54,605 nucleotides of DNA from Thermoflexus hugenholtzii JAD2 (GCA_945903275.1 CAMDNW010000013.1:1-54605); one strand, 5' to 3'; shown: positions 1 through 54,605, numbered from the stretch's first letter. Notes: generated by a model from the sequence alone, not told the origin. Translations and numbers: made by a program.

Positions 1-74
1 GCTTCGGTGGAGAACAACTCCTTCCAGATCGAGGCGGCGTAGCCGTCTGGGACTTCCATGAACTTCACCCACAT
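1..74 (-). CDS. 5' end of a gene downstream of nuoK (partial, product unknown)
   Basis: An open frame starts at ATG 74 and leaves the window at position 1 after about 24 codons. A good Shine-Dalgarno (GAGGGAGA) lies just upstream of the ATG. The visible N-terminus begins MWVKFMEVPDGYAASIWKEL. It is 15 bases after the nuoK stop and on the same strand, so it belongs to the complex I operon. NuoL would be the expected next gene, but NuoL proteins normally open with a hydrophobic helix and this start is amphipathic and aromatic. NuoI or another peripheral subunit is possible. The gene cannot be identified from this fragment. Confidence 0.55.
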   Translation of the reverse strand, partial: MWVKFMEVPDGYAASIWKELFSTE

Positions 75-89
75 CTGCGTCTCCCTCGC

Positions 90-452
90 CTACCAGCGCA
101 TCAGGTTGATGCGGTCGAGGTCGACCGTCTCGCGGCGGCGGTAGACGAGAACAGCCATCGCGAGCGCGACGGCGGCCTCGGCGGCAGCAACCGTAAGGAT
201 GAACACGACGAAGACATGGCCCGCGAGCGGAGCAGCCGGATTGCCCTCGCTCGCGATGCCGAAGGACGAGCCAAAGCGTGAGAAGGCGAGGAACGCAAGG
301 TTCACCGCATTCAGCATCAACTCGATTCCCATCAGCACAGCGATCGCGTTGCGCTTGGAGAGCGCGACGGCAATACCGATGCCGAAGATCATGCCCGAGA
401 CGACCAGATAGTGCGGCAGCGTGAGCGCAAGATCCTGTGCGCTGGACGGCAT
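90..452 (-). CDS. nuoK: NADH-quinone oxidoreductase subunit K
   Basis: This is a membrane subunit of respiratory complex I (MrpC-like), part of the proton-translocating arm in the cytoplasmic membrane. The 120-residue product has three hydrophobic helices and the family signature GIELMLNAVNLAF, whose Glu is one of the conserved membrane carboxylates, then a helix ending AEAAVALAM. The open frame extends further upstream, but the start at ATG 452 (MPSSAQDL) gives the usual length of about 100-120 aa. Its ATG overlaps the nuoJ stop by one base (TAATG), which implies translational coupling. The next gene on the strand starts 15 bases after the stop. Confidence 0.93.
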   Translation of the reverse strand: MPSSAQDLALTLPHYLVVSGMIFGIGIAVALSKRNAIAVLMGIELMLNAVNLAFLAFSRFGSSFGIASEGNPAAPLAGHVFVVFILTVAAAEAAVALAMAVLVYRRRETVDLDRINLMRW

Positions 453-964
453 TAGGCTTCGTCCTCTCGCACGAGTGCGACCGCGCCGACGAAGGCGGCG
501 AGCAGCAGCACGGAGGCAAGTTCGAACGCGAGTAGGTAGTCGCCGAGCAGCGCGGCGCCGATGGTGCGGACAGTGCCCGCAAACGACTGCACGTGCAGCG
601 TCTCGACATCGAGCACGGGCCACACGGTAGCCATCGCGACAAAAACGAAGAGGGCGGCGAAGCCGAGGCCAATGAGCAGACCGCCGGGCGCGAAGAGGGA
701 GTTCGCGTTGTCGCGCGAGGCGTGCGGTGTGAGCATGACGGCGAACACTAACAGTACCGGGATCGCACCGGCGTAAATAAGGATCTGTGCCATCGCGATG
801 AAGTCGGCGGACAGCGTGATGAAGAGACCGGACATACCGAGGAAGGCGAGGACGAGCGCCAGCACCGCATGCAGCAGATTGCGGACGAGGAAGACGAGCA
901 ACGCCGCGCCGACTGTCAAACCAGCGAGCGCGTAAAAACCAATGATGACGCCGATGGAATCCAT
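452..964 (-). CDS. nuoJ: NADH-quinone oxidoreductase subunit J
   Basis: This is a 170-residue, five-helix membrane subunit of complex I. It matches NuoJ by size, by position between nuoH and nuoK, and by the helix-3 motif QILIYAGAIPVLLVFAVML (family pattern Q.iVYaGAi.vLfvFvvMl). The C-terminus is short and hydrophilic (VREDEA). The start codon directly abuts the nuoH stop (TAAATG). In the canonical order nuoI lies between H and J; here there is no room for it. Confidence 0.93.
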   Translation of the reverse strand: MDSIGVIIGFYALAGLTVGAALLVFLVRNLLHAVLALVLAFLGMSGLFITLSADFIAMAQILIYAGAIPVLLVFAVMLTPHASRDNANSLFAPGGLLIGLGFAALFVFVAMATVWPVLDVETLHVQSFAGTVRTIGAALLGDYLLAFELASVLLLAAFVGAVALVREDEA

Positions 965-2380
965 TTACCGCGTCCGCATCTCTTCGGCGGCGCGGAGACC
1001 ACCCATCTGCTTCGCCATCGTGGGCTTCAGTACCTGTTCACGCTCGGGCCGGTAGCCGAGGAATGTCGCCCAAGCGCGCACTATGAAGATGGTGAACGCA
1101 AGGTTCGCCGCGCCGACCAGCGAGAGTTCGACGAAGTCGGGGAAGTGCATGTACCGCATCGCGGTTACCTCGATGGCGACCAGCAGCACCTGGAGCAATG
1201 AGATGGGAATGAGGTACTTCCAGGCGAAGGACATCAATTGGTCGAGGCGGAAGCGGGGGAGTGTGCCCCGAAGCCAGACGAGCACAAAATAACCACCGAA
1301 GGCCTTTGCAGCAAAGATCAGGTAGGGCGGAATCCACGTCTCCAGACCGAAGAGCGACCAGCCGCCGAGGAAAAACGCGGCGACGAATGCGCCGACCGCA
1401 ACCGCGTTGCCGAGTTCGACCGCATAGAAGAGACCGAACTTCATTCCGGAATACTCGGTGTGGAAGCCCGCGACAATCTCGGATTCGGCCTCGGCGATGT
1501 CGTTGGGGGTGCGGTTCAATTCGGCGGTGGATGAGAAGAAAAAGGTGAACAAGGCCAATGGCATCAACATGCCGAGCCAAACGTGGTGGTCGACCTGCCA
1601 CTGCACGATGGTGGAGAGCTGCATCGAGCCAGTCATCAGCACGACCATCAACAGCGCGAGGCTCAGGGGAATCTCGTAGGAGATCATCATCGCCACGGTT
1701 CGCATCGCGCCGAGCAGTGCGTAGTGGTTATTCGATGCCCATCCAGCCATGAAAATGGCGAGTGTGGCGGTCGACGAGATGGCGATGAGATAAATCACCC
1801 CGACGTTGGTATCGAGGTAGTTCATGTTCGGCGCCCACGGAACGACCGCCCAGACGAGCAGGCCGGGGATGAACACCAGTACCGGCGGCAGATAGAACAT
1901 GAAGCGGTCAGCCCCGATGGGAATGAGCACTTCTTTCTGAATGAGTTTGAGAGCGTCGGCGACCGGCTGGAGCAGGCCGAAGGGGCCGACGCGATTGGGG
2001 CCCTTGCGCACTTGGATGCGGCCGATGAGGCGACGTTCCACCCAGACGAGGATTAGCAGCAAGAGACCGAAGAAAGTCAGGATGCCGGTAGCGCCGAGGA
2101 GCGCGCCGGTGATGTACGAGATCCATTGGTCGCCTAGGAAGGCGCTCAGGGCGGCGGGCTGGCCCGCGTTCACCTCGTTCAGCCACTCGCGCAGGTGCGC
2201 CATGCCCAGACCGAGGTCACGGAAGTCGTACCAGTGGCCATCGAGCATGCCGCTGACCACGACGTAGGCGATGCCGATGCTGGCCGCACCGAAGAGCACG
2301 AGCACGATACCGAGCGTCACGGCTAGTCGAGGTGACGTCACGCGCACACGTACGCGGATCGGGTCAAGGGCCGCGCTCAT
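965..2380 (-). CDS. nuoH: NADH-quinone oxidoreductase subunit H
   Basis: This membrane subunit of complex I forms the junction with the peripheral arm and helps to build the quinone chamber. Family motifs are clear: WVERRLIGRIQVRKGPNRVG in the first cytoplasmic loop, GWASNNHYALLGAMR, and ELNRTPNDIAEAESEIVAGF with its conserved acidic residues. At 471 aa it is longer than usual (roughly 325-400). The extra length is an N-terminal stretch of about 95 residues with an additional hydrophobic helix near residues 18-45, plus a charged C-terminal tail. The start overlaps the nuoD stop by 4 bp (ATGA), supporting ATG 2380. Confidence 0.95.
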   Translation of the reverse strand: MSAALDPIRVRVRVTSPRLAVTLGIVLVLFGAASIGIAYVVVSGMLDGHWYDFRDLGLGMAHLREWLNEVNAGQPAALSAFLGDQWISYITGALLGATGILTFFGLLLLILVWVERRLIGRIQVRKGPNRVGPFGLLQPVADALKLIQKEVLIPIGADRFMFYLPPVLVFIPGLLVWAVVPWAPNMNYLDTNVGVIYLIAISSTATLAIFMAGWASNNHYALLGAMRTVAMMISYEIPLSLALLMVVLMTGSMQLSTIVQWQVDHHVWLGMLMPLALFTFFFSSTAELNRTPNDIAEAESEIVAGFHTEYSGMKFGLFYAVELGNAVAVGAFVAAFFLGGWSLFGLETWIPPYLIFAAKAFGGYFVLVWLRGTLPRFRLDQLMSFAWKYLIPISLLQVLLVAIEVTAMRYMHFPDFVELSLVGAANLAFTIFIVRAWATFLGYRPEREQVLKPTMAKQMGGLRAAEEMRTR

Positions 2381-3480
2381 CGGTCGATCTCCCCGACGAC
2401 AATATCGGTCGAACCGAGCGTCACGATGGCGTCCGGCAACGAGGCACCGACTGCCATCTGCCGGAGCAGGGAAAGGTTGATCAGTGAGGGAGCGCGGATG
2501 TGGAAGCGGTACGGAGCGGGGCCACCGTCCGAGACCACGTAGAAGCCCAGTTCGCCTCGGGGACCTTCGACGCGGGCGTAGGCTTCGCCCGGTTCGGGGC
2601 GGAGGGCAAGCGGGATTTCGGTCTTGTGCGGGCCGGAGGGGAGGTCCTCGAGCGCCTGCCGGATGATGCGCACAGACTGGCGCATCTCTTCGAGGCGCAC
2701 CATGAAGCGGTCGTAGCAGTCGCCGACGTGACCGACCGGGATATCGAAGTCGAAGCGGTCGTAGGAGCAGTACGGCTCGGCCTTACGGAGATCCCATGGG
2801 ACGCCAGAGGCGCGAAGCATGGGGCCGGTGATCGAGCCGTTGATAGCATCGGCAGCGGAGAGCACTCCGACGTTGCGGGTGCGGGCGAGCAGGATCTCGT
2901 TATCGACAAGGAGTTCGGTGTACTCATCGATGCGATCCGGAAGTTCGTCGATGAGCGCGTTCACCGCAGGGTAGAACTCATTGGGCGGGTCGAACGCGAC
3001 GCCGCCGATACGCATGTAGTTCGTCGTCAGACGGGCACCGCACGTCATCTCAAAGAGGTCGAGGATCTTCTCGCGCTCACGGAACATATACATGAGCGGG
3101 GTCGACCAAGCACCGGCGTCGTTGATGAAGGTGCCGTTACCCATCGAGTGGCTGGCTATGCGCTGCAATTCGGCGAAGATCACGCGCAAGTAGGAGGCGC
3201 GCTCGGGCACCTCGACGCCAGCGAGGCGCTCGGCGGCGAGGCAGTAGCCGAGGTTGTTGGACATGGCCGCGAGGTAGTCGGTGCGGTCGGTGAACGGGAT
3301 GTTCTGGGTGTAGGTGCGCTCCTCGGCGAGTTTCTCCATCGAGCGATGGAGGTAGCCGATCACCATATCGATGTCTTGTATGCGCTCGCCGTCCATGACA
3401 ACACGCAGGCGAAACACGCCGTGCGTGGAGGGGTGCTGCGGCCCGATGTTGAGGACGTACGGTTCGTTGGCGGTGGTCAT
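2377..3480 (-). CDS. nuoD: NADH-quinone oxidoreductase subunit D (49 kDa)
   Basis: This peripheral-arm subunit of complex I lines the quinone site together with NuoB. The 367-residue product starts MTTANEPYVLNIGPQHPSTH and carries the quinone-site His loop (HPSTHG), GYLHRSMEKLAEERTY, and the Tyr-bearing stretch DRTDYLAAM. The open frame runs much further upstream, but ATG 3480 is the real start because it overlaps the nuoC stop as ATGA and begins exactly at the family N-terminus. NuoC and NuoD are separate genes here. NuoB, its obligate partner, is not encoded nearby. Confidence 0.96.
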   Translation of the reverse strand: MTTANEPYVLNIGPQHPSTHGVFRLRVVMDGERIQDIDMVIGYLHRSMEKLAEERTYTQNIPFTDRTDYLAAMSNNLGYCLAAERLAGVEVPERASYLRVIFAELQRIASHSMGNGTFINDAGAWSTPLMYMFREREKILDLFEMTCGARLTTNYMRIGGVAFDPPNEFYPAVNALIDELPDRIDEYTELLVDNEILLARTRNVGVLSAADAINGSITGPMLRASGVPWDLRKAEPYCSYDRFDFDIPVGHVGDCYDRFMVRLEEMRQSVRIIRQALEDLPSGPHKTEIPLALRPEPGEAYARVEGPRGELGFYVVSDGGPAPYRFHIRAPSLINLSLLRQMAVGASLPDAIVTLGSTDIVVGEIDR

Positions 3481-3989
3481 CGTTCCTGCTTCCCTGTCTC
3501 GAAGGGGAAGTGCGGAAGACCAGGGTGATGATCCACGATCTGGAGGAAGTCCTTGCGGAGCGGGAAAGCGGGGTAGCCCTCCCAGAGGAACATCCGGCGC
3601 AGATCGGGGTGACCGTCGAAGTGGATACCCATCAGGTCGTAGACCTCGCGCTCCTGCAGGAGTGCGCCAGTGTAGACCGGAAAGCAGGACTGCACCGAGG
3701 CAGCCTCGTGGTCGGTCAGGCGCGCCTTCACCACGATCTGGTGGTTCTGGTCGAGCGACTGGAGGTGGTAGACGATCTCGAAATGGTCGTAGCGGTCGAC
3801 GCCACAGAGGTTGCTCAACTGGGCGGCGTCCATCTCGGCATCGTCGTGAAGCCAGCGCATGACATCGACGACGCGACCGGGTTGGATTTCGACCCACTCG
3901 TCCGTCGCGACGGTGACAGCACCGGGCACGGCAGCGCTGAGGAGACGGGCGACCTCGTGGCCATCGAGTTGGCGTGGCCCGCGCGGCAC
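3477..3989 (-). CDS. nuoC: NADH-quinone oxidoreductase subunit C (30 kDa)
   Basis: This is the peripheral-arm subunit of complex I. Family signatures are present: DRYDHFEIVYHLQSL in the middle and EREVYDLMGIHFDGHPDLRR near the C-terminus, followed by LRKDF. An upstream extension of the same frame overlaps nuoA and is not protein-like. The likely start is GTG 3989 (encoding MPRGPRQLDGHEV), two bases after the nuoA stop, giving 170 aa. NuoC directly follows NuoA; in most operons nuoB sits between them. Confidence 0.93.
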   Translation of the reverse strand: MPRGPRQLDGHEVARLLSAAVPGAVTVATDEWVEIQPGRVVDVMRWLHDDAEMDAAQLSNLCGVDRYDHFEIVYHLQSLDQNHQIVVKARLTDHEAASVQSCFPVYTGALLQEREVYDLMGIHFDGHPDLRRMFLWEGYPAFPLRKDFLQIVDHHPGLPHFPFETGKQER

Positions 3990-3991
3990 AG

Positions 3992-4366
3992 TTAGCGCCA
4001 CTCCAGCGCACCGCGCCGCCAAGCGTAGGCGAGGCCAAAGGCGAGAATACCGATGAACAGTGAGGCCTTCAGGATAGCCTGCCAGGCGAGTTCGGCGTGG
4101 ACGACGGCCCACGGGTAGAGGAAGACCACTTCCACATCGAAGATGACGAAGCCGAGGGCGAAGAGGTAGTAGCGGGCATTGAACTGGCCCCATGACGTGC
4201 CTTCGCTCTCGACACCGCACTCATATGTCGCGTCCTTGATGGGGTCGTGGTTTTCGGGCCGGATCCTAAGTTTGTAGAAAGCGTAGGACGCAGCGAGCGG
4301 GAGCGCAGGGAACAGCAACGCGAAGGCGAGCAACACGCCTACACGCCCAAACTGCTCAGGAATCAC
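3992..4366 (-). CDS. nuoA: NADH-quinone oxidoreductase subunit A
   Basis: This is a three-helix membrane subunit of complex I and the first gene of the operon. The 124-residue product carries the diagnostic loop motif YECGVESEGTSWGQFNARYY, followed by the helix LFALGFVIFDVEVVFLYPWA with the conserved acidic residues. The start is GTG 4366. A small GC hairpin (GGGGCTGCCCC on the plus strand, about 4367-4377) sits directly before the start and could influence initiation. A promoter candidate lies about 50-75 bases upstream. Confidence 0.95.
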   Translation of the reverse strand: MIPEQFGRVGVLLAFALLFPALPLAASYAFYKLRIRPENHDPIKDATYECGVESEGTSWGQFNARYYLFALGFVIFDVEVVFLYPWAVVHAELAWQAILKASLFIGILAFGLAYAWRRGALEWR

Positions 4367-4412
4367 GGGGCTGCCCCCTCATCAGGCGTCCCAAGTCCGG
4401 CTGCCGGAAATG

Positions 4413-4441
4413 GTTGTAGCACGGCCCCTAATGGGGAGCAA
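4413..4441 (-). promoter_or_regulatory. candidate promoter of the nuo operon
   Basis: Reading the minus strand there is TTGCTC, a 17-base spacer, then TACAAC, about 50 bases before the nuoA GTG. Both hexamers match the sigma-70 consensus only partly (3/6 and 4/6), but spacing and location fit. The spacer contains CCCCATTAGGGG, a small inverted repeat that could instead be the end of the upstream GNAT transcript. Confidence 0.3.
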
Positions 4442-4480
4442 TTGTGCAGGTGTGTTGGCGGACAGGATGAGACAGCGCGT

Positions 4481-5038
4481 TCAGGAGGCTGGGGCGTCCG
4501 CGCCGTCCCATGACTCACGGCGGACTTCCATCTGCTCGAAGTCATAGCCATCACGGCGGACGTGGCGGGTGCGCTGGAAGCCAGCGCGGGCGAAGGCAGT
4601 CTGCGCGCGGTAGTTCCACGAGAGTGTATGCAGATACACCCGCCGGATATCTTTCTCAGTGAACAGGTAGCGGAGCATGACGCGGCAGGTGTCTGTACCG
4701 AAGCCTTTTGACCAGTAGTCGCGATCACCAATCGTGATACCCAGTTCCGCCTCGCCGAGCATGGAGTCGTAGCCGTAGTACATGACGTTGCCGATGTGCT
4801 TGCCGGTGGCCGCGTCCTCGATGCCGAAGGTGCGTCGGTAAGATGACGGATAGTTCAGGTCGTCGGTGAGGGTGGCGAAGAAGTTCTTGAACGGCATGGT
4901 CATGGGGCGGGCTGCGTCATACTCAGCGAGTTCGGGGTCTTTGCGCCACTCATAGTCGCGCTCGGCATCTTCGCTGATCTTCTCGCGCAGGCGGACGAGT
5001 TGACCGGTGGCGATGACACGCGGGGCAGTCGAAGTCAC
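4481..5038 (-). CDS. GNAT family N-acetyltransferase (RimJ/RimL type)
   Basis: The 185-residue protein has the layout of RimJ/RimL-type acetyl-CoA-dependent N-acetyltransferases. An N-terminal RLREKISEDAE strand-helix is followed by IGNVMYYGYD, then ELGITIGDRDYWSKGFGTD, which is the acetyl-CoA pyrophosphate-binding region (R/Q-x-x-G-x-G/A). The C-terminal part NYRAQTAFARAGFQRTRHVR matches the usual N.rai..yek.GF.. segment. The substrate cannot be told; amino groups of proteins, antibiotics or sugars are all possible. It overlaps the Nudix gene by 4 bp (ATGA) and is the last gene of the long leftward run. Confidence 0.85.
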   Translation of the reverse strand: MTSTAPRVIATGQLVRLREKISEDAERDYEWRKDPELAEYDAARPMTMPFKNFFATLTDDLNYPSSYRRTFGIEDAATGKHIGNVMYYGYDSMLGEAELGITIGDRDYWSKGFGTDTCRVMLRYLFTEKDIRRVYLHTLSWNYRAQTAFARAGFQRTRHVRRDGYDFEQMEVRRESWDGADAPAS

Positions 5039-5610
5039 GCACCAGCCTCCCGGAGATCGGCGAGTCCTCTGCGCCGGACAAGTAGTTCGGCTGCCTTTTC
5101 CACTATATTACGCTCGTTCGCGTAGGACAGGCGACCTGCGGCCTCGTGGATATCGACCCAATCAACGACATCATACTCGTGGTCGTGATCGGCGATATCG
5201 CCGCCAATGGGGCGCATCAGGAAGTGATGGACGACTTTTTGTACGAGGATGTTCTCTGAGTGGATGCCGTAGCGGTAACGGATCGCGCCGATCTCGGTTT
5301 CAATCTCCACCAGCAGACCGGTCTCCTCGGTGACTTCGCGGAGCGCGGTCTGTTGGACGCTCTCTCCTGCCTCGGGCGTCCCCTTGGGCAGCGCCCAGAG
5401 TCCGTGCGCCGGACGGGCCACGAGGACGACCTCGGTATGACCGTCTCGCTTGCGGTAGACGACTCCGCCGGCGGACATGGCGTGACGGATGACTTTGCCG
5501 CTGACAGCAGCGTTGATTGACCGGCCACGCGACCGCGAGCCGCGCAGGTTCGGCGCGGCCGCCTCCGCCAACAGAGGCATAGTTATGTCTTTTTGATCAG
5601 AATCACTCAC
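5035..5610 (-). CDS. Nudix hydrolase
   Basis: This 191-residue Nudix enzyme hydrolyses a nucleoside diphosphate linked to another moiety. The Nudix box spans about residues 77-99: GTPEAGESVQQTALREVTEE, then TGL, matching GX5EX7REUXEEXGU in full, so the metal site is intact. The short lead-in ALPKG is like that of Ap4A/MutT-type enzymes. About 40 N-terminal residues are basic and low in complexity (RGSRSRGRS). Substrate is not determined. It lies between a HEAT-repeat gene (8-base overlap) and a GNAT gene (4-base overlap). Confidence 0.88.
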   Translation of the reverse strand: MSDSDQKDITMPLLAEAAAPNLRGSRSRGRSINAAVSGKVIRHAMSAGGVVYRKRDGHTEVVLVARPAHGLWALPKGTPEAGESVQQTALREVTEETGLLVEIETEIGAIRYRYGIHSENILVQKVVHHFLMRPIGGDIADHDHEYDVVDWVDIHEAAGRLSYANERNIVEKAAELLVRRRGLADLREAGA

Positions 5611-6640
5611 GTTCTGCGTCTTCGCCCGGATCGAGCGCCAAGAGGCGTGCTTCAGCGAGGGCGTGGCGGGCAGCCTCGGCGAGGTGTTCCTCGCGGCCCA
5701 GCAGGCCGACTAGGACGGCCTCCGCTGCCTCGCCGGCGATCTCACCGAGGGCGCGGATGGCGGCCACCTGCACTTCCTCATCGGTGTCATCGACGAGCAA
5801 GGCGAGTGGCTCGACAGCACTGTCCAGCAGTAGCTGCCCTGCTGAGGTAGCAGCGGCGGCGCGGGTTTCTGCGTCATCGTCATCGAAGTTGTGGATGAGG
5901 ATGGGGAGCCAGTCATCGGAGGCGTTACGGCCCATCGCACGGATAGTGGCGAGGCGGAGCCGCGAGGTGCCCGACTCGTAGTGCTCGGCGATCATCTCGG
6001 CGACCCATTCCTCTGAGGAGGCGCCGAGTGCCTCCAAGGCACGGGCGCGAACCTCGTCCTCCTCGGTAGAATCGTCGAGGGCGTTGCGGAGGGACTCGGA
6101 CAGATGCTCGGCGGCGTCCTCGGTCAGCAGGCCGAACTCCATGGAGAGGACGAACTGGCCGAGCGCGCCAGCAGCTTCGGCGCGGACGTTGGATTCGGCA
6201 TCACCTCGCAACACGCCGGTAAGGAGCTGCATGACGTCTTCGCGCTCCTGCTCCCAGAGGCCGCGGATAGCGAGGATCCGGGTGGCGGCGTCCGGGTCGT
6301 AAAGCGCAGTCAGGTGGGCGCGGTCGAAATCGAGGGTCGAATCCTCGTCGGCAAGGCGCTGGAACGAGGCGAGCACCTCACGTCGACGGGGGGCGCTGAC
6401 GCGGGGCCACATGGCGAGCAACGCGGTTGCCGTCTCGTTATCAGCGCTGGAAAGAGCGGGCAGGTCGTTGTAGGGGACTGACTGGCTCTCATCGACGATG
6501 GCGTCGATGACCTCAGCGGGAGTCAGTGTGGAGCCTTCGTCCTCGATGCCTTCATCGTCCACGATGTTGCGATCGGACTCCCCGAGATCGTCGAATCCCC
6601 CTGCGCCGCCGCCACTGTTGATGTCGTCGGAATGGGGCAT
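5603..6640 (-). CDS. HEAT-repeat protein
   Basis: This 345-residue acidic protein is built from alpha-helical HEAT repeats: several units of the type TRAAAATSAGQLLLDSAVEP, VQVAAIRALGEIAGEAAEAV and VRAEAAGALGQF cover about residues 110-335. The first 60 residues are acidic and probably disordered (GGGAGGFDDLGESD). HEAT proteins act as protein-binding scaffolds or lyase-type chromophore enzymes; nothing here points to a catalytic role. There is no signal peptide, so it is probably cytoplasmic. It starts 33 bases after the gpsA stop in the same run and overlaps the Nudix gene by 8 bases. Confidence 0.8.
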   Translation of the reverse strand: MPHSDDINSGGGAGGFDDLGESDRNIVDDEGIEDEGSTLTPAEVIDAIVDESQSVPYNDLPALSSADNETATALLAMWPRVSAPRRREVLASFQRLADEDSTLDFDRAHLTALYDPDAATRILAIRGLWEQEREDVMQLLTGVLRGDAESNVRAEAAGALGQFVLSMEFGLLTEDAAEHLSESLRNALDDSTEEDEVRARALEALGASSEEWVAEMIAEHYESGTSRLRLATIRAMGRNASDDWLPILIHNFDDDDAETRAAAATSAGQLLLDSAVEPLALLVDDTDEEVQVAAIRALGEIAGEAAEAVLVGLLGREEHLAEAARHALAEARLLALDPGEDAERE

Positions 6641-6673
6641 GAAACGAGTGTAACGCGGGGCTGCCCTAAGGGC

Positions 6674-7696
6674 CTACGGCGGGCGGCGGGTAGTCGGCAG
6701 GGGATGGCGCTCGGGCTTGGGGTCGCGGTGTAAGAGCGCCTCGACGACGACCTGAGGGGCGATGCTCTCATACATGATGCCGTGCAGGCCTTCAGTGATG
6801 GGTAGTTCAACGCCGAGGCTGCGAGCGAGGCCGAGTGCGGCAGGGGTCGTGGCAGCACCCTCCGCGGTCTCACCGATCTCGGCGAGGGCGGCATCGAGTG
6901 TGTAGCCGCGCCCGAGAAGTTCACCGAGGCGGCGGTTGCGGGAGAGGATGCTGTAGGCCGTGGCGATGAGGTCGCCGATGCCCGCGAGGCCTTGGAAAGT
7001 GAGCGGGTCGGCACCGGCGGCGACACCGAGGCGGCTCATCTCAGCCAGACCCCGGGTGAGCACGGCGGCCTTCGCGTTGTCGCCGTAGCCGAGAGCGTCC
7101 ACGAGGCCACCAGTGATGGCGAAGATGTTCTTCAAGGAGCCGCCAAGTTCGACGCCGACGATGTCATCGCTGGTATAGACGCGGAAGGCGCTGCTGTGGA
7201 ACGCGCTGCGAAGCGCGTCGAGATCGGCATTGGCAGAGGCTATGACGGTGGTGCCGGGGAGGCCAGCGGCGACCTCGCGGGACAGATTGGGTCCGGAGAG
7301 GGTCGCGGTCGGGCGGCCGGGGAGTGCGTCCGCAAGGATTTCGGACATACGAAAGCCGGTGGCGATCTCGATGCCTTTGCTGGCGCTCAGAACGGTGCTG
7401 TCGGCTGGGACGTACGAGGCGACCGCCTGCACGTTTGTGCGCATGGTCTGGGCGGGCGGCGCGAGGCAGACAAGGTCAGCCTCGCGCAACGCAGCGGTAT
7501 CGGCGGTCACATGCATCGACTCGGGAAAGATAGCGCCGGGGAGACGAATGACATGCTCACGGGCGGCCTCGAGGCGGGCCGCCTCCTCGGGCGTGCGGGC
7601 GAGCAGGGTGACGGGGAGACCGTTGCGGGCGAGGAGCACCGCGAGGGTAGTGCCCCAGGCGGTCGAGCCGACCACGGCCGCTTGGCGGAAGGTCAC
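6674..7696 (-). CDS. gpsA: glycerol-3-phosphate dehydrogenase [NAD(P)+]
   Basis: The enzyme reduces dihydroxyacetone phosphate to sn-glycerol 3-phosphate for phospholipid synthesis. Seen are the Rossmann start AVVGSTAWGTTLA, the substrate loop LSGPNLSREVAAGLPGTTV, the catalytic-lysine helix GGSLKNIFAITGG and DNAKAAVLTRGLAEM. Length 340 aa is normal. The nucleotide loop is unusual: GxGxxG families read GAGSWG or GAGAWG, while here it is GSTAWG, so the second glycine is Thr. It overlaps plsY by 4 bp (ATGA), and the two genes supply consecutive steps: glycerol 3-phosphate and its first acylation. Confidence 0.94.
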   Translation of the reverse strand: MTFRQAAVVGSTAWGTTLAVLLARNGLPVTLLARTPEEAARLEAAREHVIRLPGAIFPESMHVTADTAALREADLVCLAPPAQTMRTNVQAVASYVPADSTVLSASKGIEIATGFRMSEILADALPGRPTATLSGPNLSREVAAGLPGTTVIASANADLDALRSAFHSSAFRVYTSDDIVGVELGGSLKNIFAITGGLVDALGYGDNAKAAVLTRGLAEMSRLGVAAGADPLTFQGLAGIGDLIATAYSILSRNRRLGELLGRGYTLDAALAEIGETAEGAATTPAALGLARSLGVELPITEGLHGIMYESIAPQVVVEALLHRDPKPERHPLPTTRRPP

Positions 7697-8319
7697 GCGC
7701 TGTGTGGGGCGCGAGGAGTACCGCCCTGCCCAAGTTTCGGCTCCGTGCCGGCCAGCAACCGCTTGAGATTCGCGAGATGGTTGAACTCAACTGACGCGGT
7801 GACGGCGACGCCGAAGATGAGGTACTGCGGCTCAAGCCAGCCGGCGTAGACGGACGCGATCATCGCGACCAGACCGAGAGGAACGCCGACCATCGACATC
7901 ACGGAGACGTAGCGCGTAATCGTGAGGAATACCAGACCAGAGCCCATTGCAATGAGGGCCGCGAGCGGGGCTATCGCGAAGAACGCGCCGAACGAGGTTG
8001 CCACGCCGCGGCCTCCCCGGAAGCCGGCAAAGACAGGCCAAGTGTGACCGAGGACAGCACCAAGACCGCCGAAGGTCGCGGCCCACGGATCGTCGAAGAG
8101 CAAGCGACCGATGAGGACTGGGGCGATGCCCTTACCGATATCGACCGCGACGACAAAGATCGCCGCGGGAAGACCCACGGTACGGAGTGTGTTGGTAAAG
8201 CCAGTCTTGCCAGAGCCGTACTCGCGAATATCGATGCCGCGTGCAAGGCGGCCGACGAGCAGGCCGGGCTGGAGCGAGCCGAGCAAATAGCCGACCGCCA
8301 GCACAGCCAGCGTAATCAC
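7693..8319 (-). CDS. plsY: acyl-phosphate:glycerol-3-phosphate acyltransferase PlsY
   Basis: This integral membrane acyltransferase transfers an acyl group from acyl-phosphate to glycerol 3-phosphate, giving lysophosphatidate. The three family motifs are present in order: GSLQPGLLVGR, EYGSGKTGFTNTLRTVG, and GHTWPVFAGFRGGRGVATSFG, plus a C-terminal LKRLLAGTEPKLG. Motif 2 normally reads GSGNPGATN; here it is GSGKTGFTN, with Lys for the usual Asn. The 208 aa length is typical. ATGA overlaps at both ends couple it to der and gpsA. Confidence 0.94.
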   Translation of the reverse strand: MITLAVLAVGYLLGSLQPGLLVGRLARGIDIREYGSGKTGFTNTLRTVGLPAAIFVVAVDIGKGIAPVLIGRLLFDDPWAATFGGLGAVLGHTWPVFAGFRGGRGVATSFGAFFAIAPLAALIAMGSGLVFLTITRYVSVMSMVGVPLGLVAMIASVYAGWLEPQYLIFGVAVTASVEFNHLANLKRLLAGTEPKLGQGGTPRAPHSA

Positions 8320-9692
8320 GCTGACCGTTCCCCGCGTTCCGCGAGTTCTCGATCTTCTGACCGCTTACGGAAATGCATGCGAATCGCCGTCCCCTCGAAG
8401 CCGAATGCGGCACGGATGCGGTTCTCCAAGTATCGACGATACGAGAAATGGAGCAGTTCCGGGTCGTTCACAAAGAAGACGAAGGTCGGCGGGGCGATTT
8501 CCGCCTGTGTGACATACATGACCTTCAGGCGCTTGCCGCGCACGGCGGAGGGGCCGTGATCGGAGACCGCGCGCTGGATGACGGTATTGAGTTCCGAGGT
8601 TTGGACACGGCGGCGGCGGACCTGATCGATGTGCACCGCGAGTTCCAGTAGATCGGGGATGCCTTCGCCCATCAGTGCGGAGGTGAACTGGACGGGCGCC
8701 CACGAGACAAACTGGTAGTGAGGGTCGAGCCGCCTCGCGAAGCCGTACCGATCGGCACGGTTTTCCGCCAAATCCCATTTGTTGACGACGAGGATCAGGC
8801 CTTTGCCTGCATCGGTGACCGTACCGGCAATGTGGGTGTCCTGAGCGACGGTCGCCTCGCCTTGATCGATGACCAAGAAGACCACGTCCGCGCGAGAGAT
8901 GGCGTGCTCTGCCTGCTGGACGGAGTGCCGCTCCACACCACGCTCGATCTTGCCGGCGCGGCGGATGCCGGCGGTGTCCACCAATAGCATGGGGTTGCCT
9001 TCGAAATCGAATGGAGTGTCGATGGCGTCTCGGGTGGTGCCCGGCACGTCGGAGACGATGGTGCGCGACTGGCCGAGAATCGCGTTGACAAGCGAGGATT
9101 TCCCCACGTTCGGGCGGCCAACGACGGCAATGCGCAGGCGCTCCTCGATTTCCGGCGGCGCGACCGGCGGGATGATGTTGAGGATGTCATCCAGGAGATC
9201 GCCGATGCCTTGGCCGTGGTAGGCAGAGATAGAGACCGGTTCACCGAGGCCGAGCGAGTACATATCAACCTCGTTGCGGAAGGCACCACGGCGGTCTGCC
9301 TTGTTGGCGACGAGCAGTACGGGACGCGTAGAGCGGCGGAGCAGATCGACGATAGCCTCGTCAGCCGCGGTGACGCCCTCGGCGGCGTCGACGACGAAGA
9401 GCACGACATCGGCCTCGGTAATTGCATAGAGCACTTGCTCACGGATGAGAGCCGAGAACGGGTCAACTTCGGGGCCCTCGACGCCGCCGGTGTCCACCAC
9501 ACGGATATAGCGGCCACGCCACTCGGTGTAGCCATAGAGGCGGTCGCGGGTGGTGCCGGCGACTTCCTCGACCAGCGCGCGGCGGGTACGGGTGATGCGG
9601 TTGAACAGCGCGGACTTCCCGACGTTCGGGCGGCCAACAATGGCGACCAGCGGCGCGAGCTCTACTGCTTCGGGCGTGTCATCAAGCGTCAT
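8316..9692 (-). CDS. der: GTPase Der (EngA), 50S ribosome assembly
   Basis: This is a tandem GTPase that helps to mature the large ribosomal subunit. The 458 aa contain two G domains, each with a full P-loop: GRPNVGKSALFN near residue 20 and GRPNVGKSSLVN near residue 190. DTGG and DTAG form the G3 elements; NKAD and NKWD form G4. The C-terminal KH-like domain ends the protein (RVQTSELNTVIQRAV; YVTQAEIAPPTFVFFVND). It is in the middle of the coupled run, with a 4-bp overlap with the ybbR gene upstream and plsY downstream. Confidence 0.97.
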   Translation of the reverse strand: MTLDDTPEAVELAPLVAIVGRPNVGKSALFNRITRTRRALVEEVAGTTRDRLYGYTEWRGRYIRVVDTGGVEGPEVDPFSALIREQVLYAITEADVVLFVVDAAEGVTAADEAIVDLLRRSTRPVLLVANKADRRGAFRNEVDMYSLGLGEPVSISAYHGQGIGDLLDDILNIIPPVAPPEIEERLRIAVVGRPNVGKSSLVNAILGQSRTIVSDVPGTTRDAIDTPFDFEGNPMLLVDTAGIRRAGKIERGVERHSVQQAEHAISRADVVFLVIDQGEATVAQDTHIAGTVTDAGKGLILVVNKWDLAENRADRYGFARRLDPHYQFVSWAPVQFTSALMGEGIPDLLELAVHIDQVRRRRVQTSELNTVIQRAVSDHGPSAVRGKRLKVMYVTQAEIAPPTFVFFVNDPELLHFSYRRYLENRIRAAFGFEGTAIRMHFRKRSEDRELAERGERSA

Positions 9693-10951
9693 GATCTAGA
9701 TACGATAACGGAGACAGTGGCGGGCTGCACTTCCCGTAGGGTCACACCGTCAGGCAGCGTCACCGCTACACGCACTTCGGTGACGCCAGGATTGAGATTC
9801 GAGCCATTGACCGTGGCCCGCACCACGCCAGCGGGGAGCGCGTTCAGGCGGGGTATTGGCCCTTCGATGAACACAGCGACGCTGCCAGATGAGACCCGCG
9901 CGGTGAGCCCCGCGCGCAGATTCACGACCTCGGGAGCGATGTTCAGGGTCACGGAGCCGGGCACCACCACGATCGTCACCTCGACCACCGCCGATGGCAC
10001 CGTAGCGACCATGCCCACGGGAGGCGTGATGCGGATGGTCGCCCGCAGATCCGCCTGCTGGCCGCTCACGTCCACGCGGGGCAACCGGAGCGTATCGAGG
10101 GACTGGAGGACATCGATAGCACCTTCGACACGCACTAATTGGGGGGTCACACGCACGCCAGCCACGCGGTAGCCCGGCGCGGGTTGGCCACCGAGTTCGA
10201 CTTCCAGCGGCAGGGTCCTTGTAAGTACGTCCTGGCGGACGGCGATCGCGACACGCGCAGTTGCTGGGCGCACGGCTATGCCGCGGATCTCACCACCGCC
10301 CTCGGCGACTGGAGTGAGCGCGACGACCTGGTCGAGGCCGACCGTGAGGCCGGTCACGTTGACCGTAGCCGCTGCCTCGCTCACGAGGCCAACGAGGGAC
10401 TTGGGGCCGGAGACATCCACGCTGCTACGGTCAGGGATGGTGCTACCGAGGTCGTAGCCGCGTGGCAGCGTACCGACGATACGCGGCACGACACGCACAC
10501 TCTTGGTCTGCAGTTCCTCGAGGTTCACCGTAACCGACGGTGGCACTGTTTCTAGTACGCGCACTTGGGTGATGCCGACGACCTCGACACGTACTGGCAC
10601 CTGATGCTGGCGCGCCTCAAGGCCATTCAAGTCCACGAAGGCGCGAAAATTATCGGCGGTGAGACCGTTCCATCGCTCAATAGGGGCCGAGACACGGATC
10701 TGCAAGGAGGGCAATGCGTTCGCAACAGCAAGTTGCGGTGCGGTATTCGCCGCTTCGAGAGAGATGGGAGCGGAAACGAGGTCGATGCGGGTCGGGTTCT
10801 CCTCGGCGGTGACCACCAGCCAGAGGGCGCAGCCGATAAGTAATGAAGTCAGAGCGAGCCCCGGTGTACGACGCACGTGGACGAGCGTAGGAGCCAGCAT
10901 GCTCAACGCGAAGCGCAACGCGGCCATGAGCCGCGGCGAGCCGTCCATCAA
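9689..10951 (-). CDS. YbbR-domain protein, probable regulator of the diadenylate cyclase
   Basis: This 420-residue protein has one N-terminal membrane helix (about residues 30-50: GLALTSLLIGCALWLVV) and a long extracytoplasmic part of repeated beta-rich YbbR domains. Recurrent strands include the VPVRVEVVG, VRVVPRIVG and LPLEVELGG types. In Bacillus and relatives the YbbR protein CdaR sits next to CdaA and modulates c-di-AMP production; the same pairing occurs here with a 4-bp ATGA overlap with cdaA. The regulatory role is inferred from the family and the neighbour. The start is ATG 10951. Confidence 0.88.
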   Translation of the reverse strand: MMDGSPRLMAALRFALSMLAPTLVHVRRTPGLALTSLLIGCALWLVVTAEENPTRIDLVSAPISLEAANTAPQLAVANALPSLQIRVSAPIERWNGLTADNFRAFVDLNGLEARQHQVPVRVEVVGITQVRVLETVPPSVTVNLEELQTKSVRVVPRIVGTLPRGYDLGSTIPDRSSVDVSGPKSLVGLVSEAAATVNVTGLTVGLDQVVALTPVAEGGGEIRGIAVRPATARVAIAVRQDVLTRTLPLEVELGGQPAPGYRVAGVRVTPQLVRVEGAIDVLQSLDTLRLPRVDVSGQQADLRATIRITPPVGMVATVPSAVVEVTIVVVPGSVTLNIAPEVVNLRAGLTARVSSGSVAVFIEGPIPRLNALPAGVVRATVNGSNLNPGVTEVRVAVTLPDGVTLREVQPATVSVIVSRS

Positions 10952-11781
10952 GACACCCGGCGTTCAGCGGCACGCTCCGGAGAAGACATGAGATTGGCCA
11001 CATCGGCATCGAGGGCGAATACACGGAGCAGTTGGCGCATGAGACGGTGCTCGTCGAGGCCGGTCATCATGTGGCCCGCAGAGGCGAGGGCGATCTCACC
11101 TCGTTCCTCGGAGACGACGACGACGAACGCATCGGTGCGTTCGGTAATGCCGATGGCGGCGCGGTGACGCATACCGTACTCGGACGGCATGTCAGAGTCG
11201 GACAGGGGCAGCGTGCAACCGGCGGCGATGACGCGGCCGAGACGGATCACCACTGCACCGTCATGCAGCGGCGTGTTGATGGCGAAGATGCTGCCGATCA
11301 GCTCTACGGACAGTTCGGCGTCCAGCGGGATGCCGGTGTCGATCACTTCGCGCAGGCCAGTATCATGCTCCAAGACAATCAGGGCGCCGCGTTGTTGGAG
11401 CGCCAGCCGACCGGCCGCGCGCGCGACGATTTCGATGGCGTGTACCTGCTCCTCGCGCTGTGGGGCGGGGCGGAAGCCGGTACGGCCGAGGCGTTCGAGC
11501 GCGCGGCGAATCTCGTTCTGGAAGACGACCGCGGCGCCGATGACGAGACCCGTGACCGAGTTTCGCAGCAGCCAGTTCACCACCCGCAAGTCGAAGGCTT
11601 GACTCAGCAGGAAGGCACTTACAAGGACGAGCGCTGCGCCTCTGAGGACGGTCATGGCGGTGGTGCCGCGGATGAGCAGGAGCACCCAGTAGACAGAGAG
11701 CGACACCACCATGATGTCAATCACCGCTGGCAGGCTGAGACGCGCGAGCGTGTCGCGGAGCGCGGTTTGGAAGTCTGGCAT
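10948..11781 (-). CDS. cdaA: diadenylate cyclase CdaA (c-di-AMP synthase)
   Basis: The enzyme makes cyclic di-AMP from two ATP. The 277 aa begin with three predicted membrane helices (about residues 18-90), then a DAC (DisA_N) domain with the catalytic motifs PLHDGAVVI (DGA) and GMRHRAAIG (RHR). The C-terminal tail holds LMRQLLRVF and a basic end. c-di-AMP usually controls potassium and osmolyte transport and turgor; no receptor is visible in the window. It starts 19 bases after the argF stop and heads the coupled set cdaA-ybbR-der-plsY-gpsA. Confidence 0.94.
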   Translation of the reverse strand: MPDFQTALRDTLARLSLPAVIDIMVVSLSVYWVLLLIRGTTAMTVLRGAALVLVSAFLLSQAFDLRVVNWLLRNSVTGLVIGAAVVFQNEIRRALERLGRTGFRPAPQREEQVHAIEIVARAAGRLALQQRGALIVLEHDTGLREVIDTGIPLDAELSVELIGSIFAINTPLHDGAVVIRLGRVIAAGCTLPLSDSDMPSEYGMRHRAAIGITERTDAFVVVVSEERGEIALASAGHMMTGLDEHRLMRQLLRVFALDADVANLMSSPERAAERRVS

Positions 11782-11800
11782 GGGGCGCCTTTCGCCGGGC

Positions 11801-12718
11801 TTACGCCGCGGGGCGTGCCATGAGGAGCAACAAGACCGCCTGTTGCGTGTGTACGCGATTCTCAGCTTGGTCGAACACGACGGAGCGGGATGACTCGATC
11901 ACGTCATCGGTGATCTCTTCGCCTCGGTGGGCGGGGAGGTCATGCATCACCAGCGCATCCGAGGGCGCCGACGCCATGAGTGCTGCATCGACACGATAGG
12001 CGGCAAAGGCCTCGAGCCGACCGGCGAGCAGGTGCTCCTCGCCCATCGAGGCCCAGACATCCGTGTAGACGGCCTGCGCGTCGCGGACAGCCTCGTGCGG
12101 GTCGAGCAGTTGGCGGACGGTGCCGCCGCCACCAAGGCCCGCTGCGGCCTCGATTACGTCCGCAGGGAGACCATAGGTGTCGGGCGAAGCGCAGGTGAAG
12201 TGCATTCCCGCGAGCACGGAGGCATAGGCGAGCGAGATGGCGACGTTGTTGCCTTCGCCGACATAGGTCAGCCGCAAGCCTCGGAGGGCGCCGCAGCGCT
12301 CGCGAAGCGTCAAGAGGTCGGCGAGCGCCTGACAAGGGTGCTCGCCGTCGCTGAGTGCGTTGATGACGGGCACCGAGGCCCAGTGGGCTAGTGCGGTCAT
12401 AGTGTCGTGCTTGAAGGTACGGGAGGCTATGCCGTCCACCATGCGCGAGAGGACGCGGGCGACGTCTTTGGCCGGCTCGCGGCGATCCAAGCCGACTTCG
12501 GCGTCGTGCAGGTAGAGAGCGCGACCACCGAGGCGAGCCATCGCGACCTCGAACGAGACACGAGTGCGGAGCGAGGGCTTCTCAAAGAGCAACGCGAGAG
12601 TCTGTCCCGCGAGCACCGGACCGCTGCCGTCGCGCTTGATGGCGAGCGCCGCCTCGAGCGAGCGAGACAGCTCATCGGGCGACAGATCCAGCATGGAAGT
12701 GAAGTCGCGGCCGTACAC
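11801..12718 (-). CDS. argF: ornithine carbamoyltransferase
   Basis: This enzyme makes citrulline from carbamoyl phosphate and ornithine in arginine synthesis. Visible motifs are KPSLRTRVSFE (carbamoyl-phosphate loop), EHPCQALADLLT, and the ornithine loop MHDLPAHRGEEI. The 305 aa length fits the family. The ornithine loop is normally HCLP; here the Cys is Asp. A different carbamoyl acceptor, such as putrescine or a modified ornithine, is therefore not excluded. The start is GTG 12718, because its RDFTSMLDLSPDEL matches the family N-terminus. A TATACT box lies about 43 bases upstream. Confidence 0.9.
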   Translation of the reverse strand: MYGRDFTSMLDLSPDELSRSLEAALAIKRDGSGPVLAGQTLALLFEKPSLRTRVSFEVAMARLGGRALYLHDAEVGLDRREPAKDVARVLSRMVDGIASRTFKHDTMTALAHWASVPVINALSDGEHPCQALADLLTLRERCGALRGLRLTYVGEGNNVAISLAYASVLAGMHFTCASPDTYGLPADVIEAAAGLGGGGTVRQLLDPHEAVRDAQAVYTDVWASMGEEHLLAGRLEAFAAYRVDAALMASAPSDALVMHDLPAHRGEEITDDVIESSRSVVFDQAENRVHTQQAVLLLLMARPAA

Positions 12719-12760
12719 GCTCGATACCCCGTAAGTAATCAGTCACCGAATTGGGGGTTC

Positions 12761-12766
12761 AGTATA
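12761..12766 (-). promoter_or_regulatory. candidate -10 box for the argF-cdaA operon
   Basis: On the minus strand TATACT (5 of 6 to TATAAT) stands about 43 bases before the argF GTG, inside an AT-rich patch that contrasts with the high-GC surroundings. No convincing -35 hexamer is seen 16-18 bases upstream. It is the only plausible promoter signal before the long leftward run. Confidence 0.4.
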
Positions 12767-13164
12767 AACAATTACCGGAGTGTGGATAGGGAGAGACGGT
12801 TCAACCATTGAACATCGACTGACGTTCGCCTCACGGCGAGAGCGAGGCGGGCTGCATGCTGTTGACGTTGGTACCCGAGGTGTCCGACGCTCACCCACGG
12901 AGTCTAGCATTCGCTGCATCCCGCTGTGACCTCGGCCAGCAGCGCTTGAATCGCTGGCGCCGACGCCGTGAGGGCATTCAGGAGAGGCAACGGTGTCGCC
13001 AGCTTGTCGCCATGTCCCATGGGATAGGACGTGCTCGGGCGGGACGAGAACGTCTGTGCAGGTAGCATTGTGAAACTGAGCGGGTCCTGCCGGTACCGCG
13101 CATGAGTACACGGAATGAGTGCTATCGAACTCCAGGGGCGCAGCAACGGTGACGAGGTGATCGC
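12767..13164. other. argF-rph intergenic region, no supported gene
   Basis: About 400 bases separate the divergent argF and rph. Open frames on both strands are short, rich in Arg, Ser, Pro and Cys, and mutually overlapping. The minus frame 12904-13146 ends in a more protein-like helix (LNALTASAPAIQALLAEVTA) but no family is recognised, and it may be a gene remnant. No hairpin with a T tract or tRNA is seen. Confidence 0.4.
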
Positions 13165-13914
13165 ATGAACTCACGAGAACGCACTGGTGGCCGGGCAGCA
13201 GATGCGCTGCGCGGCGTGACCATAGAACCGGGCGTGCTGAGGCACGCGGAGGGGTCCGCGCTGATCACGACCGGCGACACGCGGGTGCTTTGCGCCGCCA
13301 GCGTGGAACCGGGCGTGCCACCGTTCCTGCGCGGTACCGGCTCCGGCTGGATCACCGCCGAATACGGAATGCTGCCGCGCTCGACGCACACGCGATCCGA
13401 CCGTGAGGCGGTGCGCGGACGGCAGGGCGGACGCACGCAGGAGATCCAGCGGCTAATCGGGCGCTCACTGCGGGCGGCGGCGGATCTCGACCGGATGGGG
13501 GAGCACACGATCACGCTCGACTGTGACGTGCTCCAAGCTGACGGGGGGACGCGGACGGCCTCGATCACCGGGTGCTGGGTGGCGCTGGCGATGGCGATTG
13601 ACTGGATGCAGCAGACGGGGCGGTTGCCGACGCAGCCGCTGAAGACGCAGGTCGCGGCCACCTCCGTCGGGATGATCGGCGGGCAGATGCTGCTCGACCT
13701 CGATTACCCGGAGGACTCAGCGGCGGGCGTCGACTTCAACGTCGTGATGCTCGGTACGGGGCAGCTGGTCGAGGTGCAGGGCACGGCGGAAGGCGAGCCG
13801 TTCACGCGGCGGCAGATGGATGGCCTCGTTGACCTCGCGGAGGCGGGCATCCGCGAGTTGTTCGCGACGCAGCGGGAGGCGCTGAACGGCTGGCGCTTGG
13901 CAGTGCGGGCCTAA
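13165..13914 (+). CDS. rph: ribonuclease PH
   Basis: This phosphorolytic 3'-5' exoribonuclease trims tRNA 3' ends. The 249 aa carry the family features: an N-terminal [14 protein letters not shown], the motif [37 protein letters not shown], and [20 protein letters not shown] 13165 is preceded by GAGGTGATCGC, a good Shine-Dalgarno. It converges on the HIT gene, whose stop is only two bases beyond. Confidence 0.96.
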
Positions 13915-13916
13915 GC

Positions 13917-14243
13917 TCAAGAGACGTACTCACCGAGGAACCGGCCGCCGAGCACGTGGACGTGTGCGTGCTCTTGCGACTGCATCCCGTCGGGACCGGA
14001 GTTCGAGAGCACACGGAAGCCTCGGGGACAGTGCTCGCGGCCCAGTGCGTTGGCCACACGGCCGACCTCCCCCATGTCGTCCCAGAGTTCGGTCTGGGTT
14101 ATGTGGCGCTTGGGGATCACGAGCAGCATCACCGGCACCCAGTGCAGGCGATTACGAAACGCGATGACATCGCCTGACTCATAGAGAATGTCAGCCGGCT
14201 CTTCGCGGCGAATGATCTGGCAGAACACGCAGTAGCGCTGCAT
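13917..14243 (-). CDS. HIT family hydrolase
   Basis: This 108-residue histidine-triad protein has the nucleotidyl-binding motif HAHVHVLGG, preceded by QSQE where most HINT-like proteins have GQ.V. The N-terminus CVFCQIIRREEPADILYES is typical of this family, and the two Cys could bind zinc. HIT enzymes cleave nucleoside phosphoramidates or dinucleoside polyphosphates; the substrate here is unknown. A second HIT gene lies at 23301-23654. Confidence 0.88.
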   Translation of the reverse strand: MQRYCVFCQIIRREEPADILYESGDVIAFRNRLHWVPVMLLVIPKRHITQTELWDDMGEVGRVANALGREHCPRGFRVLSNSGPDGMQSQEHAHVHVLGGRFLGEYVS

Positions 14244-14356
14244 CTGGGGAGCGGGTACCTTCCGAACGCGGGCGCGAGGGTGGTGCGGCAGTCTACGGAC
14301 GCCGCCGTACGACCGTCAAAACCATGTACCGACCCCTGCCACGCTTCGGAGGCGCT

Positions 14357-15655
14357 GTGACCGTTATCGAACCGTTTCGCGGACTGCGATACGACCCTGC
14401 GCGCGTGGACGGCTCCGATGTGATCGCGCCGCCGTACGACGTGGTGAGTGCAGACGATGTCGCCGCGCTGCTCGGACAGTCGCTCTACAACATCGCGCAC
14501 ATTGAGTCGGTGCCGGGTGAGGGAGACGCGAAGTACGAGGCGGCGGCCTCGGCGCTGCGCGCGTGGGAGGACGATGGCGTGCTGCGGCGCGATGATGCGC
14601 CCGCGTATTACGCATATGAGCAGCGGTTCGCGGTACCGGGGGAATCCCGGCAGGCGATACGGCGCGTGTTCTTCACGCGAATGCACATCTCGTCTCGCGA
14701 GGCGGGCATCGTGCGGCCACATGAGGCGACATTGTCGGCGGCAAAGGAAGACCGGCTGCGACTGCTGAAAGCGACGCACACTAATGTCAGCCCGATCTTC
14801 GCGATGTTTTCCGACCCGGATCACAGCGCAGCGATGATCCTCAACACAGCCACGCAGAAGCCGCCGGCGTTCGAGGCACGCGACGGACGCGGCGACGAGC
14901 ACCGGCTCTGGGTAATCGACAACCCAGCAGACATCGAAGGGCTTACGAGTGCGGTGGCGGCTGCGCCGGTGACGATCGCGGACGGGCACCACCGCTACGA
15001 GACTGCGTTGAATTTCCTGCGTGAGCGGGAAGCGGCCGGCGGAGCGACAGAGGCAGAGCGAAGCCTGCTGACTGGCCTCGTACCGCAAGAAGACCCGGGA
15101 CTGATCATCCTGCCGATTCACCGGCTCATCCGCGCCTCAGCGATTCCCGCCGACTTCGCGGCGCGCCTCGAAACGCTGTATGCGATTGAGGATGTTGGGG
15201 CCGCGACCGAGGCGGCGGCGAGCATCGATGGGTTGTTGCACCGGCTACGGAGCGCCGATCCAACAGTACCGACGTTCGGACTGTTGGGGCTCATACCGGG
15301 ACGAATGCATCTGCTGACCGCGCAGATGCCACATGTGATGGAGGCGATGCCCAAACGGCTGTCAGCGGCCTCAAAAGCGATCGATGTGCTGGTGCTCAAC
15401 GACACGGTACTGGAGCCGATACTCGGGCTGGATGTGGCGGCGCGCGCGGCCGGCGAGCACATCGGTTTCACCGAAGACGCGCACAAGGCGTGGCACGCGA
15501 TTAATAGGAACGAGTATCACCTCGCGTTCCTCGTGCGGAACGTGCAGCCGGAGCAGGTGGTGGCAATCGCCGACGAGGGCGAGTTGATGCCGCAGAAGTC
15601 GACGTTCTACTACCCGAAGCTGGCCACGGGGATGGTGCTCAACCCGTTGGACTAG
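14357..15655 (+). CDS. DUF1015 family protein
   Basis: This 432-residue protein belongs to the conserved DUF1015 family, recognised from IEPFRGLRYDP, SDVIAPPYDVVSADD, the central ADGHHRYETALNF and the C-terminal QKSTFYYPKLATGMVLNPL. Its biochemical function is unknown; in other genomes it often stands next to serA or an aminotransferase, as here. An upstream ATG at 14324 is in frame, but GTG 14357 is preferred because GGAGG lies 4 bases before it and the family N-terminus begins there. It converges on serA with 8 bases between the stops. Confidence 0.88.
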   Translation: MTVIEPFRGLRYDPARVDGSDVIAPPYDVVSADDVAALLGQSLYNIAHIESVPGEGDAKYEAAASALRAWEDDGVLRRDDAPAYYAYEQRFAVPGESRQAIRRVFFTRMHISSREAGIVRPHEATLSAAKEDRLRLLKATHTNVSPIFAMFSDPDHSAAMILNTATQKPPAFEARDGRGDEHRLWVIDNPADIEGLTSAVAAAPVTIADGHHRYETALNFLREREAAGGATEAERSLLTGLVPQEDPGLIILPIHRLIRASAIPADFAARLETLYAIEDVGAATEAAASIDGLLHRLRSADPTVPTFGLLGLIPGRMHLLTAQMPHVMEAMPKRLSAASKAIDVLVLNDTVLEPILGLDVAARAAGEHIGFTEDAHKAWHAINRNEYHLAFLVRNVQPEQVVAIADEGELMPQKSTFYYPKLATGMVLNPLD

Positions 15656-15663
15656 ACAGCTCG

Positions 15664-17244
15664 TTACGAGAAGTCGATCTGCCTCGCGCTGAAGACGTTG
15701 TCGAGCGCGGACAGTTCGGCGAGTTCCGCGGTGGTCATCGGGCGGTTCACACCGAGCACCATCAACGCACGGTCGGCAGAGCCGGAGGCCACGGACATGT
15801 AGGAGATGTTCACGCCGCGCTCGCCGAGCATGGAGCCGACATGGCCGATCATGCCGGGGCGGTCGACGTTCTCCACCATGAGGGCGTAGGGAGCAGCGCC
15901 GGGGACGATATCGACGGTGTAGTCGTCGATGCCGACGACGCGCACGCCGCTGGGCGTGTGCGTGGCAGCGACGGTGCGGACACCGTCGGGCCTCGGAATC
16001 TGTACGACCACGAGGTTTGCATACGGCTCGCGGGCGGGGCCGCCCTCGTGCTCGATTTTGATACCGTGCTGCTCGGCGAGTTGGTCGGCATTGACCGCAG
16101 TGACCTTGGCATCGCTGGAGCGGGCGAGCAGGCCGGAGATCACCGCCGTGCGCAGCGGGCGCATTTCGCGGGTGCCGATCTCACCGAGCAGTTCAAGGCG
16201 GACACGCTCGACCGCGCCGGGCGCAAGTTGCGCTGCGAGACTGGCAGCGAGTTCGGCGGCGGCAAGGTAGGGACCGATGACTGCCATCGCCTCTGGGTCG
16301 ACGAGCGGGGCATTCACAGCGAAGCGGGCGGACTTGCCCGCGAGGACATCGAGCACCTGCTCGGCAACGTCGATGGCGGCGCGATCCTGTGCCTCGATGG
16401 TGGAGGCAGCAAGGTGGGGGGTCACGACAATCTTTTCGGAAGTGGTGAGGATGTTACCGACGGCCGGCTCCTCACTGAAGACATCTATGCCAGCGCCGGC
16501 GACCTGGCCGGATTGGACGGCGTCGAAGAGCGCCTGCTCATCGATCAGGGCACCACGGGCGGCATTGATAATGCGGATGCCCTTCTTCGCTTTGGCGAGG
16601 CGCTCCGCGTTGATGAGGTTTCGTGTGCCCTCGTGCAAGACAGCATGCAGTGTGACGAAGTCGGATTCGGCGAGAACGCCATCGAGATCCATCATCTCGA
16701 CGCCGAGGGCAGCGGCGCGTTCTGGCGAGACGTATGGGTCGAAGGCGACGATGCGCATCTGGAAGGCTCGGGCGCGGTTGGCGACCTCGGTACCGATACG
16801 GCCGAGGCCGACGACACCGAGAGTCTTCCCGGCAAGTTCGATGCCCATGTACTTATTGCGATCCCAGCGGCCAGCCTGCAATGAGGCGTGACCCTGGGGG
16901 AGGTTGCGAGCGAGTGCGAGCATCAGGCCAAAGGCGTGCTCGGCAGTCGAGAGCGTGTTCGCGAGGGGGGCGTTCACAACGATGATGCCGCGAAACGTAG
17001 CCGCAGCAACATCGATGTTGTCGACGCCGACGCCGGCGCGGGCAATGACTTCAAGGTGTCCGGCGGCATCAATGACGCGGGCAGTGACCTGGGTAGCGCT
17101 ACGCACCACGAGGGCATCGATGTCGGCGACCGCCTCGCAGAGCTGGTCTTCGGTGAGCCCGGTGCGCACCTCGACATCGTGGACGCGGGAGAGCATTTCG
17201 ATGCCTTCCTTGGCGAGTGTGTCGGCGATCAAGACGCGTGCCAT
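15664..17244 (-). CDS. serA: D-3-phosphoglycerate dehydrogenase
   Basis: This is the first enzyme of phosphorylated serine synthesis, oxidising 3-phosphoglycerate. The 526 aa show the substrate-binding domain (MARVLIADTLAKEGIEML), the Rossmann motif GLGRIGTEVANRARAF, NAARGALIDEQALFDAVQSG, the catalytic His in VVTPHLAAST, a large intervening (ASB) domain and a C-terminal ACT domain (MVENVDRPGMIGHVGSMLGE) that usually senses serine. ATG 17244 is chosen over an upstream start at 17274 because GAAGGA precedes it and it opens the family N-terminus. It follows the class V aminotransferase, giving two consecutive steps of serine synthesis. Confidence 0.95.
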   Translation of the reverse strand: MARVLIADTLAKEGIEMLSRVHDVEVRTGLTEDQLCEAVADIDALVVRSATQVTARVIDAAGHLEVIARAGVGVDNIDVAAATFRGIIVVNAPLANTLSTAEHAFGLMLALARNLPQGHASLQAGRWDRNKYMGIELAGKTLGVVGLGRIGTEVANRARAFQMRIVAFDPYVSPERAAALGVEMMDLDGVLAESDFVTLHAVLHEGTRNLINAERLAKAKKGIRIINAARGALIDEQALFDAVQSGQVAGAGIDVFSEEPAVGNILTTSEKIVVTPHLAASTIEAQDRAAIDVAEQVLDVLAGKSARFAVNAPLVDPEAMAVIGPYLAAAELAASLAAQLAPGAVERVRLELLGEIGTREMRPLRTAVISGLLARSSDAKVTAVNADQLAEQHGIKIEHEGGPAREPYANLVVVQIPRPDGVRTVAATHTPSGVRVVGIDDYTVDIVPGAAPYALMVENVDRPGMIGHVGSMLGERGVNISYMSVASGSADRALMVLGVNRPMTTAELAELSALDNVFSARQIDFS

Positions 17245-17277
17245 TGCGATGTCCTTCGGAAATCTTGTGAACACAGA

Positions 17278-17302
17278 ACCGGCGCGCCAGTGGCGCGCCG
17301 GT
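17278..17302. terminator. perfect 11-bp hairpin between aminotransferase and serA
   Basis: ACCGGCGCGCC and GGCGCGCCGGT form a perfect 11-bp inverted repeat with a 3-base AGT loop, 20 bases after the aminotransferase stop and 34 before the serA start. In the direction of transcription it is followed by the moderately T-rich TCTGTGTT. It could be an intrinsic terminator, an attenuator, or an mRNA-stability element setting serA against the upstream gene. Confidence 0.6.
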
Positions 17303-17321
17303 CATTAATCCTGCCGTGACG

Positions 17322-18419
17322 CTACGCGCGCGCCGGAGCCTTGTATTCGAGCCGCTGGAGCGTCTGCTCCACCGCCTTCAGACCAGCCTCGACATCCTCA
17401 TCGGTGCAATAGCCGAGGTGGCCAAAGCGGAAGATCTTGCTGGCGAGCGGGCCCTGGCCGCCGGCAAGCACCGTCTTGAACTCGGTGCGGGCAATTTTGC
17501 GCAGGTTGGCGACATCGATGCCCTCGGGACAGAGGACCGCGGTCACGGTGTCGGACCGGAAACCCTCGCGCGAGAAGAGCTGAAGGCCCATCGCCTGCAT
17601 ACCCTGCCGGACGCGCTCACCGTGGCGATGGTGGCGGGCGTAGACGTTCTCGATGCCCTCAGACTTGATGAGTTCGAGCGCCTTGTCCATCTGGAAGAAA
17701 AGCGAGACGGCGGGCGTCCACGGCGTCTGACCACGGGCTGCACTGTCCTGCGCGCGCTTGAGGTCAAGGTAGAAGCGCGGAGTGGTCGTGCGCTTCTGCA
17801 CTTCCCACGACTCCTCGCTCATGCTCACGAAGGCAAGGCCGGGGGCGACCATCCAGCCCTTCTGCGAGCCGGAGAGCACCACGTCCAGTTTCCAGTTATC
17901 GACCTCGACCGGGATCGAGGAGAGCGACGAGATGGCGTCCACGATCAGGAAGCGGCCAGCGCCTTTTACAGCGGCGGCGATGTCCTTCAGCGGGTTGGTC
18001 GTGCCGGTGGAGGTCTCGTTGTGCGTGACGAGCACTGTGCGAATCTGCGGGTTGGCCTTGAGGGCTTCCTCGATGCGGTTAGGGTCGGCGGGCTCGCCAG
18101 CCTCGAAAGCCAGTTCGGTGGGGCGGGCACCGTACACCTCGGTCAGTTCGAGGAAGCGCTTGCCGAACTCGCCGATGGTGCAAACAAGCACCGGCTCGTC
18201 CGGCGAGAGGTGGTTGACAACGGCAGCCTCCATCGCGCCCGAGCCGGACGTGGTGAGGATGACGAGGTCGTTCGTGGTTTGGAAGATGTCCCGGACGCCG
18301 GTGGTGACTCGCTCCATCATCGCGGCGAACTCGGGGCCGCGGTGGTCGATCATCTCGGCAGCACCAGCCTGTGCCACCTCGTCAGGGACGGGTGTCGGGC
18401 CGGGAATACGCAGGTTCAC
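17322..18419 (-). CDS. class V aminotransferase (serine/alanine-glyoxylate type)
   Basis: This 365-residue PLP enzyme of fold type I carries the Lys motif SGSQKGWM, the phosphate-binding GSGAMEAAV, and THNETSTGTTNPLKDI followed by VDAISSLSSIPVEVD. The N-terminus LRIPGPTPVPDEV is typical of alanine-glyoxylate and serine-pyruvate aminotransferases. Next to serA it probably does the phosphohydroxypyruvate to phosphoserine transamination; that assignment is inference from context, since no SerC-type gene is present in the window. It is divergent from mutS2. Confidence 0.88.
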   Translation of the reverse strand: MNLRIPGPTPVPDEVAQAGAAEMIDHRGPEFAAMMERVTTGVRDIFQTTNDLVILTTSGSGAMEAAVVNHLSPDEPVLVCTIGEFGKRFLELTEVYGARPTELAFEAGEPADPNRIEEALKANPQIRTVLVTHNETSTGTTNPLKDIAAAVKGAGRFLIVDAISSLSSIPVEVDNWKLDVVLSGSQKGWMVAPGLAFVSMSEESWEVQKRTTTPRFYLDLKRAQDSAARGQTPWTPAVSLFFQMDKALELIKSEGIENVYARHHRHGERVRQGMQAMGLQLFSREGFRSDTVTAVLCPEGIDVANLRKIARTEFKTVLAGGQGPLASKIFRFGHLGYCTDEDVEAGLKAVEQTLQRLEYKAPARA

Positions 18420-18529
18420 GATGGCTCCTTCGTGCGGGCAGTTCCGCCAGACAAGTGGTTCGTCTGAAGTGACAAGATCCTACGAGGCGGCTTCCGATAC
18501 GGTCAACGAAATCCAGCCGGATTCACCCC

Positions 18530-18535
18530 TACAAT
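18530..18535 (+). promoter_or_regulatory. candidate -10 box for mutS2
   Basis: TACAAT (5 of 6 to consensus) lies 66 bases before the GTG at 18596 and about 37 bases before an upstream reading that restores the conserved N-terminus. No clear -35 element. It is the best promoter-like hexamer in the 176-base divergent gap. Confidence 0.35.
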
Positions 18536-18595
18536 CGAAGGGTTGGCGAAGTTTCGCGCGAATCGGAGCAGATCACGGACGAGCGTACGCTAGAA

Positions 18596-20947
18596 GTGCT
18601 GGAGTTCCCGGCGGTTCTTGACCAGCTGGCACGGCTGACCGCGTTCTCCGCGGGCCGGGAGCGGGCGCTTGCCCTGCGCCCTGTCTCCGACCGAGAGGCG
18701 GCGACTCACCGCCAACGCGAGACTGCCGAGGCCATCAATCTTGACCGCCTAGGCGTCAGTGTGCCGCTTGGCGGCACCCATGACGTGCGCCAGCGTGCCC
18801 GTGCGGCGTCACGAGGCCAAATGCTGACGCCGGCGGAATTATTGGAAGTAGCCGCCACAGCCCGGGCAGGCGACCGAGTACATCGCACCCTAGCGCGTGT
18901 GGCCGTTGAGCATCCGGTGCTCGCGGACGTAGCCGAAGGCATCGCCGACCTGAGTGCCGTGTGGACGCTGATCGAGCACGCCATCGACGACCGCGGCGAG
19001 GTAGCAGACAGCGCGAGCAGCGAACTCGCCTCGATCCGCCGCGACCAAACGGTGGCGCACGACCGGCTCCAGCAGCGGGTGCAGGTATTGATGCGCTCCG
19101 CCGATGTCCGCGCGGCGCTGCAAGAACCGCTCGTCACGCTCCGCGACGGCCGCTATGTTTTCCCGGTGCGTTCCGAGGCCCGCGGGGCGCTGCCCGGCAT
19201 CGTGCACGACACATCGGCATCGGGCGCGACTGTCTACGTGGAGCCAATGGCGATCGTCGACCTTGGCAATCGGTGGCGAGAACTGCAGTTGCAGGAGCGC
19301 CACGAGATTGAGCGCATCCTACGCGAGCTGTCGGACGCGGTCGGTGCGGTCGCGGACGACCTGGTGGCGTGTGTCGAGCGGCTAGCAGTGGTCGATGTCG
19401 CGTTCGCGAAGGCACAACTCGCGAGGATGTGGCGCGCGACCGACCTCGCACGCATCGGCGATGAAGCGACATGGCTGTTGGAAGCGCCCGCGACGCTACG
19501 CCTCGTAGGGGCGCGCCACCCACTGCTCTCCGGGGAGGTAGTGCCGATCTCGCTTGAAGCAGGCGGCGAGATGCAGGCGTTGTTGATCACCGGCCCGAAC
19601 ACCGGCGGCAAGACCGTGGCGCTGAAAACGGCGGGACTGCTGTGCCTGATGGCGCTTGCGGGCTTGCCGATCCCAGCTGCTGAGGGGACGCGAATCCCCG
19701 CCTACGACGCGGTATTCGCTGACATTGGCGACGAGCAGTCGATTGCGCAATCGCTCTCCACGTTCTCCGGGCATATCACAGCGATCATCGACATCATCGA
19801 ACGAGCGGATGCGCGGTCGCTGGTGTTGTTCGACGAACTCGGTGCGGGCACCGATCCCACGGAGGGGGCGGCGCTAGCCATCGCGATCGTCGAACGGCTG
19901 CGCCAGCGAGATGTGACGGTGATCGCGACGACGCATCACAGCGAGTTGAAGGTGTACGCGCACCGCACGCCGGGCGTGATGAACGCCTCGGTTGAGTTCG
20001 ACATCGAGACGCTGTCGCCGACGTACCGGCTGACGCTGGGGTTGCCCGGCCAGTCGAACGCGCTCGCGATCGCTTCGCGGCTTGGGATGCCTTCGGATGT
20101 CGTCGATGCGGCAAGGGCAGGGCTGTCGAGCGAACAGCGCGCCCTCGAAACCGTGCTAGCTGACTTGCGCACGCAACTCACCTCCGCTGAAGAACGCGCG
20201 ACCGATGCCGCTGCTGCTCGCGACGCGGCGGAAACGCTCCGTGCGGAACTCGAAACACAGGTGGCTGCACTGGCGGCGGAGTCGGCGGCGCTGCGCACCG
20301 AGGCACGGCGACAAGTACGTGCCGAAGTGCGCGAAACAGAACGACTGGTGCAGCGCACACGCCGGGGTGTCGAGGCGGCGCGGCTGGAGCAGGTCTCGGC
20401 TGACCTCGAACGGGCGCGGCAGGCAGTGGCCGCATTACCAACCGAGCCGGAGCCTCCGCCGGTGTTCGTCGGCCCAGCGGGGCCGATTGTGGTGCTGACC
20501 GGGCATCAAGTGTGGCTGCGCGGGATTGCCTCATCAGGCGAGGCGCTCACGGCACCCGATGCGGCGGGCGAGTTCGAATTGCAGTTGGGGCCACTGCGGA
20601 CACGAGTACGGCTGCATCAGGTCGAGCGAACCGCGCCGCCGGGGGCCGAGCCACCACCTCGACCCACCTTCACGCCGGGGTTGTTCCCCGCGGATGTGCC
20701 AGACGAAATCGAAGTGCGCGGCCAGACGCTGCTGGAGGCGCTGCCGAAGGTGGAGCAGTTCCTCGACCAAGCCGCGCGGTCAGGCAAGAGCCGAGTGTTC
20801 CTGATCCACGGTAAAGGCACTGGGATTATGCGTCGTGCGGTGCGCGACATCCTCGATAAGCACCCATTGGTGACTCGTTATGAAACTGCCGCCCGACAAG
20901 ATGGGGGTGAAGGCGTGACAGTCGCCTTCTTAGCAGGCACCCAGTAA
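18596..20947 (+). CDS. mutS2: endonuclease MutS2
   Basis: This MutS-like ATPase with a C-terminal Smr domain acts on recombination intermediates or on collided ribosomes. Seen are Walker A ITGPNTGGKTVALK near residue 330, Walker B LVLFDELGAGTDPTEGAA near 405, a long coiled coil of about 150 residues rich in Glu/Arg/Ala, and the Smr domain (IEVRGQTLLEAL; HGKGTGIMRRAVRDIL) near the end. The coded start GTG 18596 gives MLEFPAVLDQLA, but the family N-terminus continues upstream in frame (ITDERTLEVLEF) and no ordinary start codon is present there. The true start may be ATC 18572 or further up. Confidence 0.93.
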   Translation: MLEFPAVLDQLARLTAFSAGRERALALRPVSDREAATHRQRETAEAINLDRLGVSVPLGGTHDVRQRARAASRGQMLTPAELLEVAATARAGDRVHRTLARVAVEHPVLADVAEGIADLSAVWTLIEHAIDDRGEVADSASSELASIRRDQTVAHDRLQQRVQVLMRSADVRAALQEPLVTLRDGRYVFPVRSEARGALPGIVHDTSASGATVYVEPMAIVDLGNRWRELQLQERHEIERILRELSDAVGAVADDLVACVERLAVVDVAFAKAQLARMWRATDLARIGDEATWLLEAPATLRLVGARHPLLSGEVVPISLEAGGEMQALLITGPNTGGKTVALKTAGLLCLMALAGLPIPAAEGTRIPAYDAVFADIGDEQSIAQSLSTFSGHITAIIDIIERADARSLVLFDELGAGTDPTEGAALAIAIVERLRQRDVTVIATTHHSELKVYAHRTPGVMNASVEFDIETLSPTYRLTLGLPGQSNALAIASRLGMPSDVVDAARAGLSSEQRALETVLADLRTQLTSAEERATDAAAARDAAETLRAELETQVAALAAESAALRTEARRQVRAEVRETERLVQRTRRGVEAARLEQVSADLERARQAVAALPTEPEPPPVFVGPAGPIVVLTGHQVWLRGIASSGEALTAPDAAGEFELQLGPLRTRVRLHQVERTAPPGAEPPPRPTFTPGLFPADVPDEIEVRGQTLLEALPKVEQFLDQAARSGKSRVFLIHGKGTGIMRRAVRDILDKHPLVTRYETAARQDGGEGVTVAFLAGTQ

Positions 20948-21010
20948 CCGGAACCGCTGCCTAATCTGGCTTTACCCGTTCTTTACTTGACCCAACTCCC
21001 TGAAACAGAT

Positions 21011-21037
21011 CCACCGCGAGTGTGAGAATCGCGGTGG
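21011..21037. terminator. 9-bp inverted repeat downstream of mutS2
   Basis: CCACCGCGA and TCGCGGTGG form a perfect 9-bp stem with a 9-base loop, about 65 bases past the mutS2 stop. There is no T tract. It may end the mutS2 transcript. Confidence 0.45.
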
Positions 21038-21286
21038 CGGTTCTAGGCTCTAGGACGGCTCACAACGGCGTCGGATGCTGGCCATGACGCGTGGCCCTGA
21101 CCCCGAGGACGAAGCCACCGCCTTAGAACGCGACGCCGCCGCCACATCGCGCACATCGCCGCCCACACCGGCGGCGCCGCCTACTACTCCTCGGGAAACA
21201 AGGCCGCTCGCGAGGCCGAGTAAGCAGTCTCGTTCGTGCGGGTCGCACAGATCACGGTCGCGAGCCAGAGCTTGCTGACCTAGGCG
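21038..21286. other. mutS2-phosphatase intergenic, possible gene remnant
   Basis: No intact gene is seen. One plus-strand frame ending at a TAA at about 21209 reads HIAHIAAHTGGAAYYSSGNK then AAREAE, which is protein-like but has no start codon in frame. It may be the tail of a lost gene. The family is not recognised. Confidence 0.25.
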
Positions 21287-21889
21287 CTAGCGTTCGTCCG
21301 TGGCGAGATGCCGCTGATCGTTCAGCATGACGATTACCGGTCGGCCCGAGACCTGCTCGACCACTCCGATGCCGCAGTTGCCGGTATAGAGCGCTGCGTG
21401 GTGGTGCAACGGCAATCCGCACAGATGCTCGACGATCGCGCCGAGTGTCCCTGCGTGCAGCACGCAGATCGCAACGTCTGAGGCATGCCGCACCGCGAGC
21501 TCCTCGAACAAAGTGGCGACGCGCAGGCGGAACGCCTCCATGCCTTCCTCGCCAGGGACGCGACCAACGCCCCAGTCCGTGTCGGACAGTCCCCAGCGAG
21601 CGACAGCGTCATCCCAACGCATCCCCTGTGCCTCGCCAAAGCAGTATTCGCGGAAGCCGGGAGTCTCGATAGCATCAAGGCCAAGTGCGGCGGCCAACGG
21701 CGCTACGGTCTGCCATGCGCGGCTTAGGGGACTCGCGTAGAGCGTGCTCGCAGGCACGCTCGAGAGACGACGGGCGGCGGCGGCGGCTTGCGCGTGGCCA
21801 CGTGCGGTGAGCGGATAGTCGTGCCAGCCCTGAATCATGCGGAGGATGTTCCCCTCCGACTCACCGTGTCGAAGCAAGATAAGCGTCAT
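21287..21889 (-). CDS. histidine phosphatase family protein
   Basis: This 200-residue protein belongs to the phosphoglycerate-mutase-like branch. The catalytic LLRHGESEGN opens the protein, YASPLSRAWQTV is the second Arg region, and VLHAGTLGAIVEHLCGLPLH supplies the second catalytic His. The open frame runs 37 codons further upstream, but ATG 21889 is the start because it overlaps the Nudix stop as ATGA and begins exactly at the family motif. Substrates range from phosphosugars to cobalamin or nucleotide intermediates and cannot be predicted here. Confidence 0.9.
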   Translation of the reverse strand: MTLILLRHGESEGNILRMIQGWHDYPLTARGHAQAAAAARRLSSVPASTLYASPLSRAWQTVAPLAAALGLDAIETPGFREYCFGEAQGMRWDDAVARWGLSDTDWGVGRVPGEEGMEAFRLRVATLFEELAVRHASDVAICVLHAGTLGAIVEHLCGLPLHHHAALYTGNCGIGVVEQVSGRPVIVMLNDQRHLATDER

Positions 21890-22467
21890 GGCCGGGCGGT
21901 GGCCGGCGCGTCGACACCTTGTGTGAGCAACCCGAGAAACGAGTCGAGCACGCGTGCCGTTGCGCCGAAGATGAGGTGCCCTTCGAACCTGTAGGACCAC
22001 GCACGGCGACCGGAAGCATCGATGGTTTCTTGACGTGACACCGGGGAGAGCAGGTACGAAACCGGCACTTCCAAGAGTTTCGCGACCTCGATCACCGATG
22101 TGCGAAACGGGTAGACACCGGGAGCGGTGATGGCGCCTACGTACGGTGCCATCACGAAGTTCGTACGAGTCGTGAAGTCATCAATCCGCCCGAAAACCTC
22201 GATGTGCTCGGGGGGGACGCCAATCTCTTCGTGTGTCTCACGCAGCGCGGTTGTTAGCAGCGAGTCGTCACGTGGGTCACGCGCGCCGCCGGGCAGGCTG
22301 ATCTCGCCCTTGTGGTGCTCGACTTCCATACTCCGAACTTGGAACAGTAGATGCTCTTGGCCGTCGCGCTCGTAGAGCAACAGCAGGACTGCCGCAGGGA
22401 TCAGACCGGGTGAGGCGTTCAACCTCGGCTCATAAGCGGAGATCAGAGCACGTATGGTGTCTCGCAT
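21886..22467 (-). CDS. Nudix hydrolase, probable CoA diphosphatase
   Basis: The 193 aa contain a CoA-type signature (HHKGEISLPGGARDPRDD), with LLTTALRETHEEIGV completing the Nudix box near residues 61-84. This extended lead-in (H.GeisFPGG..d..D) marks the CoA pyrophosphatase subgroup, which cuts CoA to 4'-phosphopantetheine and 3',5'-ADP. The assignment is from that signature only. It is coupled to the phosphatase gene by a 4-bp ATGA overlap and follows the tRNA gene by 24 bases. Confidence 0.88.
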   Translation of the reverse strand: MRDTIRALISAYEPRLNASPGLIPAAVLLLLYERDGQEHLLFQVRSMEVEHHKGEISLPGGARDPRDDSLLTTALRETHEEIGVPPEHIEVFGRIDDFTTRTNFVMAPYVGAITAPGVYPFRTSVIEVAKLLEVPVSYLLSPVSRQETIDASGRRAWSYRFEGHLIFGATARVLDSFLGLLTQGVDAPATARP

Positions 22468-22491
22468 GTCGAGCCTCGTGCAACGGGAGAA

Positions 22492-22568
22492 TGGTGGGCC
22501 CGCCAGGATTCGAACCTGGGACCGAGCGGTTATGAGCCGCCTGCTCTAGGCCGCTGAGCTACAGGCCC
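22492..22568 (-). tRNA. tRNA with CAU anticodon (probably tRNA-Ile2, possibly elongator Met)
   Basis: On the minus strand a full cloverleaf is seen: a 7-bp acceptor GGGCCTG/CGGGCCC with one T-G pair, D stem GCTC/GAGC, anticodon arm GGCGG-CTCATAA-CCGCT, a T arm CCAGG-TTCGAAT-CCTGG, and an encoded CCA. The anticodon is CAU. The anticodon arm and following bases (AGGCGGCTCATAACCGCT then CGGTC) look most like lysidine-modified tRNA-Ile2, but elongator Met is close. No initiator-type features are seen (no three G-C pairs in the anticodon stem). Confidence 0.93.
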
Positions 22569-22596
22569 GTTCCGAGGGAGTATACGGCGACCTCGG

Positions 22597-22893
22597 TCAG
22601 GCGGCTGCCTGAGTCCACACTGTGCGCTTAGATTGCTGCAAAACAGCCTCAAGCAGGGCACGCCAGCCTTGAAGACTACCCGGTTTCTCGAATGCTGCAG
22701 GCGCGCCACTGACGAGTGCAGCGCGCCGGTCTTCATCGGTGAGCGCCGTCGACAACAGCACAAGACACAGGTTAGCGAGTGCGGCCAGCAGTGCGATTCC
22801 GACATGGCCATCTAGGCGTCGGTCGACGAACACGATGGCACTGCGCGGCGCCTCGACGAGGCGTTCCACGAGCACACGAGGGGTTGTCATCAC
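22597..22893 (-). CDS. short response-regulator receiver-like protein (probably truncated)
   Basis: A 98-residue open frame whose middle resembles a REC domain: VFVDRRLDGHVGIALLAAL has the phospho-acceptor Asp position, followed by VLLSTALTDEDRRAA, GAPAAFEKPG (the conserved Lys-Pro) and LQGWRALLEAVLQQ. The first acidic pair and part of the first helix of a normal 120-residue receiver are missing, so it may be a remnant or a degenerate stand-alone receiver. The start at ATG 22893 is weakly supported. A kinase-like fragment lies just upstream on the same strand. Confidence 0.4.
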   Translation of the reverse strand: MMTTPRVLVERLVEAPRSAIVFVDRRLDGHVGIALLAALANLCLVLLSTALTDEDRRAALVSGAPAAFEKPGSLQGWRALLEAVLQQSKRTVWTQAAA

Positions 22894-22927
22894 CTCAACG
22901 TACGCGGCCGGGGCACTTGTGAGACCA

Positions 22928-23173
22928 CTACACAGGCGATGATCGTATGATCGACATCATCGCTGACGATGACGACGGCCAATGCGGCAGCCACCGAGCG
23001 CTCGCGATTTGTGCGAGTGGGAACGCCATTGTCAGGCTGCGCGCGCCACAGTGTAGAAACCCGCCTTGCTGCGCTAAGAGTACTTCTGCGATCGTGAGCG
23101 CAACCGCAGAAGTGCCCGCGTACTGCTGAAGCGAGGTCAACAGCCCGCGCACCGGACTCTTGCCGCGAGCCAC
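22928..23173 (-). pseudogene. remnant resembling the C-terminus of a sensor histidine kinase
   Basis: One minus-strand frame reads YAGTSAVALTIAEVLLAQQG then GFLHCGARSLTMAFPLAQ, which follows the pattern of the kinase ATPase tail (GtGlGLtia..iveaHGG.i....g.Gttf.f.lP). The catalytic N box and dimerisation domain are absent, and the rest of the 23.0-23.3 kb region has no coherent frame. It is best read as the residue of a kinase gene that once preceded the receiver fragment. Similarity is by pattern only. Confidence 0.3.
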
Positions 23174-23300
23174 TCAGCAACTCGTGACACACTAGCCGCG
23201 TAGGGGGGAATGCGGCAGAAGCGAAACCCCGCATGAGGCACAGCGGGAGTTGTGGATCATGGTTGATCGCAGTGTCGTCCGGCAAGCCTCCACCTTTGGG

Positions 23301-23654
23301 TTATGCGAAAGGGCCGAGGCGCTCTCCGCCAATGATGTGCAGATGCATATGCGGCACTGCTTGCCCGGCGTTCTGTCCATGGTTCATGACGAGCCGATAA
23401 CCGTCTTCAGCCAGACCGAGATCAGCAGCCACTTTCGAGGCCACAACCAACATCCGACCGAGCCAGTCTGCGTCGGCACTTGTTATGTCTGCTGGACCGA
23501 TGCGCTCCCGTTTCGGGATCACAATGACATGTGTTGGCGCGGCTGGCGCAATGTCGCGGATCGCGATGAATTCATCGTCCTCGTATAAGCGGGTGCTTGG
23601 GATTTCGCCACGCAGGATCTTAGCGAAGACATTGTCGTCTTCGTATTCAGGCAT
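23301..23654 (-). CDS. HIT family hydrolase (HINT-like)
   Basis: The 117-residue protein has the HINT signature complete: VFAKILRGEIPSTRLYEDDE at the N-terminus, APTHVIVIPKRE, and GQAVPHMHLHIIGG with the triad H-x-H-x-H. Such proteins hydrolyse adenosine phosphoramidates. It lies 12 bases after the P450 stop and is probably co-transcribed with it. Confidence 0.94.
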   Translation of the reverse strand: MPEYEDDNVFAKILRGEIPSTRLYEDDEFIAIRDIAPAAPTHVIVIPKRERIGPADITSADADWLGRMLVVASKVAADLGLAEDGYRLVMNHGQNAGQAVPHMHLHIIGGERLGPFA

Positions 23655-23666
23655 TAAGGCCCCTCG

Positions 23667-24869
23667 CTATCCGGCCGCCAGCAGTAGCCGCCGCAGACCG
23701 CGCAACACGAACGTGCCACCGCGCTCCGGTGCTCCTTCCAGCCGCAGCGAAGGAAAGCGCCGCAGTAGCGCCCCGAACGCAACACTCGCCTCGAGGCGAG
23801 CTAGCGGGGCTCCAAGGCAGAAGTGGGGTCCGAGGCCGAAGGACAGATGCGCATTGTCCTCTCGGCGCACATCGAAACTGTCCGGTTTACTGAAGCGGGC
23901 GGGGTCGCGGTTCGCCGCCCCGATCAGCACCAGTATCCCGGCACCCTTCGGAACGCGGATATCACCGAAATCGGTGTGTTGCATCGTGAACCTCACGACA
24001 GCCTGGACGGGGCTGTCGTAGCGCAGTATCTCCTCGACCGCATCGGCGACAAGGGTTTCGTCCGCACGGATGGCTGCCAACTGCTCTGGGTGTTCGAGCA
24101 GCGCGAGCATCCCGTTACCAATTAAATGGGTTGTCGTCTCGTGACCAGCAACAAGAAGCACCGTGCAGAATGCCAGCAGTTCGTCGCGAGTGAGGCGGCT
24201 GCCTTCTTCCTCGGCCTGGACGAGAGCGGTGATCAGGTCTTCACGAGGCGCTCGGCGGCGTTCCTCGATGAAGCAGGTGAGGTAATCGGTCAGTTCAGTC
24301 ATCGCGGCCTTCACGTCCTCGATGACTGCAGGTGAGGGAAACAGGTTGGTCGTGGAGGCGATAGCGTTAGACCAGCCCCTGAATAGTGGGCGGTCTTCAG
24401 GAGGGACGCCGAGGAGTTCCGCGATCACGATGATCGGCAACGCCTGCGTGAACGACTGCACAAGGTCGAATGGGACACTGTCGTTGATGTCGCGGAGGAG
24501 CGACTCGCTGATCTCCTCGATGTGCGGTCCGAGGCCCTCGACGACCCGCGGCGTGAAGGCGCGGCTGACGATACTACGCAGCCGCGTGTGCACCGGCGCG
24601 TCGGAGTTGAGCACCGTCGATACGAGGCCGAGCGGGAGTTCGCGCCGCTGCTGTTGGATGGCGCGGGCAACTTCATTCTCCGCGTTCAGCGGGGAGCTCG
24701 AGAACTGCTGAGGGGTGCGGAGCACGCGGTCACAGTCGGAATAGGCGGTCAGCACCCACGCATGGAGAGTTGGCGAGTAATGCACCGGCTCTGAGGCACG
24801 GAGAGATGAATAGGCCCGATAGGGACTGGTGAGGAAGGATGGGAGGAACGGGTTAAAGACAGGTGGCAT
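23667..24869 (-). CDS. cytochrome P450
   Basis: This soluble bacterial P450 (class I, CYP107/CYP102-like layout) has 400 aa from ATG 24869. Seen are the I-helix oxygen-binding segment VAGHETTTHLI, the ExxR motif in VEEILRYDSPVQ, and the heme-binding loop FGLGPHFCLGAPLARLE with the axial Cys near residue 350. The open frame extends 43 codons further up, but ATG 24869 starts at the family N-terminus (PPVFNPFLPSF). Redox partners are unknown; the ferredoxin at 42.9 kb is a candidate only by family. It is divergent from the AarF gene. Confidence 0.95.
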   Translation of the reverse strand: MPPVFNPFLPSFLTSPYRAYSSLRASEPVHYSPTLHAWVLTAYSDCDRVLRTPQQFSSSPLNAENEVARAIQQQRRELPLGLVSTVLNSDAPVHTRLRSIVSRAFTPRVVEGLGPHIEEISESLLRDINDSVPFDLVQSFTQALPIIVIAELLGVPPEDRPLFRGWSNAIASTTNLFPSPAVIEDVKAAMTELTDYLTCFIEERRRAPREDLITALVQAEEEGSRLTRDELLAFCTVLLVAGHETTTHLIGNGMLALLEHPEQLAAIRADETLVADAVEEILRYDSPVQAVVRFTMQHTDFGDIRVPKGAGILVLIGAANRDPARFSKPDSFDVRREDNAHLSFGLGPHFCLGAPLARLEASVAFGALLRRFPSLRLEGAPERGGTFVLRGLRRLLLAAG

Positions 24870-24937
24870 CGGGACTGATCGTACTGCGATTGTTGTTTGC
24901 CGGGATGCCGAAACTCGCCATAAGATCTCTTCATTCC

Positions 24938-26311
24938 ATGACAGATGTGAAATCCAATGCCGCAAACGCTTCGATGCTCCGTTACCAGCGCCCACCAACC
25001 GGGCGCTGGTGGCGACTAATACCGCTCGCGCTGACTGTGGTGGGCCTCTGGCTGCGATGGCGGTGGCTACGTGTCCAGCGGTGGCGGGCCGGGTCTGACC
25101 TGCCTGAGGCGACTCACGAATTCCACCTGCATGCCGCTAGGACCATGGTGAGGCGTGCCATCCGCCAGCAGGGGCTGATCATCAAGACCTGCCAATTCCT
25201 CGGGTCGCGGGCAGACATCCTCATGGAGGAGTACGTCGAAACGCTCTCATTGCTGCATGACGCCGTGCCGCCTCGACCTTGGCGGCAGATGCGGCAGCTC
25301 GTGGAGCGTGAGCTGGGGGGGCGTGTCGAAGATCTGTATGCGGCTTTTAACACCACGGCGGTCGCGGCCGCGTCGCTCGCGCAGGTATATCGCGCGCGGA
25401 TGCACGACGGCACTGATGTCGCGGTGAAGGTGCAGTACCCGGGCGTCGAGGGTATCGTGCAGGCTGACCTCAAGAACATTCGGCTGCTCGCCAATATGTG
25501 GGCGCGCCTCGAAACAGTGATCGACTTTCGTGTCGTAGTCGACGAGATGGAGCGGAACGCTCCTGAAGAAGTCGACTTTGTACATGAAGGGCACGCAGCC
25601 GAAGAGATTGCGGGCATCCTCGCCAGTCGCGACGACGTGGTGGTGCCGCGCATCTACTGGGAGCGCTCGGCGCGGCGCGTGCTGACGATGGACTACCTAG
25701 ACGGCATCAAGATCACTGATCTCGAAGCGCTCCATGCTGCCGCCTACGACACCGCGCAGGTCGCGCAATCGCTTATCGACATCTACAACGTGATGGTGTT
25801 AAGGCACGGCATGTTCCACGCCGACCCGCATCCCGGAAACCTTTTTGTACTGCCACCGATAATGCCAGGGGGAGTAGCGCGCATCGGCTTGATCGACTTT
25901 GGCCTGACCAAGCGGCTGCCTGAGGCGTTCCGCGTACAGGTGGTGGTGCTGACCAGCGCGATCGTCGCGCAGCACCGCGAAGACGTGCAGCGCGCGATGG
26001 AAGGCATGGGCTTCCGTACTCGCTACGAGGATGAGGAGACCTACTACGCCCTCGGCGAGGCGTTCCTAGGGGACGTGCTGCGCTCAGGCAAGGCGTACGC
26101 CGACCAGCAACTGTTCGCGGACGTGAACCTGCGCCTCGGGCGGGTGCTGCGATCCAATCCGCTGGTACAGGTGCCCGGCGACGTGATCCTGATCGCCCGA
26201 GTGATGGGCCTGCTCTCCGGTATCGGCCGCACGCTGGACTCGAAGACGGACATCCTTGAGGCGCTGGTGCCCTACTTAGAGGAAGAGACCGCAGGCGAGC
26301 CCACCGGCTAA
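24938..26311 (+). CDS. AarF/UbiB (ABC1) family atypical kinase-like ATPase
   Basis: These proteins support quinone or lipid metabolism in membranes. Seen are the Ala-rich nucleotide loop AAASLAQVYRARMHDGTDVA, VKVQYPGVE with the conserved Lys, FHADPHPGNLFVL and IDFGLTKRLPEAF (DFG). The N-terminal inhibitory motif, normally KxGQ, reads IIKTCQFLGSR, so its Gly is Cys. A membrane helix lies near residues 25-45, which would anchor the protein. Start choice is uncertain: ATG 24938 leaves a 68-base gap to the divergent P450, while an in-frame GTG 24863 would overlap the P450 start. Confidence 0.87.
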   Translation: MTDVKSNAANASMLRYQRPPTGRWWRLIPLALTVVGLWLRWRWLRVQRWRAGSDLPEATHEFHLHAARTMVRRAIRQQGLIIKTCQFLGSRADILMEEYVETLSLLHDAVPPRPWRQMRQLVERELGGRVEDLYAAFNTTAVAAASLAQVYRARMHDGTDVAVKVQYPGVEGIVQADLKNIRLLANMWARLETVIDFRVVVDEMERNAPEEVDFVHEGHAAEEIAGILASRDDVVVPRIYWERSARRVLTMDYLDGIKITDLEALHAAAYDTAQVAQSLIDIYNVMVLRHGMFHADPHPGNLFVLPPIMPGGVARIGLIDFGLTKRLPEAFRVQVVVLTSAIVAQHREDVQRAMEGMGFRTRYEDEETYYALGEAFLGDVLRSGKAYADQQLFADVNLRLGRVLRSNPLVQVPGDVILIARVMGLLSGIGRTLDSKTDILEALVPYLEEETAGEPTG

Positions 26312-26328
26312 CACACCAGGAGGCCGCC

Positions 26329-26448
26329 ATGCACTTCGACGCCACCATCGTTGAGGCTTATCTCGCATCGTTACCTGCCGATCGCCGTGAGACCATCGGA
26401 ACCGTACGCACCTGTGGGTATTACCCCGGGCGGAGGCTGAAGGTGTAG
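26329..26448 (+). pseudogene. truncated DUF1801-like gene
   Basis: A strong AGGAGG precedes ATG 26329 by 7 bases, and the first 27 residues (IVEAYLASLPADRRETIGTV) look like the start of a DUF1801 protein (usually about 130 aa). The frame then leaves the family pattern at about 26410 and stops after 39 codons, within the 3' end of the opposite-strand GNAT gene. The rest of the gene has been removed, apparently by a deletion that joined it to the GNAT gene. Confidence 0.6.
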
Positions 26449-26864
26449 ATCAGTTCGCCGTCGGGGAGGGCACCGCCTGTGGAGAGCACCTCGAAGCCAC
26501 AGGCGCGGTAGAAGCCGGCGGATTCTTCCAAGGTGTCGCCGAAGATGGTGGCATGTGGGTAGCGCACACAGAGCCACTCGATGAGTGCGCTACCGATGCC
26601 GCCACTACGCGCGGAGGGCCAGACGGCCATGTCGTGCAGCATCACACCGTTGCGGTGCGTTGGCTCGAAGCCGAGGACGGCTAGCAGGTCGCCGTCGCGT
26701 TTTAAGCCCCATAGTTCGAGGTGTTCTGAGTCGAAGTAGGCGGTCGCTACATCGCGGACACGGGCAAGAGCATCTTCGGGGGTGCGGTGAATCTGCGCCA
26801 TGGCGAGCATCGAGACAACACGCTCCTCGTGCTCACAGCCACGTAAGGAGACGACAGCGTCCAT
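26421..26864 (-). CDS. GNAT family N-acetyltransferase
   Basis: This 147-residue acetyltransferase shows LLAVLGFEPTHRNGVMLHDM and VWPSARSGGIGSALIEWLCV, the latter being the acetyl-CoA-binding motif (R-x-x-G-I-G). A C-terminal SAGFYRACGFEVLSTG completes the fold. The open frame extends far upstream into gltA, but ATG 26864 follows the gltA stop by 17 bases and gives the usual length. Co-transcription with gltA and acsA is likely. The substrate is unknown; a protein-lysine or small-molecule acetyltransferase next to acetyl-CoA genes is possible but not shown. Confidence 0.85.
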   Translation of the reverse strand: MDAVVSLRGCEHEERVVSMLAMAQIHRTPEDALARVRDVATAYFDSEHLELWGLKRDGDLLAVLGFEPTHRNGVMLHDMAVWPSARSGGIGSALIEWLCVRYPHATIFGDTLEESAGFYRACGFEVLSTGGALPDGELIYTFSLRPG

Positions 26865-26881
26865 ACGGCTGCGACGACCGC

Positions 26882-28027
26882 CTACCCGCGCTGCTCGATG
26901 GGGACGTACTGGAGATCCATCGGGCCGACATACTGGGTCAACGGACGGATCAGCACGTTGTTTTCCAATTGCTCCACGACCTGCACCGTCCAGCCGGGGA
27001 CTCGACCGCAGGCGAAGATCGGCACGAATAAGTCGGGCGGGAAGCCGTTGAGGTAGTAGATCACGCCCGCGTAGAAATCGACGTTCACGTGGATGCCTCG
27101 GCGTGCATAGGGGGTCATCGCCTCCACGACCGCCTCGAGGATGGCGTACCACTGGGGTTCTTCGCGCTCTTGGCTGAGTTGCTTCACGCGCTCGCGCAGG
27201 TGACGGGCGCGGGGATCCTCGACTTTGTAGACGCGGTGGCCGAAGCCCATGACGGGCTTGTCCTGTTCGCGCAGCACTTTCACGTAGTCGGCGGCCTTCG
27301 CAGAATCCTCGATCTCCATCGCCATCTGCATCACGTTCTCGGCCGCACCGCCATGCGATGGGCCGGAGAGCGCGCCGATGGCGCCGGTGATCGCGGCGTG
27401 CAGATTGGCCTGCGTCCCGGCGATCACGCGCGCGGTGAACGCCGAGGCGTTCGGGCCGTGTTCAGCATGGAGGATGAAATCCACGTCCATCAGGCGGGCG
27501 GTATCGGCGCTCGGCTCTTCGCCGGTGAGCATGTAGAGAAAGTTGGCGGCGTGCGAAAGCGTCTTGCTTGGCGCGACGGGGGTGCGGCCGTTGCGGAGCG
27601 CCTCGTGTGTCATGACGATGGTCGCGGCCTGCGAGGTGAGCCGGATGCCTTTGCGGATGGTCGCCTCGGTCGAGTTGTCGGCGACCTCGGGGTCGTAGGC
27701 GGAGAGCGCGGACATCACCGTGCGAAGCACGTCCATCGGGTGGGCGTCCTGTACGGCGCGAATGACGTCGATGATACCTGCGGGGATTTCGCGTGCGGCC
27801 TTCAGGTCGGCATCGAGCACCGCCAGTTGCGCGCGCGTCGGCAGTTCGCCATAGAGCAGTAGGTAGACGGTCTCCTCGAACGTTGAGCGCTCCGCGAGGT
27901 CGTGGATATCGTAGCCACGATAGAGCAATTGCCCTTCACGGCCATCGATGAAGGAGGTCTTGGTGCGGTCGAAGTAGACCCCGTTCAGGCCACGGTGGAT
28001 CTGGATTGCGGCATCGGTCGTTGTCAT
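26882..28027 (-). CDS. gltA: citrate synthase (type II-like, short form)
   Basis: The enzyme condenses acetyl-CoA and oxaloacetate. The 381 aa carry the catalytic His in GPSHGGAAENV, the second His in MGFGHRVYKVEDPRARHL and the Asp in NVDFYAGVIYYL. The short N-terminus (RGLNGVYFDRTKTSFIDG) marks the short bacterial/archaeal form, which also includes some methylcitrate synthases; the 2-methylcitrate role cannot be excluded. It lies 97 bases after acsA on the same strand, so acetate activation and its entry to the cycle are next to each other. Confidence 0.93.
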   Translation of the reverse strand: MTTTDAAIQIHRGLNGVYFDRTKTSFIDGREGQLLYRGYDIHDLAERSTFEETVYLLLYGELPTRAQLAVLDADLKAAREIPAGIIDVIRAVQDAHPMDVLRTVMSALSAYDPEVADNSTEATIRKGIRLTSQAATIVMTHEALRNGRTPVAPSKTLSHAANFLYMLTGEEPSADTARLMDVDFILHAEHGPNASAFTARVIAGTQANLHAAITGAIGALSGPSHGGAAENVMQMAMEIEDSAKAADYVKVLREQDKPVMGFGHRVYKVEDPRARHLRERVKQLSQEREEPQWYAILEAVVEAMTPYARRGIHVNVDFYAGVIYYLNGFPPDLFVPIFACGRVPGWTVQVVEQLENNVLIRPLTQYVGPMDLQYVPIEQRG

Positions 28028-28124
28028 GATGTGCTCCTCAGCGCTTCATGCGCTGGTCTATTGTGACATGGGCGGTGTCCCCACGTGTGCGGGGTATCCC
28101 GAGGCAGGCGGACGGCCGTGGACG

Positions 28125-29867
28125 TCAGTCTTCCAGCGTGGACGTGTCGCCCTCGGGCAGCCCGAGTTCCCTCGCCTTGAGCAGCCGCCGCATGATCTTG
28201 CCGGAGCGCGTCTTCGGCAGCGTCGGCAGGAAATCGATCTCCCGAGGGGCGACGCCGGGGCCGAGACGGGCGCGGGCGTGGCCGATCAACTCGCGACGGA
28301 GCGCCTCGGTCGGCTCGTAGCCATCCTTGAGCGAGACGAAGGCCTTCACGATCTCCATCGCCACCGGGTCGGGCTTGCCGATCACGCCAGCCTCGGCGAC
28401 CGCCGGATGCTCAATGAGTGCGCTTTCGACCTCGAACGGGCCAACGAGGTGGCCGGCGGTGTTGATCACATCGTCGTCGCGGCCGATGAACCAGAAGTAG
28501 CCGTCAGCGTCGCGCTTGGCACGGTCGCCGGTGATGTACCACTCGCCTTTGAAGCGCGAGTCGTAGCGTTCCTTGTCGTTCCAGTACGTGCGCATCATCG
28601 AGGGCCAGGGGTGCTTCACCGCAAGCTGGCCCTCACGCATCGGTTCGGTGATCTCGTGAAACTCGTCGTCGATGATCGCCGCTTCGATGCCCGGGAACGG
28701 CTTGCCCATCGAGCCGGGGCGAATCGGCAGGCATGGGTAGTTCGCGATCATGATCGCGCCGGTCTCCGTCTGCCACCAGTTGTCGTGGAACGCAAGGCCG
28801 AACGCCTCCTGCCCCCAGATCACGCCCTCGGGGTTCAATGGTTCACCGACCGACATACAGTAGCGCAGCGATGAGGTGTCGAAGCGCTGCGGAATCGCCG
28901 TGCCTGCCTTCATCAGCATGCGGATCGCCGTCGGGGCGGTGTACCAGACCGTGACCTTGTGCCGCTGGATGATCTCGAACCATTTCGCCGAACCGAAACC
29001 ACCCTCGTAAATCACCTGCGTCACGCCGTTCGACCAAGGCGCGAAGATACCGTACGAGGTGCCGGTGACCCAGCCGGGGTCGGCGGTACACCAGTAGATG
29101 TCATCGGGATGCAGGTCGAGCACGTACTTGCCGGTGGCGTAGTGGCCGGTGACTGCCTCGTGCACATGCGCCGCGCCCTTCGGCAGACCTGTGGTGCCGG
29201 AGGTGAAGTGCATGATCGACCAGTCCTCGGAGCCGGTGCGTTCGATGGCGAACTCGTCCGATGAGGCCGCCATCAATTGCTGGTAATCGAGGTTCTGCCC
29301 AGCGACCGGGTCGCCGTTGCGGTCGATCACCATTACCCACTTGATGGAGGGGCAAGCGTCGCGGATCGCCTCGATTTTCGGCAGCAGGCGCAGTGTGGTG
29401 ACGATGCCGATGCCGTCGGCGCGACGGACGCGCTCGGCGACCGGGACGGGGCCGAAGGCGGAGAAGAGCGGGGCGGCGATAGCGCCGGTCTTCAGCGTGC
29501 CGAAAATAGCAAAATACAACTCGGGAATACGGTCGGCGAAGAAGAAGACGCGATCAGCCTTCTGGACGCCAAGGCCTTTCAGCACGCCCGCAAAGCGGTT
29601 GGATTGCTTGCGCATGCCCTCGAACGTATAGCGCTCAATAGATCCGTCGGTGGCCTCCCAGATCATCGCGTCCTTATCGCGGCTCGCGCCTAGCGCGTGG
29701 CGGTCGATGCACTCGTAGGCCTGGTTCACAAGGCCGTCCGGGCGGGCGAGTTCGGCGCGGATAGCGTCCCACGACCATGAGCCGCAGAGCGCCTCATAGT
29801 CCGGCATGTTGGGTGTCACCGGGAGGTTGGCGACATCTTTCTCGATTGCGGCGTAGTCCATGACCAT
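28125..29867 (-). CDS. acsA: acetyl-CoA synthetase (AMP-forming)
   Basis: This 580-residue enzyme activates acetate to acetyl-CoA through acetyl-adenylate. Motifs: the phosphate loop FTSGTTGLPKGAAHVHEAV, WWQTETGAIM, GEWYITGDRAKRDADGYFWF, GRDDDVINTAGHLVGPFEVE and the regulatory Lys in PKTRSGKIMRRLLKA. Length and N-terminus match the short AcsA of Bacillus rather than the 650-residue Acs. ATG 29867 is preceded by GGAGG five bases away; a TTG 12 bases further up is less likely. The downstream genes are gltA and a GNAT. Confidence 0.94.
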   Translation of the reverse strand: MVMDYAAIEKDVANLPVTPNMPDYEALCGSWSWDAIRAELARPDGLVNQAYECIDRHALGASRDKDAMIWEATDGSIERYTFEGMRKQSNRFAGVLKGLGVQKADRVFFFADRIPELYFAIFGTLKTGAIAAPLFSAFGPVPVAERVRRADGIGIVTTLRLLPKIEAIRDACPSIKWVMVIDRNGDPVAGQNLDYQQLMAASSDEFAIERTGSEDWSIMHFTSGTTGLPKGAAHVHEAVTGHYATGKYVLDLHPDDIYWCTADPGWVTGTSYGIFAPWSNGVTQVIYEGGFGSAKWFEIIQRHKVTVWYTAPTAIRMLMKAGTAIPQRFDTSSLRYCMSVGEPLNPEGVIWGQEAFGLAFHDNWWQTETGAIMIANYPCLPIRPGSMGKPFPGIEAAIIDDEFHEITEPMREGQLAVKHPWPSMMRTYWNDKERYDSRFKGEWYITGDRAKRDADGYFWFIGRDDDVINTAGHLVGPFEVESALIEHPAVAEAGVIGKPDPVAMEIVKAFVSLKDGYEPTEALRRELIGHARARLGPGVAPREIDFLPTLPKTRSGKIMRRLLKARELGLPEGDTSTLED

Positions 29868-30589
29868 CGATACCTCCAAAGGCCAGCAGGCGAGTGAGCG
29901 GCTCGAGTATAGCGCTGGGCCTCAGATTTCCACGCGAGGTCAGGGGAGCAGCATCTTTTCGGAAACTTTGAGACTATTTTCCTCAAGTTTCCACACAAGG
30001 TTGCCGATAATCACCACGGGAGACCTCATGCGTGCGGGCGCAGTATGGTTTTCGTTGCTGAGGGCGGCGAGGAGCCGGCGACGTCCGACGAATATTTGCT
30101 CATGAACGCCCGCACACGAATGGCGCTTGCCGAGCGCCTGACGGTGGCCCGCACGCCCTTGCGCAGACTGCTGGGCCTGCTCGACCGCGAGGCTCTATTG
30201 AGGCAAGAGCATGCGCTTCCTGCACGAGACCACTGCACCGTCGTCACATCGAGCGACTGCTCGCCTCTCCGTCGGTTTGCTGTTCCTCGACCGTGAAAGC
30301 CGCGTGCTGCACATCTTTGTATCGCTCTCGCCGTTCGATGCGAACGAGTGCACGGTGCATAGCGGTGTCGAACTGCCTGCCGGTACGTTCGCGCGCCTCG
30401 AAACGCAGCCAGGGGACATGATCGAGATGTACCGGCGGCCCGCCGACCCAGTTGAGGACGACGTGGAGCCGAGTCCGCATAGCGGGCGCTCAGACTTACT
30501 GGGTCGCGTCGCGATGCCACTCAACGCGCGAGAGCAGGCCTTCGTGCTGCGCAACTCCTTCACGATGCCAGTATCCGGGGAGTCCGCTT
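29868..30589. other. upstream region of acsA with no intact gene
   Basis: The first 150 bases are relatively AT-rich and probably hold the acsA promoter, though no clear hexamers are seen. Beyond 30040 the plus strand has overlapping open frames: one reads NARTRMALAERLTVARTPLR and a second, in another frame, LSVGLLFLDRESRVLHIFVS then LSPFDANECTVHSGVE. Both are protein-like in part, but they do not join and have no recognised family. They look like a damaged plus-strand gene. Confidence 0.35.
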
Positions 30590-30950
30590 GCAGTGTCGCT
30601 TCGTGCTCGCCAATCAGTCCGTCACCGATACCGACAACGCCGTCGAGATCAGATGCCGCCACAGCGCATCGACATCGAGGCCACCGCGTTGGAGGTTCAC
30701 GAAAGCGTGCCGCCCATGGCGCCGGTCACGATGCGCCTCGTGGCACCCAGGCCGATGCGCACGACTGCTTGCCTGCTAATCGCACCCACAATCGTGGCGA
30801 GGGAATAGCCGAGTTCACCGCGCGGAGCACCGCCGCTATCAGGCCCGGGTTGCCTTCGACGACCTGGGAAATCTCGGACATCCTGCTTTGGTCGTCCGTC
30901 AGCAGGCAAGGGCGCGCGCACGAGGAACCGGCAGTGTAGGCAGTTCGAAG
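30590..30950 (-). pseudogene. HDOD-domain gene broken by frameshifts
   Basis: Three minus-strand frames in succession build a recognisable HDOD (HD-related output) domain: SEISQVVEGNPGLIAAVLRA ending AVNSA, then LGYSLATIVGAISRQAVVRI ending IVTGAM, then FVNLQRGGLDVDALWRHLIS. The breaks fall near 30807 and 30690. No single frame covers it, so it is a pseudogene. HDOD proteins are usually regulators linked to signalling cascades. The N-terminus and start are lost. Confidence 0.6.
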
Positions 30951-31009
30951 TCGCTGTTCACTACGGTAGTTATCTGCAGAACTGCGGCAGCTCGCGAGGG
31001 CTGACTCGC

Positions 31010-31204
31010 TCAGTCCGACCGCCGCGGCGAGGTGATTGCGAGCAACATCGCGCCCCATCCGAACCCGACGACTTCCGCGAGGATCAACCCCGGCCACGGT
31101 GAGAGTCCCGTGACCCACCAATAAACGAACGCTGTCAGCGCAGCGACGCAACTGGTCGCTACCAGTGCTGCCAGGAATTCCTCGAGTTCGTGCGGCATAC
31201 CCAT
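31010..31204 (-). CDS. small two-helix membrane protein
   Basis: A 64-residue open frame from ATG 31204 (a second ATG follows two codons later). It has an acidic N-terminus (MPHELEEFLAAL), then two hydrophobic segments with a WW pair (TAFVYWWVTGLSPWPGLILA and FGWGAMLLAITSP), ending in basic residues. TTGAGGTG stands just before the start. Family not recognised. It is likely a real small gene because the hydrophobic pattern is coherent, but it lies in a decayed area. Confidence 0.5.
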   Translation of the reverse strand: MGMPHELEEFLAALVATSCVAALTAFVYWWVTGLSPWPGLILAEVVGFGWGAMLLAITSPRRSD

Positions 31205-31329
31205 GACACCTCAAGGATACGTTGTGCTGGGGTCTTCGCCGAGTACCGTTTGACCTAGCAATGCGACTCGGCATCATCTGCTGACGATACTCAGTCGCAA
31301 CGGAAGAGCCTTATATTCACATCGATCGC

Positions 31330-32242
31330 TCGCCGGTGGTTCGTCAGGGCCGCCCTCACCGCTTTGCTCGGCACCGGGATCGCCATCGCCACGACCGCTT
31401 GTGGCGCGGTAGGCGTGGGTGACAATGGGCGTCTCAAGGTCGTGGCGATACCACCCAGATCGGCGCGCTAGCCCGCGAGGTCGGGGCGACCGCATCAACC
31501 TTGTGACGCTGTTCGCGGCTGACGTTGATCCGCACCACTTCGAGCCGAAGGCGGCCGATGTCCGCAAGCTCAGCGATGCAGCGGTTGTCCTCCGGAATGG
31601 CATCCACCTCGACGAATTCCTCGACAAGATGATTGAGAGCAACAGCACCGCAGTGCCCGTGACCGTCACCGAGGGCATCACACTGCACGCGCCGACGGAC
31701 GGCGACGATCACGACGACGAAGATCCGCACGTCTGGCATGACCCGATGAACGCGAAGGTGATGGTAGATAACATCGCGAAGGCGCTGAGCGCAGTGGATG
31801 CCGCCAACGCCTCGACATACGCGCAGAACGCCATGACCGACAAGGAGAAACTCGATGCCACCGACACGCAGATCAAGCAACTGATCGACTCAATCCCGCC
31901 GGCCAACCGTAAGATCGTCACCAACCATGACGCATTCGGCTACTTCATTCGCCGCTACAACCTCACGTATGTCGGCGCCATCCTCTCCACCTCGACGCAG
32001 GGCGAGGTGTCGGGAAAGACCTGGCCGCCCTGCAAACGCTGATCAAGGCGGAAGGCATGAAGGCGATTTTCGCCGAGAGCTCGATCGACGCAAAAATGGC
32101 GAAGCGGATCGCCGATGACACGAACGTGAAGGTAGTCGACAATCTCTACAGCGACTCGCTTGGTAAGCAGGGGTCGGGCGCGGACACAGTTGACGGCATG
32201 CTACTGGCCAACGTCCGTACGATTGCGGAGGCGCTCCGCTAA
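31330..32242 (+). pseudogene. zinc/manganese ABC transporter substrate-binding lipoprotein, frameshifted
   Basis: Joined across frames this is a ZnuA/MntC-type metal-binding protein. A signal peptide ends TTACG, then DPHHFEPKAADVRKLSDA, a His/Asp-rich loop (DGDDHDDEDPHVWHDP), TNHDAFGYFIRRYNLTYVGA and a C-terminal NLYSDSLG..ADTVDGMLLANV. At least three indels break it: near 31441 and 31489, in the segment before INLVTLF, and near 32018 (AAAGACC where AAGGACC would keep frame). No start codon is clear. No permease or ATPase gene is adjacent, so the transporter appears lost. Confidence 0.8.
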
Positions 32243-32255
32243 CGTTTGCGGCACA

Positions 32256-32690
32256 ATGACGCGCATGACGAACGACACCAAGATCGACCGCATCCTCGAA
32301 GTGCTCATAGGGCGCAACGCCGTTGCGCGCTCACTCGGCGTCCAGATCGAGTCCGCAGAGGCGGGCCGCGTCACGATCGCCATGCCCGTGCGCGAGGACA
32401 TGGTGAACTCGGCGGGGACGTGCCACGGCGGCTATATCTTCTTGCTAGGCGACCAGACTGCCGGGTGGACATGCATGACGGGCAACGAACAGGCCGTCAC
32501 GACATCGGCGCACGTAACCTATACGGGGCCTGCAAAGCAGGGCGACGTGTTGGTGGCGGAGGGACAGGAACTCACGCGCACGCGGCGCAGTGGCACTTAC
32601 GACGTGCGTATCGCGACGCGCGAGGGCAGACTCGTGGCACTGGTGCGGTGCCAGTTCGCGATTGTGGGACCAGAGATCCTGACGGACTGA
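32256..32690 (+). CDS. PaaI-type hotdog thioesterase
   Basis: A 144-residue hotdog-fold acyl-CoA thioesterase of the PaaI/YbgC group. The signature SAGTCHGGYIFLLGDQTAGW carries the HGG and the catalytic Asp, with TTSAHVTYTGPAKQGDVLVA and an N-terminal RNAVARSLGVQIESAEAGRV. The start is ATG 32256 or ATG 32265 (three codons later). It is 14 bases after the broken metal-binding gene. In other bacteria PaaI accompanies phenylacetate degradation; no such genes are here, so the role may be a general acyl-CoA housekeeping function. Confidence 0.85.
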   Translation: MTRMTNDTKIDRILEVLIGRNAVARSLGVQIESAEAGRVTIAMPVREDMVNSAGTCHGGYIFLLGDQTAGWTCMTGNEQAVTTSAHVTYTGPAKQGDVLVAEGQELTRTRRSGTYDVRIATREGRLVALVRCQFAIVGPEILTD

Positions 32691-32700
32691 GGCGTCTGCA

Positions 32701-32744
32701 GCGGCAGGCCGGATTTGAACCGGCGACCCTCTGCTTGGGAAGCA
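32701..32744 (-). tRNA. 3' half of a tRNA-Gly (CCC), truncated
   Basis: The minus strand reads TGCTTCCCAAGCAGAGGGTC, then an intact T arm (GCCGG-TTCAAAT-CCGGC) and a 3' acceptor strand CTGCCGC. The anticodon loop TTCCCAA has anticodon CCC. Upstream of it the expected anticodon-stem bases, D arm and matching 5' acceptor (GCGGCAG) are absent, and the CCA is not encoded (TGCA). This is a tRNA fragment beginning inside the anticodon stem, the usual form of an integrase attachment remnant. It is not a functional tRNA. Confidence 0.7.
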
Positions 32745-32822
32745 TTATCCCACATGCGCTGTGCGACGGATGACTGCTTCGCGACAGCGGTGGCCGTGCC
32801 GGCCCAGAGCCGCGAAACGTCA

Positions 32823-33431
32823 CTACTTCGCGCCGGCGACCTGAAGCTGCTCGCGCAGGCGATCCTTCAACACAGGGCCGAGCGTCTTGGCCTTCGTCAC
32901 GCCGTCGGGGCCGATGAAGAACGTCGCTGGAAGACTCCGGGCACCGTATGCCCCCTGCACCACACCTCGGTCGTCGAAGACGATCGGGAATGTGATACGC
33001 AGCCGCTGCGCGAAGGCGATCGCGTCGTCGCGAGAGTCGACCGAGGTGGTGTTCACCCCGACGAAAAGCACCTCGCTGCTGCGGTCGCGGTAGGCCGTCT
33101 CGAAGTCGGGCATCTCTTCGCGGCAGGGCGCGCACCAAGTCGCCCAGAAGTTCACGACCACGACCTTGCCGCGCGCCTCTGAGAGTCGGAATCGCTTGCC
33201 GTCGCTCGTCTCCAACGTGAAGTCGGGTGCGGGCTGGCCAACGACGGCCTCACCCCGGTCGGCGGCGACAACGACATTCGCCTCGGCGCTGCGGGGCGCG
33301 GCAGCCTCGCGTGCGGCGATCTGCTCGCGGACGAAGAGCAGACCAATCACGCCGACGATCAGCGCGGTGGCGCTATAGCGCAGCAGGCGGCGGTTAGTGG
33401 TTTCCGGCATGTTTGAGGCGGCTCCTTCCAT
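32823..33431 (-). CDS. TlpA-like membrane-anchored thiol-disulfide oxidoreductase
   Basis: A 202-residue thioredoxin-fold protein held by one N-terminal helix (about residues 20-36, [13 protein letters not shown]), facing the outside. The active site is [19 protein letters not shown] (CxxC), with [20 protein letters not shown] before it and [12 protein letters not shown] with the cis-Pro. It reduces or oxidises extracytoplasmic thiols, for example in cytochrome c or copper-centre maturation. It is divergent from the sulfur genes. The start may be ATG 33431 or ATG 33410; neither has an ideal ribosome site. Confidence 0.9.
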
Positions 33432-33477
33432 TTCGAGGATACGACCTCGGCATGGTTGTGGCTCATCACACCGGGGT

Positions 33478-33499
33478 ATTCATTAGCATCGTTATGAAT
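33478..33499. promoter_or_regulatory. operator-like inverted repeat between tlpA and the sulfur island
   Basis: ATTCATTA, a six-base spacer, then TTATGAAT form an imperfect palindrome (7 of 8 positions), 16 bases before the TsuA start and 46 upstream of the tlpA start. Size and AT content recall ArsR/SmtB-type operators, such as those of sulfide-sensing BigR/SqrR. No such regulator gene is present in the window. The regulator is therefore inference. Confidence 0.4.
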
Positions 33500-33515
33500 G
33501 TAATGTTGCCGTAGC

Positions 33516-34757
33516 ATGACTACTTCCCCCGCCGTCCGACCGCAGGGCTTGGCGCTGCTCACGGAGTCCCGCCAGATCGTGGTGGTTGCGCTCCCGGTAG
33601 CGCTATACGTCGTTGCGCTGACACTCGGCACTTCGTTCGCGACGTTCTTCGCGGTCGGGACGACGGTCGGGTTCACGCTACAGCGCTCGCGGCTCTGCTT
33701 CGTTTCCGCGTTCCGTGATCTGATCCTGCTCCACCAGGGCCGCACGCTGAAGGCCCTGCTAGTTGGCCTAGCGGTCGGTAGCGTTGGCTTCGCGATGGTG
33801 ATGAGCACGATCGTCGGCGACCCGAGCACCGGGCGTATGCCCGACGACGCGCATATCCTGCCGCTTGGCATCACTACGGTGCTGGGCGGGGTGCTGTTCG
33901 GCGTCGGCATGGTTCTGGCGGGTGGGTGTGTCACCGGCTCGCTGTACCGTATGGGTGAAGGATACGTTGGCTCCTGGGTAGCGATGGGCGGCGTTCTCCT
34001 CGGTCTGTATGCGCTGAACCGCACGTGGAACTGGTGGTGGGAGGTCACGATCTCGACCTCGCCGCGTGTCTGGTTCCCGACGAGCCTTGGCTATGGGGTA
34101 TCGCTGGTGCTGACCGCCGTGCTGCTGGCGCTCTCGTACCTCGCCACACTGTGGTGGGAGCGACGGCAGCCGGCGGGCATCCCGATCCCGATCCGCCGCG
34201 CGCTGCCTGCTCCCCCGGCGAGTGTCGCCGACGATGTGCGCGTCGCGCTGCGTGGCGTGTTCCGCCGCGAGTGGCCCGCGGTGGTCGGCGCCGTCGTCAT
34301 CTCCGTGCTCAACATCCTGCTCTTCATCCGCTATCGCCCATTGGGTGTCGTCGGCGAGATCTCCCGCTGGGCGAACGATCTCGGTTCGCTCGCTGGGGTG
34401 CCAGTCGGCGTGCTTGAGGGCCTCGACAGCCTCGCAGGTTGCGCCGCCGCGCTCGCCGAAGGCGCTTCATGGTTCACGGACGGCTTCATGCTCAATTTCG
34501 GCATCGTCGTCGGGGCGTTCACGGGGGCAGTGCTGGCGCGGGAGTTCCGGCTGCGCATCCCTCGGCAGCCCCAGCGATACGTGCAGTCTCTGGGCGGCGG
34601 CATGGTGATGGGCTACGGCGCGGGGCTAGGTCTCGGCTGTACCTTCGGCGCGTTCTACTCAGCGATTCCGTCACTCGCGTTGAACGGTTGGGTTTACGGC
34701 CTCGCGATGGCAGCTGGTGCGGTCATCGGCGCTCGGATCATTCGGCGGCTCATGTGA
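33516..34757 (+). CDS. YeeE/YedE (TsuA) family sulfur transporter
   Basis: A 413-residue membrane protein of the TsuA/YeeE family, which imports thiosulfate through conserved cysteines. Seen are LQRSRLCFVSAFRDLILLHQ, GGVLFGVGMVLAGGCVTGSL followed by YRMGEG, and MGYGAGLGLGCTFGAFYSAI, giving the three Cys sites typical of this family. About ten hydrophobic helices alternate with two halves of similar layout. It opens a run with a small protein, TusA and a rhodanese; all are consistent with thiosulfate or sulfane-sulfur uptake. The substrate is inferred from family and neighbours. Confidence 0.9.
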   Translation: MTTSPAVRPQGLALLTESRQIVVVALPVALYVVALTLGTSFATFFAVGTTVGFTLQRSRLCFVSAFRDLILLHQGRTLKALLVGLAVGSVGFAMVMSTIVGDPSTGRMPDDAHILPLGITTVLGGVLFGVGMVLAGGCVTGSLYRMGEGYVGSWVAMGGVLLGLYALNRTWNWWWEVTISTSPRVWFPTSLGYGVSLVLTAVLLALSYLATLWWERRQPAGIPIPIRRALPAPPASVADDVRVALRGVFRREWPAVVGAVVISVLNILLFIRYRPLGVVGEISRWANDLGSLAGVPVGVLEGLDSLAGCAAALAEGASWFTDGFMLNFGIVVGAFTGAVLAREFRLRIPRQPQRYVQSLGGGMVMGYGAGLGLGCTFGAFYSAIPSLALNGWVYGLAMAAGAVIGARIIRRLM

Positions 34758-34774
34758 ACGAGGTGGAGCCGACG

Positions 34775-35014
34775 GTGACAGAGATCGCGCTCGGTGCTCA
34801 GCCGCTGCCCGCGATACTCGATGCAATAGAGGACGCGATCGTCCGTGCGGCTGGTGGCGAGGTGCTGGAACTAACGACCGAGCACGACGTGGTAGTAAAG
34901 TATGTACTTCCGACGGCAGCGATGCGCAGCGTGCGTGCCGCTTTCCGCAAGGACGGCGAGTCCGGCTGGAGACTGACGCTGCGTCCGCGCAGCTTGCCGA
35001 AGAGCGAGCAGTAG
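34775..35014 (+). CDS. small protein between TsuA and TusA, possibly Cys-less TusA/DUF2249-like
   Basis: A 79-residue protein, from GTG 34775 with GGTGGAG six bases upstream; an in-frame GTG overlapping the TsuA stop (34754) is an alternative. The layout PLPAILDAIEDAIVRAAGGE then VLELTTEHDVVVKYVLPT and GWRLTLRP follows the beta-alpha-beta order of TusA and DUF2249 proteins (P.P...l..al....Ge.l.l...hd), but the Cys of the CPxP motif is missing. No firm family assignment. Its place between importer and carrier suggests a role in the same pathway. Confidence 0.6.
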   Translation: MTEIALGAQPLPAILDAIEDAIVRAAGGEVLELTTEHDVVVKYVLPTAAMRSVRAAFRKDGESGWRLTLRPRSLPKSEQ

Positions 35015-35050
35015 ACGCCAAGGACACGAGGCGAGAACCGAGGAGATACA

Positions 35051-35293
35051 ATGATCGAGACGCAGGACGTGCCGTTGCTGGATGTGCGCGGCGAAATCTG
35101 TCCGTACCCGATGCTGCGTACCAACAAGGAGTTGGACGAGGTGCAGCCAGGGGTTCTCGCGCTGGACGTGTTGACGGATCACCCGCCTGCGCTGTCCACG
35201 ATTCCGCCGGAAGCAATGAAGCGCGGCTACGGCTGTGAGATCGACGAGGTCCGCGATGGCGAGTGGGTCATTCGCCTGTTCAAGGATCAGTAG
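35051..35293 (+). CDS. TusA/SirA/YedF sulfur carrier protein
   Basis: An 80-residue TusA-family protein with the diagnostic LDVRGEICPYPMLRTNKEL (R-G-x-x-C-P-x-P), whose Cys carries persulfide. The rest of the fold is present (VLTDHPPALSTIPPEAMK and EWVIRLFK). Ribosome site GAGGAG lies seven bases before ATG. It stands 36 bases after the small protein and 66 before the rhodanese gene. In YeeE-YeeD pairs the TusA-like partner accepts sulfur from the importer; this gene is the likely equivalent. Confidence 0.94.
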   Translation: MIETQDVPLLDVRGEICPYPMLRTNKELDEVQPGVLALDVLTDHPPALSTIPPEAMKRGYGCEIDEVRDGEWVIRLFKDQ

Positions 35294-35359
35294 GCACAGA
35301 GTCTCATCGGCTGCGATGCACCGTGCGAGCAACTGCGAAATAAAGAGGGGGGAGCTTAA

Positions 35360-36367
35360 GTGGCATTCTTGTGGACGCCTCGTTTGGATGTGTTAGTGGT
35401 CACGCTGATCGCGGCGACGACGATAGCGTGTGGCACGCAGGCGAAGCCAGCGGGCGACGCGCCGAAGGCCGCAGCAACCGCCGCAGCGACCGCCACGGCG
35501 ACCGCCACGGCGAAGCCCGCGGGCGCCGTGCTGAAGCCGAACCCCGACCGCGCAGTGAGCGTGGATTGGCTCGCGGGCAAGCTTAACGACCCGGCCGTTG
35601 TGCCGGTCGATCTGCGAACCAAGGAGAAGTACGACGCGGGTCACATCCCCGGCGCCGTGCTGCTAGCGTCGGCGGCATTCAGCCAGAAGACCGGTGACGT
35701 CAGCGACTTGGCGCCGGCGGCGCAGGTCGCTGAGGCGCTGAGCAAAATCGGCGTGAAGCCGACGGACGCTATCGTTTTCTACGACGACGGCGGCAGCCTG
35801 TCTGCGACGCGCGCTCTGTGGGGCCTCGACGTCTACGGTCATAAGGACTCACGCGTGCTGAACGGCACGTGGACCTCGTGGGAAGCCGCGAAGAAGCCGG
35901 TGACGAAGGACGTTCCCACGCGTGCGTCGACGCAGTACGCGTTCAGCGGCGCGCCGAACACCTCGATCGTGGTGACGTTCGACCAGATGGCGAAGGCAGT
36001 CGGTGACCCATCGAAGATCGTGTGTGACTCGCGCACTGCCGACGAGTACACGGGCCGTGATCTGCGCGCGCCAGCGAAGAGCGGCGGCCACGTCCCCGGT
36101 GCGCTCAACCTCGCCTACAACGACGCGGTGGCGAAGACCGGCGAGTTCCTCCCGGTCTCGGAGCTGAAGAAGCTCTACGACAACGCCGGTATCAAGGCGC
36201 AGGACAACCAGACGATCTTCACATACTGCCAGTCTGGCGTCAGAGCGGCGCACGCTTGGTTCGTGCTGAAGTACCTCATCGGCTATGAGAAGGTGGCGGT
36301 ATACGACGGCTCCTGGGAGGAGTACGGCGGGCGTACCGACACGAAGATCGAGAGCAGCCGCAGCTAG
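35360..36367 (+). CDS. tandem-rhodanese sulfurtransferase, predicted lipoprotein
   Basis: A 335-residue protein with a signal sequence ending TTIACG, a low-complexity Ala/Thr linker (about residues 36-52, from a gcgaccgccacg repeat) and two rhodanese domains. The C-terminal domain has the active-site loop YCQSGVRAAHAW (Cys-x4-Arg); the N-terminal one has Asp (YDDGGS) at the Cys position and is inactive. That is the layout of thiosulfate sulfurtransferases. GTG 35360 is preceded by GGGGGGAG. It presumably handles thiosulfate outside the membrane before or alongside TsuA. Confidence 0.93.
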   Translation: MAFLWTPRLDVLVVTLIAATTIACGTQAKPAGDAPKAAATAAATATATATAKPAGAVLKPNPDRAVSVDWLAGKLNDPAVVPVDLRTKEKYDAGHIPGAVLLASAAFSQKTGDVSDLAPAAQVAEALSKIGVKPTDAIVFYDDGGSLSATRALWGLDVYGHKDSRVLNGTWTSWEAAKKPVTKDVPTRASTQYAFSGAPNTSIVVTFDQMAKAVGDPSKIVCDSRTADEYTGRDLRAPAKSGGHVPGALNLAYNDAVAKTGEFLPVSELKKLYDNAGIKAQDNQTIFTYCQSGVRAAHAWFVLKYLIGYEKVAVYDGSWEEYGGRTDTKIESSRS

Positions 36368-36387
36368 CCTTTGAGGTGATGCAACGC

Positions 36388-36415
36388 ACGAAGGCCCCGT
36401 CGCCGGGGCCTTCGT
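36388..36415 (+). terminator. intrinsic-type terminator hairpin after the sulfur genes
   Basis: ACGAAGGCCCCG and CGGGGCCTTCGT make a perfect 12-bp stem with a TCGC loop, 20 bases after the rhodanese stop. The T tract is poor (GGTATT). It separates the sulfur set from the next lipoprotein gene, which nevertheless could be read through. Confidence 0.75.
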
Positions 36416-36432
36416 GGTATTCCGGGTGGGTG

Positions 36433-36978
36433 ATGCACAATGCTCGACAGTTTGTCTCGGTGGTGGCCCTGCTCGCGTGCGCGGCGCTGACGGCGTCGTG
36501 CGCCCGCGCTGGCACGCTGGAGCGCGGCGCCGAGTTGCGTGTGACATGGGTACTACCGCGCGAGTTCCCGGCACAGGTCTCGATGCACCGCATCACCTCG
36601 GGCGGTGAACCGCCGCTGCTGCGGACGTACGAGCGTGGCGTGTCTCCGGACCTCGGCGCGCCGATCGAAAACGGGGTGCTGCGCGTCGAGCTAGACCGCT
36701 CAGAGACGCTGCTGGTCGTGGTGCGCAACCCGCTCGACCGGCCTGTGCGCTTCTGGATAGCTCCGCATCTGCCCGTGCCGCACTCGGCGGAATCGGCGCT
36801 GATGATCCGCTGCCTCTGCACCGGGGAGACGTATGAGGTCCCGGCGGGAGGAACCTGGGTACGTGCGGTGCAGATCGGAATCCGGCGTCGGCAGGCGGTG
36901 GAGCGCATGACCGTGGCACACGTCGTGACGCTGGGCGAAGCACCGACCATGGACTCTTATTCGGGTGCTTCGCGTTAG
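36433..36978 (+). CDS. lipoprotein with a CxC motif, function unknown
   Basis: A 181-residue product from ATG 36433. A signal peptide ends LTASC (lipobox) near residue 23. The body is beta-rich (LRVELDRSETLLVVVRNPLD; RFWIAPHLPVP) and contains the short pair RCLCTGETYEVPAGGTW, comparable in pattern to the copper-binding CFC of Cox11-type assembly factors but without overall recognition. It may bind a metal such as copper at the outer face of the membrane. Genes for an oxidase are not present near it. The upstream extension of the frame covers the terminator and is not expected to be coding. Confidence 0.6.
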   Translation: MHNARQFVSVVALLACAALTASCARAGTLERGAELRVTWVLPREFPAQVSMHRITSGGEPPLLRTYERGVSPDLGAPIENGVLRVELDRSETLLVVVRNPLDRPVRFWIAPHLPVPHSAESALMIRCLCTGETYEVPAGGTWVRAVQIGIRRRQAVERMTVAHVVTLGEAPTMDSYSGASR

Positions 36979-37182
36979 TCAACGATCGGGGTGATCATCT
37001 CGTCGCATACCCAAGCTCAAGGGCCAAATCTGGGCATTGCTCCTTACAAGGCTTTTCGACTACGAGTGACCGCTGAAAACTGCAGTAAATCGACCCGAGT
37101 TGCTACACGTACAGGCGCCGTAAGTAGTCTGCGGTAAAGGGGGCAGATGCAGATGCAGATCCAGAGTCCCGTACCCCGTCCG

Positions 37183-37650
37183 TCATGAACGCCGCCACGC
37201 GCTTGTTGACCAGAGTGCCCAGAGGACGAAGACGGGCTGAAAGAAGAGACGAATCGCGCGCGCCTCGTCCGTATTGAGGCCGAATGCGTCAGTCCCATTC
37301 TGGAACTGAGAAATGTTCCCTGGAAAGATCGCCACAAAGAAGAGCGCCGTCACCATTCCCACCTGTGCGCGGAATCTCCACAGGGTGAGCAGCGCGACCC
37401 CCAGAAGGATCTCAGCAACCCCCGAGATGACCACAACAACGTCAGGATTCAGTGGGAGCCATGGGGGAACCTGTGCCTGAAACTCAAGTCGGCTTAAGGT
37501 GAGATGGCTGATCCCGACAGATAAAAGAAGCGCTCCGAGTACAGCCTGGCTAACCCCTTTGATCCATGTGATCCGACTTGCACTCACGAGCTTCTTTGTT
37601 ACCTCTTCAAAACATTCTTGACAAATACCTGACCTGCCCCCGGCATTCAT
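37183..37650 (-). CDS. DoxX-like membrane protein, low GC, next to tRNA-Gly
   Basis: A 155-residue protein with four hydrophobic helices (AVLGALLLSVGISHLTL; VVVISGVAEILLGVALLTLW; GMVTALFFVAIFPGNISQF; RLFFQPVFVLWALWSTSAW), which fits DoxX/DoxD-like families. A short N-terminal CQECFEEVTK segment could bind metal. Base composition is visibly lower in GC than the neighbours (for example around 37590-37650), which suggests acquisition from elsewhere. ATG 37650 is taken as start; the frame runs 16 codons further up towards the tRNA gene. No partner genes. Confidence 0.65.
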   Translation of the reverse strand: MNAGGRSGICQECFEEVTKKLVSASRITWIKGVSQAVLGALLLSVGISHLTLSRLEFQAQVPPWLPLNPDVVVVISGVAEILLGVALLTLWRFRAQVGMVTALFFVAIFPGNISQFQNGTDAFGLNTDEARAIRLFFQPVFVLWALWSTSAWRRS

Positions 37651-37734
37651 ACCATCTGGAGAGTTAGAGTTTCGTCCGCTGAGCAGCGGTGCTCCCACCG
37701 GACCTCTGGTGTCGGGAAGCGGTAGCCGAGCGAT

Positions 37735-37810
37735 TGGAGCGGGGGACGAGTCTCGAACTCGCGACCTGCTGCTTGGAAGGCAGCCGCTCTACCAACTGAG
37801 CTACCCCCGC
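37735..37810 (-). tRNA. tRNA-Gly (anticodon TCC)
   Basis: Full cloverleaf on the minus strand: acceptor GCGGGGG/CCCCCGC, D arm GCTC/GAGC, anticodon loop CTTCCAA with anticodon TCC within a GCTGC/GCAGC stem, T arm GCGAG-TTCGAGA-CTCGT, and encoded CCA. The discriminator is T, as usual for tRNA-Gly. It is the nearest intact gene to the truncated tRNA-Gly fragment at 32.7 kb, but its anticodon differs. Confidence 0.96.
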
Positions 37811-37902
37811 TCAGGGAAGCCCATTCATTCAACGGTACGCATCACATCGCGTCAAACCCTGACCGAGAGAGGCGGTACGATAGTTTCTAGGAGCACGCGC
37901 AT

Positions 37903-38286
37903 ATGCCCGACCAGTACGTCGCCACCGATTCACGCACCGGCCTACAGGTCACGGTCACGGGAGCCTTCCCCGAGGATCCCGAAGACCGCGTTCGCATTGC
38001 GCGCACCTGCACACTGTTCACCCGCCTGATGGCCACCATTCTTGCGATGGAGGAGCAGACTCCGCGCCGCCAGGGCTTCCGCGCGATTGAGACGCAACTC
38101 GAGGTCGCGGAGGCATTGATGCGCGGCGACCCCGAAGAAGTGCAGCGCCTCGTGCGCGAGACGATGACCCAGATGGGCGTCTCGGAAGAAGATCTGCACA
38201 TGCTTGAGGAGCAGTTGAAGAAACACCTTGAGAACCTCGGCGGCGACACGGGCCACCCCGGATTGGATCCGCCGCCGCGCGCGTGA
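37903..38286 (+). CDS. conserved-type hypothetical protein
   Basis: A 127-residue acidic helical protein: RVRIARTCTLFTRLMATILA, RRQGFRAIETQLEVAEALMR, then GDPEEVQRLVRETMTQMGVS and a C-terminal Pro-rich tail. No catalytic motif or signal peptide. Codon pattern fits the surroundings. Family not recognised; probably a cytoplasmic protein with helical bundles. ATG 37903 follows GGAG after 6-7 bases (TAGGAGCACGCGCAT), which is acceptable. Confidence 0.6.
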   Translation: MPDQYVATDSRTGLQVTVTGAFPEDPEDRVRIARTCTLFTRLMATILAMEEQTPRRQGFRAIETQLEVAEALMRGDPEEVQRLVRETMTQMGVSEEDLHMLEEQLKKHLENLGGDTGHPGLDPPPRA

Positions 38287-38332
38287 TGACCGCAGGACGT
38301 TTATTCGTTTGTAATGCTCATCGTTTAGACAG

Positions 38333-38770
38333 ATGGCGACCATTCCTTTCCACAGGATTGAGGTAGCCATGCCCGTGCCAACCGAGTTCAGGTTCATCGG
38401 TGGCCCCGCAGGCCCGTGGCGGATCACCCACATGAGTGCGGTATGCAGCGAAGGCTTGCCGTCAGCGGAGCGACTCGCGGTGCTCGATGGCGCAAGCTTG
38501 GTCGGGGAACCGGCGGAGATTGCGTGGACCCTGCGAGGGGTCACGAGCAACGAGCGCCACGTGACGAAGGTCAAGCACGACTCGCTGATAGCGCGCTAGG
38601 AAGGTTTCGGCAGGCAGCACGCCAGCGAAGCCGTGCTGATTCTGATCCGCAAGACGGACGCGTGGTGCACGCTTTCGCAGGACGAACGGCGGGGGATCCT
38701 CGAAGCAAGTTCGGCGCACATCGTGATGGGCCTCGAGTACCTGCCCGCCATCGCACGCCGCCTCGTTTGT
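38333..38770 (+). pseudogene. chlorite-dismutase-like gene with an in-frame stop
   Basis: From ATG 38333 the frame reads IPTE-type strands (EFRFIGGPAGPWRITHMSAV), WTLRGVTSNERHVTK, then a TAG at 38597-38599 where Cld-like proteins have Gln, and continues in the same frame with LILIRKTDAWCTLSQDERRG and HIVMGLEYLPAIARRLV. The C-terminal segment (usually R/H-S-R-D-L-G..FDFLTWFEY) is gone; unrelated sequence follows into uvrA. One nonsense change and loss of the tail make it a pseudogene. Members bind heme and degrade chlorite or synthesise heme; which subfamily is not clear. Confidence 0.6.
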
Positions 38771-38850
38771 GAGTTCCACGGTGCAGGATTGAGCGACGAA
38801 GCGAACAGGCGTACTATTTCCAGTCGATTCTCTCTGCTTGCCCGATCGAG

Positions 38851-41784
38851 GTGACCGTGCCCCAGGATCGCATCGTTGTGACCGGCGCGCGCGAACACAA
38901 CCTGAAGAACGTGAGTGTTGAGATTCCGCGCGACCGGCTGGTGGTGATTACCGGCGTTTCCGGCTCCGGCAAGTCATCACTGGCCTTCGACACGATCTAT
39001 GCCGAGGGGCAGCGACGCTATGTCGAGTCGCTTTCGGCATATGCGCGCCAGTTCCTCGGCCTGATGGAGAAGCCCGACGTCGACCATATCGAAGGCCTCT
39101 CGCCCGCGATCTCGATCGATCAGAAGGGCGTATCGAAGAACCCGCGTTCGACCGTCGCCACCGTCACAGAGATTTACGATTACTTGCGCCTGCTCTTCGC
39201 GCGCGTCGGCGTGCCGCACTGCATCCATTGCGGCGCGGTAATCGCGAGGCAGACCGTGCAGCAGATCGTGGACACGGTGCTTTTGGAGCCGCCGGGAACG
39301 CGCGCGCTGCTGCTCGCGCCGTTGATCCGCCACCGCCGCGGCGAGCATCGCGAGGTAATCGACTCCGTACGGCGCGCGGGCTTCGTGCGTGTGCGCGTCG
39401 ATGGCGTCGTGCGTGAGATCGAGGAGCAGGCGACCCTCGAACGCAACAAGTGGCACGACATCGATGTAGTCGTCGACCGCCTCGTGATCCCCGAGCTGCA
39501 CGACGAGGATGCTGTCAACTCGCGGCAGCGCATCTCGGAATCGGTGGAGCAGGCACTCAAATTGGGAGAGGGCGTGATGCTGTTCGCACCGGAAGGCCGC
39601 GAAGAGCAGACGTTCAGCGAACGCTTCGCGTGCCCCAACCAGGATCACCCTCCGTACTCGGTGCCCGAGATCGAGCCTCGCAACTTCTCGTTTAACAGTC
39701 CTCACGGCGCCTGTCCGGCCTGTACCGGCTTGGGCGTGCAGATGGAACTCGACGAGGCGCTGGTCGCACCCAACCGCAAGCTCTCGATCAACGAGGGGGG
39801 TCTGGTCCCGTATCAGCGCATGAGTAACGCACTCACCTGGTACAAGCGCCGCCTGGCCGCGCTGGCCGAGGCGTTCAACTACACACTTGACACCCCACTG
39901 CAGGAACTCACTGAGCAGCAGTGGGAGATCCTGATGCGCGGCACTGGCGACGAGACGATCGATGTCGATTACCAGACGCGCAGCGGACGCATGCGCCAGT
40001 TCAAGATTTCGTGGGAGGGAGTGCTCACCAACCTCCAGCGCCGTTACAAGGAGACCGACTCCGAGTGGGTACGTGGCGATATCGAGCGCTACATGGTCAG
40101 CGTCGGTTGCCCCGCCTGCGGTGGGGCGCGCCTGAAGCCGGAGGTGCAGGCTGTCACCGTCGATGGCAAGTCGATCGTGGATGTTGCGCGCTCCTCGGTG
40201 CTGGAGGCGCAGGAGTGGGCCGCGCGGTTGCGGAGTGACGCAACGCCGTTCTCAGAGCGTGATCGCCAGATCGCACGGCAGATCTTGCAGGAGATCGCGG
40301 GCCGCCTCGACTTCCTGCGCGATGTGGGTCTCGACTACCTCACACTCGACCGCGGCTCCGCGACGCTCTCCGGCGGCGAGGGCCAGCGCATTCGCCTGGC
40401 CACGCAGATCGGATCGGCTTTGATGGGCGTGCTCTACGTCTGCGACGAGCCTTCCATTGGACTCCATCCCATCGACAACGAGCGGCTGATCCGCACCCTC
40501 GAACGGCTGCGCGACCTTGGCAACACCGTACTTGTGGTCGAACACGACGAGGCGATGATGCGCGCCGCTGACTGGCTGATCGACCTCGGGCCCGGAGCAG
40601 GCGAGCACGGCGGGCAGATCATCGCGACGGGCACACCGGCACAAGTGATCAAGAACAAGAACTCCATCACTGGCGCCTACCTTTCAGGAAGGCGCTCGAT
40701 TCCCATCCCTGCCGTGCGCCGAGCGGGCAGCGGTGAGGCGCTCGTCATCCGAGGGGCGACGGAGCACAATCTGAAGCGTCTTGATGTCCGCTTCCCGCTC
40801 GGGACGTTCATTGGCGTGACCGGCGTCTCCGGCTCCGGTAAATCCACGCTCGTGAACGCGATCCTCTCGAAGCGGCTGGCGTTTGAACTGCATGGCGCGC
40901 GTGAGCGTCCCGGCGCACACGAAGGCCTCGAGGGCCTCATGCACATCGACAAGGTCGTGCGGATCGACCAGTCCCCAATCGGGCGCACACCGCGCTCGAA
41001 CCCGGCGACGTACACGGGGCTGTTCACCACGATCCGTGACTTATTCGCACAGGTGCCGGAGTCACGCGCGCGCGGCTACGGGCCGGGGCGCTTCTCATTC
41101 AACGTGAAGGGCGGGCGATGTGAGGCGTGTACGGGCGACGGGTACATCAACATTGAGATGCAGTTCCTGCCGGACGTGACGGTGCCCTGCGAGGTGTGCC
41201 ACGGCGGGCGCTACAACCGCGAGGCACTCGAGATCGCATTCCGGAGCAGGAACATCGCGGAAGTCCTCGGAATGACCGTGACGGAGGCGCTGGAGTTCTT
41301 CGACGCCATCCCCGCCGCGCGGCGCAAGTTACAGACGCTGCACGACGTGGGCCTCGGCTACATCCGCCTCGGGCAGCCAGCCACCACCATGTCTGGCGGC
41401 GAGGCACAGCGCGTGAAACTCGCGACGGAGCTCGCCAAGCGCGCTACGGGCCGCACCGTGTACATTCTCGACGAACCGACTACCGGCCTCTCGTTCTCGG
41501 ATACCGAAGCGTTGCTGAAGGTGCTGCAGGCACTCGTCGACGGCGGTAACACCGTCATCGTGATCGAACACAACCTCGACGTCATCAAGAGCGCTGACTG
41601 GCTCATTGACCTCGGCCCCGCGGGTGGCGAGCGCGGTGGCTATCTACTGGCTGAGGGCACGCCGGAAGACCTCGCGGGCATCGAGGTATCGGCGACGGGG
41701 CGGTTTTTGCAGGGGATACTGGACATGAAGGCAACGGCTGCGGCTCCGCGGCGCTCCTCCAAGAAGGTAATGATGGCGAGTTAG
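38851..41784 (+). CDS. uvrA: excinuclease ABC subunit UvrA
   Basis: The damage-recognising ATPase of nucleotide excision repair, 977 aa. Two ABC domains are complete: Walker [11 protein letters not shown] near residue 40 and [10 protein letters not shown] in the second half, [15 protein letters not shown] and [15 protein letters not shown] signatures. The C-terminal zinc module ([20 protein letters not shown] then CEVC) is full. The first zinc site reads CPNQDH with CPAC later, so its second ligand is not Cys; the second Walker B continues [11 protein letters not shown] where GLHF.D is usual. GTG 38851 is the only start near the family N-terminus. Confidence 0.98.
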
Positions 41785-41798
41785 CTCACCAGTCAAAC

Positions 41799-42227
41799 TC
41801 AACGCGACCGCAGATACCGCACCACAAGGACAAGAATCGCACTGACCGTGGCATAGTTCGCAGCAGCGCGCACCCATCGGACTCCGCCTTCGAACTGTGA
41901 CAGCGAAATCGTCGCTGCCGTGAAAACCACGATTACCAAAGCCGTGACGAAGCGGTCGTGCGTGAGCGTGCCGCGCAGCGCAGCGGCGAAAGAACTTCGC
42001 GCGCGGTAGTACGTGGACAGGGTGTGGGAGACGAGGACGAGGCCAAGCGGTACTAGTGCGAGCAACGCGCAGAGATGGGCGAGTACAAATGGGAGACGCC
42101 ATGCATCCATACGCAGCGCGAGCATTATTGCCGTGCCGGCAAGGGTGCCGAGGGCAACGGTGCCCGCGCCCCGAAACCACGCATCGGCGAACCAGAGTGT
42201 CTTGCTGTTCGATGTCTTTGTTGTCAT
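41799..42227 (-). CDS. four-helix membrane protein, function unknown
   Basis: A 142-residue protein with four hydrophobic segments: GTVALGTLAGTAIMLALRM, HLCALLALVPLGLVLVSH, TALVIVVFTAATISL and AAANYATVSAILVLVVRYL. No polar motif inside helices points to a function. ATG 42227 (MTTKTSNSKTLWF) is preferred to a longer frame that overlaps the divergent gene. Convergent with uvrA. Confidence 0.65.
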   Translation of the reverse strand: MTTKTSNSKTLWFADAWFRGAGTVALGTLAGTAIMLALRMDAWRLPFVLAHLCALLALVPLGLVLVSHTLSTYYRARSSFAAALRGTLTHDRFVTALVIVVFTAATISLSQFEGGVRWVRAAANYATVSAILVLVVRYLRSR

Positions 42228-42288
42228 GCATGGATGGGACGACGCAATCTCCGTGCGTGCAAGGTCACGCGCGGTGTAGGCTTCGCGG

Positions 42289-42789
42289 ATGCCGACCCTC
42301 CAATTCGTCAACGAAGACGCGCGGATCGTTGCGCTTGCCGTCGCGTACCACCTCGGCCGCCCCGGCTCTGAGACTGATCCGGACACGCTGAAACGTCACT
42401 CGATTGGTCTCGCCTCCGTCGACGCGATGCTCACGCCCTTCCTCGGTCAGGCGCGCATCGACCTCGACCTGACGCCCTACCAGATACATCGACTCGACGA
42501 GGCGCTGCTCGGCGTCACGAATGAACTCAAGGCGTACGAAATGGCCGAGCGGCGCTCGACCGTCCTTGGCTTTGGCGACCGTCTGAGCGGCTTGTTCCCG
42601 GAACTTGCGGCAGGCAGCGCCGAGGATGCCTCGGCGCTCGATCTCGTTGAGCGGGTCGTGATGCTACGCCGGCGGCTCACTTCCTCGGTTCGCGAGGCCA
42701 ACGCTAGCCTCCAAGCGGAATGTGACGCCGCAGCGGAGGCGGCAGCCGCCGCGAAGCAGGCACGCCGGTGGTGGCAGTTCTGGCGCTAG
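42289..42789 (+). CDS. hypothetical protein
   Basis: A 166-residue helical protein. The N-terminal two thirds hold PTLQFVNEDARIVALAVAYH and LTPYQIHRLDEALLGVTNEL; the last third is a predicted coiled coil rich in Ala and Glu, ending in a positively charged aromatic tail (KQARRWWQFWR), which may associate with the membrane. No known family recognised. It overlaps nothing and has codon use like its neighbours. Confidence 0.6.
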   Translation: MPTLQFVNEDARIVALAVAYHLGRPGSETDPDTLKRHSIGLASVDAMLTPFLGQARIDLDLTPYQIHRLDEALLGVTNELKAYEMAERRSTVLGFGDRLSGLFPELAAGSAEDASALDLVERVVMLRRRLTSSVREANASLQAECDAAAEAAAAAKQARRWWQFWR

Positions 42790-42847
42790 CAGTGCTGAAT
42801 ATAGCCAGCATCGCCGAAGATAGGATCATGCGGGTGATATACATGGC

Positions 42848-42877
42848 TTGCCCGTTCTGTACAGGTTCACCTAGAAT
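42848..42877 (+). promoter_or_regulatory. promoter candidate for the ferredoxin gene
   Basis: TTGCCC, an 18-base spacer and TAGAAT, 33 bases before the ferredoxin GTG. Both hexamers are near sigma-70 consensus, making this the clearest promoter-like element in the window. Confidence 0.5.
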
Positions 42878-42910
42878 CCTCGCGTCCCGAGAGTAAGGAA
42901 GGATCCACCC

Positions 42911-43186
42911 GTGACGTATGTGATCACCCAGCCCTGCATCGACGTCATGGACAAGTCGTGCGTCGACGTTTGCCCCGTGGACTGCATCCACTATGAAGAG
43001 GGTACCGACCGCAAGCTGTACATCGACCCGGACGAGTGCATCGACTGCGGCGCCTGCGAGCCGGCCTGCCCGGTTTCGGCCATCTTTGCCGAGGACGATG
43101 TACCCACAGACCAGTCGATTTACACCGAGATTGACGTGCTCTGGTTCAAGGATAAGGCCGCCGCGCGTGCCAAGGTGCCCGCGTAG
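42911..43186 (+). CDS. fdxA: 7Fe ferredoxin ([3Fe-4S][4Fe-4S])
   Basis: A 91-residue ferredoxin of the FdxA type. The first cluster has CIDVMDKSCVDVCPVDCIHY, the second CIDCGACEPACPVSAIF, where the 4Fe site is complete and the first site is the 3Fe type (one cysteine of the quartet is displaced). GTG start with GGAAGGA nine bases upstream. It can pass electrons to a P450 or reductases; the P450 at 23.7 kb is not adjacent. Confidence 0.94.
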   Translation: MTYVITQPCIDVMDKSCVDVCPVDCIHYEEGTDRKLYIDPDECIDCGACEPACPVSAIFAEDDVPTDQSIYTEIDVLWFKDKAAARAKVPA

Positions 43187-43196
43187 CCTCTCTCCG

Positions 43197-43243
43197 CATA
43201 TACACAAAGCGGGCGCCCAGTGGGCGCCCGCTTTGTGTATATG
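43197..43243. terminator. bidirectional terminator, perfect 23-bp inverted repeat
   Basis: Two 23-base arms (CATATACACAAAGCGGGCGC then CCA, and its exact complement) are separated by a single G, between the convergent ferredoxin and glycyl-tRNA synthetase genes. The outer arms are T/A rich on both sides, so it can end both transcripts. Confidence 0.9.
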
Positions 43244-43255
43244 CTCGGCGGGTGT

Positions 43256-44578
43256 CTAGCCTTTCGGCGTGAGCGCATCGATGCGCTCGTTCAGTGCGGC
43301 TACGAGGCCGCCGACTGGCACACGAATCTGCGCCATTGAGTCGCGCTCGCGGATCGTGACCTCGTGATCGTCGATGGTCTCGAAGTCGACGGTGACGCAC
43401 AACGGCGTTCCGATCTCGTCCTGCCGGCGGTAGCGGCGACCGATGGACTGGGCGTCGTCATATTGCGTGCGGAAGTGTGGCCGGAGCGCGCCGTACACCT
43501 CGCGGGCAGTCGGTAAGAGCCGCTCGTTGCGGGAGAGCGGGAGCACCGCGACGGTCACGGGGGCAATCGAGGGAGCGAGGCGCAGCAATACCCGCTTCTC
43601 ACCTTCGGCGTCGGTTTCCTCGTCGTATGCCTCGCAGAGCAACGCAAACATCAGGCGATCCACACCGACGGCAGGCTCAATGACGTGTGGGACGATGTGC
43701 TCGTTCTTCTCTTGGTCGAAGTAGGACAGCCCATGCCCGGAGCCTGTGGCGTGCGCCCGCAGGTCGAAGTCGCCTCGATGCGCGATGCCCTCAAGTTCGC
43801 CCCAACCCCACGGGAACTGGAACTCGACGTCCGAGGTGGCCTGCGAGTAGTGGGCGAGTTCTTCCTTCGCGTGGTCGCGCAGGCGCAGATGCTCCGGGTT
43901 AAAGCCGAGCGTCTGGTACCAGGCCAGGCGCTCCTGTTTCCAATAGGTGTGCCATTCGAGCGACGAAGCAGGCTCGCAGAAGAACTCCATCTCCATCTGC
44001 TCAAACTCGCGCGTGCGGAAGATGAACTGCCCGGGCGTAATCTCGTTGCGGAACGATTTGCCGATCTGCGCGATGCCGAAGGGCAGCCGCCGCCGCATGG
44101 TGGTCTGCACGTTCTCAAAGTTCACAAACATGCCCTGAGCGGTCTCGGGGCGTAGGTAGGCGGTGGACGCATCCTCTTGTACCGGCCCAACGAAGGTGCG
44201 GAAGAGCAGGTTGAACTGGCGCTCCTCCGTGAACCGGCCAACTGTCTTACAAACAGGGCAAGTGTTGTTCTCGACATGGTCGGCGCGCACACGCGATTGG
44301 CACTCGAGACAGTCGATGAGCGGATCAGTGAAGCCAGCGACATGTCCAGAGGCGCGCCAAACCGCGGGATTCGTGATGATGGCCGCCTCGATGCCTACAA
44401 CGTCATCGCGGGACTGCACCATGCGGCGCCACCACGAGTCGCGGATATTGCGCTTCATTTCGACGCCGAGCGGTCCGTAGTCGTAGGTCGAGGCGAACCC
44501 GCCGTAGATTTCGGCGGAGGGGAACGCGAAGCCCCGCCGCTTGGCTAGCGAAGCCAGTGTTTCGAGGTCGGCTTTCAT
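43256..44578 (-). CDS. glyQS: glycine--tRNA ligase (single-chain, dimeric type)
   Basis: A 440-residue class II synthetase charging tRNA-Gly. Motifs: LASLAKRRGFAFPSAEIYGG at the start (class motif 1 region), YLRPETAQGMFVNFENV, FRNEITPGQFIFRTREFEQM (motif 2) and GVDRLMFALL (motif 3). A CLEC/CPVC pair may bind zinc. ATG 44578 is chosen over a longer frame because it starts at the family N-terminus. Two tRNA-Gly loci (one broken) are in the window but are not adjacent. Confidence 0.95.
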   Translation of the reverse strand: MKADLETLASLAKRRGFAFPSAEIYGGFASTYDYGPLGVEMKRNIRDSWWRRMVQSRDDVVGIEAAIITNPAVWRASGHVAGFTDPLIDCLECQSRVRADHVENNTCPVCKTVGRFTEERQFNLLFRTFVGPVQEDASTAYLRPETAQGMFVNFENVQTTMRRRLPFGIAQIGKSFRNEITPGQFIFRTREFEQMEMEFFCEPASSLEWHTYWKQERLAWYQTLGFNPEHLRLRDHAKEELAHYSQATSDVEFQFPWGWGELEGIAHRGDFDLRAHATGSGHGLSYFDQEKNEHIVPHVIEPAVGVDRLMFALLCEAYDEETDAEGEKRVLLRLAPSIAPVTVAVLPLSRNERLLPTAREVYGALRPHFRTQYDDAQSIGRRYRRQDEIGTPLCVTVDFETIDDHEVTIRERDSMAQIRVPVGGLVAALNERIDALTPKG

Positions 44579-44669
44579 GTGCTCGCCTTCGGTGCAGGCG
44601 CGATACACGCGCGGCAGGTCAGAGTCAGCCGAGCCTAGCATCCACCTTTGCGTGATACCATCCCGCCCG

Positions 44670-45139
44670 TCACACCCCAACCCTAGGGAGCGTCATCATC
44701 GAGCGAATCGAGGCGGCTACCTCGATCACTGGCCGGCGACGCGTCACCGTCAGAGCAGCGCCAAGACGAGCGATCACCTGTGCGTCGTACTGTTGGCCCG
44801 TGCCGCGCTCGATAATCGCCATTGCCTCGTCAGATGTGAATGCGGCACGCTACGGCCGTTCCGCGCAAAGGGCCAGAACGAGTCGGCGACGGCCAGGATG
44901 CGCGCAGCGAGCGGTAGTTCCGTAACAGTGAGTTCTTCTGGGTAGCCGCGCCCAGCGGGACGCTCGTGGTGCGCCATTATCCAATGCGCAATCAGGTCGA
45001 TGTGCCGCACCGGCTGAAGTTGTATGCCCGGCCGCTCATGCACGCCCACGAAGCCAAGGGTGGCGACAGGCGAGGTCATTCTGGCGTGCTGAACCACGTT
45101 GAACCCTCCCCGATCTGTGCCGGGATCATCGGCACACAT
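44670..45139 (-). pseudogene. HD-GYP phosphodiesterase remnant, frameshifted with a nonsense codon
   Basis: The minus strand shows HWIMAHHERPAGRGYPEELT, the HHExxDGxGYP-type core with Ala for Asp, then LPLAARILAVADSFWPF. A change of frame follows, continuing with ERP, a TAG, then RAAFTSDEAMAIIERG ending AQVIARLGAAL. The N-terminal part and first HD motif are missing. These features match c-di-GMP phosphodiesterases. It lies between glyQS and the zinc-ribbon gene and is no longer functional. Confidence 0.65.
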
Positions 45140-45169
45140 GGCGGAGGCAACAGACCAGAGGAAATATCG

Positions 45170-45667
45170 CTAATCAGCAGAGGAGGAAGAAGTATCCTGT
45201 ACGGGCCGGTCGAAGTACTCCTTATAGGGGTCTTCGTATTCGGAGTCCGCGAAGGCCTTCGGATTCGCTTCCTTCTCGAGCTGGTACTTTTTTTCTTCGA
45301 CGTGGTACCGGAACGTGTAGTCGGCATCGATGCGCTCGGCAGGGTCTTCGCCAGCCAGCGTGCGCTCGGCCAGTTCTTCCCAGTTCGTCCCGAGCGACTC
45401 GTCCCATTCCTTACCCTGCTGCTTCGCCCAGTGGTAGAAAGCGGAGGGGTCGTTCCCCAGCAGTCGTGAGGCCTCGTGTACGTGGTCGACATTATCGAGA
45501 CGCTGCAAGAGTGAGCGGTTCCGGGAGAAGGTGGACATCACTCGGGTCAGGCTCTTCCCTCTGCACTGCGGGCAGATAGCCTCTTTCGAGGCAGCCGCAC
45601 TCACAGAGCGGAAGAACACGTCCACTCGCTTCTGGCAGTCGCCACAGTTGTACTGATAGATCGGCAT
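45170..45667 (-). CDS. FmdB-type zinc-ribbon protein
   Basis: A 165-residue protein with an N-terminal zinc ribbon typical of the FmdB family (MPIYQYNCGDCQKRVDVFFR then CPQCRGKSLTRVMSTFS; two CxxC pairs), then a long acidic helical region (EWDESLGTNWEELAERTLAG; YHVEEKKYQLEKEANPKAFA) ending in Ser repeats. The function of the family is unknown; regulatory roles have been proposed. ATG 45667 is taken because it starts exactly at MPIYQY; an upstream ATG gives a nonpolar prefix unlike the family. Confidence 0.85.
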   Translation of the reverse strand: MPIYQYNCGDCQKRVDVFFRSVSAAASKEAICPQCRGKSLTRVMSTFSRNRSLLQRLDNVDHVHEASRLLGNDPSAFYHWAKQQGKEWDESLGTNWEELAERTLAGEDPAERIDADYTFRYHVEEKKYQLEKEANPKAFADSEYEDPYKEYFDRPVQDTSSSSAD

Positions 45668-45709
45668 GAACGTCAGTGTAATCAGTCTCGCCAACCGATT
45701 CCAGATGCC

Positions 45710-46060
45710 CTAAACCTCGATTGCGTTCGGGGCAGGCGTAATACGCGGCGTCGGCAGCGGTGATATCAATGGCAACGAGGTCGATGCGTTGGTGCTCAGG
45801 AAGCTCTGGGTGGATCGGCGACGTACGGCCAGCCGCAGCTGTTTGGCTCCTGTGAGGGCCTCAACGGCCTCGCCGGTGGCACGAGAGCGGTGGAGTTTCA
45901 CCTCGACGAACACCAGCGTGTCGCCATCGATTGTGGTGAAGTCGATCTCGCGTTCGCGCCCATGGATATTGGCTGCAATCGCCTCGTGACCGTGGGCGGT
46001 GAGATAAGCGGCGGCAAGCCGCTCGCCGGATTGGCCAAGACGCTGACGTGGTGGGGCCGG
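45710..46060 (-). pseudogene. yraN (UPF0102) endonuclease-like gene, broken
   Basis: One frame reads RLGQSGERLAAAYLTAHGHE, IAANIHGREREIDFTTIDGD and TLVFVEVKLHRSRATGEAVE, the nuclease-fold core of UPF0102. After RLA it must be read in a second frame (YVADPP), a third (HPELPEHQRIDLVAIDITAA) and the first again (RITPAPNAIEV, then stop). So at least three indels have occurred. No start codon stands between the rnhB stop and the first motif. YraN follows rnhB in many bacteria, so this is a decayed copy of that partner. Confidence 0.7.
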
Positions 46061-46699
46061 TCACGAGGCCAACGCGCGGGCGCGAGCAGCCTCGAAGACT
46101 GGCGTCCACGTCAGCCGATGTAACGTGGTGGGGCCGAGACGCAGCAAGGCAGCTTTATGTTCGGGGGTTCCGTAGCCTTTGTTCCCGGCGAAGCCGAAGC
46201 CAGGGAATTCGACATCGAACCGCTCCATCAGCGCATCGCGCGCCACTTTCGCCACGATGCTCGCCGCGGCGACCGACATACATAGGGCGTCGCCGCCGGT
46301 CACCGCCTGCTGTGGTAACCCGGCATCGACTACCTCGCGACCATCGACGATCAAGGCATCCGGTGGTTCGTGCAGTGCGAGTACGGCCTGGCGCATGGCG
46401 AGGCGTGTTGCCCACACGATGCCTAGTTGATCGACGACCTGCGGTGAGACAAACCCGAGCCCCCAATCCGCATGGTCGCGAATGGAGGCGGACAACTCTT
46501 CGCGAGCGGGAGCACCGAGTAGTTTCGAGTCACGCAGGCGGGACAGCCACATCGCGCGGGAGTCCGGCAGCACGACAGCGCCTGCCACCACGGGGCCGGC
46601 GAGCGGGCCACGGCCGACCTCGTCGACACCAGCGACGCGAGCCATCCCAGCGCGCCAGAGCGCGCGTTCGACTCGCCAAGTTGGAGGGACGGCAATCAC
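46061..46699 (-). CDS. rnhB: ribonuclease HII
   Basis: A 212-residue RNase HII cutting RNA:DNA hybrids at single ribonucleotides. Catalytic residues are visible: VAGVDEVGRGPLAGPVVAGA (DE), PDALIVDGRE (Asp) and GDALCMSVAAASIVAKVARD (Asp). The glycine-rich GYGTPEH loop follows. ATG 46699 has an acceptable site upstream. The yraN remnant starts directly at its stop. Confidence 0.95.
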   Translation of the reverse strand: MIAVPPTWRVERALWRAGMARVAGVDEVGRGPLAGPVVAGAVVLPDSRAMWLSRLRDSKLLGAPAREELSASIRDHADWGLGFVSPQVVDQLGIVWATRLAMRQAVLALHEPPDALIVDGREVVDAGLPQQAVTGGDALCMSVAAASIVAKVARDALMERFDVEFPGFGFAGNKGYGTPEHKAALLRLGPTTLHRLTWTPVFEAARARALAS

Positions 46700-46894
46700 G
46701 CACGGATGCTATGTCTACCGAAAGCGCCTAGGCAAGCGATCAATTGTCACAACAACGGTAGTGGCAGGCGGTTTCGCAGCCAGATCTAGACAAAGTACCG
46801 ACAGTCGGAGCGATGTCCGGTGCTACACTGGCTATTGTGGGGAGTGTGACGCACGCAACGATAAACAGTCTCCCAGAATGGAAACTGACGGCTT

Positions 46895-48868
46895 ATGAAC
46901 GCACGCTGGGTCCGTAACTCGTTCATCTATCTGGTGATCCTCGGGGGCATCGCCCTTTTGGTGGTGATGTTCTTCCGCCCACCTGCCGGGTCGCGTGACG
47001 TGGCGATTTCGCAGGTTATCGCGGACGCCCGCGACGGCAATGTTGAGAAGATCACCGTCGACGAAGACAACCTGCTCGTGAAGCTCCGCGGTGAGCAGGC
47101 TGAGGTGCGATCCCGCAAGGAAAGCTCCTCTGCCATGGCGGACATGCTTCGCGAGAACGGTATCACCGTGGGTTCTGGCCGCGGCCAAGTAGAAGTCGTG
47201 GTGAAGTCCCCGAGCCAGTTCGGAAGCCTATTCGGACTGCTGTTCAACTTCCTGCCGCTGATCATCTTTGGTGCGATCCTCATCTTCATGATGCGGCAGG
47301 CACAAGGGACAAACTCCCAAGCGATGTCGTTCGGCCGTAGCCGCGCACGTTTGTTCACTGGTCAGAAACCGACCGTGACGTTTATGGACGTGGCGGGACA
47401 GGACGAAGCTAAGCAGGAACTCGCAGAAGTCGTTGAGTTCCTCAAGTATCCCGAAAAGTTCGCGGCACTCGGCGCGCGGATCCCGCACGGTGTGCTGCTC
47501 ATCGGCCCTCCTGGTACCGGCAAGACAATGCTGGCACGGGCCGTCTCGGGTGAAGCTGGCGTGCCATTCTTCTCAATTTCCGGTTCGGAGTTTGTCGAAA
47601 TGTTCGTCGGCGTAGGCGCGAGCCGCGTCCGCGACCTGTTCGACCAAGCGAAGCGCAACGCGCCTGCAATTGTGTTCGTCGACGAGATCGACGCGGTTGG
47701 TCGCCAGCGAGGCGCTGGCCTAGGTGGTTCGCACGACGAGCGGGAGCAGACGCTGAACCAGATTCTGGTGGAGATGGACGGCTTCGACACCAACTCGAAT
47801 GTCATCGTGATCGCGGCGACGAACCGCCCGGACATTCTTGACCCCGCGCTGATGCGCCCAGGCCGGTTCGACCGGCAGGTGACGCTGGATCTCCCCGACG
47901 TGAAGGGCCGCCGTGCGGTGCTGGATGTCCACGTGAAGGGCAAACCGCTGGAACCGGAAATCAAGCTCGAAACCGTCGCAAAGCAGACGCCCGGCTTCTC
48001 TGGCGCAGACCTCGCGAACCTCGTCAACGAGGCGGCGATCCTTGCCGCGCGGCGGAACAAGAAGCGCATCGGCATGGCCGAGATGAACGAGGCAGTCGAC
48101 CGCGTGATCGCAGGCCCGGAACGCAAATCACGTGTCATCACGCCGCAAGAAAAAAAGATCATCGCCTACCACGAGGCGGGGCACGCCATCGTTGGACACT
48201 TCCAGCCAAAAGCTGACCCGGTGTTCAAGGTCACGATTGTGGCGCGTGGCATGGCCGGCGGCTATACGCGCTCACTGCCAGCAGACGACCGCAGATTACA
48301 AGATCGCTCTTACTATGAAGCGATGATGGCTCAGGCCCTTGGTGGACACGTGGCAGAAGAGATGATCTTCGGCGAGCCGACCACCGGCGCGCACGACGAC
48401 ATTGGCAAGGTCACGAACATCGCTCGTGAAATGGTCACGCAGTGGGGCATGAGTGAGCGCCTTGGGCCTCGGACGTTCGGGCGTCGCGAGTCAATGGTGT
48501 TCCTCGGGCGCGACATCGCTGAGCAGCGCAACTATTCAGAGCGCACTGCCGAGGAGATCGATGAGGAAGTGCGCCGGATCATCGATGCGGCACACATCCA
48601 CTGCCGTCAGGTGATGGCTGCGCACCGCGACAAGCTCGAAGAACTGGCGACCGTGCTCATCGAGGTCGAAACCCTAGAAGGCGACACTCTCACGCGCATT
48701 CTGGGCCCGGCAGAGGGCAAAATCATGCCTGGCAATGAGCCGACGGATGTCAGCGCACCTCCGCCACCCACGCCAGCAGCAGATGGTGACAAGGATGAAG
48801 AGCGACCGCAGGGCCGCCCAGGCCTCGCATGGGGACAGCAGTCGAACGCGGCTCCGCCAGTGGAGTAG
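46895..48868 (+). CDS. ftsH: ATP-dependent zinc metalloprotease FtsH
   Basis: A membrane-anchored AAA+ protease of 657 aa. Two helices at the N-terminus (about 10-25 and 110-130) flank a small external domain. Walker A GPPGTGKT near residue 205, Walker [14 protein letters not shown], the second-region RPGRFDR (SRH), the metal motif YHEAGHAI near 425 and the third ligand in GAHDDI are all present. The C-terminus is a Pro-rich acidic tail. It quality-controls membrane and regulatory proteins. Transcribed alone to a strong hairpin at 48891. Confidence 0.98.
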
Positions 48869-48890
48869 CAACCGGCTTCAGAGATCAGTC

Positions 48891-48918
48891 AGTGAAGGGG
48901 CCGTCTGGCCCCTTCACT
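48891..48918. terminator. hairpin between ftsH and dedA
   Basis: AGTGAAGGGGCC and GGCCCCTTCACT, a perfect 12-bp stem with loop GTCT. It separates the convergent ftsH and DedA genes and can serve both directions. No T tract on the plus side. Confidence 0.75.
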
Positions 48919-48929
48919 GTGTCAGCCAG

Positions 48930-49640
48930 TCAGCCTCCCTGATGTGGTGGTGGCAGATCCTCGGAGGCGGATTCGGGCACTGTCGGCGCAGCATTCGCAG
49001 CATCCAGCCGGTCGGCCTCAGTGCGTTGCAAGGTGCGGGTACGATCGATTTCGCGGCGAACAAATAACACCCACACGACGGCTACGGTGAAGAATCCGAT
49101 CCGCAGAGCCGGGTGCTCATTCAGGCGGCCATCCTCGGTGAGCATCGCCCGACCAAGGATGGCCCCGGCACTCATGTACACGACGTTGCTGAGGACAGCC
49201 CCGAAAACGTCGAGCGGAAGCCATATCCGCAAAGGCATCCGCATAGTGCCCGCGCCGAAGGGGCCGAGTGTCCGAGTCACGCTGTTGAAGTGATAGAAAG
49301 GGGTCAGCCATTTCGCACGACCGCTCATCAGGGCTTCCCCTAGGCTCAGCGCCGTCCGGAAGCGAGTCGTACGAAGGTACTGCCCGCCCCAGCGGCCCAA
49401 ACCGTAGGAGAACACATCTCCTAGGATGGTACCGACATTCGCCACCATGAACAGGAAGAGCAACGACTCTCCTTCCTCGCGGGCATAGGCACCCGCGAGG
49501 AAGATCATCACGATGCCTGGAACGAAGACGCCGAGACCAACGGTGGCCTCGGTCAGCGCAGCGGCAAATACGATGATCGCGCCGTACTGAGCAAACAGCG
49601 CGTTGAGGAGCAAGAACAGGTAGTCCGCTACCCAATTCAC
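48930..49640 (-). CDS. DedA (SNARE-associated) family membrane protein
   Basis: A 236-residue membrane protein of the DedA/VTT family, which moves lipid carriers such as undecaprenyl phosphate across the membrane. Seen are LFAQYGAIIVFAAALTEATV, GVFVPGIVMIFLAGAYARE, DVFSYGLGRWGG and FYHFNSVTRTLGPFGAGTMR, the last matching the family F...R..P..G..aG. The C-terminal 40 residues are hydrophilic and acidic. Substrate inferred from the family. Confidence 0.87.
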   Translation of the reverse strand: MNWVADYLFLLLNALFAQYGAIIVFAAALTEATVGLGVFVPGIVMIFLAGAYAREEGESLLFLFMVANVGTILGDVFSYGLGRWGGQYLRTTRFRTALSLGEALMSGRAKWLTPFYHFNSVTRTLGPFGAGTMRMPLRIWLPLDVFGAVLSNVVYMSAGAILGRAMLTEDGRLNEHPALRIGFFTVAVVWVLFVRREIDRTRTLQRTEADRLDAANAAPTVPESASEDLPPPHQGG

Positions 49641-49780
49641 AAAATAATAAGGCGCTATGATGATATCGATGAAGTGCAGCGACCGATCCTCTCACCGACG
49701 TCTAGATTCGGGGGCCTGCGGCGTTGACCGTCCAAATCACGCACCCTACACTCGGATCGCAGCATACCGAGAGGTTATAT

Positions 49781-50092
49781 ATGTACGCCATCATCCGCAC
49801 CGGCGGGAAGCAGTATCGCGTGCGTGAAGGTGACGAGATACTCGTCGAACGCCTCACCGACGCCGACGGCAGCAGTGTCGACTTCGAGGCGCTGCTCGTG
49901 GAGCGTGACGGGATAGTGTCCGTGGGGGCACCGACGGTCGCAGGCGCCTCAGTTTCAGCCGAGATTGCTGGACAGGCCCGGGCGCGCAAGGTCATCTCAT
50001 TCAAGTACAAGAATAAGACTCGCCGCCGCCAGACCATCGGCCATCGGCAAGAGCAGACCCGCCTGAAGATCACCTCGATCACAGGCGGCTAG
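49781..50092 (+). CDS. rplU: 50S ribosomal protein L21
   Basis: 103 residues: [20 protein letters not shown] opens the protein, with [20 protein letters not shown] ending the RNA-binding part and [13 protein letters not shown] at the C-terminus. ATG 49781 is preceded by GAGAGGTT. It begins the ribosomal set L21-L27-L31; the short distances (10 and 28 bases) indicate one transcript ended by the hairpin at 50628. Confidence 0.98.
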
Positions 50093-50102
50093 GGAGACAG
50101 CG

Positions 50103-50369
50103 ATGGCTCACAAGAAATCCGGCGGTTCTAGCAAGAACGGGCGCGACTCAAACGCGCAACGGCTTGGCGTCAAACACTACGACGGCGAAGTGCTGACCGC
50201 AGGTTCAATTATCATTCGCCAGCGCGGCACACGCTTCCACGCCGGCGAGAACGTCGGCGTCGGCAAAGACTACACGCTCTGGGCACGGGTGGAGGGGTCG
50301 GTCAAATTCAGCCCCTACGCCAAGGGCCGCCGCAAGCAGGTTTCGATTATCCCCGCTGAGGTCGTCTAG
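50103..50369 (+). CDS. rpmA: 50S ribosomal protein L27
   Basis: An 88-residue L27: [50 protein letters not shown] and the C-terminal [13 protein letters not shown]. Its N-terminal tail reaches the peptidyl transferase centre. No leader extension of the kind cut in some Firmicutes. Spaced ten bases after rplU, same strand. Confidence 0.98.
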
Positions 50370-50397
50370 CCCACCCGCCGGACGCAGGAGTCTTTTC

Positions 50398-50607
50398 ATG
50401 AAGTCTGGAATTCACCCCGAATACGTCGAATCCATCGTTCGTTGCCTTTGTGGCAAGGAATGGCGCACCCGCTCGACCAAGACGGAAATGCGCGTCGATG
50501 TCTGCTCGAGCTGCCACCCGTACTTCACGGGTGAGCAGCGGATCGTGGACACCGCAGGGCGCGTGGAGCGGTTCCGCCGCCGGTACGCAAAGAAGGAAGA
50601 GGCATAG
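50398..50607 (+). CDS. rpmE: 50S ribosomal protein L31 (zinc form)
   Basis: 69 residues with MKSGIHPEYVESIVRCLCGK and DVCSSCHPYFTGEQRIVDTA: a four-cysteine zinc site (CxC near the start, CxxC later), so it is the C+ type of L31. The last residues are basic (RYAKKEEA). It follows rpmA by 28 bases and precedes a T-tailed terminator and DUF1385. Confidence 0.97.
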   Translation: MKSGIHPEYVESIVRCLCGKEWRTRSTKTEMRVDVCSSCHPYFTGEQRIVDTAGRVERFRRRYAKKEEA

Positions 50608-50627
50608 CCTCCCTGCAACGACACCTC

Positions 50628-50663
50628 AACAAGGGCGGCCAGTGGCCGCCTCCTTGTTTTATT
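50628..50663 (+). terminator. rho-independent terminator of rplU-rpmA-rpmE
   Basis: AACAAGG-GCGGCC and GGCCGC-(CT bulge)-CCTTGTT form a 13-bp stem with a three-base loop, followed by TTTTATT. It is the only hairpin in the window with a real T tract. Confidence 0.85.
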
Positions 50664-50704
50664 GACCCTCGTGCCACAGGCGAGAGGCCAGTAGGCTGAA
50701 CCGG

Positions 50705-51595
50705 ATGCCTTCACCTTCGACATATGGTGGCCAAGCGGTGATCGAAGGCGTCATGATCCGCGGGGCGCGAGCGATGGCGATTGCCGTCCGTCGCCCTGAC
50801 GGCTCGATTGCCCTCACCAGCGAACACCTTGGCAGCATCTACACGGGCACGGTGCGGCGCGTGCCGTTGCTTCGGGGCATCATCGTGCTCTGGGAAACCC
50901 TCGTACTCGGCATGAAAGCACTCACCTGGTCTGCAGCGATGGCAGCAGACGAAGTGGACGAGCACGGCGAAGCTAAGTCGATGGGACTCGCCGGCTGGCT
51001 CGGTGTCATCGTATCGATGACCTTTGGCGTGGGGCTGTTCTTCCTCGTGCCGGTGCTCGGGACGACATGGCTCACGCCGTACTTGCCGGGGTTTGTGGTC
51101 GTGCTTATCGAGGGACTAGTGCGCCTTGTGCTCTTGGTCGGTTACATCTGGCTCATCAGCCGCTCCGAAGACATCCAGCGCGTCTTCCAGTATCACGGCG
51201 CGGAACACATGACGATCCATGCATTTGAGCAGGGGCGTGAACTGACCGTTCAGGCAATCCGCCGCTTCGCGAAAGAGCATCCGCGATGCGGGACATCATT
51301 CCTGCTGACCGTGGGAATCGTCGCGATCTTTGTGTTCGCACTGCTTGGCGACCCGCCGTTGTGGTGGCGGCTCACCTCGCGGGTGGTGCTCGTCCCGGTG
51401 ATCGCCGCAATCGCGTATGAGACGATCCGGTTCGCGAGCTTCCATCAGCACTTGCCAATCGTCCGGTGGTTGTTCGCGGGCAACATTGCATTGCAGTACC
51501 TGACTACTCGTGTTCCCGACGACGAGCAGATACAGGTGGCAATTGCCTCGCTGGAACGCGCGGTGGCCGAGGACAGACGGGCAAGCGCCGTCTAG
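50705..51595 (+). CDS. DUF1385 (YqhQ-like) membrane protein
   Basis: A 296-residue protein of the DUF1385 family: [20 protein letters not shown] at the N-terminus, [35 protein letters not shown] and [20 protein letters not shown]. Three to four helices lie in the middle and end. Its function is unknown; in Gram-positive bacteria and Chloroflexota it often sits near rpmE/prfA, as here. Its stop codon shares the palindrome CTAG with the opposite-strand hisF stop. Confidence 0.9.
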
Positions 51596-52386
51596 TTGTG
51601 GGTCTCAGGACGCACGGGGCGTATTGGTACGCCGCGTTCAGCGAGATACGCTTTGATGGAACCCACGCTATAGGTGCCAAAATGGAAGATCGAAGCGGCC
51701 AAAACGGCATCCGCCCCACCATCTGTGAGCGCGTCGTAGAGGTGCTCGGGGCTGCCTGCCCCACCTGAGGCAATAACCGGCACTTCAACGGCCTGCGCGA
51801 CAGCACGGAGCAGTGGCAGGTCGTAGCCGCGCCGGTGGCCGTCCGTGTCCATTGAGGTCACCAGCAGCTCGCCAGCGCCCTGTTGGACGGTCTCACGGGC
51901 CCACTCGATAACATCGCGGCCAGTGGGGGTGCGGCCACCGTGGACGAATACCTCCCAACGCGGTGCGTCCGGTGTGGTACCGGATACACGCTTGGCGTCG
52001 ATAGCCACCGTGATGCACTGGGAGCCAAAGCGGTACGCGCCTTCGGCGATCAGTTCGGGGCGCTCGACGGCGGCCGTGTTCACAGACACTTTGTCTGCGC
52101 CGACCTCGAGCATCATGCGCATGTCTTGAGTGGTGCGGATACCGCCGCCGACGGTGAGCGGGATAAAGACTTGGTCGGCAGTCCGGGCGATCATGTCATA
52201 GACGCTCGTCCGGCCATCACTGGATGCTGTGATATCGAGGAACACGAGTTCGTCGGCACCGCCCGCGTCATAGGCGGCTGCGAGTTCCACCGGATCACCC
52301 GCATCACGCAACGCGACGAACGAGATGCCTTTCACAACGCGACCGTTATCGACATCGAAACAGGGGATGATGCGCTTGGTCAACAT
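51592..52386 (-). CDS. hisF: imidazole glycerol phosphate synthase, cyclase subunit
   Basis: The cyclase half of IGP synthase in histidine synthesis. The 264 aa have the catalytic Asp in [19 protein letters not shown] and the second in [20 protein letters not shown], plus [20 protein letters not shown] and ASGGAG. Start ATG 52386 overlaps the hisA stop by 7 bases. It forms a complex with HisH, encoded two genes upstream. Confidence 0.97.
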
Positions 52387-53090
52387 GCGACAATCGCCTC
52401 GCGAAGATTGATGTCGCCGGTATAGAGCGCCCTCCCCACGATTGCACCTTCGACACCACATTCGGCAAGCAGCCGCAGGTCATCGAGCGTTGAGACGCCA
52501 CCTGCAGCCACGACTGCCATCGGTGTCTCGGAGACGAGGCGCCGGTACACCTCGAAGTTGGGGGAGCCGACGACGCCATCGCGGCTGATATCGGTGAAGA
52601 CGATGCGTGAGAGGCCAAGCGCCGCAAGTTCCTGAATAAACTCGATCGCGTCCAGATCGGTCGCCTCGGTCCAGCCCTGGAGGCTGACTCGCCCGTCACG
52701 AGCGTCGACGGAGACGATGAGGTGGCCGCCAGCTTCGGCAATCGCTGTTTGGAGGAATGCGCGGTCTTTCACCGCCGCAGTACCCAGGACGACGCGGTCG
52801 AGGTGAGCCGCGAGCATCGTGCGTAACGCGGCGAGATCGCGGATACCGCCGCCGGTCTGCACCGGGCACGGCACTCCGCCGGCGATGGCGCGGACTATGG
52901 CGTCATTGACCGGCCTACCGTCACGAGCGCCATCGAGGTCGACGACGTGGATTCGCGTAGCGCCCTGCTCGACCCAACGTGCCGCAGCGACAAGCGGGTC
53001 AGCCTCGAACACCGTCTCACGCGCGTAGTCGCCCTGGGCGAGGCGGACGCAGCGGCCACCTCGGATGTCGATTGCGGGTATCACTTGCAT
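52380..53090 (-). CDS. hisA: ProFAR isomerase HisA
   Basis: The 236-residue (beta/alpha)8 isomerase uses the Asp in [20 protein letters not shown] and the second Asp in [40 protein letters not shown] and [12 protein letters not shown] match the phosphate loops. Some relatives (PriA) also act in tryptophan synthesis; no trpF gene is visible here, so dual use is possible but not shown. It follows hisH by 5 bases. Confidence 0.95.
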
Positions 53091-53095
53091 ACTTG

Positions 53096-53746
53096 CTATG
53101 CTGCCGTCGTGCTCGGCGCGATGGAGCCGCGCTCACGAGCGAGGCGCAGGAAGTTGGCATAGAGGCGCAGCCCATCCGTGCCAGACTTCTCGGGATGGAA
53201 CTGCGTCGCGATCAGGTTGTCGCGCGCCACGACGGCAGGAAACTGCACGCGGTTGTACTCGGTCTCACCGAGTACGACCGCATCGGCAGCCGGTAGTGCG
53301 TAGTACGAGTGGACGAAGTAGAAGTACGAGTCAGCTTCGATATCCTCGAACACTGGGTGCGACGAGCGGAGACGAACCGTGTTCCAGCCCATGTGCGGGA
53401 CTGTCAGTCCCGCAGGAAAGCGCACAATGCGGCCCGGCAGCACGCCGAGGCACTCGTGCTCTCCGCCCTCCTCGGAAAGGTCAAACAGGGCTTGCATGCC
53501 CATGCAGACGCCGAGGAACGGGCGTCCGGATGCCACATAGTCACGAATCGGCTCGATAAGACCACCGGAGCGCAGGTTCGCCATCGTGTCGGCTGCGGCA
53601 CCCACTCCGGGGACAATCACGGCACGGGCGGCCTCGAGAGCGCGAGGGTCGGCAGTGACTCGCGCCTCGACGCCAGCGTGGGCGACGGCGCGCACGACGC
53701 TGCGGAGGTTGCCCGCCCCGTAATCGACGATCACCACATCTGGCAT
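53096..53746 (-). CDS. hisH: imidazole glycerol phosphate synthase, glutaminase subunit
   Basis: A 216-residue class I glutamine amidotransferase delivering ammonia to HisF. VVIVDYGAGNLRSVVRAVAH opens it, PFLGVCMGMQALFDLSEEG holds the nucleophile Cys, and ATQFHPEKSGTDGLRLYANF gives His and Glu. First gene of the hisH-hisA-hisF run; divergent from ligA across 75 bases. Confidence 0.97.
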   Translation of the reverse strand: MPDVVIVDYGAGNLRSVVRAVAHAGVEARVTADPRALEAARAVIVPGVGAAADTMANLRSGGLIEPIRDYVASGRPFLGVCMGMQALFDLSEEGGEHECLGVLPGRIVRFPAGLTVPHMGWNTVRLRSSHPVFEDIEADSYFYFVHSYYALPAADAVVLGETEYNRVQFPAVVARDNLIATQFHPEKSGTDGLRLYANFLRLARERGSIAPSTTAA

Positions 53747-53821
53747 GACTGCCCCTTACCGTCACCTGAACCATGCGGCACAACGATTCTAGCAAGGAAC
53801 CGCCGGTATACTCGGCGGGAC

Positions 53822-54605
53822 ATGACGAACGTGGACAATCAGCGAGACCTCGAACAGGCTCACCTGCGCGTCGAGGAATTGCGTAGCCAGATTCGGCACC
53901 ACGACTACCAGTATTATGTCTTAACTCAGCCAGAGGTTGGCGACTCGGAATACGATCAAACCTTCCGGGAACTCGTCGACCTCGAAGCTCACTTTCCGGA
54001 ACTGATTGAGCCTGACTCGCCGACCCAGCGGGTCGCCGGAGAGGTCTCGCCTGCCTTCGGCGCTGTCGAGCATCGCGAGCCGATGCTGTCCCTCGGGAAC
54101 GTCTTCAACGCCGATGAACTGCGCGCCTGGCACACGCGCGTTGCACGGTTGATCGAACGCGATGATTTCGCGCTGGTGTGCGAGCCAAAGATCGACGGTC
54201 TCGCGATCTCAGTGATCTACCGGGACGGCCGCTTTCAGGTCGGCGCCACTCGCGGTGATGGACTGCGCGGTGAAGACATCACCGCCAACATGCGCACGCT
54301 CCGATCCGTTCCGCTGACCCTCACTGTTGAACAACCTCCCGACGCATGCGAAGTGCGAGGTGAGGTTTACATGACCAAAACAGAGTTCGCGCGGCTTAAC
54401 CGTGAACGTGCGGAAGCGGGCGAATCGCTCTACATGAACCCGCGCAACACCGCTGCCGGCTCATTGCGGCAACTGGACTCGTCGGTGACAGCGTCGCGAC
54501 GCCTCGAACTACTCGCTTACCACTTCGGATGGATAGAGGGGGGGCAACGCGCGCCGACGCACTGGGAGGCGCTCCAATGGCTACGGAGCGCGGGATTCGC
54601 TGTGA
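53822..54605 (+). CDS. ligA: NAD-dependent DNA ligase LigA, partial
   Basis: The first 261 residues of a LigA, cut by the window end. The Ia domain (YQYYVLTQPEVGDSEYDQTF), the nucleotidyl-Lys motif CEPKIDGLAISVIYRDGRFQ near residue 120, GATRGDGLRGEDITANMRTL and NPRNTAAGSLRQLDSS are intact. It seals nicks at replication and repair using NAD. ATG 53822 is in a reasonable context 75 bases from the divergent hisH. Confidence 0.97.
   Translation, partial: MTNVDNQRDLEQAHLRVEELRSQIRHHDYQYYVLTQPEVGDSEYDQTFRELVDLEAHFPELIEPDSPTQRVAGEVSPAFGAVEHREPMLSLGNVFNADELRAWHTRVARLIERDDFALVCEPKIDGLAISVIYRDGRFQVGATRGDGLRGEDITANMRTLRSVPLTLTVEQPPDACEVRGEVYMTKTEFARLNRERAEAGESLYMNPRNTAAGSLRQLDSSVTASRRLELLAYHFGWIEGGQRAPTHWEALQWLRSAGFAV

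Follow-up and report, generated by a model that had tools for sequence, protein, structure and literature searches.

Why would a sulfur-import operon keep, between its transporter and its carrier, a small protein that resembles the carrier yet appears to have lost the sulfur-carrying cysteine? The question is raised by a locus in a 54,605-nucleotide stretch of DNA from Thermoflexus hugenholtzii JAD2, the whole of which is referred to here as the window. According to the preliminary description, a TsuA-like importer, a small protein, TusA, an extracytoplasmic tandem rhodanese, a TlpA-like protein and a CxC lipoprotein form a module that desulfurates thiosulfate outside the membrane, imports the sulfur and hands it to TusA. 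All of these genes are indeed present in the window (Table 1), with the TlpA-like gene divergent from the others, which share one direction.

Table 1. Genes of the sulfur-import locus and its two neighbours, in window coordinates.
Feature	Coordinates	Strand	Evidence
TlpA/ResA-like thiol-disulfide protein, membrane-anchored, WCAPC	32823..33431	-	Pfam AhpC-TSA 3.2e-29
YeeE/TsuA-family sulfur transporter, 413 aa	33516..34757	+	Pfam Sulf_transp 2.9e-63
Cysteine-less small protein with predicted TusA fold, 86 aa	34754..35014	+	fold model, profile comparison
TusA-family sulfur carrier, 80 aa, CPYP with C17	35051..35293	+	Pfam TusA 1.9e-16
Tandem rhodanese, predicted lipid-anchored, 335 aa	35360..36367	+	Pfam Rhodanese 4.8e-34, two domains
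CxC lipoprotein, 181 aa, predicted Cox11-like fold	36433..36978	+	AlphaFold model and VIA-align

The small gene was sought in 60 relatives and then in 393 genomes of the class, which yielded 27 strong homologues of its product; a search of the phylum added two more, in genomes G083 and G430. Across relatives the usual order is transporter, small gene, tusA, rhodanese, and it is kept in the host family, in the family f14 and in G430, a single genome of another class. The four genes thus form a conserved sulfur-import cassette of poorly known Chloroflexota, and the proposal that importer, TusA and extracytoplasmic rhodanese belong together as a unit held up in related genomes. A wider conserved neighbourhood was considered and rejected, as the flanking genes appear unrelated between 14 loci, judged by eye from translations and not by family search. 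The small gene is absent from 40 other searched genomes of the class of G430, and the G430 copy branches inside the clade of the host family. Together, these two observations suggest that the G430 copy was acquired by horizontal transfer.

The small reading frame, described initially as 34775-35014, is a real gene, but its start had to be moved. The most likely start is GTG at 34754 and not 34775, giving 86 rather than 79 residues. With this start, the gene and the transporter stop share 4 nt (GTGA), an arrangement that we prefer because relatives (G021, G017, G007 and G318) have the same 4-nt overlap, as either ATGA or GTGA. A chance reading frame can be dismissed, since the homologous gene immediately follows the transporter in the same orientation in 28 of the 29 genomes with readable context and its pairwise dN/dS ranges from 0.08 to 0.51 (Nei-Gojobori, with some pairs close to synonymous saturation). 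By this measure, the gene is under purifying selection.

What kind of protein does it encode? The AlphaFold model (pLDDT 87) has the order β-α-β-α-β-β characteristic of TusA, and the TusA-type structures 3hz7, 3lvj and 8k1r are among its top structural matches. The best Foldseek match is 3hz7, a SirA/TusA-like protein, and the best VIA-align match is 8k1r (YeeE-YeeD; Z 10.0). C-terminal domains of IF3 score nearly equally, so the fold alone would not decide the family. The relation to TusA is based on the fold together with a profile comparison, in which hhalign matched the small-protein profile to the operon's own TusA with E 1.7e-8. The suspicion that the middle protein is a TusA-like protein devoid of cysteine is therefore borne out, at the level of a predicted fold and a profile match, and a check for an unrelated fold did not overturn it. 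Pfam gives no match for the protein in the window, the gathering score of TusA (28.6 bits) is not reached (no match in the window, best E among relatives 0.0097), and a search of PDB sequences with the small-protein profile returned chance matches only. DUF2249 (PF10006) is the best sub-threshold match of some homologues and has a similar DLRGxPPPE-like start without Cys; however, only 3 of 15 members match it, weakly (best E 9.1e-4), none reaches its gathering score of 29.5 bits, and the small protein is tied to a Sulf_transp gene.

At the position of the catalytic Cys of TusA, the small protein has L18 (codon 34805-34807). Neither the 27 aligned small proteins nor the G430 copy has a Cys in this column, which is occupied by L, P, V, M, A or S in 26 of the 27; the CPxP motif with its sulfur-carrying Cys is thus absent. 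About half of the small proteins have a Cys in β3, in a column that frequently holds a Cys in TusA as well, but the protein in the window does not. Conserved features lie elsewhere: T42, an acidic residue at 45, an aromatic one at 50, P53, A55 and G59. In a tree built on 84 columns the family forms one clade (support 100/99). Two genera (G008/G014) carry a Cys-containing TusA in the slot of the small gene; these proteins fall outside the clade and were rejected as direct ancestors. Judging from sequence and model, the small protein is probably a non-catalytic TusA paralogue that serves the transporter.

The genomic context bears directly on the choice of partner. In G009 and G360 tusA and the rhodanese gene are upstream of the transporter, and in G150, a short contig showing no tusA, the rhodanese gene is upstream; in G006 and G020 an opposite-strand CtaA gene separates the small gene from tusA. 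In all five, the small gene still directly follows the transporter. Its position therefore follows that of the transporter and not that of TusA. In more distant Chloroflexota the transporter and TusA are mostly present, often with the rhodanese, but the small gene is missing. The one exception in position is G022, where a long-branched homologue is located beside TlpA and no long transporter was detected. On a different reading, the small protein would be a soluble protein that partners or regulates TusA, or else a sensor, rather than a subunit of the transporter, and its gene would adjoin that of the transporter only because of operon order. TusA-family proteins dimerise in solution (PMC11073785), tusA directly follows the small gene in most genomes, and a YeeE-type protein, SoxT1B, is able to act in signalling (PMC11582611). 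Moreover, YeeD requires its Cys to bind YeeE: the C17A variant of YeeD from S. thermophila loses nearly all binding (PMC11073785), which means that a Cys-less paralogue may bind elsewhere or via TusA. Still, the small gene stays behind the transporter even where tusA is displaced, and it overlaps the transporter stop and not the tusA start. We consider this reading somewhat unlikely, and translational coupling via the 4-nt overlap supports a tie between the small protein and the transporter.

The transporter itself aligns collinearly with TsuA of E. coli (30.6% over 363 columns), and phmmer matches it to S. thermophila YeeE (StYeeE, 6leo). Its C61, C138 and C375 align with StYeeE C22, C91 and C293, the three relay cysteines in TsuA order, and R67, R145 and E148 match StYeeE R28, R98 and E101, which contact YeeD (PMC11073785). 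All six residues are invariant across the aligned long homologues. On the other hand, the protein exceeds the 330-350 aa of TsuA, carries an additional conserved loop Cys, C309, and stays below both NCBIfam TsuA cut-offs (130.8 bits vs 400 and 103.5 vs 645). In terms of length, order and relay cysteines, the transporter is TsuA-like by sequence, but it belongs to a subfamily of longer proteins that have an additional loop and C309.

Within the same Sulf_transp family, selenium transport has been proposed for YedE-YedF/FdhT-FdhU (PMC5322559), a system that shares with the cassette the CPYP motif and a TusA-type partner whose gene begins at the transporter stop; the E. coli yedE and yedF genes overlap. 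Could the cassette import selenium as well? The best NCBIfam matches, both below cut-off, are YedE/FdhT for the transporter (182 bits) and YedF for TusA (44.5 bits). The operon TusA is a clear family member (60.1 bits against a gathering score of 28.6), with CPYP invariant across 11 aligned sequences, and it is nearer to E. coli YedF (7e-11) than to TsuB (8e-7). SelD is also found in many relatives. However, the transporter shows neither the YedE domain order nor, in the host, co-occurrence with SelD. E. coli YedE matches it in permuted order, being circularly permuted relative to it, the host genome G000 (97% complete) has no SelD above cut-off, and the same holds for three genomes with the transporter, G003, G008 and G048. 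A further difference from YedE-YedF is that the overlapping TusA-fold protein in the cassette has no Cys. Since the host lacks SelD, we regard selenium import as very improbable.

C309 is the feature that sets the transporter apart. All aligned long homologues except one have it, and in that one the Cys is shifted by one column. Of the alignable Chloroflexota transporters, the long ones have it apart from a single clear exception, G406, and both short TsuA-type ones lack the loop as well as the Cys; E. coli TsuA has no equivalent. The C309 loop directly precedes a helix that ends in REFRLR, a motif with positive charge; the E of this motif matches E261 of StYeeE, which lies on the cytoplasmic side. 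Because of this and the distribution of arginines, the loop is, by homology, probably extracytoplasmic.

The rhodanese would be found on the same side of the membrane. A lipobox-like Cys behind an N-terminal hydrophobic stretch was seen in the rhodaneses of 13 relatives inspected, and by this signature the protein is lipid-anchored outside the membrane. It has two Pfam domain stretches, the first without the active-site Cys and the second with CQSGVR (C290); in the window protein and its relatives the domain 2 loop reads CQSGVR or CQTAVR. PDB matches are thiosulfate/mercaptopyruvate sulfurtransferases, and the CQSGVR loop does not by itself fix the substrate, for which thiosulfate is a candidate. 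Transporters with a C309 equivalent also adjoin rhodaneses on plasmids of Azospirillum, Shinella and Microbacterium, and at least the rhodaneses of Shinella and Microbacterium have an N-terminal signal or membrane-anchor stretch. The association is not strict, as several Chloroflexota have a C309 transporter and no rhodanese within the stretch read. The link is also confounded by shared ancestry.

A simpler explanation would be a plain thiosulfate channel, with TusA acting as TsuB and the rhodanese and small protein as bystanders or independent detoxification genes. It would fit the conservation of the three TsuA cysteines and the docking residues, as well as the many Chloroflexota that have the transporter and TusA only. 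It would not account for the four genes staying together across families and in G430, which groups within the host family despite belonging to another class, or for the recurrence of a rhodanese beside this transporter type on Pseudomonadota and Actinomycetota plasmids. We find it quite unlikely.

The explanation that we favour as a whole, and to which we give an even chance of being right, is a relay from an external rhodanese through the transporter to TusA, with the Cys-less TusA paralogue as a partner of the transporter. The lipid-anchored tandem rhodanese would form a persulfide on C290, and its sulfur, either as this persulfide or as thiosulfate bound there, would pass to C309 in the outer loop of the transporter and then along the TsuA-type relay C375-C138-C61. 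TusA, docked at the cytoplasmic face, would take up the sulfur on C17. The small protein, a TusA paralogue that may have been kept as a non-catalytic partner after losing its sulfur-carrying Cys, would probably bind in the region of the cytoplasmic exit, either by itself or as a pair with TusA, and may help to dock, release or gate the carrier. On the observed side, this explanation builds on gene order, co-occurrence, fold prediction, homology, Cys loss, purifying selection and conserved residues; from these we infer the sulfur flow, the role of C309 and the function of the small protein. Against it we count above all the near loss of YeeE binding by YeeD C17A, and further the G022 homologue, the Chloroflexota C309 transporters lacking a nearby rhodanese and the Cys-containing TusA that takes the same slot in two genera. 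A stronger version is unlikely in our estimate: a rhodanese-coupled YeeE subfamily would relay sulfur chemically, as persulfide via four cysteines beginning with C309 and not as thiosulfate, and the dead TusA paralogue would be a permanent docking or gating subunit.

The favoured relay has precedents. TsuA-TsuB (YeeE-YeeD) of S. thermophila and E. coli shares with the cassette a collinear transporter, the three relay cysteines, the cytoplasmic docking residues and a CPxP carrier of the TusA family in the same operon (PMC11073785). The cassette differs in its longer transporter with a fourth Cys in the extra loop, in a carrier nearer to YedF than to TsuB, in the Cys-less paralogue directly after the transporter and in the lipid-anchored rhodanese within the operon. 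Models with an outside rhodanese already exist for Desulfurivibrio: in D. dismutans, periplasmic lipoprotein sulfurtransferases are found beside YeeE/YedE (PMC12142623). For this organism, as for the YTD cluster of cable bacteria (PMC13047784), the proposed relay likewise runs from an outside sulfurtransferase through YeeE to TusA. No Cys-less TusA paralogue is described for either system; in its place, the YTD cluster encodes DsrE-like and Chp1/Chp2 proteins. In the open-access literature searched, a cysteine-less TusA paralogue of this kind appears to be undescribed. The YeeE-YeeD work leaves open how sulfur is handed over to TusA-type carriers and which partners cooperate with the carrier (PMC11073785). 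In this respect, a conserved Cys-less paralogue coupled to the transporter gene would represent a natural separation of docking from chemistry, and the fourth Cys together with the surface rhodanese offers a concrete, mutable hypothesis for sulfur entry from outside.

Missing sulfate assimilation was considered as a reason for the cassette and rejected: ATP sulfurylase (PF01747) was not found, but among the genes of G000 are one for a CysH-type reductase and a further one of the PAPS_reduct family. In a count by eye across relatives, the presence of PAPS_reduct shows no clear correspondence with that of the transporter.

Linkage of the two end genes is looser than that of the four-gene core. 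The CxC lipoprotein, initially counted as part of the sulfur module, did not keep that place, because it has a predicted Cox11-like fold and occurs in only 6 of the 60 relatives. Its AlphaFold model (pLDDT 81) is matched first by apoCox11 (1so9; VIA-align Z 9.5, rmsd 2.8, 111 aligned; next unrelated match 6.6), and it shares with the Cox11/CtaG copper chaperone the CxC motif, alongside conserved His residues. It differs in its lipoprotein anchor and in its sequence: none of the 6 members has a Pfam match, including CtaG_Cox11, its profile finds nothing among PDB sequences, and NCBIfam LIC11469 gives 47.8 bits, below the cut-off of 150. CtaG_Cox11 has no genomic match in 40 relatives, and in the host, which possesses an aa3-type COX1 gene, Pfam detects no Cox11. 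The lipoprotein is thus probably, as far as the model indicates, a copper-chaperone-like neighbour outside the sulfur path, with its chaperone role putative. The TlpA-like protein matches NCBIfam ResA (6e-32, below cut-off), and its gene adjoins the cassette in only some relatives, being adjacent in loci L023, L026 and L089.

Among relatives of the host, two genera from its own family (genomes G008 and G014; loci L078 and L081) have, in the slot between the YeeE/TsuA-family transporter and tusA, a TusA paralogue whose CPLP/CPIP motif is intact. In G006 and G020, both AT-rich, a CtaA/Cox15 gene separates the cysteine-less small gene from tusA. Elsewhere, a rhodanese is followed by a TusA-like protein carrying CPYT in place of CPxP. 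The small-protein homologue of genome G022 (L041/L111) adjoins TlpA, with no transporter detected, and is possibly a remnant of the cassette. Most SelD-positive relatives (SelD loci, G005-G050) have one TGA inside the selD reading frame, a sequence feature consistent with a selenocysteine-containing SelD.

In the window, a gene for a ZnuA-type metal-binding protein is apparently split between reading frames: one segment matches ZnuA (1e-54), and the C-terminal part lies in a different frame. This may represent either a real pseudogene or an assembly error.

The host genome also encodes a YeeE-family transporter split into two genes, resembling PmpAB/YedE1E2. On Azospirillum, Microbacterium and Shinella plasmids (L162, L163, L164), transporters with an equivalent of the additional loop cysteine C309 have rhodanese genes directly upstream; in Microbacterium the annotation divides the rhodanese into two frames that overlap.

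Coordinates of accessory features in the host and its relatives
Feature	Coordinates	Position	Genome
TusA-like protein, CPYT motif	L083:4711-5013; L085:2059-2325	after rhodanese	G049, G058
CtaA/Cox15 gene	L036:5494-6417; L037:5450-6379	strand opposite to small gene and tusA	G006, G020
ZnuA-type gene	window 31300-32242		host
ZnuA match	window 31419-32042		host
ZnuA-type C-terminal part	window 32057-32242		host
Split YeeE-family transporter (L088)	G000:C3:21653-22523		host
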